64,000 nt of DNA from Rhyzopertha dominica (lineage: Eukaryota; Arthropoda; Insecta; Coleoptera; Bostrichidae), in assembly GCA_025024175.1 (NCBI GenBank), contig QCXZ01000064.1, positions 21,138,286 through 21,202,285 on the forward strand, read 5' to 3'. This document shows positions 1 through 64,000 of this stretch, piece after piece. Numbering within the stretch: the first letter of the stretch is position 1; each line of letters opens with the position of its first letter. The position numbers and the translations under genes are program-made. Below the pieces are notes generated by a model that saw only the letters and a list, made by a program, of their open reading frames with translations, searched no databases and was not told where the DNA came from.

Positions 1-1130
1 AAGTAAGAAGCTTGGACAACAGCTTGGCAAAAGGGGTTCAAACACGTGGCGCCCTACATACAATAACAAACTCTAACGACCCATCTCCACTTGAGTTAAC
101 CGGCACCCCAAAGTGAGATTGTCGTCCCCTTTTTAATTTGTAGATAATTATTTAGAAACTCTAAAATGTTGAATACAAAACGTTTATGCCGATACCATTT
201 ATTGTGCATGACATAAGGTCTTATTAGAGAAGCAACCTAAATATATTTTCCGTAAGCTTCGCTCTTTGCATCGCCCTAGTTTGGGTCGTTCGACCAGACA
301 TGGACATGTGTTGTGCATTCAGTATAATGCTTTTCCCATTTATTTCAAAGACTTAACTTAAATAAATTTCGAGAAAAGACTGAAGAAATATCTGCTGTCC
401 CGACCCTTTATCTTCAAAACGTTTCTTCTTGTTTTTTTTTGTTACTGTATATCAGACCGCCCTGAACTAATTTTATCTCAATGAATTTATGGTTTCCTTT
501 AAATTAGTTATATTTGCAGAATGGATGGATTTATAAAAAAAAAATTCCTTTTTGTAATTTGGACCTTTGGTAATGAAATTTATGCCTGGAGACTGCAGGT
601 TAGGTTGAAAAGCAGGTTATAGCTGAACCTCGCCTGTATAAAAGCTTGTCAATGTAATGTATTCCTCAATTAAATAAAATACATTTATTATTATTAAAGA
701 ATACTGCATTCAATTAACTGTATGATCAATATTTTTTGAGATTGAAGTGTAAATTGAGAAACTAAAGGGCAAAAAAAGAATTTCATAACAGATAAAGTCA
801 TGCAGATTGGAGTTATTGGATATTTTGAAGCTACCTTGAGAATTCAATATGACATATCAAAACTCTATTTATTGTCTTATGGTAGTGTTCACAGGATTCC
901 AAAAAGTATATATTTATCCCTTATAAGTACAACCAGTTCAAGTGCTATTAGTGGGAGATCGAGAGGAGGATTTTTTTTTTTGTCTTTGATATCTTATACA
1001 TAATAATAACTTATGTTATTTTATGAACCGACGAGTCAAATTTCAGATATGTAATAGGAAGAACCATCACTGGCCAATAGGATATCTTTTCTTAATACAT
1101 CCAAGAGCTCCACAAATCAGTTTCAATTTT
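1..1130. other. AT-rich sequence, no gene recognised
   Basis: Only short open frames are present and none shows protein-family motifs or a convincing splice context. Several poly-A/T runs are visible. Nothing further can be supported here. Confidence 0.5.
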
Positions 1131-1139
1131 AATCGTTAG

Positions 1140-1760
1140 TGGGGTCTAATTCGTTCCGGAAATACGGGTCCATTCTTTTGTGAGCGTACCTTGACTGGTG
1201 AAAGGTACATAAATTTTATAACTGAAATTCTGAATAATTTTTTAGACAAATTTGACCTTACAAGAACAAGTACTATCAGCTTCTAAGTACTATTTTAATA
1301 ATGAATGGATAGGAAGAAATAAACAGCCCTCCTCATCTCCCTCCCAGGTCACTATACTTAGCCTCATTTGATTTTTTTTGTGGGGTAATTTAGACAACCA
1401 AATTTATAAGGAAAGGTATGATACTGTTGACACATTAAAGATTATTATTAGAAAAAAAATTAAAATAGATGGGTGTATGAAATCAGTTCGCGCAGTTCAG
1501 AAACGTGCATTTCACTTTGCACTTCATAACTTCATTAATTTAGTTAGTTAATAATAAGATTTTTGGTTTTAAATTAAAAGCTTCCATTGAAAACTGTATA
1601 TGTTTGATATCAAAACTCGATAGCATGATTCTCAATTGTTTTTTGTGTTATTTTATAATAGTAAGTGTTAAATACTACTAGTTTGCTAATTTAAATAATT
1701 TTATATTTTTAATAACAAAGTTAGCAATGGTGGACACTTAATTTGGATCAGTCTGTATAC
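1140..1760 (+). mobile_element. Mariner-type (IS630/Tc1/mariner) transposase relic
   Basis: Broken plus-strand coding similarity to the C-terminal half of a mariner-family transposase. The stretch at about 1160-1284 reads GPFFCERTLTGERYINF, like the conserved block before the last catalytic acid. The stretch at about 1345-1551 reads a degraded SPDLTPxDFFLWG box (here LASFDFF then a shifted WGNLDNQIYKERYDTVD) and continues to RAVQKRAFHFALHNFIN before a stop. The frames are not continuous (stop after TISF, frameshift in the T-run near 1370), so this is a dead copy. The terminal-looking sequence TTTGGATCAGTCTGTATAC follows at about 1741-1760. The matching left end was not located. Assignment rests on remembered family motifs. 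Confidence 0.6.
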
Positions 1761-4700
1761 TTAGAAACATTTGTTTCTGAAATATAACACTTTAAAGTTG
1801 ACCTTGAAGGTTTCCTCTTTTTAAAGTATGTAGAGAAACCGAAAAAAAGGAGCTTTGTTTTCGAGAGCAGTATTAGTACAATAAAGTGTATACAAGAATT
1901 TCAGGTTATAGATTCCAGTTTTTTGTTAAGAAAGATTATTAGAAATGTCTTATAGAATAAAAATTCTAGCTATTCACAAAAGTGAATAAAAAATAAGAGA
2001 AAAAATAGAAGTTTTCTCTCTGGTGTTCCCAAAATTTAAGGCAAATGCCACTGTATAGAGCTGTCTAACATTCTTCGTATTCTGTAAGACTGCAACATTA
2101 ATGCAAAATAAAAAAAAAAGACATTCACGGGGTGACTCTTTAGGTCAAACACAAATATATGATTGGTCAAATTCTTAAAAAGTGTTCGAGCATCACTTCA
2201 TTAATTGGTATAACACCAGAACCAGTTGTTTCTTTTCGTAATTCAGTGGGATATAAGACAGCTATTTAAGTTGAACAAGATAATCGCTTATAATGTTTTA
2301 TTAATTTTGGGCTACTAACCCAATACAACCATCAGTTATTAAAAAAAATTATGTATGAATAATTTATAACAATTACAAATCTGAAGGGTGCTTTCATCCC
2401 GATTTCAATGACTTGCTGAACTCATGCTTCTTTTCAGCCAATCTGTTGCACACTTGGCATCATTGTATGTCCTTGCGAAGTTTATTTACATGACCATAAT
2501 GTTTATGTAAACATAACCTAAATAGTAAAAGAGTAAAAACTCATGTGCATTCGTCATTCACTGACTATGGTCATAGATTACAGACATGTCCGTCAGCTGA
2601 TTGCCTGTCTCTGTTGTCAAACGCTCATCTGCTACATACGTCATGATGATGCAAGCAATGGCCGCGTTTTGTCTCCCGCCAATTGTCAATGAATTTTTTA
2701 GGGCATTAAAGCTCCACAGGCGAAAGAAGTATTTTGGAATTAGCACTAGCATACTTTTAGCTTCACAAAACATATTTTTCCAAAAAAGTGTCTTATACCT
2801 CATTCAGCAACAGTCTCAAAATCAGACGTGCACTGGTCTGCTACTTAAGGAGCATGACTTCTGTGCTGTATTATCTGCATTGGTACTATAGCCTGTTTAA
2901 AGGGATCAAATAGATCTAAACAGCTGTCCTCAAACTGTTGTTATGTAGGCAACATACCAGATGTGTTGTTATTTATTAGCCTTTGTTTTATCCAGTGTTT
3001 TTCCTAGACTACTAGTGACTATTCGTCTTCCAAAGATAAAAATGTAGTTGAAAGGGCAAACGTTTGACAACTTAGAAGAGATGGCAGTTGAGTAGTAGAC
3101 AGTGCTAAACGTATCAAAACAAGGCTTTTCAGCATGCATTCTATTTGAAAAACACTGGGATTGGTGTTTGTAATTTCAGGAAAGTTTTGTTTGTAGCTAT
3201 GTTTTAAAAACTTTTGGGACCACATTATATTAATCTATCTAATTATAAGCCAAGAAAACAGTTAATTTTTACCAGTTACTCTGGAAGAGAACAAGCTATC
3301 TGGTGTTTATTTCCAACAGAACGATATTTAAAAATTCTTGTACACTCCATCTGATTAGAAAAGAATGCAGGAGCGTCATCATTTGCATGTGCGATTTGCA
3401 TGTCATAACCAGTATCGGCTTCATTAATAGGTTGCAGTATAATATGCAACACACAGCAAAATAGAATGATATATAATGCAGACAAAACACTAATAATAAA
3501 GAAACCATGCTGTATAAACGGTAAATGCGAAACGCGATAATAAAAACACACACTCTGACCGGCTACTCGAAACGAAACGCAAACGTTAAATTAGACGAAT
3601 GCGAACACGCCACTGAATGGTATTGCTACCTGGCAACGGTTAGTGTCGCGTGCGAAAAATGGTTTGTGTGCATAACGTCATTGATGATGCTCTGTATTCA
3701 TCTCTATTCACATAAAGTGTATATCTAGCTGTTATGGCCAGACACCCAGCATATACTTAATTGCTTTCATACATAGATCTATTCACTGTCCTGGTGTTGC
3801 AGAAAAGTGGCTACAAGCCAACAAAGCTAATAAAATTGAAAACCTAAAATTTCAGTTTTTTGTCCACCTACTATAAAGTCACTTTAAAGGGTTGTATATG
3901 AAAAAGTAATGTAATTTATTTGAATATTATTTGTGCTTGAAATGATGCTCAAAATATTTCCTGAAGCAAGCTCTATATTTGGCAAGAATATTACTGAGGG
4001 CAGCTAAAATAGTCTAAAAGTATGTTTCTTTTTCACAATAGCTTTACTGTAGTGGAGGAATTGATGCACAGGTATGTTGTTTGAATAATACACCCAACTG
4101 GGTATTTGACTGTTTTTATTTTAATGTATTCCTCTTTTTTTTATATTTTTTAATATCAATATCTGATAGGCAATTTCTGCTGAATGTTCCTGAAGTGAAA
4201 TTATGACAAAATGACAAACAGTAGCTACCTTGGGTCAAAATAAACCAACTTACCCCTATGTACCCATGTTAAATTTTCTAAATGGCTGGGAACTCCTTGC
4301 CCCACTTCCTAAATGAAAAAAGAAAATCAAGCTGTTTGGGAAATTAAGGAATTTAATTAATAAAAGGTGACAAAAATAAATGTTAGTATTTGTGGGATTT
4401 TTATGTTCCGCAAAATGAGTTAATTGGTAATTTTAATCTTAATATCAATATCAAATTGATTTCTGTATTTAGTTTTTATTAAGACCGGGTGTGAAAACCC
4501 ACTCTTACATAAGTAAGTTGTTGTGAAGGGTAATGGGAAATTCATTGCTTTACATCAGAGTTTAGGATACTTTTCCCGTCTAGGACAAACTTTTGAAATC
4601 GGCTTGAAGAGTTTCATCTGCAGACATTTCTAGTAATGACTCCAATTGCTTAATACTCAAGCTAGCATTTATACTTTCGGTTGTGACCATAAATGGGTTT

Positions 4701-6850
4701 TGAATCCAGCCTTCAGCATTTTAATATCTGGAGAATACCTTCTCAGTTCATCAGATACCTGATATAGATGAAAAACAATTTCAGCTGTAACAAATTCATG
4801 CCGAATAAGAAAACATTCAAGGACACTTGATTTTCTCCTGGACAGTAAACATGTGACATTTGGAGTCTTGCATCATTTGTTTTGCTGAGATGAGAGAACT
4901 TTTTTGAGCCAGGTTTCATCTTCAAATTGGAACTTTAGGTTGAAGTGACTGTTTTTTTTTTTTTTTTTTTTTTGGATTTCATGACAAAGTTCAACAAATC
5001 GAGCTAATAGGGAGTTTGCGGTTACTGTGGATTTTAATACCGTAAACGTTAAAATCACATGACTGAGATACGGATTTAAAACTGACAGAATGGGTAGTTT
5101 ACAGTTTGCGAACGACATCACTTGACATATAACGCAACCAACATTAACTATAAGATGGAAGTAGTTATTGATGCAGTTGTATTTGGTGAATTCAGTGAAA
5201 ATGATGTTGGAATATGCTTTCACACATGGGCTTTTGCAAAATAGCAGACACACTGTGAGAAAAGAAATATGAGAGCGATTAAATTTGGATGTATTAAACA
5301 GAAAAGAATGTCTACACATCCAAACATCAAATGGTAGTAGTGTCACGTGTTGCAGCATCATATACAGAGTTACATTGCAAAAACTAAAAAAAAAACAAAT
5401 CGTGATGTTCCACATGGTCTTTCAAAGTACCCAAAGTAAATTTTTTGCCTATTGCTTGAACACACTTAGCATGGATCGTCGTTCATCGACTCGCATCTTT
5501 GAAAGTATTTTGTGCTACCACTTCATGCAAAAGATCTAAATCGACCCGTATGCATCAATATAACACCACCCGGTATCGTGATACGGTATATCACGTCAAA
5601 TAGCGTATTCCCGTAACGCTAAACTTTACGGTAAAATTTTGCGCATGCGCTATGCTGCTCCTTTACCGTTTACGGTATTCTCCACATCAGTATTCGCAAA
5701 CTCTTTAATATCCTGCCTCTTTACAACCAGGGTACTTTACTGTGTAACAGTAATGAAATATGTTCACTATCCATGCACAGCTTGCCAGCTATCCAGCCGT
5801 CATTACATAAATTTTGTCCCAAACCCCATATTCTCAGCAGGGTTTGACGTACCCCACTTTGAGAAACCCTGCCTTAGAGCATGCCTGTTTACCAAATTAT
5901 ACCTTTTCAAAGTGGTGTATCTAATTAGTCTAAATAAGACAGCATATTTACAATATGAATTAATCACAGAGGAGGCTCACGATGCTCCTTTATTATTTAG
6001 TTTTTGTAGGATTTTTATATTTTCTTAAAATTTTGTGGATTTATTTTGAAAAAGGTATATGTGCCATATTAATTTGGCAGTGTAAACCCAACATATAAAA
6101 GTCAAATCTTCTTAAGGAATAGCACAAAGCGTATAAATATATATTATAATAATGAAACAATCACAATAATCATATTAATACATAAATATCTACCTGTTTA
6201 TTTAAGAGGTGTCAAAAATGCCTAGAAGTCAATGGAGGGCATTTCGAACACAGTTTTAATAAATATATAATAATAATATATTCATTTATTCATTAATATA
6301 GTTATTTTTTGTTATTATTATTCTTATTACTATCGCTCTTTGTATTGTATTTTGTGCCATTACTTAATAGCTATTTACTTAACGACGACGTAATGAGAAA
6401 CTTTACCCTGCAAGTTGCTCTTATGGCTGAGTGTTCGAAGTAAATGAGATATTGCAGAAACAAAATAATAAAGAAGCGTCTTTAGGGCCCATTATAATTT
6501 ATTCGAATTATAAGTATCATGCCTTATTTGGAATGATGAGATATACCTCTGTACCAAATTTAAATAAAATGTCTTGAAAAATTAAAATGAAAAAATTGAA
6601 AGCAGTCAAATAAAATGAAGTAAAGAAAAATAACTTTGAAGGGCTATAACTTGGTAAGGAGACAAAATTGTGCTAAGGTAAGTTGGTTTATTTTGGCCCA
6701 ATGAAGCTACCAGGGGTAGTGCACTACTCCATGTATTCTACTGATAATGTTCAGCGCCATCTAGCAAAATATCACCCCTACCACTTTCTAATGCTTTTAC
6801 AAAAATGTTATAGATGTCACTAATAGCTTGATAGGAATAAAGCCACTATA
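1761..6850. other. Intergenic/intronic, no supported gene
   Basis: AT-rich sequence with short, low-complexity frames. A 25-base T run lies at about 4950. A more CpG-rich patch lies at about 3530-3670, and a patch of TACGGTA-like short palindromes at about 5560-5680. The block at about 4215-4255 (containing AAATAAACCAACTTACCCCT) is the inverted relative of about 6675-6715 (containing GGTAAGTTGGTTTATTTTGG), so both are probably pieces of one dispersed repeat. No exon with a protein-family signature was found. Confidence 0.45.
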
Positions 6851-7165
6851 TTGGCAGCCATTTTGTTTCCAACTAGAGGTCGGAATGGTGGGAAGTAAGC
6901 AAACGAACGAGCTTAGTTTACTATAGCTACTATTCGGTTGCGCCACATTGAACAATCTAGTTCATCAGAATAAAATGAACTACATAGTTCGTTTTAAACT
7001 ATTCAAAGAGACTTGTGTGATATTGGCTGAGACAGATGTGGCATTTGAACTGAACAACCACAAGCGATGTATAATAGAATAGAATAGTAGCTACAGTAAA
7101 CTTTGTTCGTTTGCTTTCTTCCTACCATTGCCACCTCTAGTTGGAAACAAAATGACTGCCAATTG
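6851..7165. mobile_element. MITE with about 85-bp terminal inverted repeats
   Basis: The left arm (about 6851-6935) begins with TGGCAGCCATTTTGTTTCC. It is matched in inverse complement by the right arm (about 7076-7162), which ends with AACAAAATGACTGCCA. Both arms contain AACTAGAGG, GCAAACGAAC and GTAGCTACTATTC with a few substitutions. The interior is about 140 bp and non-coding. The short size, lack of an ORF and long imperfect inverted ends fit a non-autonomous DNA element. Superfamily unknown. Confidence 0.7.
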
Positions 7166-7384
7166 CGGTACTTTGTAAGATATTTTTACTTCAAATATAA
7201 ATTCAAATTTCAGATTTGTTACTTTGTCATATTAGATTATTTATTTAAGTATTTTCGCTTTCAACCACCACATAATATTATAAAACGTTTCGAAGTGCTC
7301 TAAAGAATAGTGTTAAGATCATGAAACAAATTTCTAAACGGTAAATGTAAAATGTAAGTAATTTTAATGGTTGAGTGTAGGCTT

Positions 7385-7450
7385 TCGCGGTTTTCGTACT
7401 TGACGTTTTGTTAGACATGCTTCTAGCTTCTTCAGAAGATTTCTAAAGAC
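7385..7450 (-). repeat. Penelope-like 3'-tail remnant (tentative)
   Basis: Read on the minus strand, the block contains CTTCTGAAGAAGCTAGAAGC followed by AACAAAACGTCAAGT and an A/C-rich end. This resembles the tails of Penelope-like elements, where a GAAG box precedes a (C)GAAACGT-type box. No coding part is attached. Assignment is by pattern only. Confidence 0.35.
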
Positions 7451-7664
7451 ATTAAAAATAGTTTCTTCAACATTCTGTTTCTTTAAATGGAATGTGATTT
7501 CAATATAAGTAAATAAATTTGTGATGTATTTGAGTTTCTTTGGTGTAGTTGTATTTTTTATGCCCGAAAAATTTCTTTTGTTTATTATTTATAATTCCAT
7601 TGCACAAATAACAAACTTTAAAGGAAATAGCAAAAAATCGATTATTTCATATCAAATAACATTA

Positions 7665-7873
7665 TTTCCAGTGTTTTTATTCATAGGTTCTGACTCCTGA
7701 TTGTATTAAATTGAACAAACTTGCATTCATATAACGTTAAGATCAATTCTTTATTTTGTAATTGACAAAAATACCTAAATTAAAGGTCGAAACGTTATAT
7801 GAATACAAGTTTGTTTAGTTTAATACAATCAGGGCCAGAACCTACAAATAAAAGCACTGGAAATAATTAATTA
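7665..7873. repeat. Hairpin repeat, two about 80-bp inverted arms
   Basis: The left arm reads ATTATTTCCAGTGTTTTTAT and on through GGTTCTGACTCCTGATTG to CATATAACGTT. The right arm is its inverse complement with scattered substitutions (AACGTTATATGAATACAAG ... CAATCAGGGCCAGAACC ... GCACTGGAAATAATTA). The loop is about 45 bp. The right side contains GTCGAAACGTTATATG, reminiscent of retroelement tails in insects. No ORF. Confidence 0.7.
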
Positions 7874-8338
7874 AAAGGACTCGACAAAATAAACATCAAT
7901 ATCAATATTAAATAAGGTTAAGCAATTCTCCAACAACCCAAAAGATGGCGCTAAATACAGTGTATAAAAAAGTATAACGGTGTCCTATGCTAGTTTGCAA
8001 ATACATAGTACATAGATATTTTGATCGATGGCACTTAAAACACAGTCAATTTGGCAATCTCGGTAGGATTATCTCTGGAAGCTACTGTTAACGTATGGCT
8101 CATTCGTTACTGAAAACTCTGTATAAACATGAGCCTGGAAATGGTTTGTTTTTAAAAGTATAAAATTTTTTTTTTCGATTTTAAATTGACCTTTTTTATA
8201 AGCTAACACAGCGTCAACAAATACCCAGTTTTTTATATAACACATCAGGAGAAGTGCCTGTATGTTTCTATTTTAAAGGGATGATGATAAAAATGTCAGT
8301 GATTTTACTTTGCAAATTTTGAAAGAATTCAATTTCAG

Positions 8339-8449
8339 CCGTCTGAAGCATCGGAAACGAAAATTCAACTGCCAGGCTTGGAGGAAGAGATGGAAGAGCC
8401 TCCTTCGAAACGGTTTCGAGGCCATATAAAAATGGACCCTGAGAAATGA
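8339..8449 (+). CDS. Terminal coding exon of an unidentified plus-strand gene
   Basis: A good 3' splice site (AATTCAATTTCAG, AG at 8337-8338) is followed by 36 uninterrupted codons and TGA at 8447-8449. Read in the phase starting PSEASETKIQLPG, the peptide is acidic in the middle (LEEEMEEPP) and ends basic (SKRFRGHIKMDPEK), like the tail of a nuclear protein. Codon content is clearly protein-like against the AT-rich surroundings. Upstream exons were not found between 1 and 8300, so they may lie outside the window or be too short to see. The protein was not recognised. A pseudogene exon cannot be excluded. Confidence 0.5.
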   Translation, partial: PSEASETKIQLPGLEEEMEEPPSKRFRGHIKMDPEK

Positions 8450-9868
8450 CTCTGAAGTGTAAATAAGTTAAGTGCGATCTCTGAGCATTAGCGGTTCAAG
8501 CCGCTAGTTTTTACTTGTTAGTATTTCTTGTTTACAATTCCCCCCATTAGCCTAACGAATGTATGGTCCGACGTGATGGAGATGGCATGATCTTGCTTGT
8601 AATTGTAAACAAAAAATGACAAACCTTGAAATATGCAAGAAGATATTTTTATATATACGTGAACTGAAAGTGATTGATGGCTTTGGATGTGGACTGCTAA
8701 ATTAGGCTATAGATGTATCATATTTGAGGTACATAATACTGTTAAAAAACATCATGTAATACTTCACAGATTTCATGTCTTGAGTTTTTTTTCCAGTTTT
8801 GTCATGAACTATTATGTGATGTTGTTATTTATTGTTTTTAATGTTTAAGTCAATTTCTCATGTATTTTTTACTGAAGCAGGTTTGGGAAAAAGTGTCGAA
8901 ATAGAACTTTGCTTGTGTGTATATTAAATTTTTTATAGCGCTAATTTTTTTGTTCCACTTTTATGCTGTACAAACTGGTTTATTCTGTGATATTTTTTAC
9001 CAAATCTGCTTTCAGCATAGGCTAATGTAAAAAGTACATAGAGTGCAGAAATGATTTTATTTTCTCTTTTTTTTCATGCACGTCTGCATTTTACATATTA
9101 AATTTGGGGTATTTCACAATTTTTCTGGCAGATTGTAAAGATGACAAACCTAGGATTTTTCTAAATAAGTCGACACAAAAACTTATTTATATCCTATTAA
9201 GGTACAGTTTTTTACTAAATAGCTTTAGTTACACTGGATTATTATTATAATAAACAGTTTACTGTACGTGTAATTTGTTTTTATTCCTCTTTTTTTACAT
9301 TAGCTAACTGAACATACCCAAACTTTCCTTTTTTGAATATTCTCTTCCAAAAATAAAGTACTTCTGTAAACCATAAAGTTAAGTTTAAGGGGCTATTCTC
9401 ATGTGATCATTTCGAAAAATCGACTCATAGGCCCAGTTGCACAAAGAGTGGTCAACCAGACCCTGGTTAACAAGTGGTTTAAAATAAATGTTTCTTGACA
9501 ACTGCCTGTTGACTGCGCGTCAGGTCTGCAGCTGCCATATTTTTATTGTTTTCACCGGCCTTAGTCTAAATATAAATTTTTCACGAAAATTCTGTTCTTT
9601 AAACTTTGAACACATTTTTCTCGAAACATTATTTTTTAAACTGTCCTGGTCCTGAAAAAAAAACTATTGACCCTATTTATATATGTTCTTCTACTCATTA
9701 ATAGTTATCGTCCGTTCAAAAATTGCTATTTTCAAAAATGTTTTCTTATTTTTTTAAACGATTTTTAACAAAAAAAAACAAGATTTTCGTAACTTTTTTC
9801 ACTTTTCATAACAGAATTTTTTATTTACCTAAAGCTAATTTTTCGGATATGCAACTTAAATTTCTGTA
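8450..9868. other. AT-rich stretch, possibly the 3'UTR of the 8339 exon
   Basis: No coding exon seen. Potential AATAAA signals occur at about 9245 and 9350, at distances compatible with a long 3'UTR for the plus-strand exon ending at 8449, but nothing else supports that. Confidence 0.35.
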
Positions 9869-10682
9869 TATACAGGGTGTTCCAAAATTGTGTGACGTCA
9901 TATAGATATTTTTTTTAAATTGGATGATATATTTTTTTGGTGTTCATTGGGTTACGTTTTTGTGTTTAAATTTTCCCATATTTTTCTTCAAATGTTTTTA
10001 GAAATAACCGTGAAAAAAATTAAAAGAAAAACGATTTTACATCTCTTAAAATTTAATAACAAAATGAATAATGCTTGTTTAGTAAAATTAGTATTGGGAT
10101 GTATTGTATAAAGTCTAACAGCTTAGTTAATTAATTATGATTAATCTGTCTTATTACAAGTGTTCACAATTTATTGTCAAACTTTTGAAATTTAATTCTT
10201 TTTCTTGACAAAATGAGTTTTTGGCAAAAAAACTCAATGTGTTAGGATCTGACATAGGGTTGTATTATAAAAAAATGTTTGTTTCTTTATTCAGTATTGA
10301 ATGATATAAAAATAAATAGTAGTTGCAATTTAAAATAAGAAAAAGAAAAGACTTTTAAATTTGAAAAGTTTGACAGTATATTATGGACACCTTGTAATAA
10401 GATGGATTAATCATAATTAATTAACAAAGCTGTTTGACACTACATCCCCAATACTAATTTTACTAAACAACCATAATTCGTTTTGTTATTAAATTTTAAA
10501 ATAAGAGGTGCAAAATCGATTTTTAAAATTTTTTTTCATGGTTATTTCTAAACACATTTGAACAAAAATATAGGAAAATGTATATAGCCAAAAAAGTAAC
10601 CCAATGGACACTAACAAAATATAGTATCCAATTTAAAAAATATCTGATTATGACGTCACACATTTTTGGGGCACCCTGTATA
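9869..10682. mobile_element. Fold-back MITE with about 295-bp inverted arms and TACAGGGTG ends
   Basis: The left end TATACAGGGTGTTCC (TACAGGG at 9871) is mirrored by the right end GGGGCACCCTGTATA (ending 10682). Both arms (about 9869-10160 and 10390-10682) carry TGACGTCA near the tip, then CATTGGGTTAC, a TTATTAAATTTTAA-type block and ATTAATTAATTATGATTAAT in opposite orientation. Between them is a loop of about 230 bp. No intact gene lies inside. It belongs by appearance to the TACAGGGTG-ended elements common in insect genomes. Confidence 0.8.
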
Positions 10683-11321
10683 AACAAAAATATTTTCTTA
10701 AAATGCGCCATGTGAGCTGAGATGAAGGACCCTGTATGTCTATTAAGGCTGTTTATACGTACTACTCTACATGGTTTATGCAGGATAAAATCCGTAATTT
10801 TCATCATATCGATTTCAGATTTTTTATCTGGGCGCTTAAATTATTTATCTCGGGAGTTGTCATCGTACTTTTTCGAAATTCAAATCGACTTTTGCGGAAA
10901 AAATATAAAAAGGAGCAAGAGGACAAATAAAGATTAAAACAAAAAAAAATAAGACGAGAGCACCAGAGAAAATTTAATTTTGACACGCAAAACATTTTTC
11001 TTTTCTACATTGCAACAAAAATAATGAATTTATGTTGCATCAAAGTTGAACAATTTTAGCACTGAGGGAGTTAACCTTAATGCTTTGCGGGGCGGAGCTT
11101 TGCGCTCGTAAACTATGCAGATGTACCACTTGTTGTAAACCCTTTATAATTTGCGGGATAGAGCATTGTGGTCGTAAATTACCTGTATTTATTGTCTCTT
11201 CTTAAAACTGTCCCCACTTTGCTTTTACCACTAGGGAAATCTTAGATGCTACTCTAAGGTTTTAGTTTTGAATAGACACGCTAGAAGAGTACTTTGTTTC
11301 TGTTTACTGTGAATGGTAAAA
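10683..11321. other. Upstream region of the Mutator-like gene
   Basis: No ORF of note. The stretch 11060-11170 is GC-richer than its surroundings and contains two related sub-blocks (GCTTTGCGGGGCGGAGC ... GCTCGTAAACTATG and TTTGCGGGATAGAGC ... GGTCGTAAATTACC), a degenerate direct duplication. It may include the promoter or an element end of the gene beginning at 11322. Confidence 0.35.
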
Positions 11322-11604
11322 ATGCCTCCTTTTAGGAAAGACAAGACAGCGGTTAGAAAATTAAGCCTTCGTAAGAGAACGAACAGGTACGTAAAAAAAT
11401 TATTATATGAACATTTGGTATCAAAAACTAACTTACCGTGAGATAATATTTAACAGGGTAAATCTATAGATATCATGTTTTTTACACGATTCACAGACTT
11501 CGTAAGTCTACAAACGAAAGCACTGAAGAACTCCTTCAACCAATTAGTTCAGATGCACATACAGTTGATGATAATGATGATGCTGATAGGTAAAAATTTG
11601 TTAA

Positions 11605-11618
11605 AATAATCATTTACT
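11605..11618 (+). repeat. 14-bp target-site duplication, left copy
   Basis: AATAATCATTTACT at 11605-11618 recurs exactly at 14094-14107. The two copies flank the inverted Penelope-like unit, as expected for a duplication made on its insertion into intron 2 of the Mutator-like gene. Confidence 0.75.
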
Positions 11619-12089
11619 TGTTTTTGTGTTTTCTTTTGCGGGCTGTGGTTCCTTTTTCTAAATTAAAAACTTTGACTACGTTTTGGGTTTATTTCTTAGA
11701 TTCTTGCCTTCCTTAGATCTTAAACAGTCTAGAATGATTAATAATAATACATCAAAAAATGTACATTCCTTAAAAATCTCAAAGCTTTTTTCTTTCAAAA
11801 TTGATTTATGTCAGTGTCATTATAATCCTTTGTTTGTGGTGGTTTTACTATCTTTATTTTTATTTAATAATGGTATTTACTTTTATATTATATTGTGGTA
11901 TATATTACTTAAGCCTTGTACATCTGTTCTGTAATTAACACAGTAATTAATCTTTTTTTTGTATTTAAATAATTTCTAGGATTTGTCTCTTACATGTATG
12001 GTGTTCAATTTCTAATATTTTCGTGTTTTCAAAATCAAAATTATGGTTTGTCTCACTTTCATGTTTTTTTGAGTGTTGTTAAATTGCAA

Positions 12090-12188
12090 AAATTTTTGTG
12101 TTGTTTAACTCTGTTTTTTATGTATTGGCTTGAATGTCCTACATAAATTTTGGAACAGTTTTTGCATAGTACCTTGTATATTGTATGT
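12090..12188 (-). pseudogene. Penelope GIY-YIG endonuclease segment, left copy
   Basis: The minus-strand translation shows IYKVLCKNCSKIYVGHSSQY followed by IKNRVKQHKN. This is the GIY-YIG-type signature of Penelope retroelements: a Y-x-V-x-C-x2-C lead-in, KIYVG for the YIG strand, then the conserved Arg helix. The segment is open across about 33 codons, but no complete element ORF exists around it. Confidence 0.75.
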
Positions 12189-12625
12189 ATAATATAGTTT
12201 TTGGGTATTTTAGTTTTTAATTTTGTATAAAACTGTTTGGAATTTGGTGGTTTGTGTGTAATTTTTGTTTTATATGGTTGTACTGTGTTTAATTTTTTGT
12301 GTCAATGGTGGTATATATTGTAGTGTTTGGTTGTTTGGTCCTGTGTCTGTTTGTGTTCGATGTTATATACTTTATAAATTATTGATTTTATTGTGTTTTG
12401 TGTAATATGTTTGGGATAGTTATTAGTTATTAATATGGTCTTTGCTTTTGCGATGGTTTCTGGTCTGTATGCCGATATTTATTTTGTGTGAGAATGGATG
12501 GTTTCACATGTAATTTAGGTGTCTTCAGCTGGATGTTGGTTTTGTGTACCATCTACTTAACATTTTAATTTTTGTTCACATTAATGTCATGTGTAGGAAA
12601 TTTATTTGCATGGTTTGTTCTTTTT

Positions 12626-12838
12626 CTAGCGTGAAATTAACTTTTCTGTGGTAGTATTTCGCTTGTTTTTTTTGTTTGGAATTGCTACAAAANGATCGTT
12701 TACATATCTGTCATAGAATATTATATATTCTTTTTGTGTTATTATTGTACACAAACAGCAGTCACTTGGGAAATACTGAAAGTCCTTCATTATAAGGGCG
12801 ACATTAAACTTTGTACACCGTGTCATCGAATTAGTCAC
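12626..12838 (-). pseudogene. Penelope reverse-transcriptase fragment, left copy
   Basis: A minus-strand open frame of about 70 codons contains FYDRYVNDxFVAIPNK, matching the RT catalytic YVDD region with Asp-to-Asn in the third position and one codon obscured by an N. It lies 5' of the GIY-YIG segment in the left copy's orientation, the expected RT-then-EN order. The region upstream (12926-13114) is also open on the minus strand, but I could not assign motifs to it. Confidence 0.6.
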
Positions 12839-13503
12839 TAGACTACCTAAATTTAGGAAAAGTAAACAAATTTGTCACCGTGAGTTACAGGTAGCTGTAA
12901 TCCCCTACCCAAATTCGCCACCACTCTAATGGAGGCTCTTAATTTTTATTACAAGTTGATCTTTTATTATCGGCACAGGGGACTTATCTGATACTTCTAC
13001 GAAGTANATTTGGAGANCCCCTANTCCTATTTTGGCACTCAAATGAAGGGAAGGATTAAACTGACCCTTTATTGTCAGGTAAGAAAATTGAACCGCGTGC
13101 CAGTGTAATATCACCTAAATTACATGTCAAACCATCCATTCTCACACAAAATAAATGTCGTTAAGACAATTATTATAGAAAGAGCCATTAAAGTAACCTA
13201 CTCAAACCAGAAACCATCGCAAAAGCAAAAAGCATATTAATAAATAATAACTATCCCGAACATATAGTATTATACAAAACAAAATTTAATCTATAATTGA
13301 TAAAATATATAACAATCAAACACAAACAGATACACAGGACCAAACAATTTATATATACCTAACACTAGGTACAATATATACCACCACTGACACACAAAAA
13401 TTAAACACATAGTAATACAAATATTACACACAAACCCATAAATTCCAATAAACAGTTTTATACAAAGTTAAAAACTATTATACCCAAAAACGATATTACA
13501 CAT

Positions 13504-13602
13504 ACAAGATACCATGCAAAGACTGCTCCAAAATTTACATAGGACAATCGGGTCAGTACATAAAAAACAGAATTAAACAACACAAAAATTATTGTAACTT
13601 AA
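13504..13602 (+). pseudogene. Penelope GIY-YIG endonuclease segment, right copy
   Basis: The plus-strand translation gives YKIPCKDCSKIYIGQSGQYI followed by KNRIKQHKNYC. It is closely related to the left-arm segment but in the opposite orientation. KIYIGQ is the YIG-containing strand. The open frame breaks on both sides. Downstream sequence runs to the GCCGAAACGTAGTC tail box near 13990. Confidence 0.78.
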
Positions 13603-14093
13603 CAGTACTTTTTTGATTTTGATTCTGATAACGAAAATATTAGAAATCGAACAACATACACGTAAGAAACAAATACCAGAAATGAATTATATACAAATAA
13701 CATTAATTACTGTGTTAATGACGGAACAGATGTACAAGGTTTGGGTAATGTATACCACAATATAATATAAAAGTAAACACCATAATATGTAAAGATAGTA
13801 AAATCACCACAAACAAAGGATTATAATGGCATTGACATAAATCAATTTTGAAAAGAAAAAAAGGTTTGATGAGGTATAAAATTTTTTATATATTTTAAGG
13901 AATGTACAATTTTTAATGTATTGTTATTAATTATGCCTAGATTGTTTAACACCCGAGGAAGGCAAACAGCTAAGAAATAAAGCCGAAACGTAGTCAAAAA
14001 TTCAAGTTTTTAATTTAGAAAAAAGATCCACAGCCCGCAAAAGAAAATACAAAAACAACTAACAAAGGAGTTCCGCAAAAGAAACAAATAATT

Positions 14094-14107
14094 AATAATC
14101 ATTTACT
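14094..14107 (+). repeat. 14-bp target-site duplication, right copy
   Basis: Exact second copy of AATAATCATTTACT (first at 11605-11618). Confidence 0.75.
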
Positions 14108-16689
14108 ATGTAGTCGTTCAAATTAATATCTAGTAATTGTTATAACCTATCGTGTCACAATGTTAGTGGGTATTAATATGTCCTAATATTAATTTATTTC
14201 ATTTTCGCTGGTCTGGGAGGCGGATAGAGTCTAATACATTTTTTGTTGTTTTTAGGTTGTCTGTAGAGGTCGAAAGAGCTACAAATATCTTGACAACAAC
14301 AAATAGCCTAAATGGGACACGAATAAAAGATGCTACATTTTTTTTTCAACAAATGAAAGAAATTAATAACCATGAACCGTTTTCCTGCAATTTAAACCAC
14401 ATGGAATGGATTTCTGAGCAACAAAAAGGCGCTTTATCAGTTTTTAAATTTAAGTGCAACATGTGCAATGTTATAAAGACAATCAGCACTTCAGAGGAAA
14501 AAATGACTGGATCTGAATATGAAATCAACAAGTCGCTTATTTTTGGTGCGAATACAACGGTCATCAGTCATTCTCAACTTGATCAGCAGATGGCCATTTT
14601 AAACATGCCACTGATTTCACAACACAGATATCAGAAATGTCAAGAAGAAGTATCCCATAAAATCTTGGAAGCTGCATTGGAATCAATGAAAGAAGCGGGA
14701 AAAGAGAAATTAGCATTAGCGCGTGAATTAGGCGATATTGATAAAGATGGATATCCTCTAATATCTGTTATAGCTGATGGAACGTGGTCAAAACGATCGT
14801 ACAAGACAGATTACTATGCCCTTTCTGGAGTTGGATGCATTGTGGGCGTTAGAACAGGAAAACTGCTATATGTAGGTGTGCGAAATAAATTTTGCATCAA
14901 TTGTGCAAAGGCACAGAACAATCCCATTGCAGAACACAGATGCACAAAAAATTGGACAGGAACATCTACTTCAATGGAATCCGATATAATTGTTGAAGGT
15001 TTCAATCAAAGTATTGATATGCACGGACTGAAGTATGTGAAACTGGTAGGCGATGCCGACAGTAGCATTTTAAAAAAACTTCTGACCGCAAAACTGTACG
15101 GACCTCAACAACTAGTTCGCAAAATCGAATGCACAAACCATCTGCTGAGAAACTATGTCTCAAAATTGTATCAAATAGCAAAAACTCGTTTAAGTAAGAC
15201 GAAAAATAAGGTTGTACCTGTAAAGCTGCGAAAAAGTTTGAAATGTAACATAGAGCGAATGAGAGGTGGAATAAAGAAAGCCGTAAATTTCAGAAAAACA
15301 GAGGATGTTTCCTTTGATAAACAATTGGCAGGATTATCTAGAGACATTGAAAATTGTCTAAGGCATGTGTTTGGTGATCATAAAAATTAGGAAAATTACT
15401 TTTGCACAGGACCCAAGCCAAACGAAGAGCATTTGATTTCTAACAACGCAGCAGAGACATATAATTCTGTTGTAAATAAATTTATAGGTGGAAAACGTAT
15501 AAATTTTTCAGTGAAGGGCAATTATAGTGTGCGATGCAACGCTGCCGCGTTGTCTTTCAATTGCAATGAAAATTATTATAGTATAATTCATCGAAAAATT
15601 ACCAAATGAACCCTCGGAAAATTTACAAAAAAATATATGAGTCGTATTTCTAAGCGAAAATGAGACAGAGCTTGTAGAAGACTTTTCGCAGATAATCAAA
15701 CACAAAAAACGAAGTTTGCCGGTCCCGATTCAGATTAGGGCGAAGTCAACAGTGAAACCGATGAAGAAAATGTCATCGATGATGAATATAAAGAGCAGCA
15801 AATGAGAGAGAACTGTTTTCAAAAACTTCAACAGAACTCAACGATGTAGAAAAAGATACCATAGGTCAATCTGTTAATCCGAGGTGGTTCGAAGAACGAT
15901 CATATAGATTAACTGCCTCCAATTTTGGTCCTGTGGTATTTCACCGAAATCTCAACACCTATGACGTTCTTGCTAGAAGTTTTGTTCATTTTCCCTTTAG
16001 AGGCAATAAATGTATGTGTTGGGGCAGTGATAATGAAGACTTCGCAAAAAGAAATTTTGAAACTTTAACTGGATTAAAAATTAAAGACTGGTTTATTTGT
16101 GCACTGCAATCACCAATTTCTTACTGCCAGTCCAGATGGATTAATCAATGACACTGCTATTATAGATGTCCTAGCTCCATCAAGACTTTTCTCCTGAAGA
16201 TGCAATTAAGAACAAAAAACTTAAATATATGACTGTTCAAAATGGAAAAATTATGCTATGTAGAACCGATAAGTATTTTTATCAGATTCAGGGGCAACTA
16301 GCTATTGCATATATAGATATGAGAGAGAGCTCTGTTATTTCGTCATCTGGACCCCGAAAGGAATGTTTATGGAAGAAATATCAAGAGATACAAACCTTTG
16401 GGAACAGAAAATGTTGCCGAAATTAATATCCTTTTTTAAAAATAACATGTTTAAATATATATTGAATAAATAACTATTGCCCAATTACATTTGTTTTAAT
16501 AAAACAGTAAATTTTGGGAAGGAAAGTATCGCTACAAAATTTTAATTTTTGCATCATAGTCCTGAACTTAATGTAAGCACATGCATTATTTTACTCTAAT
16601 AATTTAGTTTATTTCTATAATAGCTATCAAACATTACTTAAGTATATTAACAGTAATCGTCATTTTACTACTACAAACATGACCGACTG

Positions 16690-17500
16690 TGAAGTGTCAG
16701 ACGATTTAAAGCACGATGTAGTAAGTGATGAAGAGCAAAACTGACAAGAACATATAGCAGAAAAGATCGAAATTACACCGTTGGTACTGATAACAGTACA
16801 AATTCTCTAATTAAGGCCATTACACACAAAAAATATGTTTATGTGGGCAATCTGAGCCCTTCCACTACTGTCCATGACTTGGAACAGCATCTTAGGTCCA
16901 AGTTTTCCCTTGATAACTTTTTGGTAGAAAGTCTTCCTAAACGTGATAGTGCCAAAAGCATTGCTTTCAAAGTTACGGTTGATGAATCCGTTTCACCAGC
17001 CATTATTCCCTTTTTGCTGATGATATGAAAATATATCGTGTTATATCTGACGCATATGATATAGCTCTATTGCAAATCGATTTAAATCATTTGCATAAGT
17101 GGTGCACTGATAACAACATGTCATTAAATGTTAATAAATACCAGGCTATCAACTTTAGCAGAAAAATTCAGCCATCAGTTCTACAGTATAATATTAATGA
17201 AACTGTCATCCCTGTTCAGAGCTTTGTTAAAGATCTGGGAGTCCTTTTGGACTGTGAACTAAACTATGCTACTCATCATAATAACATCATCAGCCGAGCC
17301 AGTAGGACATTGGGGTGTATTTTAAGATATGGCAAAGTGTTTAACAACATAAACACAATAAAACTCCTTTACATTTCCTTAGTCAGACCAGTTCTGGAAT
17401 ATAACAGTAGTTTGGTCACTGTATTATAAGATTGACAGTGATGGGCTTGAATCCATTCAGCATGTTAGGCCGGGTTCTCCCATAAGTACATAATAATCAC
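16690..17500 (+). pseudogene. Non-LTR retrotransposon (LINE) relic: ORF1 scrap joined to RT C-terminus
   Basis: About 16826-16990 reads KKYVYVGNLSPSTTVHDLEQ and on to LPKRDSAKSIAFKV, like a nucleic-acid-binding ORF1 of insect LINEs. Shortly after, with a frame change, FADDMKIYRVISDAYD (about 17012-17060) gives the RT (F/Y)ADD active site. It is followed by LNHLHKWCTDNNMSLNVNKY, SVKDLGVLLD-type and LLYISLVRPVLEYNSS blocks to about 17420. A shifted WSLYYKIDSDGLESIQH continues to about 17465. The EN domain and most of the RT are missing, so this is an internally deleted, frameshifted copy. Clade not determined, though Jockey/R1-like is likely. Confidence 0.75.
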
Positions 17501-19863
17501 GTATCAGAGTTTTTCAAATATATTCACAAACAAAATCAATTTTGATTGTATTTTATAATAAAACAAGCCATTAGTTACTTTAGTGTTGATAAAAGTATTT
17601 ATTCGTCGTAAATGTTTCAATTGGAGGTAAATGGTACATGTCAGTTATAATTTTTAGCCATGAGGTAAGAATTTAATCAGTGTAAAATTAATTATATGTA
17701 CCTCAATTGAATGAAAAAACAGACGTTCAACTTCGTCAGAAAAAGTAACTTTTGCCCGGATTATCACAAGTTAACGTGCTTATAAACAGTCGGTCTATGT
17801 GCAATATACCGCCAATACAGACTGACAGGTTAGGGATCATAACTCATCTTGCAGACCAATACTGCAGCTGCAATATAGTGACAGGCTTTGTCAGGTCCAC
17901 GTGGACTAATTATGTTACCACCCTAAAAATTTCGTTTGGCCCAAAACGTATGAACAGCCTTAATAACATTAATAATATTCTTCAAAATTCAACAAAAAAT
18001 ATATCTCATATTCTCGATTTACCTTTTTAAATTATTTGCATCTAATGACATAAATATTGCCTTTTCTACTGTAGGTAGTGTCTGTCCTGTTTTGTCTATA
18101 ATAAAGGCAAAATTTCAATTTTAAATCATTCAGGTGTATATAGCTTTGCATGTAACCGTTTATATTGGAAAGGGAAGATCCTTTCTTATTAGAGGAAATG
18201 AACATCTAAAACAATTTAATAAGTATAAAAATACCGACAGTGTAATTTAAATTCTTCGTTAGCGAATGATTTAAACATACTTCCACTTTGGACAATTTAA
18301 ACAGTTTACACTTTAGTTAGTAAGGAATAATCAAAATTAAACTATTTCAAAATCTTAGAGATATACAAAATTTTAAATGACCAAAATTGGTAAATTCTAA
18401 GTGATTTTTGCAATTTCAGTTGTCCCATTCAAATTTTTTTATTTGAACGCTAATTTTTATGTTACTGGTTTGAAAGTTGCTTTCCATTTTTAGTCAAGAT
18501 TCCTTGTTTAGATTCATTTTATAAATTTAATGTCATAATTGGTTTCCTCTTGTTTGTAATTTGGTACTAACGATGGCATATTAGCCAAAAGCGCTTTATC
18601 AATTAATAAATATTGTGGATTAAACTTGGCGAAGCATATTTAACAAGAATTAATTTGAGAAATAGATGTAGAGTAGAATGGATCAGTTTTCAACGTTTAA
18701 AGCAAATTTATCCGTTTTAAACATCCATAAGGATAAACTAAGTCCTAGACTAGCTAAAAATATTCAACAAATGTGGAAAAAAATGTCTTGTAATAACCAC
18801 AAAGTACATTTATAAAGCTGGGGTTAAAGCGATATATTTATTTTTCCTTAACAAAACCTTATTTTTATTAAAGCATGTAAAACATGTTTATTGTAGTCCT
18901 TTCTCCCAAGCCAGCCTTCCCCTTCCTTCCTGGGATTGCTACTACTATAAATACATATTTGTATTCAGTTAGATATGATTTAACAGTAAAAAGTTTGTAA
19001 TGAGTCACGAGTGCAGAAACTTTTATTTGGCTTCATTTAGGGATTCTAGTAGGTAGCAAATTAATAACATGTCAATCATACTTTTTATTGAAAGTATATT
19101 TACATTTTTTGTCCTATATCTAGCAAATAATTGTAACCAATGACAGATCAATTTTGTTGGTTTACAAATGTACAAAATCTATTTTTAGTTATCAACAATG
19201 AAATTGAAAAGCCAAAGCTAGAAGTGCTGGTCATTAAATATTCCTTAAACAAAGTGATCTTTTTAAAAATATCATAAGAAATGTTTGCTGTGAAATACTT
19301 TCACAAATTGTTTTAAAGTATCACCTAAACTTACAATTCGAATCATATAAAATGTTTCGTTAATTTTTTGAATTGATAAAGCTAATGTGCACACATGATA
19401 TAAATATACTTAATCAGTACTTAATCAGTATGTACGGTAAAAAAATTTAATTACCCTTAATCACATATAAACATTGTCAATAATTTTAAACAGACATACC
19501 TCTTAGTGTTTTTTGAAACAGGTGTAATAGACGATGTCAAAATTATAAAAAAATACAGCTTAAGTAGACATATTTAGTACATTACAAAGGGATTGTCCTT
19601 TGCTGTCCTTGAATATTATAAAACACTGCAGTTAAACTGCACATTAACATTACAACGAATTAAAATTTGCCAAATTATTACTGTCTAAAACACAAAGGGG
19701 CACATCTTCCCATCACAAATAGAAGTCCCTCACAATCACCAAATACAACCCGAGACACATCCACATTTTATCATGATGTTAACGATCGTGGCATTAAAAC
19801 CATCTTGTCAATTATTGTGATGAACGAGATGTTAAATGAGGGCATTTAGATTACACCAATAGG
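17501..19863. other. Downstream of Rab8 and LINE relic, no supported gene
   Basis: AT-rich sequence. One 92-codon open frame (17752-18030) has a non-ATG start, is preceded by stops and shows no motif I recognise. The part nearest 19863 is expected to be Rab8 3'UTR on the minus strand, but no poly-A site could be fixed. Confidence 0.4.
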
Positions 19864-22800
19864 TCAGAGTAAGGTACAACGGGACAACCAGTTTGTTGGC
19901 TTTCGTTGTGGTTCCGACGCCTTCAACTGATGGCCGCCCTTTGGGGGGTTGCTTGCTTCCTAAATAACAAAATAAACTCTAACGTTAGTAAAAATTAATT
20001 AACCATGGGGTTGTTTTTTCTACAGAAACTAGATTCATTTTTGCATACAAAAGTATATAATTTCAATCTGCTACTGTTAATTTAATAGCAATTTAAGAAA
20101 TTTTCAGAAATGAAATGTCCAAGTTTCTGTGCTTCTAATAAAACAATTCCTTTAAACAAACATGCAAAAGAAACACTTCATACTTAACTATAAAATAAAG
20201 TAAAAATGTGATGGTAAACCGTTAGTGTTAGTTTTGAAACAGATAAGCTAAACATAATTAGCAATACATCTCATGCAAAAACTGCTCATCATCAGTATGG
20301 TATAACATGCCTAAAATATACAAAAATGACAGAACAAGATCTTTAAATATAAGAATATTTAACTAGATTTCCAATTGCATTGATATACACTACACGTCAA
20401 AATTACCGTTTCACTAAGAAATCACTACTATTCCAAAATGGATTATCCCGATCGGCTAATCCAATTTTGATGATCTTTGGTTTCGATAGATTGCACCAGA
20501 TAAAATCGCAGACGTCAACTGAAATTAAACTGTAGCTTCATCTTTCCTGGATGTATTCTTTTTTATTCAGGCCAATATCTTTGTTATTAATAGAGCTTCA
20601 CAGTTTTGGAGCATATCAGTGATAACAAGAAGAACGATCAGTGAAAGAAACAAATGCCAACATAAACCTTGAAAGAATAGATATTGCACATTACTGCCTC
20701 TATACCTAATAATGGCTTCATATTACCTGCTCAAAATCGAGCCGTCTAATTTGGTCTTGCTCAATATTGTTCCATACTTCCATGATTTTGGTATCAATGT
20801 CACTAACAGAGGCAGGCAATGCCTAGTGGTTTTAAAGTTAACTATCTATATTATCCCACAGATGTTCTATTAGACTGAGATCTGGACTGCATGCAAGCCA
20901 GCACGATAGCTTAGTTCTTTATCAGCCAATGTAACTACTTTTACCCATTCATCACAATTCAATTTTCTTGAAAAATAATAATATAATGTTACAGTTCATG
21001 AATTTGAACGCCTAAATTTGACACATTAAATGTTTAATTTCCCATAACTATTTTTTTAAATTGGTCTTGTTAACTGGTACACTTCGAGAATGTGTATCTC
21101 CATTAACACAAATATTGGGTGTGAATCAAAAAAGTAAATTTTTAAGAAAGGTGAGAGAGTTTAATTCTGGTTAGCATCTGCGGTTGTAGCTAGTTCATCC
21201 TTTTGAGAGCTGCAAATTCCACAGAAAAAAGCGTCCTCATTTTAACATCACGTAAACTGAAATTTGAATGAAAATTTTAAATAAACTGAAAACAAACAAA
21301 AAACCATGCCGTTTGTTACAATGAATTGTCAAGATCCTGCTAAAAATGTTTATTAATTAAATTTGACAAACCTTATTTACTTTATATTTTATGGTAAAAA
21401 GTTCTATAGAAATGAAGAATGCAGTGATAACACAAAATGTATTTGTCACAGTATCGACGTTACAACTTTAGATGTGAGTCATTTTCAAAGATGTTAAAGT
21501 TAAGTATAAATGCATTTCACAATAACACTAACATCTTTTGAAAACGAGTCACATCTGAAGATGAAGTATTGATACTGTGATAAATGCATATTGTATTATA
21601 TTGTTTTTTTTTCTTTCCTATGACACCTTCTATTCTATTCTAAGGAAATCAAGCTTTGATATTATTGATAAATCAAGAAATATCTAACAGTAAATGAACA
21701 ACTGTTTTTTAAGTTGCTAGTTCTTACAAGTACGGGGTTTAAGTCTTTTAAGAATCCCATTAAATGCATTTAAAATATCAGTGTATGCCAGTGAAAGTTA
21801 AATACTTCAAAGGAATAATTAATTTACTGTTTATATTAATAATTTCTGTAATGTCTCTTGCATTATGCATATTACACTGAGAGGTATGTGCTGGATTCTC
21901 AGAGGATTGAACTTTTTGTTTGCTTTAGACGTCAAAACATCCAAATTTGTGCAGTTGTTTGATTCTTGCAACGTCTGAGTCACGCTGGTATTCACGATAC
22001 CTTTTTTTATTGTTCAAAAATAAACAACGTTACTATTGAACTAATGAGCTTAGTTTTTATCTTTACTATGACTGTATTCATTCTTTCGTTTACAATACAA
22101 ATAATTTGGAAGCTAAATCTGACAACTTTAAGAAATCACTCAGCATACATTTCTAATTTCGTTATTTTCTACCTTCACAAGAATCCCAAAATAATGTAAT
22201 AAATCAATTAGATTACCTATAACTAATTAGCTTACTGTTGCAGTATCTACTCATGAATATAGAATGTTACTTAGTAAAATGTATCTGTAAATAAATCTGT
22301 AAATCTGTAAAACATATGGTATTCTTAGGAAGTAATTTACTGATTTATAATGTGCTTACTGCCACTGTAGAATGTGGAGGGTCGTTAGTTAATTCAAGCT
22401 AGGTGTAAATCATATACCTTATTTTAACCAACCTTAATTAAAACTCCACATCGACAAATATATTTAATCTAGTATATTATTACTTTAGACTTTGTGCTTA
22501 TTGAATTTTTTACTATAAACAAAATTTTATTTGGAACCACACACTTCACTACCATTAATGCATTCCTAAAAAGCAACAGGAAGGAAAACTTTAGTGATGC
22601 TTTCTCGTTTCACAATCGGTGCATATACAGCTTTCTTTCTTATGAGTGCAGAGTACATGTTTAAGTTAACAAGCAAACAACTAGCTTTTTCGATGTTTAC
22701 AATTATGTATTATATAACTAGGGCCTCAAAACACCAATAAATTCCTAGTGTTTCGAGATTATTGTCTCAAGAGTATAGCTTCAAAGACTCAAATAATATC

Positions 22801-25800
22801 AACATAGTTTTCCAGTCTGTGTATTGTTTTTTGTACTTTTGGAAACGTTTTACAAAACCGATAAAATTATAATTGTAAAGGTTCCTGTAAGGCTCTATGT
22901 AATGGATACTATCTGATTTTGTAATAACCACAATGTTCATAATTTTTACCGTTAAGAAAAATAATAATAAATGACGTGTGGGAAACCCAAAATTTGATTT
23001 TATCCAAAACAAAGTTTCAATGAAAACATATCCATTTTAATAGATATATTTTTAGTCATCAGTAAGTGCTGATACTAAGATAAAAATACTAACTGACTAT
23101 TTATTGAACCAAAAAGGAAAGTTAAAGCCGAAAGCACAAAACACATTTCAGCTAAAGCATGAAAAATTAGCTAGAAAGTTATTTCTAAGCTAATACGAAT
23201 ACATGCATGAGTTTAATAATTATTTTCTACATTAGTATCATGCTTGGCAACAGTTCATGCTTAGAAAAAGATTCCTTTACCTTCTGCCGTTCAATAGGAT
23301 AGCAAGAAAAAAATAGGAATAATTAGTATAGTTACAAACTTATTTACGATAACAAAATATATACAGTTTAAACCACACTACATTTTAAGGCAATTCTAAA
23401 ATTAACATTCCATGTTACGCATTATCAGTTGATTTCCTGGTACTTGCACTAACTGATAAGACTGCTGATTCTTTGGTGACATGGTCTTTAATAGTATATT
23501 GATTATGAGCTAATAATTGAAAGAGGGTGTGGCAAACAATTTCACTAATTGTAAATATTATTAAATAATTACTGCATAATGCAAAAAATCTTTTTACTAA
23601 TCACATTTAAAGTATGTTAAAAAGATTTCATTATTCAATAGAAGGCAAAATCTAGTCAAATCTTGCAGTTTCTAATATTTTTAGAAGCTTAAAGGCAATT
23701 TGTATTTTATTGTTTATAAAAAAATGTAGAACAACTGACATTTTATACATTCACATACCTAGTTGGATAATGAAAATAGCTTGTCTTTAATTCTTTTTTA
23801 ACCGAGCAGTTCTTGATTCTTAAAATGATGTGTCATACTGAATAAAAACTTACAGAAAGAACTATGATACTTACGTAATACATTCGAAAGATCAAAACTG
23901 TGAATGTACATATGATTCTCTTATATAAATGTCGACTGTGATAATTAAGAAAATTTATAACTACATGGTTGTTTCTGGTACAAAATATACAAAGGAGTCA
24001 TTACTGTGATATTAGTCCATAGGGCTTCTAATATTTACAGTACAGAAATTAGTGTTGCATCAACTTAAAGGGTACAAAAATGGCTTTTTTAAAATAAATT
24101 TATATATACAAGGTGTTATTATATGTTTTCACAGCAGTATACAACTTTAATTTTCTTAAATATGACAGTAAATGAATCAATTAAAATACAGTATATGCAT
24201 ATTTTGTTTTTAAGGTTTTATCAGTGTTGCCAATCTATTTAATTTTCTATAAAGGTTATCAAATTACACATTTCTACTTAAAATTGCATTTTCAATTATT
24301 ATTAATAGTAGGACAATCAAACCTTGCAAATTACTTTCGGTACGATGAATCTTTATGCCAAGACGATATATTCATTTCTATTTATAGTGTTCACCAGAGC
24401 TAGACTGAACATTACAATACCGCTTTTGTTAATAATTAATAAAATAAAGTTAATGATTCTGTTAATGCTTTCTTGCTTTTTATGATATAAAAATTAAATG
24501 ATTTAATTTCATTTCATTACATTTACATACATCGATAACCTCTACAAAAAAAAAAGTTTCCAAAATGGTGTGCTTTAGAGCTACCACATACTGCATAAAA
24601 AAGGAGTATATTAAAACACATGCAAACCCTTCAAAATATACAGGGGCTGTTCAAATATGAATGTTATGATGTTCACTCAAAAAGTTTAAACGGTGATTAC
24701 AGCTGGTGAACACCTTATACCTATAAACAGAGGATATAGTCATGGCAAGAGTCATCATCCTTCAGTAAATAATTTGTAAGGTTTGATGTTCTTGCTGTTA
24801 GCAGTAACAAAGTAAAGTAGATGAATGCATATGGAAATTTTACATAAATATATTGACAACCCTGCAATAAAATTGAAATGGATGGTTCTAATTTAAAAAA
24901 AAACTACATAGTTACTACCCTGGAAATATGTAATGACCTGTATAGGTGAACATATTGAAAAAAACCCGCTTTTTATGATTTTACAATATTTTTTTTAATT
25001 TTTTGTACTGTATTAGTAGCACTATGGACTAATTTTGTAGTAATGCAGAAATGCTACTGGTACAATTTGTGAAACTATATACACTATAACAGTTATTACT
25101 TTGTATAAATATTTAGGTATTTGTTATTATAAGTAATTGAAAACAAAAAATTTATATGCAAAAAAACAATTATGATGGGGAAATCTTATGCTAACTGAAT
25201 AAGTAACCAGCCACTTACCAATTTTTTTTCCATTTTTGCTTTAATATCCCTAGCTAATGTAAAGAAAGCTTCTTCAACATTGATGCTCTCTTTCGCACTA
25301 GTCTCTATAAATTTAATACTGTATTCGATAGCCAACTGTTCTCCCCTCTCTCTTGAAACTTGCCGTTTGTCCTCCATCTCGCATTTGTTGCCCAACAGCA
25401 TCTTTTCGACATCTGCGGAAGCATTTTCCTCGATGTTTCTGATCCAGTTCTTAATGTTTTCGAAACTCTTTTCATTTGTTATGTCGTAAACAAGCATTAT
25501 GCCCATAGCACCTCTGTAATATGCTGTCGTGATCGTACGAAACCTCTCCTGACCCGCGGTGTCCCTAAGGCATCAGATACTAAATGTTAAGGTGAAACTC
25601 TTAACACTCAACTCACCATATCTGTAATTTAATTTTCTTTCCATCTAAATCTATCGTTCGGATTTTAAAATCAATTCCTGAAATAAAAAAATTGTACATA
25701 ACCAGCCGGTCACTTCAAAAACATTGTTATGAGAATAGATACAAATTATTTCACACAGAATACTGAAAACAACATTAAAAGATCAGCTTGTCAGTGTTAC

Positions 25801-26278
25801 AGTGTCATTTTTAAGCAGACAATAATGTTATTGTTGGTTTTGGACTGGAATTTTCATTTTAGCATGAGTTGTAAAACTAAAACCTGTGGTAAATGACACA
25901 GTTTGGGTATGTAGTTAAACTACTCTGTTGGAAACAAAAATAATTAAAATTAATTGAGAATGCCATTAAACGCATTAATTAGATGTGTTTAAAAATACTT
26001 TGTTAAGTTATAAAACCTAAACCAAAACACCAAATTGTCACTGCCTATTCATATTTAAATGGAAAATTTACAACACAATAGGGCAGTGTTCGTAACCTTT
26101 TAGAAGCAAACGTATGATTAAAAAGAATACCATTTTAAACTATTGGTGACTCACCTATCGTTGAAATAAAAGTAGTATTGAAAGCATCTTCCGAGAAGCG
26201 AAACAGCACGCAAGTCTTTCCTACGCCTGAATCTCCAATAAGCAATAATTTGAACAGATAATCATAAGATTTGGCCAT
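19864..26278 (-). CDS. Rab8: Rab8 small GTPase, complete, four coding exons
   Basis: The coding exons in transcript order are 26278-26155, 25677-25617, 25564-25219 and 19959-19864. All introns are GT-AG and the phases match (41 codons+1, 2+19+2, 1+115, 31+stop), giving 208 aa, the usual Rab8 length. Exon 1 encodes [20 protein letters not shown] with the P-loop GDSGVGKT and the start of switch I. Exon 2 holds switch I/inter-switch. Exon 3 carries WDTAGQERF (switch II), [17 protein letters not shown], the base-binding NKCE (an NKxE/D variant) and ETSAKES. Exon 4 adds [10 protein letters not shown] and the C-terminal CTLL prenylation motif. [19 protein letters not shown] and DIKAKMEKK favour Rab8 over Rab10. 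Known role: exocytic and ciliary vesicle traffic on Golgi-to-plasma-membrane carriers. The 5.26-kb last intron carries a Tc1 relic. Confidence 0.96.
20396..20910 (-). mobile_element. Tc1-like transposase relic in Rab8 intron 3
   Basis: The minus strand from 20900 to about 20715 translates to [19 protein letters not shown]. After several stops it continues [20 protein letters not shown] then QDQIRRLDF. This is the SPDLNPIEHLWD block and C-terminus of Tc1-family transposases. The rest of the transposase is not readable. ACTACACGTCAAAATTA at about 20391-20407 looks like a Tc1-type terminal sequence. The opposite terminus was not located. Confidence 0.7.
20911..25218. other. Rab8 intron 3 sequence and flanks, AT-rich, no gene
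   Basis: This is the intronic interval between the Tc1 relic and exon 3 of Rab8. The block at about 21480-21500 (GAGTCATTTTCAAAGATGTT) is the inverse complement of about 21530-21550 (AACATCTTTTGAAAACGAGTC), a short hairpin. No coding exon on either strand was supported. Confidence 0.5.
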
Positions 26279-29200
26279 TTTCACTACACGATCTTCTTTT
26301 GTTCACCGGCCACTTTTGGCAGTTCCTGACATTCATCCGTTCATTACACTTGTTACATAAAATTAAGACAACTGTAGCAAACGAATATCCCTAAGCTAAA
26401 CAAACTCTGAAGCGCCAGTGTCAATTTAATAATGTCAAAAGATTTTCTGTGTCAAAGCAGGTTATTGTCATCAGGTGTCAATTTGTCGATAGGTAACAAC
26501 GCTGCCAACATTCCCGAAATTTCTGCATTTTACACATATTTCTTATTCTACCCAAATTAAAACTATTGGGAGATATATGTAATGGGTCGGTTCCTCTTCT
26601 CTATTTTAAGCTAAAATCAACTCTGTATTTAAAATCTAAACCAATCACACACCTCAATTTAAGGTATTGTCATGGTTACAGGGTTGATTTTAGAGAAGAG
26701 AAACCAGCCTAATGAATTTTTAGGTGTTTGCACCAAAAACTGAAGTATATTTGTTAAAAGCTTAATACCTCGTTATGATGAAGCACCATATTTTTATTAA
26801 AAAATAAAAATAAATCTGCAAGTTTGCACTTTTTCAATGTGTTATTAAAATTAATATATAATGTAAACTTTATAAAGGTACCGGTGGGCTTTTCAAATAT
26901 GCCTAGAAACTCATGTGTGCATGAGAATTATTTACATATATACATTCCATACATAGGTACTCCCTTGTCGAAGTACCTACAACTATACTTATTAATTAAG
27001 CTCTTGACGGCAGATTACTTGGACTAGACTAGCCCTCCAAATAATGTACACACGTTATTGCGTTAGAAAGTAGGGAACAGAGTGGTTCTTGAGTTTTACT
27101 GAATTCTGAGGAAAGGCTAAGCATGGTACTGAAGGCAAGAGAGAGGGTGTTACCTGGTGCTTTTCCTCCTTCGTGGTAAGCTTCCTATGAAAGGGTAGGG
27201 AGTGGTTGTTGAAATTTATTGAACATTANTGAAAAATTAACGTTATAATTGAAACAAAAATTAAAAAATAAACAAAGGTAAAATTAAAATTAACAAAAAT
27301 AAAAAAGGAAAAAACTAAAATCAACAAAACTTACCAAAAAAACTGCTGCAAATTGAATCAATACTTCCACATCCAATTGTCAAAATGACATTTACGTTTT
27401 TAGTTCTCATATTATATGATTACTAATCAGGTTTGGAGCATTTTTTCTCTCTACACATTTTTTCTAAGACAAACAGTCCTCGTGATATTAGCAAAAATAT
27501 ATAAATTTTAAAATCTGTTTATTTCCAAATAACTTGAAAATTATTAACTTAACAAAAAAATTACAAGAATGCTTTCTGATCAGAAATTTGATTTTCTATA
27601 TAATCCCAAAATTTAAGAAAAATCGTAGGAGCAGGGCCCAAAATAGGTTTTTTGGAAATATTTCGAAAACGTCAAAATTTTGAATAAATTTTCTAAGACA
27701 CTTTTTGTGAGAAATTTTATTTTCTATCTGATGGTATTTCCGTTATTTGAATATATTAAATATATTCGGAGATATTTAAGAAAAACCGCTTTCTTTAAGT
27801 GACACTTTTTTAGCTATCTTCTAAACATTTTGCTGCACCGAAAATTTATAAGAACGAATAATACTCGCAGTTATAATACTAATCACATACTAAAACGAAA
27901 AAAAAAATAAAAATTTGCAAAAAGGGTAGTTACCCCCAATTTCGCCCCCTTCCCGATACTCTACTTACCCCACAAACAATAGGTCACTTTGGGGAGTTGG
28001 GATTTATATGTTTGCCAAATTTCAAGTTCATATATTAAGTCTTTCGAAAGTTATTGTGTCCACAAACAATATTACAGACAAACAGACAAGAAATTTGTTT
28101 TTGCTCAAATTTTGTTTTTTTTTTGTGTTTCCAACCATTTTAAAGCCAATGAGCAAATAAAAATTTTTGAAAATTTTACGCGATTCAATACTTCCCATTC
28201 GTTGGATGTGGAAGTAATTAACAATAAAAGTGATAAGCTTGCCATGGATGGGAAAAGAGTGAATGTTGAGATTTAACGCGGTAGGAAAGGCCTACGTGTC
28301 GATGTAGATACTATACAATTGTTAAAATTTAATATGTTTGTTGATTTATATTCTGAAGTGAGCTTGACACTTGTTGTTTGAATAAAAGATAACTCGTTCT
28401 TTTATTACTATTTAATCTAGAATAGATGTCAAATTGGCACTTGGCACCCTCCCTACCGCTATAAAATATTAATTGCTATTATTTTTTGATTATGCAGTTG
28501 GATTGTTACAATAATAAACGTTAGAAATGAGGATTTCAACAATCTTTAATAGTAGTAGACTTATTTGGGTACATAAAAATTGCTAAAATACATCTTATTT
28601 CAGTACCTCAGGGTTGTAGTCTGCAAGGTCAAATTACAGATATAGGTAACAAGACATAGCACTTTAATTTATTTGACAAATTACAGTATTATCCTAATAA
28701 TACATGCAGAATAAGAGGAATTATTGGCTACATCCAGAAAAGCCGATAATTTATTGTACCCTTCTCAAAAACTGTAAGCAGCAGGACAAGTAAAATTTTC
28801 GCCGCACAATACTTAATAATAGCTATTTATGTAACAAGGCAGTAAAGCGGCACTTTATAGAACGAGTTTGGAGATTGAGAGCATAGGTGAAGACGAGGCG
28901 AGCAACCAGATGAGTTCGATAGACACTTTACTGGCGTGGTGCATAATGTTTTTTCGGCTGCTCCTACTACTATTATTACTATTACTACAAGACGAAATCA
29001 GTCACAAAAAAGCAATTGCGGCAGAATTAGAAGACGTTTGGGCTTTTGTGTGTTACATTTGACATTTGCATTATGATAAATTTTTTTACATTTAGGAGCA
29101 TTGGCTTAGTTACCAGTCAGGTAAAGTATTTTACTGCCTAGGCAGGTAAAGAGCCACTTTCTCGTGTTGGATGAGTATGATAAAGTTGTACTTTCGAATG

Positions 29201-29413
29201 TAGTCGCTGAAAATTTTTTTTATTTCAGTTCTAAATACAAAATAAAAAGATAAATCATGTAAGAATATCCTCATTTTGCGAACATATTAATGTTGGTCTG
29301 AAACACAGACAATAAAATGAGCAAATGATGAAATAATACACAAGATTTATAAAAAGTTATAAAAATATATTTCTGAATATAAAATTTCATAAAATCATAA
29401 AATATATAAATTA
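26279..29413. other. Interval between Rab8 start and TTLL15 3' end
   Basis: 26279-26480 should hold the Rab8 5'UTR and promoter, but I see no specific element. 27230-28200 is a very A/T-rich block with repeat-like phrases (TTTTCGAAAACGTC, GGAGATATTTAAGAAAAACC) and looks like decayed transposon interior. 28970-28995 is a short TAC/TAT microsatellite. No exon supported. Confidence 0.4.
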
Positions 29414-32400
29414 TTAACACCATTTTGCATCGAGAAGGCACTTTCCTTGAAACCATCGCATTTGCAAAATATTTTCTGCCGAGTACTTTTCTGTATCCAA
29501 GTCCACAGATAATGATCGATTCTAAAAACTACGCATTAAGTATAACATGTAGTGGTCTACCATATGAAATACCATTACCATCTGGGGTGGAAATATCCTC
29601 TTGCAATCTCCCCTGTTAATGTACTCCCTGTAGGCACGAATAAAATTGTTTCGCATTTCTGGAGACATACAAGGTCGACATAACTGGCAAATTGGAGAAA
29701 CACAGCTACTTCTGCAAAGAGCACTGGCACATTGATCAGGGAAGACAACAATGTTCTTATCTGCAGTTTGCATGTCTTCCTCTGATAAACTCCTGTGAAA
29801 ACAGATACGATTAATTTAAAACTACTATAATTTGGTAAAATATGGGCATAAGTATTTAGCAACTCTAACCAATCTAATATTTTGACTGATTCTTCAGTGC
29901 AGCTATTCTTGGTGCGCTTAAAACAGGCTTCATTAGACAACCTAATATAACTACAGATAATTTAATTTTATCTTGATTGTATTTTATGGATTTCACATAA
30001 CATTAAGCTGTTATTTTCATATTAACAGTATGCTACACAATGAAACATGAAGAAAGCGAAGAACCTTTATTGCTTTATTGCATACGAGAGCAATTGAAAC
30101 TGGTATCCAAAGAACAGTGAAAAAATAAGGTGTTGAATACTGACTGATTCATACAATCTTTTAATTTTAAAAAGAAGCTTGATACACAAATTATTAGTGA
30201 CATTATCCAATAAAGCAAGAATATATATTATTATTACATAACGGGGTTGCCAATACTGTCTTTTATAAAAAACTTACTACTACTATTACTATTTATATAC
30301 TACTATTCAAATTACTTATTTGGTTATATCTTGTTATATATACCTTGGAGCCAAAGAAGTTTTTTCAACCATTTCTGCGATCCCAACCAATCTGAACAAG
30401 TTATAGATTACCTGCTCAAACAGCAGTTGGTTAGGTGGAAAATGTGCAGACGATAAGTTTGGACTCATGTTTGCTTCCATCAAAAACACATTCAGATCAT
30501 TATCAACAACAAAATCAAATCTCATCATTTCAAAGAAGTTGCGAGTTGATGAGTACCTATTGACGACATCAATTATCTGGCCTTCTTTTTCCAACATAAC
30601 AATTCTTATGGCATCTTCTATTTGTTCCCATATTTTTGAAGGATCTCTCTTTTTCGTTCTAAGGTATGCATTTAAGCTTTCCTTCATGCCAAATCCTAAA
30701 GTGTTGTAGTAATAGTCTAGAGCGGGAACTTCCCAAGTTGGTAAATAATCATCACCAACTACGTATTTGTCTAGAACTTCTGCATCAAAAGGATGATACT
30801 TGACGGGACAGAATCTGAAATTCATATTAACAGCATAATTAGATACTCCAACATTTAAAAATATTGATTATGCAAAGATAATTCATTAGGGGTTGTTGGG
30901 GCGTATAGCAACTATCAAAGTTCAGTGGACTGTATGAGAATATATCAAACCGAGTGCTGGCTTTCGCGTTCTACACCAAATTTAAGGAAGGTAAACTGAT
31001 CTGGATTGAAAGGAAGTGACGGGAACTTCCAGTGAGAAGATTCGGTCCATCCACGGAATTGTGGCACTCGCGAGCGCGTTGTGTAAGTTCCTTTTGTTTA
31101 CACAGTTAACACAAAACAAAGTTGATGGGTTCTAGCTAGTAAGCAAACGTCGGCGACACTCTACCTTTTTACTTGTGGCGATCGTCTCTCTATCACTAAC
31201 AAGTGGTGGTAAGCAAAAAGCAAGAATCAAGAGAGGATGGTTGCCTGGATTTCAGTGCAGAACTTATCAAGCCAGCACAATATATAATGTACATATACAA
31301 TATCTATTAATACCTGGACAATAATACAACAGGGGTAATGATTTATCATCACTAGACTCGTTATGTTAATAAAGGCACATCTACAACTATATCCAGTGGA
31401 CAATTGACCAACAGTAATTTTTTAAATCAGTAAATCTGGAAAGTAATTTTTAATGCCAAACAATATTTAAAGAGTATAAATAGATATTTTTAAATGAATT
31501 CGAAGTTTAAGCTAAACTATTATTCCTCAAGTAGGAAAGGATTTGCTTATCATTATTATTAAATCTGTATGTACTTTTATGCATTTTGACTGGTTTTGCA
31601 AAAGTATTCTAGTTTATAAGGGTAGCTCTAGAACGTTAATAATATTATAAACTAGAAATAATGCTTTTTAAATTCAGAGAACAAATCAAAAAGTATATTG
31701 CACCCTCTATGGGAATCCATGTAATTTATTTTGTAAAATTATTTGTATTTTTTGGGTTATGAGAAAAGATCTAAAATGGACCCTTAAATTTGTGTACATT
31801 TGCAATGTTTCTGTTGTGTATGATATAAGTACAATGAAGCCCCTTTACTCTGAACTTATCTTAATGCAGATGTCCACTAATCCAGGCAATCAATTGTTGG
31901 CAACTTTCAGATAGCTATTGCATGGAACTCGGCGTTTTACATTTAAAAAATCCATCTCATTTTAAGATAAAATCTCGAAAAAATAAACCAAACTGAAAGC
32001 AGAACATGTGATAACAAATATAGTGTCGGAAAATGCATAATTTCCGATAGTGAACAAATTAAATGCTCGATATTTTATTTACAACATATATTGCATTTTC
32101 CAGTTAATTTATCCAAATGCATGACAAAAAACTAAATATTCGATAAAAATAGTAAACGCTCGATAAATCTAATAAATGCTCGATATAAAATTTTTATGCA
32201 GGTTAAAATAATAAATACTCAATAAATATAATAGATGCTCGATATAAATTTTCATGCATGTTAAAATAACAAATACTGGATAAACATCATAGACGCTTGG
32301 TAAATGTCTTGAATGCTCGGTATAAATTTTACATGTACATATGTTAAAATAATAAATATTAGATAAATATAAAAGACATTCGATGAATGTAATGAATGTG

Positions 32401-35400
32401 CAGTAACAAATTCAAATGTTTCCTGAATTATTAAAAACATTCGTTAAATAAATAATAGATGTTCGATTACTTTAAGGAACGCTCAGTACCAGATTCGAAT
32501 GCTTCCTCAATTAGTAAATTTTCGGTAAAATATAATAACTGCTCGGTAAATGTTAAATGGAAAATTGATGGTGAAACAATAGGTACTTGCCTACAATAAA
32601 AATGGCCTCTCCATCAACTTTTAAGCAGTAGCTGCACGGCAACATATTTTCATTGATAATAAAAAAATGAAACACAATAAATATTTAATTGACTAAAGAC
32701 ACACATTTTTAGTAACTGTTTACATAATTGGAAAACAAAATGCACTCACAGCAAAGAACTTAAAATATTGTTTGGTAAGTACACTAACAAAACTATAATC
32801 TGAAATAAAAATGGAATATGTACGACATTGTTATGCTTTGAGTTTGAAAGAAAAGAAAAATCAAGTAACTTTTACAATTGCTTTTATTTTCGCGTAGCGC
32901 ACATACATTCATTGGCATAGCTCGACACCAAGACATTTTGCAGTAAATAAATTAAGTTGAATACAATTCACATCAGCGAAATATTAACCTGTTGCTTACC
33001 TATTGAACTAAAAGAGCTCTTTTAGATTTGACTGGTCGCCTATGCGGTTTCTTCCTTCCAATTCGAACTGCCTTTTGCTTTTTGCACATAGCAGAATAAG
33101 TATTAGGGTTGGGAAATAGACACGACAAGTGACCGTTTATTTGTCATGCGATATAAGGCATTTCAAATTATTATAAGCAAATTTGATTAACAGTGCACAT
33201 CACTTATCGAGCATTTATATTTTTGTCTAATGCATTGCTACAAAATGATAAACTTAATTTAATAGTGAACGTAAATTATCAAGCAATTATATATTTTTAT
33301 AGTGCATATTTCAGTAAAATACCGACCAGAACATAGCATACAAATAGGATATTTTATATTGTGATTTCATAAAAAATATAAGGTGCTTTCTATTATTCTA
33401 TCCTGCATTTTATATTTTTTATCGAGCATTTAGTATTTTGTAATCTGCATTACCGAGCATTAATTACAACCGTTTCCGATATAGGTAAAAATAGTAACAG
33501 AAAGATAGCAGAATTTATTGGGTCTTTGAATTTTGGCTAAGGAAGCTTAAAAAATGTTAAACCAAGTGCACATTCTGAAATGGTAAAAGCAATTAACTGG
33601 TTTCTTTAGGATTAAAGAGCCCATTGTTAGATGATGTAATATTATGTGATTATTTTCTTAAAACCAATCAAAAAATTAAATTTCGGTCAATTATGTCATT
33701 TTGAACGAATCAATACACAATTATAGTGGCAATTTTCACAAGAGCAAGTTCTCGCTGGACCAATTTAAGGTAGGTCTTGCAAGGCAACAAAAATTGTTAG
33801 CTTGACGTCTGTCATCAAACTTTACTAAAAATGAGTGGAACAGGATTTAATACGTCTTCACTCGATGAAATCGATAAGATCAATCAAAATATATGTAAAA
33901 ACACTAAGGTGAGTAAAGTTATAATATTGAAACAGTGTTTCTGCTTGTTACGTAAAAAAATAATTCTTTGAATACCACTCGATATTTCGATAAATTTGAG
34001 CAATTATCCGAATTTCTGTCAAACTATATTCAATTATTCTTACTATCTTGTGATATTTATTATGGTACAAATTCATCTTAATTACATATTGAGACAAGTG
34101 AGGTCGGCCATGAAATTAGAAATCATTTTCCACAGGAACGAAAAAAAAGTTTGTTCTGAAAAAAAATTCTTCCAAATAGCAACAAGAAAAGAATTTATCC
34201 AGCAAAAGTTAGACTGAATTAACTTGCCAAANTGGGATTCTGNTGAGCTTTTTTTATTTTGGAAAGAAGACTTTGGAGTTCTACAGTGAGATATTNATAT
34301 GNNCTTCTTACCTATCCAGAGTTGGGATTTATTTTGTTGACAACTGTACCTCTAGATTTGTCATTGTAACGAGTTGAGGTTGAAGATCATTCAAATTGTG
34401 AAACCCTCGAGGAAAGACGTATGACATTAATTAAATTTTAGCAGAAAAGGATTAAGTAGTATTTCTTTTAGGGTACTATTTGAATCCTAGTCCTAGTCTG
34501 TGTTATTGTTCTGGTTTGTGACTGGTGGTTATAGTACAAGACATGCCAAGTTGTATACGAATCCCGAAATTACTGCATCTTACAATTTCCTGCCAGTACA
34601 AGACTTGAAAACGACTACAGAAAATTTCGAAGTGAGAGAGACAGTTGTGACCGTGTCAAAAAAGCAGGTCAGACAGTTATAGATTTTTATTGGGAAGATG
34701 TATAAAAAAAAGGAATACAAATAAGTAATACCGGGACCCAGAATCCAAACCCGGATCATTATTTTTAATTTGTAAATAGTTGAGTTAGAATTATACAAAA
34801 TTATTATATACTTGGACTCAGCGGAACTGTGTGTAATTATTATTACTGAGATTGTTTCATAAAAAAATCATTATCTATTACATGTACACATGTGTGAGGT
34901 GTTTACTAAACGTTAGCCAAATTCTTGTAATTTACTATATATAACGAACCAAATTTTATAAATTGAAACTTAAGTCTTCATAGATGAGTAGTTAATTAAG
35001 GATGTAAATAAGCCTGTTTTAATATGCATTTGTTGGGAATATTTAGTTTCTTCGTGTAGATATTTGGAATGAAACTGGCAAGTGTGTAAGAGTAGTGACT
35101 TTGGTGATTTTGAGAACTTCACTTTTCTTCTGTCGATAATTCATGGTGATAAATCACCTCACGCTCGATCTACCACCTTTAATTGAGTCTATATGAATCA
35201 ACCGACAGATATAGGTTATAAATTTTTATTTGGGAGAATTGGCGTGGTGAACCTGGTAATTTCCAGTGGTACTTGATAGTTGGTGTAAACAGCAAAATAT
35301 GGAATAGGCAACACGACATTGACCAGTGTATTTTGAATTACCACGATGTTCAGTAACTATAATATTGCGGGAAAAGCCATCGAATTTTTACATTAAAAAC

Positions 35401-38400
35401 TATATGTAAGTGAGGAGTAACCTTAAAAATGTAATAACGCGAGTAATGTGCAAGATAATAAATAATATTTTTAATATTCATATACATATTTAGCTGCACA
35501 AAACGAATTTTAACAAAAGCATTTGGAATGAAAGAACATCACTTATTACAGTACAAATTCATCCTAGTTACATATAAAGTCAAATTTGGTCAGCCATGAA
35601 ATTAGAAATCATTTTTCCATGGAAAACAAAACAAAAAAAAATTGTTATAAATAGCAACACAGAAAAGAATTATCCAGCAAAAGTTAGTATAGATTAACTT
35701 GCCTAATTGGGATTCTGCTGAGATTTTCTATTTTGGAAAGAAGATTTGTAGTTGTGTTAGAGAGATAGTGATTTGGTCTTCTTACCTACCCACAGTTGGG
35801 ATTTTGTTTTTCTGTTGGCAGCTGTACCTTATTGTATTGAAGTGGAAGTTATTAAAATTGCGGAACCCTCAAAATAGAGGTATGACAACTAAATTTTAGT
35901 GACAAGATTAAGCCATAATATTTCTTTTAGGGTTCTTGTTCCAGTTTTATTTTTTTTTTCTTCACTGTTTGAGTCCTAGTCCTGGTCCGTATTATTGTTT
36001 TGGTTTGACTGGTGGTTGGAGTACAAGGGTTGGCACAAAATTACTGTACCTTACCATTTCTTGCCAGTACAAGGCTTGTGAAAGAATTCAGGAAATTTCG
36101 AGGTGACAGCGTCAGTTGTGACAGTGTCAAAAGTAGGTCAGACAGATATAGATCTTTATTTGGGAGACTTATCAAAAAGAAAAAGGATTCAAATAAGTGC
36201 TGCAGGGCCCCTGAATCTAAATTCTGATTATTTTTTTTATTATTTGTTCAATAGTTTAGTTAGAGTTATACAAAATTATTAGATATATTTGGACTCAGAG
36301 GAACTGTATTTTTTTGTATGATTATTATTGAGATTGTTTAAAAAAAAAAACCATTACCTATTACATGTATATATGTGAGGCGTTTACGTAAACGTTAATC
36401 AATTCTGTAATTATACTTAACTATATATATAACGAATCAAATTTTTAAATTTAAACTTGTCTTCATAGTTGTAGAGTAATTTACTAAAGCTGTAAATAAG
36501 CCTGTTTAATATATATTTGTTGGGAATTCTTAGTATCTTCGTTTGGAATGAAACTGGCAAGCGTGTAAGTGAAGTAATTTTGGTGAATTTGGGAATTTCA
36601 CTTCTATTCGACAATATATGATTATTCGTGGTGAGAAATCACCTGGCGCCCAATCTACCACTTTTAATTATTACCCAGCCCATTCCCACTGTTAGCTGGT
36701 CGGCATCACACGAATATCGAGGTCATAATCTTTACCAACGTTCTTAGTAGAATTTTGTGTAATAGATTTTTGGCGCCCAACGTGGGGCCTATTTCATTTG
36801 CCTGTTTCATATATTTCATTTAGTTTTTTTTGCCTGTTTATTTACTGTTTCATTTCCTGTTGAAATACTTTCAGTTTCCGTTCATAGAGTAGTCTGATTA
36901 TATTTTAAGCTTTGTTTTACTTGCATGCGCTTGGTGGTATTATCTTTTATTTAATAGATAGAGGATACGACGTTTATTTTACTATTAACAATGGCTTCTA
37001 TATGGAAAAATGAAATAAACCGTCTGAATAGCGCAGAATTAACTTTTGAATTAGAAAGTCGTGGCTTATCAGCTGGTACAGTTGTAGAAATGAGAAAGTC
37101 ATTAGGTAATATTTTCAAACTTGAATCTTCGGGTATGTTCAAAGCTGTTGAATGCGCAATACCTTTTGAAGACAACCTACAAACGATTAGAGTATACTGT
37201 GGAGCTAAATAGTTTTTTTGAGGAGTTTACTGGAGACATCAGTTGTTCTAATTTTAAACGTGTCTCTGCTATAATGTGTCATACGCTACGAAGAGTCGAA
37301 GCATGTAAAGCGGTCGACAATGAACAAAGAAAGAAATTAAACGAGGCATTATTGTCTTTACATAACATCAAGGGTGAATATGAAGCAAAAGTTAAACGGT
37401 TTAGGAAACGTGATAGTAGTGAATGTGCGATAGACTTGTCGTGCCTAAATATTAACGACGAGGAAGAAAATGATAGCGCAACATCTGAAGAAGATGAGCA
37501 TGAATTTAGATCAATTAGAGAGTCATTACACTCATCAACTAAAATGACTCCAGTACGTTCGTACAAAACGGTTCCTGTTAGTAAGTGGAATTTAAAATTT
37601 AGTGGGTCTGGTCAGATGTCCCTTAGTGCATTTTTGGAACATGTAGAAGAGTTGAGAGTTGCACGGGGTGTATCTAAAGAAGAATTATACATTTGCGCTA
37701 TTGATCTATTTACAGATAAAGCACTTTTATGGTATCGTGCGAACAGGAAAAAAGCTGTAGACTGGAACGGTCTTGTTAAGTTATTGAAAGATGAATTTCA
37801 TTCAGTAGACTATGATGAGCGCTTATTTGACGAGATTAAGGCACGTACTCAAGGTCCTACAGAATCCATAGGCATGTATTTGGCAGTTATGGATACAATG
37901 TTTGGAAGACTATCTGCTAGAATTTCGGAGCAACAACAGCTGAAGATCATACTTAGAAATATAACTCCTTTTTATCAAAACCAACTGGGTTTGATAGATG
38001 TGAAGTCAAAGCAAGAGTTATTAGATCTTGGTAGACGTCTGGAAGCTCGAAAATTGTATATGGATAGTTACGTTCCACCAGCAAGGCACAAGACAGCATT
38101 AGAACCTGATCTAGCTTATTTGGAAGCACCAGCTTCGCATTCATTAGCTTTGACTGAAAGCACTACGCAGAATATCACTGTGAAATGTTACAGATGTGGA
38201 CAGTCGGGGCATAAAGCTTTTGCATGTCAAAACAAAGCATACAATAAATATTGTTACAGATGCAAGAAGAAGGGATTCACTGTAAGAACGTGTCCTAATT
38301 GTTCTTTGAGCGACAGAGTTTCCAAAACGTTTAGGAACTCTACGGGAAACGGAGCGACGAGGCAGTAAAGAGTCGTACTAATCCTCGTATTGTTAATAAT

Positions 38401-41400
38401 TCGACTCGTTATTTTGTAAACAAAATGAAACAAAGTGCGGATACCTCAATTAAAAATAAAATAATTTTAGACTATCTTTTACAAGGTCTAGGTAATGATG
38501 TTCGTCCATATTTGAAAGTTTCTATTTTAGATAACGAAGTATTAGGTTTGTTAGATTCAGGAGCTTCATTAACTTTCTTGGGAAAACCTGGTTTAGAATT
38601 AATTGAGCGTCTAGGTCTTAGGATAACTAATCAAGACAATAATAATTGTATTTTAGCTAACGGACAACACTGTCGCTGTACAGGATATGTTATGGTTCCA
38701 ATTAGTTTAGAANACAAGTCTTGCTTAGTAAAGGCAGCTGTTGTACCAGAATTGCCACAATGTTTGATATTAGGAATAGATTTTTGGTCTCAAATGGGCA
38801 TTGTCCCAGATATACGAAACAAAAGTTGGCATTTTTCTAATAATGATTTATTCCTTAATAGTTTAGAGAGTTCTTCAGATTTCATGATTACTGATTCTCA
38901 GCGTAGGGAGCTAGATTGCATGGTGCAAGATTATTTTAAAGATATACCTTCATCTTTAGGTTGTACAGATGCAGTAGAACATAAAATAAAGGTAGAAGGT
39001 AGTGAACCTATTAAACTGTGTAGTTACCCTGTTTCGCCAAAAATACAATCTTACATCGATGAGGAATTAGATAAAATGTTAAAGGAGGGTGTTATTAAAC
39101 CTTCTTCAAGTCCGTGGTCGTTTCCAGTAGTCATGGTTCGGAAAAAAGATAACAGTTATCGATTTTGTGTTGACTATCGGAAACTTAATAAGATTACTAA
39201 GAAAGATGCATATCCTCTTCCAGTTATATCATCAATTTTGGATAAATTGCGTATGACAAAGTATTTAAGTGCACTTGATATAAAGTCTGCATATTGGCAA
39301 GTAGGAGTAGCCAATGAGAGTCGCGAATTGACAGCTTTTTCTGTGCCAGGTCGTGGACATTACCAATTTTGTAGGATGCCGTTTGGTTTGACTAATGCTC
39401 CTGCTACGTTCCAAAGACTAATTGATAACACCATTGGACATGACCTTGAGCCTTTTGTTTTTCAGTATTTGGACGATTTAATTATTGTAACACCTACTTT
39501 TGAAAAGCACTTAGAAATTCTCCAAAAAGTTTTTAATCGATTAAGATCTGCAAAATTAGTCCTTAGCAAGGAGAAATGTAAGTTCTGTTTACCTCGTTTA
39601 CGATATCTTGGGTTTATGATTGATAATACGGGTCTGCACGTTGATCCAGAAAAGGTAGCCGCAATCTTAAATATTCCAAGTCCTACTAGTGTTACAGAAG
39701 TAAGGCGATTTTTGGATATGGCGTCATGGTATAGGAGATTTATTCCCCAGTTTGCAACATTGACAGCACCACTTTCTGCATTAGTAGGGAAAAAGAGAAA
39801 ATGGCAGTGGTCTGAAGTCAATGAATCCGCTTTTAATGCCATTAAGGAGAGATTGGTGACTGCTCCTGTATTGAGTAGGCCGAACTTTGACTTCCCGTTT
39901 GTAGTCCAAACTGATGCCAGTGGTTACGGAATTGGAGCTGTGCTCACACAAATACATGATGATGGTGAACATGTAATTAGCTACATTAGTAGAACACTTA
40001 ATAGAGCAGAAAGAAACTATGGTACTACTCAGCGTGAATGTCTTGCTGTCATATGGGCTATAGAGAAATTTCGTGGATATCTAGAAGGCTACAAATTTAC
40101 GGTGGTTACTGACCATCATTCTTTGTTGTGGCTCCAAAATATTAAAGAACCAACCGGAAAATTGTGCCGTTGGGCACTCAGACTACAAGCCTTTGATTTC
40201 GAAATTGTCCACCTGAAAGGACGGAACCATGTTGTTCCCGATGCACTTAGTCGCTTACTTCCTGATTCAGAACTTAACTTAGCTAATAATAATGACACCG
40301 AATGTAACGAAGGTACAGATAATTGGTATAATAAGATGCTTACATTGGTATCGGAGCATCCTCTTAATTATGCTCAATGGAGAGTTGAAAATGAACAACT
40401 GTATAAATATCCTGGGAATGATAAAAACCAAGAAGCACATGATCAACTAGGGTGGAAAATTGTTGTTCCTAAAGAGTTACGAAATCAGGTATTGAAAGAA
40501 TGTCATGATAACCCTTCAAGCGGTCATCTTGGGGTACACAAAACTTATTTTCGTGTAAAAGATAAGTATTACTGGCCGAAAATGCGCAGCGATGTTGCAA
40601 AATATGTACGTTCGTGTGTAATATGCTTAGAACAGAAACCTGAACAAAAATCCCCTGCTGGTTTATTATCATCGCATCCTCGTGTGTCTAAACCTTGGCA
40701 GATGATTTCTATGGATTTGGTTGGTCCTCTACCACGATCTTCCAATGGTTATACTTTTATATTAGTCTGTTGCGACACTTTTAGCAAGTTTCCTATATTT
40801 TTTCCTCTTCGTAAAGCCACAGCTCGCGCTGTCGCAAAAATTGTAGAAGAAGATATTATATTGTTCTTTGGTGCACCACAATTTATTTTATGTGATAATG
40901 GAGTGCAGTTCCGAAGCAAAGAGTTGGCTGAAGTTGTACGACGTTATGGTACGAAAATTATCTTCAATCCAGTGTACCACCCTCAAGCTAATCCTACAGA
41001 ACGTGTCAATCGCGTACTAAAGACAATGATTCGAAGTTATGTAAAAAATGATCATAAGAAATGGGACTTACACCTTAAGAGTTTTGCATGTGCCATACGC
41101 ACAGCACACCATGAAGTAACAGGTTTTACACCTTTAGAATTGAATTTTGGAAGAAAGTATGTTTCACATGGTTCTTTTTATGGAAAAACTTTATCTACAA
41201 ACGATATAAACTTTGAAGAACGCAGAGTACCTCTATTAGAAGATTCCTTTAATATAGTAAAAGCAAAGCTAGACTCTGCCTAAGAGCGCAGTAGGAAAAT
41301 CTACAATTTGCGTCGTCGGCATGTAGAATTTCGTCCAGGAGATTTTGTATGGCGGAAAAACTATGTTCTTTCCAATGCGGAACGATCCTTTGCTACTAAA

Positions 41401-44400
41401 TTAGCACCAAAATTTTTAGGACCGTTTCGAATTAAAAAGAAAATTGGCTATAATACTTATGTCTTAGAAGATGATGAAAATAGTGGGAAACGTGTATGGC
41501 ACGTAAAAGATTTAAAACCACACTCTGATAGGACTGAAGTTGAGGAAAATGATAGATAGGTTAGCTAGATATATGTACATATAGATTAGTTAGAGTTAGA
41601 TCATTAGTTAGGTAGAGAGATTAGTTAGTATATATTGTAGTAAATAGTAGATGAGTGTTTGAAGTGCGAAATTCTTTCAGAATTTCTTAAGGGAGAAAGA
41701 GGAGAATTTATTACAGTACAAATTCATCCTAGTTACATATAAAGTCAAATTTGGTCAGCCATGAAATTAGAAATCATTTTTCCATGGAAAACAAAACAAA
41801 AAAAAATTGTTATAAATAGCAACACAGAAAAGAATTATCCAGCAAAAGTTAGTATAGATTAACTTGCCTAATTGGGATTCTGCTGAGATTTTCTATTTTG
41901 GAAAGAAGATTTGGAGTTGTGTTAGAGAGATAGTGATTTGGTCTTCTTATCTACCCACAGTTGGGATTTTGTTTTTCTGTTGGCAGCTGTACCTTATTGT
42001 ATTGAAGTGGAAGTTATTAAAATTGCGGAACCCTCAAAATAGAGGTATGACAACTAAATTTTAGTGACAAGATTAAGCCATAATATTTCTTTTAGGGTTC
42101 TTGTTCCAGTTTTATTTTTTTTTTCTTCACTGTTTGAGTCCTAGTCCTGGACCGTATTATTGTTTTGGTTTGACTGGTGGTTGGAGTACAAGGGTTGGCA
42201 CAAAATTACTGCACCTTACCATTTCTTGCCAGTACAAGGCTTGTGAAAGAATTCAGGAAATTTCGAGGTGACAGCGTCAGTTGTGACAGTGTCAAAAGCA
42301 GGTCAGACAGATATAGATCTTTATTTGGGAGACTTATCAAAAAGAAAAAGGATTCAAATAAGTGCTGCAGGGCCCCTGAATCTAAATTCTGATTATTTTT
42401 TTTATTATTTGTTCAATAGTTTAGTTAGAGTTATACAAAATTATTAGATATATTTGGACTCAGAGGAACTGTATTTTTTTGTATGATTATTATTGAGATT
42501 GTTTAAAAAAAAACCATTACCTATTACATGTATATATGTGAGGCGTTTACGTAAACGTTAATCAATTCTGTAATTATACTTAACTATATATATAACGAAT
42601 CAAATTTTTAAATTTAAGCTTGTCTTCATAGTTGTAGAGTAATTTACTAAAGCTGTAAATAAGCCTGTTTAATATATATTTGTTGGGAATTCTTAGTATC
42701 TTCGTTTGGAATGAAACTGGCAAGCGTGTAAGTGAAGTAATTTTGGTGATTTTGGGAATTTCACTTCTATTCGACAATATATGATTATTCGTGGTGAGAA
42801 ATCACCTGGCGCCCAATCTACCACTTTTAATTATTACCCAGCCCATTCCCACTGTTAGCTGGTCGGCATCACACGAATATCGAGGTCATAATCTTTACCA
42901 ACATTCTTAGTAGAATTTTGTGTAATACACTTTACAGTAATTTCATAATACTCATATTTAACTACATGATCTATCTAGCATTATCAATAAAAGTTTAGCA
43001 CAATAATGCCTATTAAACAATTTTGTCACTTATGGCCCGACACTGTTGTTTGTGATACTCNTTGTATATTTTTTAGTTTATTATTTAACTTATTTGCATT
43101 AATTGAAATATTGCAATATTATCTACAGCTTTATTCATAAATGTTTGAACAACTAATAATTGTTTTGTTTATTCCCAATTGTAAATCTGATAACTGATTG
43201 AATCTTGTTAGAAGTACACATGTGTATCAATAATTTGATTTGATTGCTATTTAATATTTGAATGTATTACTTAACAACACTTAAAACTGCATTTAATTTT
43301 TTTACAAATTTTTCCCAACTAAAGGTAATATAAACATGTGTGCAAAATTATTAGATGTTTCAATATAATATACTGATGTTAGCCAAACCCAAGGTTAGTA
43401 GATTTTATAGGTTGTCTGGTAACTAAGGCCAAAATTTTTGAGAGTGGGGGTTGCACGTCATCGAGGGTGCCAGATGCCAGACATCAAAAACTGTCAGTGG
43501 TCTGATGCTTGGTGTGCTTCTGTTCTTTGTGCTATTTTGCTTGCTCGAGTTTGTATTTTTTTTGTATGTTGCAAATATCATTTAGGTAAGTTTTTATCAT
43601 ATTTTTTTGTGAATGAGAAGTCAAGCTAAAACTATTATTATAGGTACCTAAATAATAGCAGATATGCCTGGTGGAACTGTTAGTAGGGTGACTGTCTGCA
43701 AGAATAATTCAAAAAAGCCTAAAGAAAAAGGAGGAAATTTAATGTTTTTACGTTTCCTAAGGATGTTAAAATTCGAAAGGAATGGGTCAGAAAAGGTTAT
43801 CGTAAATATAAATGGCCTGCTGACAATAAGAAGATATGCAGTGTTCATTTTAAGCCATGTGATTTCGAGGATGAAATGCGAGCTAGGTTATTGAATTTAC
43901 AACCAAGAAAGCTAAAAAAGGATGGTAAGAATGTACAAAGTTATGCTTTTATTTGCAGCAATTTCTTTTCACAGCTATTTCTTAAATGGTGCATTTGTCA
44001 GACGTTTTGTTTTTATTTATTTATTACTGCCTTATAAGCAAATAAATCGTACAAATTATAGTTGTTTTTTTTTTTTTCGATTTTTGTGATTTTTGATGGA
44101 TATGCAACAGCAGTGAGGCAGAAGTTATAATGCCGATAATAAAATTTACACAACTGCCTAGAGTGTAGAAAAGCAGTAATAGCATACACAAGAAAATTCC
44201 TAATGACGAACCTGATTATAATTTATGTCTTAATCCAAATTATCTGATTATTTATTCTGGTAATGACTATGCAGTGCCAATGTGTTTTTTGCCATTATCT
44301 TCTCTGAATTACATAGTTGTCAATAAATTACATTAATTAGGAATCATACAGTATTTGATGAAATAATACAAAAATTTTAAATTATAATGGCATAACAAAA

Positions 44401-47400
44401 CAAAAAAAGAAAACCTTAGGTAATAGATATAATGCTTACTAATACAGTTTAACTGTTACTTTTGATCATTATTGAAGTTGAAATTACAGAATACTACTAT
44501 GCTGAAACTTAATCACATAATCATAAATCTTATTTGAATTTCTACTCTAGTAATGTTATTTTAACATGATGTACTTTGAGTTTTTGATTATAATATTTCA
44601 TAATGGAAACGGAATAATAAACCCAATGCTTCAGCTAATTGAAATAACTTATAAATGATACACTTTTGTAGGCTTATATTCATATATATATATGCTTTTA
44701 TTTTGTACCCTTCGTCCGATAATGAGGTAATGTTTAACCTCAAAACCGATCACCAATAAATAAAAGAAAGGAGCTGGAACATTTTATTCCACTTATTTTT
44801 ATTATAGGTTAAAATTTATGTTTATTTAACCATGTTAAAAGTTACCCGTAAACGTACACGTAGTTTTTCTATCCCAGGTATAGACTGCCACATTTTAAAT
44901 TTATGGAAGTGTTTGTATGAAAATTTGTAAAATATTGCAACATTATTATTATAATACTCTATAGAATTGCAAGAATTTTAGTATCATAATATGGCATATT
45001 TAACAAGGGTTTATCCTATTCCAATGCATAATAATTTGAACCGGCACCCCTGATGACGCGTTAGGTGCCGCGTGCTGATTGGTTAGAAGTTACCAGACAA
45101 CCTATCTATGTCTAGTAACCTTGAGCCAAACCAATTAGAACTGCATCTGACAAATATATAATAATTAAACTTTATATACCAACAAATCCGCTTCAAGGTA
45201 CCCCTCAAAATGTTAATGCTTAAAATTTAAAATCACACTACAGAAAAAATAAAAGACGAGATAAAAAATATGTAGAATTAGCTGACATTTTTAAAATTTG
45301 TACTGTAGACTGTAAACCTTAAAAATAAAAAAATCTAAAGTATGAATAAAATCTGTCATGCACACCCCTTTGAAAAGTACCCCTAACAATTTTAAATAAT
45401 ATAGTAAATAGGATGTATTGTAAGAATGTTGCCGGTATTTAGTTTTGATACGATTTTTTTTCTCTTTTTTAAAAGGGTAAAAAATGCCACTTTAGGAATT
45501 TTGGAAAGCCAAAAGATGGTGCACAGCATGGAATTATCAAGGACCCTAATGTTAATGTGAAAATAAGGAATAATAATTATGTAGAAATATGGCACTGGCT
45601 TTTTTATGAAATTGTTCAATTTACTAATTTTTTCTGTATGTCAAACTTTTCCTTTTTTTTATTTTTTTGTTATTCAGTTTTAGTAACTAGACTGGTGTTT
45701 GACCTCTGTAGAGTGCAATATGTAAAATTAGACACATTTGTAGCTAGTTACTCATGGAATCTGTTAAACGAATAAATAATTCATAAATAAAATTAACCTA
45801 TGTAAAATACACAAATAAGATATTAATAACATGTAATAATCAAATAAATTTAGTAATTTGTACAATAAGTATTTATTTGTTTTATGTCAACTGACAGGTG
45901 AAGTTTTTTTAAGCCATCTTGTATGTACTTTTTGTATTGTATCATAAAAAAGTTGTTGATTTATAGCAATATTTAGTAATAACCATGCATGTTAGTATAA
46001 ACGTCCTATTTTTTTAAATAATTTTGTGCAATATTATTTACGTATGTGTTTTATTTACAGATAAGCTTTTTTAACACCCTGTTTTCCTAATCCGTTCTGT
46101 AAATTAATGAATTGTGCTGATAATGTTTAATTTGTATTGTAATATGTATTGTTTTGGATATTTTATTTTTTCTTTATTGTACAATATTTTATTTGTCCTT
46201 TGTTTATCATTTTCTACAAATTTTGTATTTACTGTTTATTGCATGTTGCTATGTTGTATATTTTTTTATTTCTGAACAGTTTGTTCTGAATAAAGGTAGC
46301 AATCTTTTATTATTTATATATTTGTTTTTACTTGAGTCGAGAATGTGTACACATACTTGGCACTTATTTTTTTTTAATTTATAAAAATGTTTGCTTGAAA
46401 TAAAGCAGCAATTTCTATATATCTTTGATCGTATACTTTCTTTTATTCTTCACAATTACAAATTTATCTGTGCCTCTCAAGTATACATTTTTTATGCTTT
46501 TAAAACCATTATTGACAGTGTTCTATTAATATTTATTTATTATTAATATTAATTATAGCATTACGTTAATATATATTTTGGTAAGTAATGCACACAATAC
46601 TATTACATTTTTAACGTTGCTGTATGGTTGGTTGCCGACAACGCTTTATTCCTAACTAGTTGGGTACCACTGATGTCTAGTAACTTTGTCGGTTGGTTCA
46701 TGTGTCGGTTGATTTAAGTGTCGGATGATCCATATGCTCCGCTTTAATTTTACCCAACCTATTTCCACTGTTAGTTGGTCAGCATCACATGAATATTGAG
46801 GCCATAATCTTTACCAAAGTTCTTAGTAGAATTTTGTGTAATATATTATTGCCGAGAACCCGAAATTTTTTCAGTGGAAATTACTCTAAAAGGAAGATAT
46901 CAAAATGAGTTCTGACTGGCTTCAAAAATTTAGACATATTCGATTTCAGACAATAATTAAGTATTTGGATGAATCATTTTCTAGCAACATTAATGCAGTG
47001 GAACCATTCAAGGCTAAAATAATACAAAATTTACTAATTTGGGTTGTAAATTAAGTATATCGTCGTTGATCGTGAAATACCTCCTATGTGGTGTTCAGAC
47101 CGATTTTTAGATTTTACATGCAATTGGTTGGTTTTTAGGCGTGTAATAGCTTAATAAACCTCCTAAGTGGATTAAAAAAGTGTTTCTGCAAGTAAAACGC
47201 CTTTTTTTAAACCTCTTATGTGTCTACACAACAAATTCATCGTGGAATATCTCCTATGTAGTCATATTCCACATAGGATGCTTTTCAGTTAACATCTTAG
47301 ATGGCACTTGTTGTAATATCCACATAGGAGGTTTTTAGCAAATAACAATTTGCGCCACATAAGATGTTCTTAGATAAGTACTTTTGACTAAATAGTGAAA

Positions 47401-50400
47401 ACTATTTCGTGCAGCGGACCACTAGTGTTTAATTGGCAATAAATGACAAATATTCTATTTCTTCGAAGTTTTACAGTGACCAGTGACAATTTGGGTGATA
47501 GTCAATTGCATATTACACAATATGGTAAGTAAAGTATTTAGTGATAGATACCTATTTGCTTTAATTACTTACACCAATAAAATATACTGACATAACCTAA
47601 CTTTTCAATAGCGAACATTTATTAGCGCTTGCTTATGGTAAAATATGCCTCAAATCGTCTCCAACACAGAACAGAAATTTGAAGTAATGTTATATTTATT
47701 ATGAATATTAAGCTAAAATAGAAAATAAATGGAAATGAAGCCAAAAAATACTAATATTGGTGCAGTCCAACTGCCACATAGGAGGTTTTTTAACACCTGT
47801 GTGTGCTTTTATATACATATTTATAATCTTGTATTTTACGGACGGGGCAATAGGCCTTTTTCTGACTAGGCAACCAAATAATATAAAACTTTTTTTCCTT
47901 GTGTTGTCTCTATTATTTTCTAGCCAAAAATGTCAGCTTTTGTATAAATATTTAAACTTAATTTTACTGTTTAGCCAATGCAATATTTTGGTTTCAGAAC
48001 ATGGAAAGCCGTGGCAGAAAGTTAATTGCAATGGTCGCGAAAAAAACTGAAAATACTGTGGTGGAAAATCAAAAGAAGGAGCTATTAGTAAATAATAATA
48101 TTATGAACTTGTCGGAGGAAACCCGATTTGCAGCTAGTATTACCGAGATGGACGTTATATTTGCCGATGATTTCAGAACTCAGAATTTTGATATGACTAC
48201 TCCAATAGTATTTCAGCAGAATCCGGTTTTCAGAAATACCACAGAAGAAACTGTGCCTCAAGAAACCCAGATGGAATTTGAAGGTACTGAATCTTTAGCT
48301 GATACAGGTCAAACAGAATATTATAATGAAGATACAGTAGAAATGAATCATAAATTGATTAATCAAATTGGACATTTTGAACCCGACATCGATAAAGTTG
48401 GTACGACTATGATTACTGAACTTCAACCAATTCAAAATATTATGATGAGCTGTGAATATGATTTGGAACATACACAACCTGAACAACTTGCACTTGGCAT
48501 CGAAGAAGCTGGTAAAACTACCATAATCACCGAACTTCAACCAGTTCCAAATATTGTGATTAGCTACGAAAGTAATATGGAAGACACACACGCAATGAAC
48601 ACAGATGGCATTACAATCTTAAGAGTACAGGAGGACTGCAATTTAGAACACAGTAATTGTGGTAAAACTGATAACGGGGAAAAGAACGTAATACATCGCA
48701 AAGATAAAAAAAACTCTGCGAAGAATAGAATTTTAGGACGTGATTATATGGGCTATAAAAAATAAGAAACGGCATTATTCAAGATGTACTCAAAGAAAGT
48801 AGAAAAATGGGGAACAGATGTGGTCATAACAGTATTAAGAAAAAAAGTGACAGAACTTTTCTTTGCCGTTTAATTTCTGAAAACGACAGAGAAAATCTTT
48901 TCAATTATTTTTGGAATTTGCCAACATGGCCAGAAAAGAAAATGTATATCAAGGGTTTAGTGAGCACAAGAAATATAAGAAAGAGGAGGTCGCGAATAGT
49001 AAGTACAAAGAGCAAAAATAAAAACGTGTTGAAGGAACAATCGGGGGATGATACGGAAGGAGAGGTAGAACAACAAAAAGGTCCCAAAAAAATGGAAGGT
49101 CATGATATTTTCCTACCAAAAGAAGATGGCGAAAAGGTTCGGGTCTGTCGAATCTTTTTTCTAAATACATTTTGTCTTGGTGAAGATACTTTCAAGAGAT
49201 GGGTGAAAAGGGAAATCAACAAGGCGGATGATGTTGAAATAACGATTTGCCAGCCTCCAAGAAAGACAAAAAAAATTGCAGATGAACAATCCATTAAAAG
49301 TTGGCTTGAATTGCTACCAAAAGTACCTAGCCACTACTGCAGGAAATCATCAAAAAAGGTTTATGTGGAATCAGTTTTCAACTCTAAAGCACAAATGCAT
49401 AGAGAGTACGTAAAATGGTGTCTAGAAAAACAAGTTAAGCCCGCTTCCATTACTCTAATGAAAAAGATATTGGCGAAGGAAAATATTGCCATACATCGGC
49501 CAAGAAAAGACCAATGTGATATCTGCTGCAGTCACAAACTTGGGCATATTCCTGAAGATGAATATCAGCTTCATATTCAGCGAAAAAATGATGCAAAAAC
49601 TGAAAAAGATGCCACCAAAGCTAATGCAATAGCGAATAATGACCACATGGCAATCACAATGGACCTACAAAGTGTTCTTCTATGCCCCAAAACACTACAA
49701 TCTGCTATGTATTATAAATGTAAATTACAAGTACACAATTTTACAATATATAACCTTAAAAATGGAGACGTCACTCTCTATGTTTGGCATGAGGGAAATG
49801 GAGGAGTTACTTCCAATGAATTTACTACTTGCATCTTAGATTTCTTGTGTAATGCAAAAAATGGATACAAAACTATTAGTTTAATATCTGATGGATGCGG
49901 ATATCAAAACCGTAACCGAGTTTTGAGCAGTGCTTTAAGAGATTTTGCTGCACAGCATGATGTCACCATTGAGCAGATTTACCTTACAAAAGGCCACACA
50001 ATGATGGAGGCTGATAGTGTTCACTCGACCTTAGAACAACTTTTCTATCCCCCTATTAATTCACCCAGCGATTACATAGCTAGAATGAGAGTAGCTAGAC
50101 CTAAACAACCCTATGACATTAAAGTTGTTCATTTTGATTTTTTCAAAAAATATGATTCATTGGCAAGCAATCTCGCTTCCCTTAGACCTGGTAATTCAGT
50201 TGGAGATCCTACAGTGGCTGATTTGTGTAAAATTAAATACAGCCCAGAAGGAATTATATGGTACAAAACACACTTCAAAGAAGACTGGCAAAAACTCACG
50301 CAACGTCGTCAGACTTCAACTGAAAGAGGGAGCTTAACACCACTTTATGATAGACCACTTCCTATACCAGAATCCAAATTTAAAGACCTTCAAAGCTTGA

Positions 50401-53400
50401 AATCGGCGATTGAAAAAGAGCACCACGCGTTTTACGATAACCTGTCCTTCAAGCCTGACAAGAACTCGAAAGATAAGCTCTCCAGTGGAAATGTAGCTGA
50501 AAACCGGAAAGAAAAGTCAGAGAAAAAACGTGCTAATAAAGGATTAGTTTTAAAGCAAAAACCCGGTAGCAAGAAAACAATTGAAAAGTCGCAAATAAAT
50601 GTACGTTCAAGGCGAAATAAAAAATGACGTACAATTTGATTAACAATATTTTTATGTTTTTTTGTATAAAAATTTTTGTTTAGTTTTTATTGGTATTAAT
50701 AGCGTCCCATAAACCACTTAATATCTGTCGCATTTTTCTAATAAAATAAAATCCTATGTGTCTATTTTTTGTTTATTAATTCTCCTATGTATAAATCCAA
50801 GATGGTTAGAATCTCCTATGTGGTGAAGCTCAGGGTGTTTATAATTAATTGGGCTTTAAGCAATGTCCTAGTACTTTGATTTTTGTTTTCGTGGCTATTA
50901 AATATTACGTTTATGGTAAATTTTGAATTACGCGCTAATGTGAAGCAAAACAACAGAAATAAACTAATTGTTCTTCTTCCTGTAAAATTTATATTTTTAC
51001 ACATTGGAGGTATTTCACGATCAATGACGATATATGATTTACAATGGATGAAAGTAAGTAATTTTGGAGACTGCTAGCCCACAAAGTGTTGACTCATGGT
51101 GGGGAAAAATCTGCACCAGGTGGGAAATTTGCAAAGGAAGGATAAAGTTTATGCCATTGAAATTTGCTATAAAGGCCGAAATAAATGTTGCATTACTGAA
51201 AATACTTTTCGTGAATGATTTCATAAGGAGAGTGAGAAACAACTAAGTGAAAAAATTTTAACACAAAAAGAGCTTATAACAAATTATTTAAAATTTGTGT
51301 TGTAGCTCCTTCCCAGTTGTATCTTTAATTCAATCTAAGGATCAGCATTAGATCTAAGCCGTTAAGCCCTATTAACAAAAAGAGTTACCTACGACAGTGA
51401 AAACATTAACTTGAAGAATGTACGTTTTTGCGGCCAGAGTTAGATTGAAATCTTAGTCTTTTTGGGTTAGACCGTGTCTGATTTCAGAATAAGGTGGACG
51501 TTTCACTCGCATTTGTAAAGGGCATCATCAGGGCAGGAATAAGGCACAAAATTATCGCGAGAAACACATCAGAACTGCATAAAATTCCAAGGGGGGATAG
51601 CAAAAATTCAACAAACCCACAAACGTTGCGAATTAAATGGATACTTGTTTAATTTAAACGTTATTTTAAATATACGATATCCTTTAGATAATTTGTGTTA
51701 CTATTTGTAAATGTACAAACACTGAAATATTCATACATGTAAAATATCTATAGTTACCAGTAGATTTTTACAACAATACTTTTAATTCTAATATTCTATT
51801 AGAAGCATTAGTTTTATTCTGTATTAAACAAGATAGTTTATTTTTGTGTTTTCTACTCAAATATTTAAGAATCATTATTTTAAATACGCATTTTCGATTC
51901 GCTAAAACAAACAATAATTTTATTTCATGGAATTATTTTTAATATTATATTGAATCTACTTTTAAAAATCACTGTTAATTTCTCCGATACATTATTTATT
52001 TAATACCAAGGTAACCAAACAGAATTAACTTTTATTGTTTTAAACATTAGTTTAAGGCAACGGCGAATACACGAATTAAACAACAATGGTAGTTTCCCTA
52101 GCGAATGCTACGCCAGCATCAAATTAGTTCAATGAGGATGTTAGCCATAGAATTATTGCGTTTATGATTTCCCCTCGCATGTATAAAAATAAAATCTACG
52201 TAAGTTAAAATATAGACCGCCAGATTTATGCAACAATTTTAACTCGAATATTTCTTTAGAAACATTATTTATATTTCATATTTAACAGGATAGCTTATAT
52301 TTGTGAAACATAACTTTCTCTTCTAATAAAGAGTAAAACGGCGTTCCATAAAGGACACTGACCGACTGATCATTTCAGGTTTCCACCACACCAGCAAAAA
52401 TTTCTTTGGCCGGTAACTCTTTTAAAAATAACTACTTAATAACTGCCTGAAACTTGTTTTTATCAAAATTCTGCTTATTCTCAAATATGCCATTTTCAAA
52501 AATTCACAGTATTGTCACAATTTAGTGAACTGTTAGTACCAAATTTGAGATCTCGTTTAAAACACCATAGTTGTTATAATAGCAACCAAATTAAATTTTG
52601 TTTACTGGAAATTCTTATAATTCTTATAAATAATGTTAAAAAAAGTGCAATAAGTTACTAATTTCATGTGGTTTTTATAATAAAAAATACAATGCATTCA
52701 TGCACTTTTAGTTTAGTATGCAACAATCTGGATATTTAGCTGATTCAACCATAACAAAACTAAGTATGGTTTGCATGAAAAATAATACAGGTTTGTGTTA
52801 AGCTAAAAAATGTAACCCCTTAAAGAAATTCTGAGTATGCCATGAGATTCAAAATAAAAATATCTACAAAAAAAATTTCTCCATGTTTCTTTTTGTATCT
52901 ACACACCCATTCAAGATAATGAGAAAAGAAGAAATGTTACGTTATTTAAAAGTGGCTATAGTTTCAAAATAAAAAAACGATGTAAAAATGGCGATGGTAC
53001 AGCTCAAATCGCAACAAATAAGTAAGACAGTAATGCCAAAACCGCAACCCTCTAGCATAAATAGTTACTGAGATACCTTAAGATTACAATGAAAATGGGA
53101 CACCTTCTAATGTATGCAACTTAAATAATAATTTCAAAGCAATAATCGGCTTGAACATTCTTTAGAATTGGGAATATGAAGGCTCGTATTCCCACTTGCA
53201 TCAGTCCGCCTGCCGCGGTTATAGGCGACGGTCTGCCCTAGTCGGTCTACTCTCTACCCCTGCCTGAAGAGCCCCAACAGGGCGAAACTAGTCATAGGGT
53301 GAGAGTAGACTGACCAGGGCAGATGAATTTTATTTCATTCTTTAGAATATTAAAATACTTACCTTAAAAGAGCTTCTCCATCATAAATGTATAATCTCAA

Positions 53401-54210
53401 GGGGTCTATAGAAGTAATAATAGTGTAAATTCCAATATCAAATTTATATCCAGAAACAAGTAAAGGATTATCCACATATTCTTGGATGAATGTCACATTA
53501 CTATCCAGGTCTATTTCTTCTACTTTCTTAATGCGTATGTTGCGATGATCATTATTCTTTTGCACGAACTGGACATCCTTGTGTTCTGCAGCATATTCTA
53601 TAAACTTGTCTTTGTCTTGGGGTAGTTTAAATGCTGCAGGAATATATTTTATTCCACTCGTAGCCAAGTCAACTTTGTTTGTTATATATCCACATCCAGG
53701 GAAATGATTAACTTTCTGATGTGGCTCTAAATCAGTCAGTTTTGTACGCAANGTTCGAAATGGATAATCGTGGGCCCATAATAAATCCCAGCTAGTAACG
53801 TTTGGATCATATTTGTACCCCAATCTTTCTAAAACTGTAAATACATTTTTCAGGTAACCACTTTCTAGGTTTTTCCCGTACACCCAGTAAGTTTTCTTTG
53901 GAATGTTTGATGTCGAAATAGTGGAAAATTTAAGCTGTTGAAAGCAGTTATTGCATTCAGATAAAGCAATAATGGAAAGAACAGCTATAGACAGAAACGC
54001 TATTATAACTGATAAAACATTGTGGAGTTCACAGCTCTTGACATAGTTTGTAAATATTTGAAAATAGCCAGGGCAATGGTTTACTTTTGTGATTTCTGGA
54101 GTGCTTTCCTAAAATTGTGTCGTAAATGAATACAGTAGCTAATATTTAAACACAGTTTAAATTCATACCGTTAGATCTTGTTGATTATTTTTCAAGTTTT
54201 CTTGTGCCAT
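29414..54210 (-). CDS. TTLL15: TTLL15-like tubulin-tyrosine-ligase family protein, five coding exons
   Basis: The exons in transcript order are 54210-54169, 54109-53363, 30814-30344, 29792-29579 and 29521-29414 (stop TAA). All junctions are GT-AG, and exons 2-5 join in phase. The total is about 526 aa. The start is MAQENLKNNQQDLT. Exon 2 has a single membrane segment (VLSVIIAFLSIAVLSIIAL) and opens the ATP-grasp ligase domain (HFPGCGYITNKVDLA, FVQKNNDHRNIRIK, FIQEYVDNPLL, GYKFDIGIY). Exon 3 has FEMMRFDFVVDNDLNVFLME and the metal-binding EANMSPNL. Exons 3-5 end in a Cys-rich tail and RWFQGKC, as in the ttll-15 family. Family enzymes add amino acids to tubulin. Substrate specificity here is inferred only. 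Reading exon 1 into exon 2 needs one base fewer at the GG of 54060-54061, so there is an assembly error or a true frameshift. Exon 2 also contains an N. Intron 2 is 22.5 kb and full of transposons. Confidence 0.9.
30815..32019. other. TTLL15 intron 2, 3' part
   Basis: Mostly AT-rich. 30940-31200 is distinctly richer in G+C (for example GGTCCATCCACGGAATTG, CACTCGCGAGCGCG) and may be an unrecognised repeat. No coding signature found. Confidence 0.4.
32020..33490. repeat. Fold-back unit built of TGCTCGATA-type sub-repeats
   Basis: 32050-32560 contains about a dozen imperfect, irregularly spaced copies of an (A)AATGCTCGATAAA-like unit (ATGCTCGATATTTT, AACGCTCGATAAAT, AATGCTCGATATAAA, GATGCTCGATATAAA, ACTGCTCGGTAAATG). 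33195-33470 has the same unit inverted (TTATCGAGCATTT, TTTTTATCGAGCATTTAG, TTACCGAGCATTAAT). The outer tips also mirror each other: TAGTGTCGGAAA near 32022 and TTTCCGATATA near 33480. The interior shows no ORF. It resembles fold-back or subterminal-repeat DNA elements. The family is unknown to me. Confidence 0.6.
33831..33908 (+). CDS. Candidate first coding exon of a nested, unidentified gene
   Basis: ATG at 33831 opens 26 codons (MSGTGFNTSSLDEIDKINQN, then ICKNTK) running directly into a strong 5' splice site, AAG|GTGAGT, at 33908/33909. Codon use is balanced and the peptide looks like a structured cytosolic N-terminus. The orientation is opposite to TTLL15, so if real it is a gene nested in that gene's intron 2. 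No second exon could be linked, and the peptide is not recognised. It could instead be a retained transposon or pseudogene exon. Confidence 0.4.
34058..35185 (+). repeat. Diverged, 3'-truncated LTR related to the Gypsy element downstream
   Basis: From TATTATGGTACAAATTCATC the sequence aligns over its length with the 35544 LTR (shared AGCCATGAAATTAGAAATC-like start, GACTGGTGGTT, CTTGGACTCAG, AATGAAACTGGCAAG, GGTGATAAATCACCT). There are many substitutions and several N's. Similarity ends near 35185, about 110 bp before the expected LTR 3' end. No internal element sequence is attached, so it is an old solo-LTR-like fragment. Confidence 0.75.
35186..35543. other. Sequence between old LTR and Gypsy insertion
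   Basis: No feature recognised, apart from the left CACT target-site copy at 35540-35543. Confidence 0.4.
35544..36764 (+). repeat. Gypsy 5' LTR
   Basis: Near-identical to 41709-42927. It has terminal TATTACA/TGTAATA inverted 7-mers. It is preceded by CACT and followed after six bases by the primer-binding site. Confidence 0.95.
36771..36788 (+). promoter_or_regulatory. Probable primer-binding site of the Gypsy element
   Basis: TGGCGCCCAACGTGGGGC lies six bases inside the 5' LTR and starts with TGG, the complement of a tRNA CCA end. The cognate tRNA was not identified. Confidence 0.8.
36991..38368 (+). pseudogene. gag: Gypsy gag (capsid and zinc knuckles), frameshifted
   Basis: ATG at 36991 opens MASIWKNEINRLNSAELTFE, a typical N-terminus of insect Gypsy gag, but that frame stops at 37210-37212. 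The protein resumes one frame over (open 37121-38368) with ELNSFFEEFTGDIS. It then carries a capsid-like domain (WNLKFSGSGQMSLSAFLEHV, ALLWYRANRK, LKDEFHSVDYDERLF, QGPTESIGMYL) and two Cys-rich knuckles. The first knuckle, CYRCGQSGHKAFAC, is canonical CCHC. The second, CYRCKKKGFTVRTC, has Phe in place of His. The frame ends at TAA 38366-38368. Gag packages the element RNA. The frameshift near 37180-37210 should prevent full-length product. Confidence 0.85.
38344..38388 (+). promoter_or_regulatory. Putative -1 ribosomal frameshift signal between gag and pol
   Basis: G GGA AAC (38344-38350) fits the X XXY YYZ slippery rule with GGA and AAC as zero-frame gag codons. Slipping back one base enters the pol frame, open from there (KRSDEAVKSR...) into the pol ORF. 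Six bases downstream, ACGAGG (38357-38362) can pair with CCTCGT (38383-38388), a small hairpin at the usual spacing. Inferred from sequence only. Confidence 0.7.
38425..41559 (+). pseudogene. pol: Gypsy pol: protease, RT, RNase H, integrase; one internal stop
   Basis: The longest open part runs 38425-41280 (952 codons). Domains in order: an aspartic protease with LDSGAS at about residue 44; RT with YRFCVDYRKLNKITKKDAYP, FQYLDDLIIV (the YxDD active site at 39463-39480) and RRFLDMASWYRRFIPQF; RNase H with QTDASGYGIGAVL and TDHHSLLWL; an integrase HHCC zinc module ending CVICLEQK; and the integrase DDE core (SMDLVGPL, CDNGVQF, NPTERVNR). TAA at 41281-41283 interrupts the frame, after which in-phase coding resumes (RSRKIYNLRRRHVEF) to an integrase C-terminal domain ending at TAG 41557-41559. 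One codon (about 38713) holds an N. Expression probably depends on the -1 shift at 38344. Confidence 0.92.
41690..41707 (+). promoter_or_regulatory. Polypurine tract of the Gypsy element
   Basis: AGGGAGAAAGAGGAGAA lies directly before the 3' LTR start, the expected plus-strand primer position. Confidence 0.8.
41709..42927 (+). repeat. Gypsy 3' LTR
   Basis: Near-identical to the 5' LTR. It ends in TGTAATA and is followed by the CACT target duplicate (42928-42931). Confidence 0.95.
42932..43380. other. TTLL15 intron sequence, no feature
   Basis: AT-rich, one N, no ORF or repeat recognised. Confidence 0.5.
43390..45123 (+). mobile_element. P-superfamily-like element with THAP domain and 9-bp TSD
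   Basis: The ends are imperfect inverted repeats. The left end CAAGGTTAGTAGATTTTATA leads into GGTTGTCTGGTAACT. The inverse complement of the right end reads CAAGGTTACTAGACATAGAT, then AGGTTGTCTGGTAACTT. A second shared patch lies further in (GTCATCGAGGGTGCC and GTCATCAGGGGTGCC). AGCCAAACC is repeated exactly at 43381-43389 and 45124-45132, close to the 8-bp duplications of P elements. The 1.73-kb unit encodes only a THAP-type DNA-binding exon. No transposase catalytic region was found, so it looks like an internally deleted derivative. Confidence 0.75.
43664..43924 (+). pseudogene. THAP zinc-finger exon, frameshifted
   Basis: ATG at 43664 reads MPGGTVSRVTVCKNNSKKPK. One frame away, from 43735, it continues KFNVFTFPKDVKIRKEWVRK, KWPADNKKICSVHF and LQPRKLKKD, ending at a donor GATG|GTAAGA (43924/43925). 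THAP hallmarks visible are the W of KEW, the C-x2-H of ICSVHF and the FxxxDF-like KPCDFED. The usual first Cys of the C-x(2-4)-C pair is absent (VTVC has only one). The frame change near 43733 breaks the reading frame. THAP domains bind the ends of P-type transposons. Confidence 0.75.
45133..46739. other. TTLL15 intron sequence, no supported gene
   Basis: AT-rich. A plus-strand open stretch around 45490-45610 (PKDGAQHGIIKDPNVNVKI) looks slightly protein-like but has no ATG, splice-site pair or family match I recognise. 46590-46740 is somewhat less AT-rich and may be part of the LTR scrap that follows. Confidence 0.4.
46740..47043 (+). mobile_element. LTR 3' end plus leader and gag start of another retroelement
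   Basis: 46741-46844 matches the last about 100 bp of the Gypsy LTRs (CCACTGTTAGTTGGTCAGCA, CATAATCTTTACCAA, AGAATTTTGTGTAATA) with substitutions. The following leader (TTGCCGAGAACCCGAAA) is unlike the 36765 element. ATG at 46905 then opens MSSDWLQKFRHIRFQTIIKY, about 50 codons, different from the Gypsy gag. The scrap ends where the 47044 DNA transposon begins. Confidence 0.55.
47078..47365. repeat. Left subterminal array of CCTCCTATGTGG motifs
   Basis: Copies and variants on both strands: ACCTCCTATGTGG (about 47080), ACCTCCTAAGTGG (47158), ACCTCTTATGTG (47213), TCTCCTATGTAG (47250), TCCACATAGGATG (47268), TCCACATAGGAGG (47320) and GCCACATAAGATG (47354). A further copy, GCCACATAGGAGG, lies at about 47771. 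The density and mixed orientation resemble subterminal transposase-binding sites. That function is inference. Confidence 0.75.
48001..50627 (+). CDS. DUF7869-type DDE-like transposase, one frameshift
   Basis: An ATG (47522-47524) followed by GTAAGT may splice to 47999 (TTGGTTTCAG|AACATGG). ATG 48001 opens 254 acidic codons ending GRDYMGYKK and TAA (48763-48765). The continuation is one frame back (open through KIRNGIIQDVLKESRKMGNR, ATG 48807) to TGA at 50625-50627. The likely native product is about 875 aa, split by loss of one A in the run at 48757-48762. Family landmarks: RCGHNSIKKKSDRTFLCRL, PRKDQCDICCSHKLGH (Cys pair), MAITMDLQSVLLCP, LYVWHEGNGGVTSNE, LISDGCGYQNRNR and KGHTMMEADSVHSTLE. 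The Asp, Asp and Glu in the last blocks are candidate DDE catalytic residues. The tail is Lys-rich. Family recognition is from memory. Confidence 0.8.
50740..50830. repeat. Right subterminal copies of the CCTCCTATGTGG motif
   Basis: AATCCTATGTGTC (about 50749), TTCTCCTATGTATAA (about 50781) and ATCTCCTATGTGGTG (about 50811), with a last diverged copy ACATTGGAGGT at 51001. They mirror the left array. Confidence 0.7.
51045..53232. other. TTLL15 intron sequence, mostly featureless
   Basis: 51064-51240 has a weak plus-strand coding look in two frames (KVYAIEICYKGRNKCCITEN) that I cannot assign. 51480-51570 read on the minus strand holds CTGATGATGCCCTTTACAAA followed by GCGAGTGAAACGTCC, resembling a Penelope-type tail. 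The rest is AT-rich without exon signals. Confidence 0.4.
53233..53322. repeat. Hairpin tail repeat, 27-bp inverted arms
   Basis: CTGCCCTAGTCGGTCTACTC at 53233 is mirrored by GAGTAGACTGACCAGGGCAG ending 53322. The loop contains CCTGAAGAGCCCCAACAGGG followed by CGAAACTAGTC, the GAAG...GAAAC layout of Penelope-like element tails. It lies 40 bp from TTLL15 exon 2, inside intron 2. Confidence 0.65.
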
Positions 54211-56845
54211 GCTTCTTACACAGTGTAGTGCTATTGTACAGACTACAGAGGTATATGGTGAACTTAAATCGCTACTACTACATGTTACATGCCGTTCGAG
54301 TCTAACTAACCGACTTCACCAAACTTTAGCGGAAGCTATAAATTCGAGGTAATAACGGTGCTCCGCCTCTGCAAAACACCCGAAGATGCGTTTATAATTT
54401 GAATAGCAAGCACTTGCGCTCCACTTTCTCCCATTTCTTCGTGCAATCTCGCCATAAACCTTACGGTTCAATCAGTTGCCAATTTTGTCTGTCATGTCAC
54501 TGTCAGTTTTAAAAGTCAAATGCATGACAGAGCTAAATGGACGCCGCGGAGGTTAATTGTGGAGGAACAGCTTGCCATGACAACTGGCTGCCAAATCTGT
54601 CGACACCGCTTAATTTGTTTAAAAACCAACAGATGTCACTTCGAACTTTAGTGAGGTTTTTCATGGCGCGCTTGATTTGATGGAAATTATCATCTGACCA
54701 TGCATTTTACTCCGTGGATCCATTTTGTAACTGTCACCGTGACATGTCATATTGTAATTATTGCGAAATACAAATAACAATTACATTGATTATCACCAAA
54801 TACAATAATACCGCCGTGCAGTTGTACAGTAGCTTATTGCCTTAATTCTACTAGATGTACTGAACAGAGTAGGTAGGTAATTGGTTTGGATTTTGGTTGC
54901 GGGATTTATATTAGCTTTATACTAAGAATAGGAATCGGCCCATTGCTACTAGAACCGTTGAGTGAAGATCTAATGATTTAACAAAACTGTTCTCATTTTG
55001 CAAAAAAAATACCTACCTTTTACCTTCGTGTCAGACTGCTAGACATTCTAATTTACAATAATGTATTCTAAAATTTACAATTAATTATTAAGTAAATATT
55101 GGATATACTGTCATTGGATTAGATAATATAAATCATCATTCTGCTGTGCTTGTTATTATTGCCGTTTTGAGTTTATCCTCATTTAAAGACACGAGGCGAT
55201 CAGTGGTGGCCCACAAAGACGTGTTTGTTTAGTTTTACAGCATACGTGGTTTTGCGTATTACCATTAAGAGCATGTTAATTTGTTACAAAAAATGACTAC
55301 ATAACGAACTTAAAAAAATGGTCAATTTTACTATATATGTATAATATAGATATTTATAGAAAATGAATGAAAAAGTTACAAAATGTATTAATTATTACAA
55401 AAACAGCAAATATCGGGTTTTACATCCATGATAGACCAGTAGATTAGATTTTTATTCGTCCAAAGAAAGTTATAATACATTTTGCAGGACACGTCACAAT
55501 GAATACATATATCACAGTACAAAAAAATACAAAATTACATCCACATTGACATTTATTATATTCTATCACTCAATTAACAAACATTTTTGCTGATCTAAAA
55601 GTAAAAAGTCTTTATATTCCACAATAGAGTAAAACACATTATCTACCATTAAAGCTTTCATACAATTTTTAAACTTCTTACATTAATCTTTTTTATTTCA
55701 TTTGGCACGATATTGTATAGCTGGATTTCCAGATAGTTGGGACTACTCAATAATTCTCTTTGTTGTCAGCCTAATTTTGACGTAGACTCTTATTAGGCTG
55801 TAGCTAACGGTCTAGTTCACTGTTGAAACATGCGAAGTACAACTGAAAAAAATATTTAGTGGTCATAGTCTTCAGTTTATTATAAGTTTATTGTTTCTTT
55901 TTAAACACTATTGAAGAAACAAAAAAGTAAAGCAGTTTTTAATTACACCCATAATCTTCGTCAAAGCTAATCACCAACATAAATTGTCAGACAACTTTAA
56001 ACAAAATTTTGTATTGTATTTGACAAATATTACAGATTTACCTAACTAATACAATAAGCTTGTTATGTTTGTTTGTTATGCCCTTATACTTATAAGGACA
56101 TAACTTATCCTTGTCTTTTTCCACAGCTTTAATATGTTTATATAGGTACACCATCTTAAGGTACATACATCTCTGACATTATGTTAAATAGCCGTATATT
56201 ATGCTGTATCCATTAATAGCAATTATTACTAGAATTAACCATGCCGGCTGCAAAAGGTCTGTTAAAATTTTATATCTATTTAAGTTGTATTCATGGAACT
56301 TGAAAATAAATGGTACAAATTTCTGAAACTTTATATCCATGTAATTGACTTGTTCATTAACATTTCATACTGACCCATTTAGTATTTAATATTTATCACT
56401 GCTACTAGAGGTAACAAATTTGTGAAATAATACATTCCCTCATATTACTGACTACAAACATAACTGTCTGAAAGAAATTTTATTATAATCTTTCATCAAC
56501 TTACTAAGTAGATAAAATATGTATTTAATACAAAAGTGAAATTCGAAATTTGTCCATCAGAATAAAGATGTTACAGAGTACCTACGTGTGCATGATGATA
56601 CGAAATGAAGAAAATACAATATATGTACAACAATAAGCAGCATGTGATGAGTACTTGACCACTTGACCACAGTACATCTTAGAAGGCAACCCACAATGCT
56701 TGCGTTCGGAACAGTGCTTAGCACCTCTCGTGGCCGTCCCCCTTAACTAAATGAAATAAAGGTAGGCTCTTAAATAGGATATATTATGGTGATTACAAAA
56801 GATAATTATTGCCTGAATTCATTGTAAATGAGCATATCTGATATT
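54211..56845. other. Upstream of TTLL15; otherwise AT-rich with no gene
   Basis: 54211-54760 is the least AT-rich part and should contain the TTLL15 5'UTR/promoter, though no TATA-type element is clearly placed. 54760-56845 shows no coding exon or well-formed repeat. It may include decayed transposon sequence. Confidence 0.4.
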
Positions 56846-58492
56846 TTATTGGGTTTTGCAGGCATAAGGCTCTATTCCACTGTGAAAAGCATCTCTTTTG
56901 CTATCTGTAATTAAGTGTCTAATTGATTTCATGTTTGTTGCACCCTCATCACATATGCTATCTACTATCACAAATCCTTTCTCATGCACCTGACACACAA
57001 TATTTTTAAACTGTCTCGGCAATGTCTTCTGAACTTGTAATTGATTTGCAAAATCTTGTTTCCAAGTATTCTCTTAAGGTACAATCTGTAACATCCACAC
57101 TAATATACGATCAGCTACGTCATTCTTTCTATCAAAACTATTATCTACATAGCCACATACCATATCCTCATATATCGAAAAATAAAGTCGAGGCTGTAGA
57201 CATTTCATCAAAAATTAAAATACAGTACTTGTACGCCAGATCTTTAATTTTTAAAATACGAAACCGCATATTCTCAAGGACGGCTTTGCAGATACAAGTT
57301 TTGATTGGGATATGATGAATAACTTTCTGAAGCATTTCGGTACTTGGTAAGTAAAATAATTTCGATAGATATCTGTATGTTTTCGGATTTTGAATAAATA
57401 AAGCTAGAGCAAAAATTTTGTCTTACACTGTATAGTTCTATGGTATTTTTGTTTTCCAATATATCTAATCTGTGACCGAAAAAATTCTTCACTACTTCAT
57501 TCAAATGGTGTTCTTGCCAAAAACCATCCTTGATGTATTTCTCAGTAAGATGCAAACGACTCTAAATTTACATTCCGAATGTTAACTATTTTTACTTGCC
57601 TTTTTAAATCAAGTACGTTTTCGTAAAACTTTTTAGCTTTCAGTTTAGTATGATGTTCCATGCCCAAAAGTTTCTGTAAATGTCCAATTATATATTAAAT
57701 CAAGTAACTATTATATACTATAAACAAATGTTAATACATGCTATATAAATTTTTATTAAAAAAAATAAATAATTGTGTATTAATTTGACTAACAAAGACT
57801 TCTTATATTCAACTTACATCTCGATTCTAGACATAACTACCTACATATTTACATATAAAATATATACTCACTTTTTTAATGGGTGTTATTCGTTTTTTCG
57901 ATGACATAAATAGCTTACTGACTTTCCTTGTTCAAAGCTGTCTTTCCTTTGAAGATGATGGATGGATATGAGTGTCACCTTGAACATAATCTGTTAAGAC
58001 AAAAATAAAAAACAAATTATTAGTTTTTGCTCACAACTTTTTGCTGGACTAGCCAGTCTTAAAGTTGGTTGCGAAAATGCTGATGAAGGACCTGGAAGAT
58101 TTTCGGAATCTTCCTCATGTGCAGAAGAATTGTAAGAATCTCCGCAAGACTAGGTGTAGCTACGATAATCTCGTGAGTAGGAATAACTGCAACAAAGCTT
58201 TAGCTATAATATAGGAATTAAACTTCTTAAATATGTACTTATAAGGTAAAAATAAGGTAGGAATAGCCGGGAATGATAATCTATTGTTTGCAGTTCGATA
58301 AGTCGATGAAAAATGTTTTCGACAAATCCTCTTGGTATTGAACTCCTGTTTATTCATTTTTTCAATTTCTGGATCGCCAGTTGCTCTTACCCATTGCAGC
58401 AATCTTTGTGAATTATTCAACGGAAATTTATGTAAAACTTCCGTACTGGCTTCGCTTTCACATCCCACCACACACTTGCACTTGACACATAA
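56846..58492 (-). pseudogene. P-element/THAP9-like transposase relic
   Basis: Minus-strand pieces follow the P-superfamily order. 58492-58239 is a THAP zinc finger (KCVVGCESEASTEVLHKFPL, LLQWVRATG, TKRICRKHF) between a CAG acceptor and an AA|GTACAT donor. 57673-57596 (KLLGMEHHTKLKAKKFYENV) and from 57561 on (SRLHLTEKYIKDGFWQEHHL) are probable coiled-coil exons. 57300-57180 has KAVLENMRFRILKIKDLAYK and ILIFDEMSTA, the first RNase-H-fold Asp. 57170-56846 has IYEDMVCGYVD, ADRILVWMLQ, TWKQDF, EKGFVIVDSICDEGATNMKS (second Asp) and ends at TAA. A frameshift after LFFD and a TAA after MLQIVP break it. The GTP-binding and C-terminal parts are absent. Confidence 0.75.
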
Positions 58493-58969
58493 CTGTCGTC
58501 AACAGGAGAAGGCGAACTGTCACTAACGTTATTTATCAGATTTGAAGTTGCGACTTGCGAATTTCGATCTAGTGAGGCAAGAAAAACCTCACTAACGATT
58601 TGAGACCATCTTTTGGACAACTACTGAACTACCCCGCGGCAACACGTTTGGCAACTAAAATGTTTGGCGGGAACGCCAAAGCTGGTGGTCCACATTATAC
58701 GTCCGCGTGGACGCATTCAAGGCGGTGTTGCCAGAGGATTTAGGTTAATCCGTAAAACTGAAAACAAAAGTTGATATTTTGCGTATATTTATGAACTTAA
58801 TAACAATAAGTAATAATAATATATCGTCGGTCCGGAAGAAAAGTGACACAACTCGAGAAATGTCCATTTGAGATTTTTTTCGTAGAAAAATGTCGCAGGC
58901 GTATTATAGCTAGCAGCCGCTAGATGGCACAAGTATCAATTTTCCTTTAGTCGGGATTACCGAGGTTGT
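58493..58969. other. Spacer between P-like relic and inverted-repeat unit
   Basis: An antisense-frame open stretch (58417-58620) overlaps the THAP exon and could be upstream sequence of that gene. No independent gene supported. Confidence 0.35.
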
Positions 58970-59155
58970 AATCAGGGCTAGCGCAACCCTCTCCGAAGCG
59001 CGGCGATGGAGGGACACGACGATGGACCGACACACACCAATGCGACGATGAAGCGACACGTCGGTTATACACCACTCCATATAAAAGCTGTTTGTGTGCT
59101 TAAAGTTCTGTTCAAGACTGTACGCCCAACTGGTTGCATAAGCTACGGGTTTGAA
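58970..59155 (+). repeat. Left copy of an inverted GGAGCGACAC-type repeat
   Basis: Contains GCGATGGAGGGACACGACGA, TGGACCGACACACACCAATG, CGACGATGAAGCGACACGTC and ends CTGGTTGCATAAGCTACGGG. The inverse complement of 62073-62230 has the same order (TGGAGCGACACTACGATGGA, GCGACACATACAAGTGCGAC, CTGGTTGCCTAGCCGTAGGG). Confidence 0.65.
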
Positions 59156-59503
59156 AATTTTAAATAATACTAATAATATTTCTAACAAAACTAAAACAAC
59201 AAAGACCGGCGATAACTGTGTTTCTCATCATATAATAATTCGAGAAACAAAAACTATTCCAAACATTATTATTATGCATGCAATGCAAGTCGTAATTATC
59301 TGCCAGCCCAGTTTTACAGCACTACTTTAGTGCAAGAGGGTATATACCTATTATAGTTGTTACTAATGATAACTATGTATACAAATGTTGTAGAATCTAG
59401 CAGGACACAAAATAGATAAGAACTTCCTCGACTCTTATAAATCATACAACAATCTCGTTACGTTAATAGCTATTAATTTGTTTAATATTTCCTTTTTTTA
59501 TAG

Positions 59504-59688
59504 ACGAACCTGATGGCCCGTTGCAATGCAAATCATGTAGAATATACCGTGTAAGGTACATTTTGCATTGTGGCCACTTACTGTGTGGCTTATGTGCACA
59601 TGTCATTTGCAACTTTGCTGAAACTCCCAACTGCCCCATTTGTAGAGATACAATTACACTGCACCCAATATTTATGTTTCATGGATAA
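59504..59688 (+). CDS. RING-finger terminal exon, gene unidentified
   Basis: After a T-rich acceptor (CCTTTTTTTATAG, AG at 59502-59503) the frame reads DEPDGPLQCKSCRIYRVRYI, then LHCGHLLCGLCAHVICNF, AETPNCPICRD, and ends FMFHG with TAA at 59686-59688. The Cys/His spacing (C-x2-C, then C-x-H-x2/3-C-x2-C, then C-x2-C) is a C3HC4 RING finger, normally the E2-binding part of ubiquitin E3 ligases. The exon begins in phase 1, so at least one upstream exon is needed. None was found within 59156-59503. It lies between two inverted repeat copies (58970 and 62230), so it may be cargo of a mobile unit or a captured host exon. Confidence 0.65.
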
Positions 59689-62072
59689 GTAGTAAGTGGT
59701 GATAATAATCACTCAAGGTGGTATAGATAGTGGTGTTTCAGCTTTGGCCATTTTAGTTAAAATGTTGGCCCTAAAATTTGAGTACACAACAGATGGCACC
59801 AGGTTCATGTCAGCCAAGCCAAGCTGATTAATTGCAAGAGCAGAGCACCGTGACAGAGCACAAATGGTAATTGGCCCACAATAGAGCACTGGCCTACAAA
59901 CTGTCAGAGGGTGACTAATAATTGCAAAGTATTTAACCAGCAGAGTAAAAGGGATTCATATCGATGTAGTGCAGTGAACCAGTTCTTGGTGGTCTTTACT
60001 TTAGAAGTATCAGATGTCGAATATTCGCTGTAGCAAGTATCACAGGGCCCGCAATGGTGGAGAAAAGACTAAAATGCCTAGAAAGATCTGACAGTTTACA
60101 TAGNGAGCCAGAGGATATTACTCTTATTATATTTTAATTTTAATACCATATTTTGTAGTCTTTGTAGCAGAACTTAGGTAGTGATAGCAATANAAATAAT
60201 TTAGTGTTAAAATATGTCGATTGAGATATNGCTTTAAAGNTTTTGTAAAATTGACTGTAAAGGTGGACATATACATTATTTGTTTTAGAAGGTTTTACCT
60301 GTTATCTTGATAAGCACAAATGTTACTATTTGCAAACATAAATTAAACAGTAAACTGAATACAAGAGCCTCAGGTATATGGTACATTTATTTAAAATAAT
60401 AAGCATGTAATAACAAAAGATGTCATGATAAATATAATTTTACACTTATGTCGAATCCGTTTGGCAAGCTTTGCAAGTATCTATGGCCTCCGAGTTTATT
60501 ATCAACAGGATTTAATACATTATCACATGTTTTTCTTCAATAATGATTCTTGTTATTAATAATCTTGTAGTTATGTTTTACATAAGGATTGCTATTTGCT
60601 TCTGAAAATTTACTAGATCGATAAATAGGTATAACAAGGCAAGGTATCCGATGCTCTGTGGCAATTAGAAAACTGAAATAGTGATGAGGTCTCTCAAATA
60701 AGACATTCATAATAGGATTTGTGGCCCATTTTCAGTTGAAAATTGTTATTATGAGTTTACGATCCAAAAGGTCTAACACGTGCGGACTGTAGCCTTATCT
60801 AGGTTAGTCGAGAGAGAAGAAAAAAGGATGAAAGTTGTACAAATATTAATTTCCATTCATTCCCACATTTGCCAATATAAATTTTTTTAACAAAATTATA
60901 GATACAACTTATTCAAATTCTGTTGGAAGGCATGATTAATTTTTTTTCTAACTTAGAGAAAATTTGAAAAAAAAATTTAATTCATTAACCGATAAAAACT
61001 ACTGAATACAGCCCCCTACAGAATTTCGATTTCTAACATCGAAAAAAAAACAAACAAATTCCGCTTAGTTTTCGAGATATTTTGCAATAAGGAAAATATG
61101 GGAGTAATTTCAGTTTTTACAGGATCTACTTTACTAAATATTAGGTGTTTAGTTTAGTGAACACTCGCTACATGGTGCCAGGTGTCAAGCAACACAACTG
61201 GAAAACCATCTACACAATTCATAACTGAGAGATGAGAATAAATGAAATAATGCTTATAAAATTTGCCTAAGTAAGCTTTTTAACTTGATTTTCTGCTGCA
61301 TGAGACTCATATACTATTAATGATTTTATCTCGTTCTAACTATTAGACAAAAACTACTTTGACGAACTGTAACAACTTGAAAACAGATATATCTGTAGTT
61401 GGTTGCGCTACAGACATGCATTTTAATGAAACTCGTATTTCATCAACCAAAAATGAGAAGGAAACATTTATAAAATAAGAGGTAACCAATCAATTACCTG
61501 TGATATTCAATCCAAAATGTGCTGGATAACGAATAGTATTGGTTTAACGCTTCAGTTTTTTTCATAATTTTAAACTATATTCAAAGATAATACCTTGTAC
61601 ACATTTGAGGCCAGTATTTACTTTATGTAAACCAAAATATAGGATCAATTTTAATTAAAATTAATTATCAACAATGATAACGCAGATGTGTGATGAATAG
61701 ATTTGCGGATAATTTCAACTAGGTTAATGTGATTTTGGCTCACGGTTTACATGAAATAAGAAGTACTAACCTTGAATATATACGAGGGTATTATTTATAA
61801 TTATGCATCCTATCAGTAATCATAAAATCATTAATATATAACAGTGCAAGCTTACAATTAAAATCAGAAGATACAGACACACTAGTGATTTGAAAAAATT
61901 GTTTAAAAATGTAGGTACTGTTTGCTGTTCTTTTTTGTTTTCTTAGCATTTATTGGTAGGTACTACAGGGTGTGTTTAAATGAGTGGTTATGAGTATGCA
62001 CTTGGATAGAATAGATATTTACTTAATTATGTGAAATGAAGCAATTTATCATAAACTGAAGAAGCAAAAATA
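59689..62072. other. AT-rich sequence downstream of the RING exon
   Basis: No coding exon supported. 60095-60240 contains several N's. 60960-61090 has phrases typical of decayed insect MITE interiors (AATTCCGCTTAGTTTTCGAG), and CTACAGGGTGTG occurs at about 61965. Confidence 0.4.
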
Positions 62073-62230
62073 ACCCTACGGCTAGGCAACCAGCAGAACG
62101 GTATAGTCAGCTACAACTACCCACCAAAACATTGTATCGTGTTGTATCGTGTGCAACGGACGTGTCGATTTATCGTCGCACTTGTATGTGTCGCTCCATC
62201 GTAGTGTCGCTCCAACGACACGCAACCGTT
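62073..62230 (-). repeat. Right copy of the inverted GGAGCGACAC-type repeat
   Basis: Inverse-complement partner of 58970-59155 (see that entry), about 75-80% similar by eye. Confidence 0.65.
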
Positions 62231-62344
62231 GCAGCAATAGCGTTTACGGTTATCTAATATGAGAGTGTCCACTACCTGCACCGCAGTAAAAGTGGTAGAC
62301 AATGTTTGGGATAGGAAAGATCCATTTTTCATGTGTCCTAAGAT

Positions 62345-62790
62345 TAAAACAAAAAATAAAAGAAATCAGCTATTTATTGAAATGGTAACGTTTATATCAG
62401 ACTATTTCACTTTTGAGAATGAATATCTTTTATAAACAAAAAATAGGATGTGCAATGGGGTCTAAACAGTCCAAATCTTGCAAAGTACGTCATGGACGAC
62501 TTGCTAGATACTTGTATCCCAAAGTTGTCTTTCAATTTAATATTTATCAAAAAAATCGTTGACGACTTAATTCTATTTTCACCTACGGAATGTGTTGAAG
62601 AGGTAATACAAACATTTAATTCCTATGATAACAACATCAAATTTACAGCTGAAGGTGAGGTGGACTATGGTACCCTTCCTAGACACGAGAGTAGTTAGAC
62701 ACAATGATAAATTAATCTTTAACTGCTACCAAAAACCCACATCTTCTGGAAGATATATACATTAATTCCATAAAGCAAATGAAAAATTAA
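62345..62790 (+). pseudogene. Penelope-like reverse-transcriptase fragment
   Basis: The plus-strand frames give YFTFENEY, then FYKQKIGCAMGS, VMDDLLDTCIPKLSFNLIFI, KIVDDLILFSPTECVEEVIQ (RT active site, YVDD changed to IVDD) and FNSYDNNIKFTAEGE. After a frame change it continues PFLDTRVVRHNDKLIFNCYQ and KPTSSGRYIH. The last two are diagnostic of Penelope RT. At least two frameshifts and several stops interrupt it. Both ends are missing, and it abuts the BEL/Pao 5' region. Confidence 0.8.
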
Positions 62791-63133
62791 CATCAGCAAT
62801 TCAGAACAAAAAAAAGACTATTTTGTTACAAAACTCATACCCTCCACTGGCTCTTCTCGAGCCTTTCGATCGAGAACATTTTGGTCCTTCGAGCTGGATC
62901 AAACAGTATGGTGCACCTGTAAAAGTATTTCGTACACTTATACATTGGCTTGCATCTCTCGGTGTGAAAACGACACGCAGAGCGAGATCCAGTTTTTCGT
63001 AGTAGCAACCGCACTGGATTTTGCTTCCATATCTCTTTGTTCTTATTTGGATTTCACATCGATAGTTGTTCATCAATTGAAACGCGTTTGAATACGCCCG
63101 CACGCATCATTATCGCAATCGTGTACAAGCAAA
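62791..63133 (+). other. 5' region of a BEL/Pao element with probable PBS
   Basis: TTGGTCCTTCGAGCTGGATC (62881-62900) just before the gag gene resembles the primer-binding/leader start of BEL/Pao elements, implying that an LTR ends near 62878. The LTR start was not defined, and the sequence upstream is Penelope-derived. Confidence 0.5.
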
Positions 63134-64000
63134 ATGACTTCAATAGAGAAGTTAAAACGGTGTAGAAACTTACGTCAAACTGTCAAAATAGTAGAAGTCG
63201 CAAAAAGAGCCGAAACCGGTAACAACCTTCACCTTCTATTTAAAGCTAGGTATCAAGATGTGGACGATATAAAACAAGAATTCTGTAAAATTCATAATAG
63301 CAATATTGGTCTTTTGGATGCAGACGAAGAGGTTTTTGCTGTAGAGGACAGTGTGAGAAAAGAATTTGACACCAACGTCTACCTAATTAAGGGTATTTGG
63401 TTTAAATTAGAGGCTTCTAATGTTACATCACCTACAACCGATTCACACAGATCTCAAATTCGTCTTCCTAAAATTGCTCTACAATCTTTTAGTGGAGATG
63501 TTACTGCTTTCAATTCATATTTGCAAATGTCCAATACTGTAATCCATCAATCTAGCGAACTATCCCCGATAGAAAAATTCAATTATCTTATTTCATCCTT
63601 AAAAGGAGAGGCGCTCTCTGTGGTTCAACACATTCCAGTTACGTCTGATAATTATAAAATAGCATATGATGCATTAGTTAAACGTTTCAAGAATGATAGG
63701 CAAGCTCTTCGAGCACACTGGAACGCTATTGAAAATACAACTAAAGTTAATGCAGATAATCCTTTAGAGTTGCGCAATTTATTGGATACGCACACAAAGA
63801 ATTTGAAAGCTATAAACAATTTTACATTACCAAACGACTTATCTGGTTTCATTTTAGTTCAAATGTTGTTCAAGCGTTTAGATATGGCTACAATTACCAG
63901 ATTTGAATTATATCATAATTCTACTGCAGTTCCTACTTATGAAGCTTTATCTAATTTTTTAGAACAGAGCTGTTGCGCTTTAGACAATATCACACCGTCA
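63134..64000 (+). CDS. gag: BEL/Pao retrotransposon gag (partial, runs off window)
   Basis: ATG at 63134 opens 289 codons without a stop to the last base. The N-terminus MTSIEKLKRCRNLRQTVKIV is helical. The central part has the DUF1759-type Pao gag signature: LPKIALQSFSGDVTAFNSYL, SPIEKFNYLISSLKGEALSV, YDALVKRFKNDRQALRAHWN and NNFTLPNDLSGFILVQMLFK. Known gag proteins of this group precede an aspartic protease, RT and integrase in one long ORF. The rest lies beyond the window. The clean frame suggests a relatively recent copy. Confidence 0.9.
   Translation, partial: MTSIEKLKRCRNLRQTVKIVEVAKRAETGNNLHLLFKARYQDVDDIKQEFCKIHNSNIGLLDADEEVFAVEDSVRKEFDTNVYLIKGIWFKLEASNVTSPTTDSHRSQIRLPKIALQSFSGDVTAFNSYLQMSNTVIHQSSELSPIEKFNYLISSLKGEALSVVQHIPVTSDNYKIAYDALVKRFKNDRQALRAHWNAIENTTKVNADNPLELRNLLDTHTKNLKAINNFTLPNDLSGFILVQMLFKRLDMATITRFELYHNSTAVPTYEALSNFLEQSCCALDNITPS

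What the first reader, a model, noticed from the sequence alone, without database searches (positions are those of the whole stretch)
47044..51044. DNA transposon carrying a DUF7869-type DDE protein with matched inverted ends
The sequence shows about 45-bp inverted termini 4.0 kb apart, enclosing one long coding region. Its conserved blocks (MDLQSVL, YVWHEG, SDGCGYQN, HTMMEADSVH) place an Asp/Asp/Glu set as in DDE nucleases. Proteins of this kind are common in insects but usually annotated as uncharacterised. Finding one with its own termini argues that the family is a transposase of a poorly described group.
Basis: partly seen in the sequence, partly recalled or inferred. Interest (0 to 1): 0.8.

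Follow-up and report, generated by a model that had tools for sequence, protein, structure and literature searches.

The report
Recently active Sola-like DNA transposon
This stretch of an animal (probably insect) genome is a young 'jumping gene' whose protein of unknown function (DUF7869 type) looks like the cutting-and-joining enzyme that moves it, and it most likely belongs to the already described Sola group of transposons.

Summary
The finding is a real, young DNA transposon with corrected borders: window 47061-51029 (3,969 bp), 30-bp inverted ends (28/30) starting 5'-CG, flanked by a 4-bp duplication ATAT. The same genome holds six copies: five whole ones, differing pairwise at 2-11 ungapped columns, and one split by an LTR retroelement. 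A genome-wide end search finds 12 ends and 0 in its control.

Six other families there, with related proteins (26-40% identical), have the same anatomy. In 25 of 25 copies scored at both ends the duplication fits exactly 4 bp, mostly AWWT (20 of 25).

DDD transposase, 4-bp AWWT duplications, size and short TIRs are published features of Sola/Sola2. Tc1/mariner and CMC features tested were not met. No Sola protein could be compared. The window copy's frame is broken; a full-length 875-aa version exists. New for annotation: DUF7869 proteins appear to be Sola-type transposases; no paper in the library names DUF7869.

The parts
47057..47060 (.). left copy of the 4-bp target site duplication (ATAT)
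   Evidence: 4-bp duplication exact in 25 of 25 copies scored; ATAT here
47061..47090 (+). left terminal inverted repeat, 30 bp, begins 5'-CG
   Evidence: 28/30 identical to the right end; end found in all 6 copies
47080..47366 (.). cluster of 7 of the 10 subterminal 12-bp repeats (CCTCCTATGTGG, both orientations); further ones at 47774-47785, 50812-50823, 50999-51010. Probable transposase binding sites (inferred)
   Evidence: 10 matches with <=2 mismatches in 3,969 bp, 2 in the other 60,031 bp of the window
48001..48765 (+). first part of the transposase frame (254 aa); the frame stops here in this copy
   Evidence: same letters as residues 1-254 of the uninterrupted 875-aa P0001
48807..50627 (+). 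main transposase ORF (606 aa)
   Evidence: 648 homologues at E <= 0.001 among 4,060 candidates
49494..50126 (+). RNase-H-fold catalytic domain (residues 230-440 of the 606-aa ORF)
49662..49664 (+). codon of Asp286, first catalytic residue (strand 1)
   Evidence: invariant in 63 of 63 and 46 of 46; catalysis inferred
49890..49892 (+). codon of Asp362, second catalytic residue (after strand 4)
   Evidence: invariant in 63 of 63 and 46 of 46; catalysis inferred
50013..50015 (+). codon of Asp403, likely third catalytic residue (helix after strand 5); Glu401 (50007-50009) is the rival
   Evidence: Asp403 63 of 63 and 46 of 46; Glu401 61 of 63 and 45 of 46, Pro in family F (L038)
51000..51029 (-). 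right terminal inverted repeat, 30 bp
51030..51033 (.). right copy of the 4-bp target site duplication (ATAT)

Best explanation
Window 47061-51029 is one copy of a recently active cut-and-paste DNA transposon family, most likely of the Sola superfamily (Sola2-like). Inferred mechanism: the single gene's product binds the 30-bp ends and the CCTCCTATGTGG subterminal repeats, and uses an RNase-H-fold core with Asp286/Asp362/Asp403 and two metal ions to free the element at its 5'-CG ends and join it into an AWWT target with a 4-bp stagger. Repair then leaves the 4-bp duplication. This copy no longer encodes the whole protein in one frame, but full-length versions exist, so it could be moved in trans. 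Shown: ends, copies, duplication length, fold prediction, residue conservation. Inferred: catalysis, binding, Sola membership.
For: Six copies with unrelated flanks and, in the five aligned, near-identical bodies; 12 ends and 0 controls in 479 Mb. 4-bp duplication in 25 of 25 copies scored from seven related families; 5 bp fits 0 and 3 bp fits 1; the 9 non-ATAT copies match themselves 9 of 9 against 6 of 216 for cross pairs. Five copies with an odd base next to the end (L015, L018, L023, L025, L046) are explained by a 4-bp duplication and not by a 2-bp one. Fold. Triad. Sola is described as DDD transposase, 4-bp TSD, mostly 2-9 kb, TIR 11-1124 bp (PMC10741241, passages); Sola2 as AWWT 4-bp TSDs with an 888-aa transposase (PMC3627910, passages and one section). 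Here the TSD fits AWWT in 20 of 25, and the 24 unsplit elements measure 2.8-4.0 kb.
Against: No Sola protein sequence could be compared. In Pfam the window ORFs, P0001 and the six sister proteins hit no named transposase family, only DUF7869 or nothing (the 254-aa part has three chance-level hits, best E 0.062). Foldseek gave weak matches for the whole model (0 at E<=0.001, best 2.7e-3), and for the core its only two at E<=0.001 were UvrC. The VIA list re-aligns Foldseek's own candidates and is not an independent search. No empty site or transposition was observed. A 2-bp TA-type duplication with a T at the ends also fits 25 of 25 if five terminal substitutions are assumed.
Confidence: 0.8

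Rival explanations
1. A separate superfamily: DUF7869 transposases are an unnamed group that has converged with Sola2 only in duplication length and AT-rich target.
For: No paper in the library holds DUF7869; the source names seen in the two protein listings (best 120 of 648; 69) call none of them a transposase; ends 5'-CG and the 74-82 / 40-45 residue spacing of D-D-D could not be matched to a Sola sequence.
Against: Each Sola feature seen in print that could be tested here is met.
Confidence: 0.15
2. A divergent Tc1/mariner-type (or ISL2EU/PHIS-type) element with a TA or AT 2-bp duplication.
Against: Non-TA targets (AA, TT, CC in 6 of 25); the 4-bp reading explains all 25 copies including the five with odd terminal bases; no other Tc1/mariner or PHIS Pfam domain.
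Confidence: 0.04
3. A host gene of the DUF7869 group with a chance or unrelated inverted repeat around it.
Against: Six dispersed copies with exact ends and duplications, and the same anatomy in six sister families.
Confidence: 0.01

Closest known systems
Sola superfamily, Sola2 group (PMC3627910 and PMC10741241, passages; original description Bao et al. 2009 recalled, not held)
   Same: 4-bp AT-rich duplication of AWWT type; transposase with three conserved Asp; one long transposase (875 aa here, 888 aa in the cited Dictyostelium element); short TIRs; 2-9 kb size
Tc1/mariner (Mos1)
   Different: 4-bp rather than 2-bp TA duplication; much longer protein with conserved Cys/His ahead of the catalytic strands
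Retroviral integrases (SIV, HIV, PFV)
   Different: Fold-level resemblance only; 11% identity over the aligned residues; no LTRs in this element
PF25273 (DUF7869)
   Same: Homologues and four sister families in this genome carry the domain
   Different: The window protein and family G are too diverged for the Pfam model

Membership tests
Sola / Sola2 | 4-bp target site duplication | tested here: met
   25 of 25 copies scored at both ends; 5 bp 0 of 25; one of the 25 (L038) lies in a TA microsatellite and is uninformative
Sola / Sola2 | AT-rich AWWT duplications (Sola2, PMC3627910) | tested here: met
   20 of 25 fit AWWT; the others are ATAC x2, CTAT, ACCA, AAAA
Sola / Sola2 | DDD transposase | tested here: met
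   Asp286, Asp362, Asp403 invariant in 63 of 63 and 46 of 46; Glu401 not; catalysis itself not shown
Sola / Sola2 | size 2-9 kb, TIR 11-1124 bp (PMC10741241) | tested here: met
   2,810-3,971 bp in the 24 unsplit copies; TIR 30 bp in the window element
Sola / Sola2 | transposase sequence similarity to Repbase Sola1/2/3 | not testable with these tools
   No Sola sequence held; the 2009 paper is not in the library and supplements were not available
Tc1/mariner | 2-bp TA duplication | tested here: not met
   4 bp in 25 of 25; 6 of 25 targets are not TA under the 2-bp reading
CMC/Transib clade (EnSpm, Mirage, Chapaev, Plavaka, ESTA) | C(2)C and H(3-4)H motifs between second D and last acidic residue (PMC12730594, passages) | tested here: not met
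   0 of 46 sequences have either motif
hAT/P/MuDR/Kolobok/Dada | C/DxxH between second D and last acidic residue (PMC9587614, passage) | tested here: not met
   1 of 46 sequences has it (P0040); the window protein does not
PHIS (Harbinger/ISL2EU) | TWA or AT duplication (PMC4482050, passages) | tested here: not met
   4-bp duplication
DUF7869 (PF25273) | direct hit of the window protein to the Pfam model | tested here: not met
   0 hits at E<=10 for the 606-aa ORF; 0 at E<=0.01 for P0001
DUF7869 (PF25273) | homology to proteins carrying the domain | tested here: met
   35 of 63 aligned homologues at E<=0.01; sister families C, D, E, F above the curated cut-off, B below it at E 4.6e-5, G none

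The most novel reading that the evidence does not exclude
The DUF7869 proteins, found in the search listings in beetles, moths, aphids, limpets and fish, are the transposases of an unnamed transposon superfamily with 5'-CG ends and a DD40D triad. Its 4-bp AWWT duplication only resembles that of Sola2.
Probability: 0.15. Interest if true: 0.6.

Novelty: new member of a known kind. Interest (0 to 1): 0.35.

Why it matters
A widespread 'domain of unknown function' in animal genomes gets a function with physical evidence: seven families in one genome with matched ends and 4-bp duplications. Genes annotated as DUF7869 proteins should be checked for such ends before they are counted as host genes. 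The near-identical copies, some with full-length frames, offer a test bed for Sola-type transposition; no passage that I saw describes its biochemistry.

Tried and rejected
2-bp duplication: my first reading was TA-type 2 bp with ends 5'-TCG, 25 of 25. I dropped it because five copies had an unexplained first base and the 4-bp reading fits all 25.

Pfam on the window ORFs: none for the 606-aa part; three chance-level hits (best E 0.062) for the 254-aa part. PDB by sequence: one chance-level match, E 0.15. Viral contigs: 26 pattern matches, none a relative. Bacterial and archaeal genome contigs: 116 pattern matches, none a relative. Each of those two scans used two peptide patterns, a weak test. 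Of the 63 aligned homologues, 13 match Pox_D5 (best E 3e-4) and single members match other families weakly; I did not follow that up. Paper searches: DUF7869 in no paper; no paper with 4 of 5 terms including PF25273 and Sola; none of the four papers holds DUF7869. No small derivatives with the same ends were seen at up to 3 mismatches; more diverged ones are not excluded.

Rows dropped before the 25 of 25: loci with only one readable end (L016, L032, L036, L049) and loci without a partner copy (L017, L020, L028, L031) were not scored, and further copies listed were not fetched. Only 72 of 411 first-look candidates of that protein search were scored by the tool.

Foldseek with the core model ranked UvrC, PRP8, a terminase nuclease and NurA above Mos1. 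The rest of the protein outside the catalytic core was not searched by fold on its own.

Full report
Observation. The inverted ends are real. The genome that holds the window (479 Mb, 138 contigs, unnamed; taken to be an insect only because many of the nearest named relatives are beetles and moths) contains five full copies and a sixth split into two pieces. Aligning the five full ones gives 2-11 differing ungapped columns per pair (some are N) and 1-45 gapped columns, the figures of 40 and more all involving L005, which has a larger deletion. The split copy was not in that alignment; its pieces match the window element at about 100%. A 25-bp end pattern with up to 3 mismatches is found 12 times, two per copy, and never in the control.

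Duplication. Copies of the element and of six further families encoding related proteins were found in the same genome (boundaries). At first the flanks seemed to be a 2-bp TA-like duplication, which fits 25 of 25. Five copies, however, had a different base next to the conserved CG. Reading the duplication as 4 bp and the end as 5'-CG explains every case: 25 of 25 copies match over exactly 4 bp, 0 of 25 over 5 bp. Of the nine copies with a target other than ATAT, nine match themselves, while cross pairs match 6 of 216. Targets are ATAT 16, ATTT 2, AAAT 2, ATAC 2, and CTAT, ACCA, AAAA once each. One of the 25 (L038) sits in a TA microsatellite and adds nothing.

Protein. The window copy has its frame interrupted between 48001-48765 and 48807-50627. 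The database holds an 875-aa protein, P0001, identical to the 606-aa part over its whole length, and another genomic copy (C86) has an 888-codon open frame. Pfam does not recognise the window protein, but 35 of 63 aligned homologues carry DUF7869, as do sister families C, D, E and F above the cut-off; B falls below it and G has no hit. Named relatives in the listings come from beetles, moths, aphids, limpets and fish.

DNA sites. A 12-bp motif (CCTCCTATGTGG) occurs 10 times within the element, 7 of them in the first 310 bp and one at each TIR, against 2 in the remaining 60 kb. Such subterminal repeats are typical transposase binding sites (general knowledge; not tested).

Classification. Sola is described as having a DDD transposase, 4-bp duplications, mostly 2-9 kb length and TIRs of 11-1124 bp (PMC10741241, passages); Sola2 elements as having AWWT duplications such as ATAT, AAAT and ATTT and an 888-aa transposase (PMC3627910, passages and one section). 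The features that could be tested are met. CMC-clade motifs are absent in 46 of 46 and the hAT/P/MuDR/Kolobok/Dada motif in 45 of 46 (motif definitions from PMC12730594 and PMC9587614, passages), and PHIS duplications differ (PMC4482050, passages). I could not compare with a Sola protein, so membership is a strong inference, not a sequence result.

Not obtained. Empty sites: 10 requests for two single joined flanks did not complete. Bacterial/archaeal and viral collections gave no relatives. No paper in the library holds DUF7869, but most subscription papers and Repbase itself are outside it, so the link may already be known to curators.

Noticed in passing
L063 (C64:33442600-33448700), inside the sixth copy: The split copy is interrupted by a roughly 5.5-kb insertion with two 319-bp direct repeats (99.7% identical) at its ends and one long frame (1,406 codons) on the minus strand: it looks like a young LTR retroelement nested in the transposon.
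   Followed up: partly
window 47044-47060 and 51030-51044: The insertion lies between TTGTAAAT and ATTTACAA; the motif TTGTAAA lies within 40 bp of the insertion point in 4 of 6 family-A copies and 5 of 25 copies overall (7 per 2,000 bp near, 8 per 5,500 bp further out). Post hoc, may be chance or a target preference.
   Followed up: partly
own genome, e.g. L022-L030, L015-L018, L021/L026/L033, L029/L032, L035-L038, L046-L050: At least six further DUF7869-type transposon families, several with near-identical copies and long open frames (770, 774, 781, 796 codons), suggest recent activity of the group.
   Followed up: partly
homologues in alignment A1: 13 of 63 homologues have a weak Pfam match to Pox_D5 (PF03288, best E 3e-4), not followed up.
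   Followed up: no
window 47525-47997: Possible first intron (GTAAGT ... TTTCAG) before the ATG at 48001, with a candidate upstream ATG at 47522; read by eye only.
   Followed up: no
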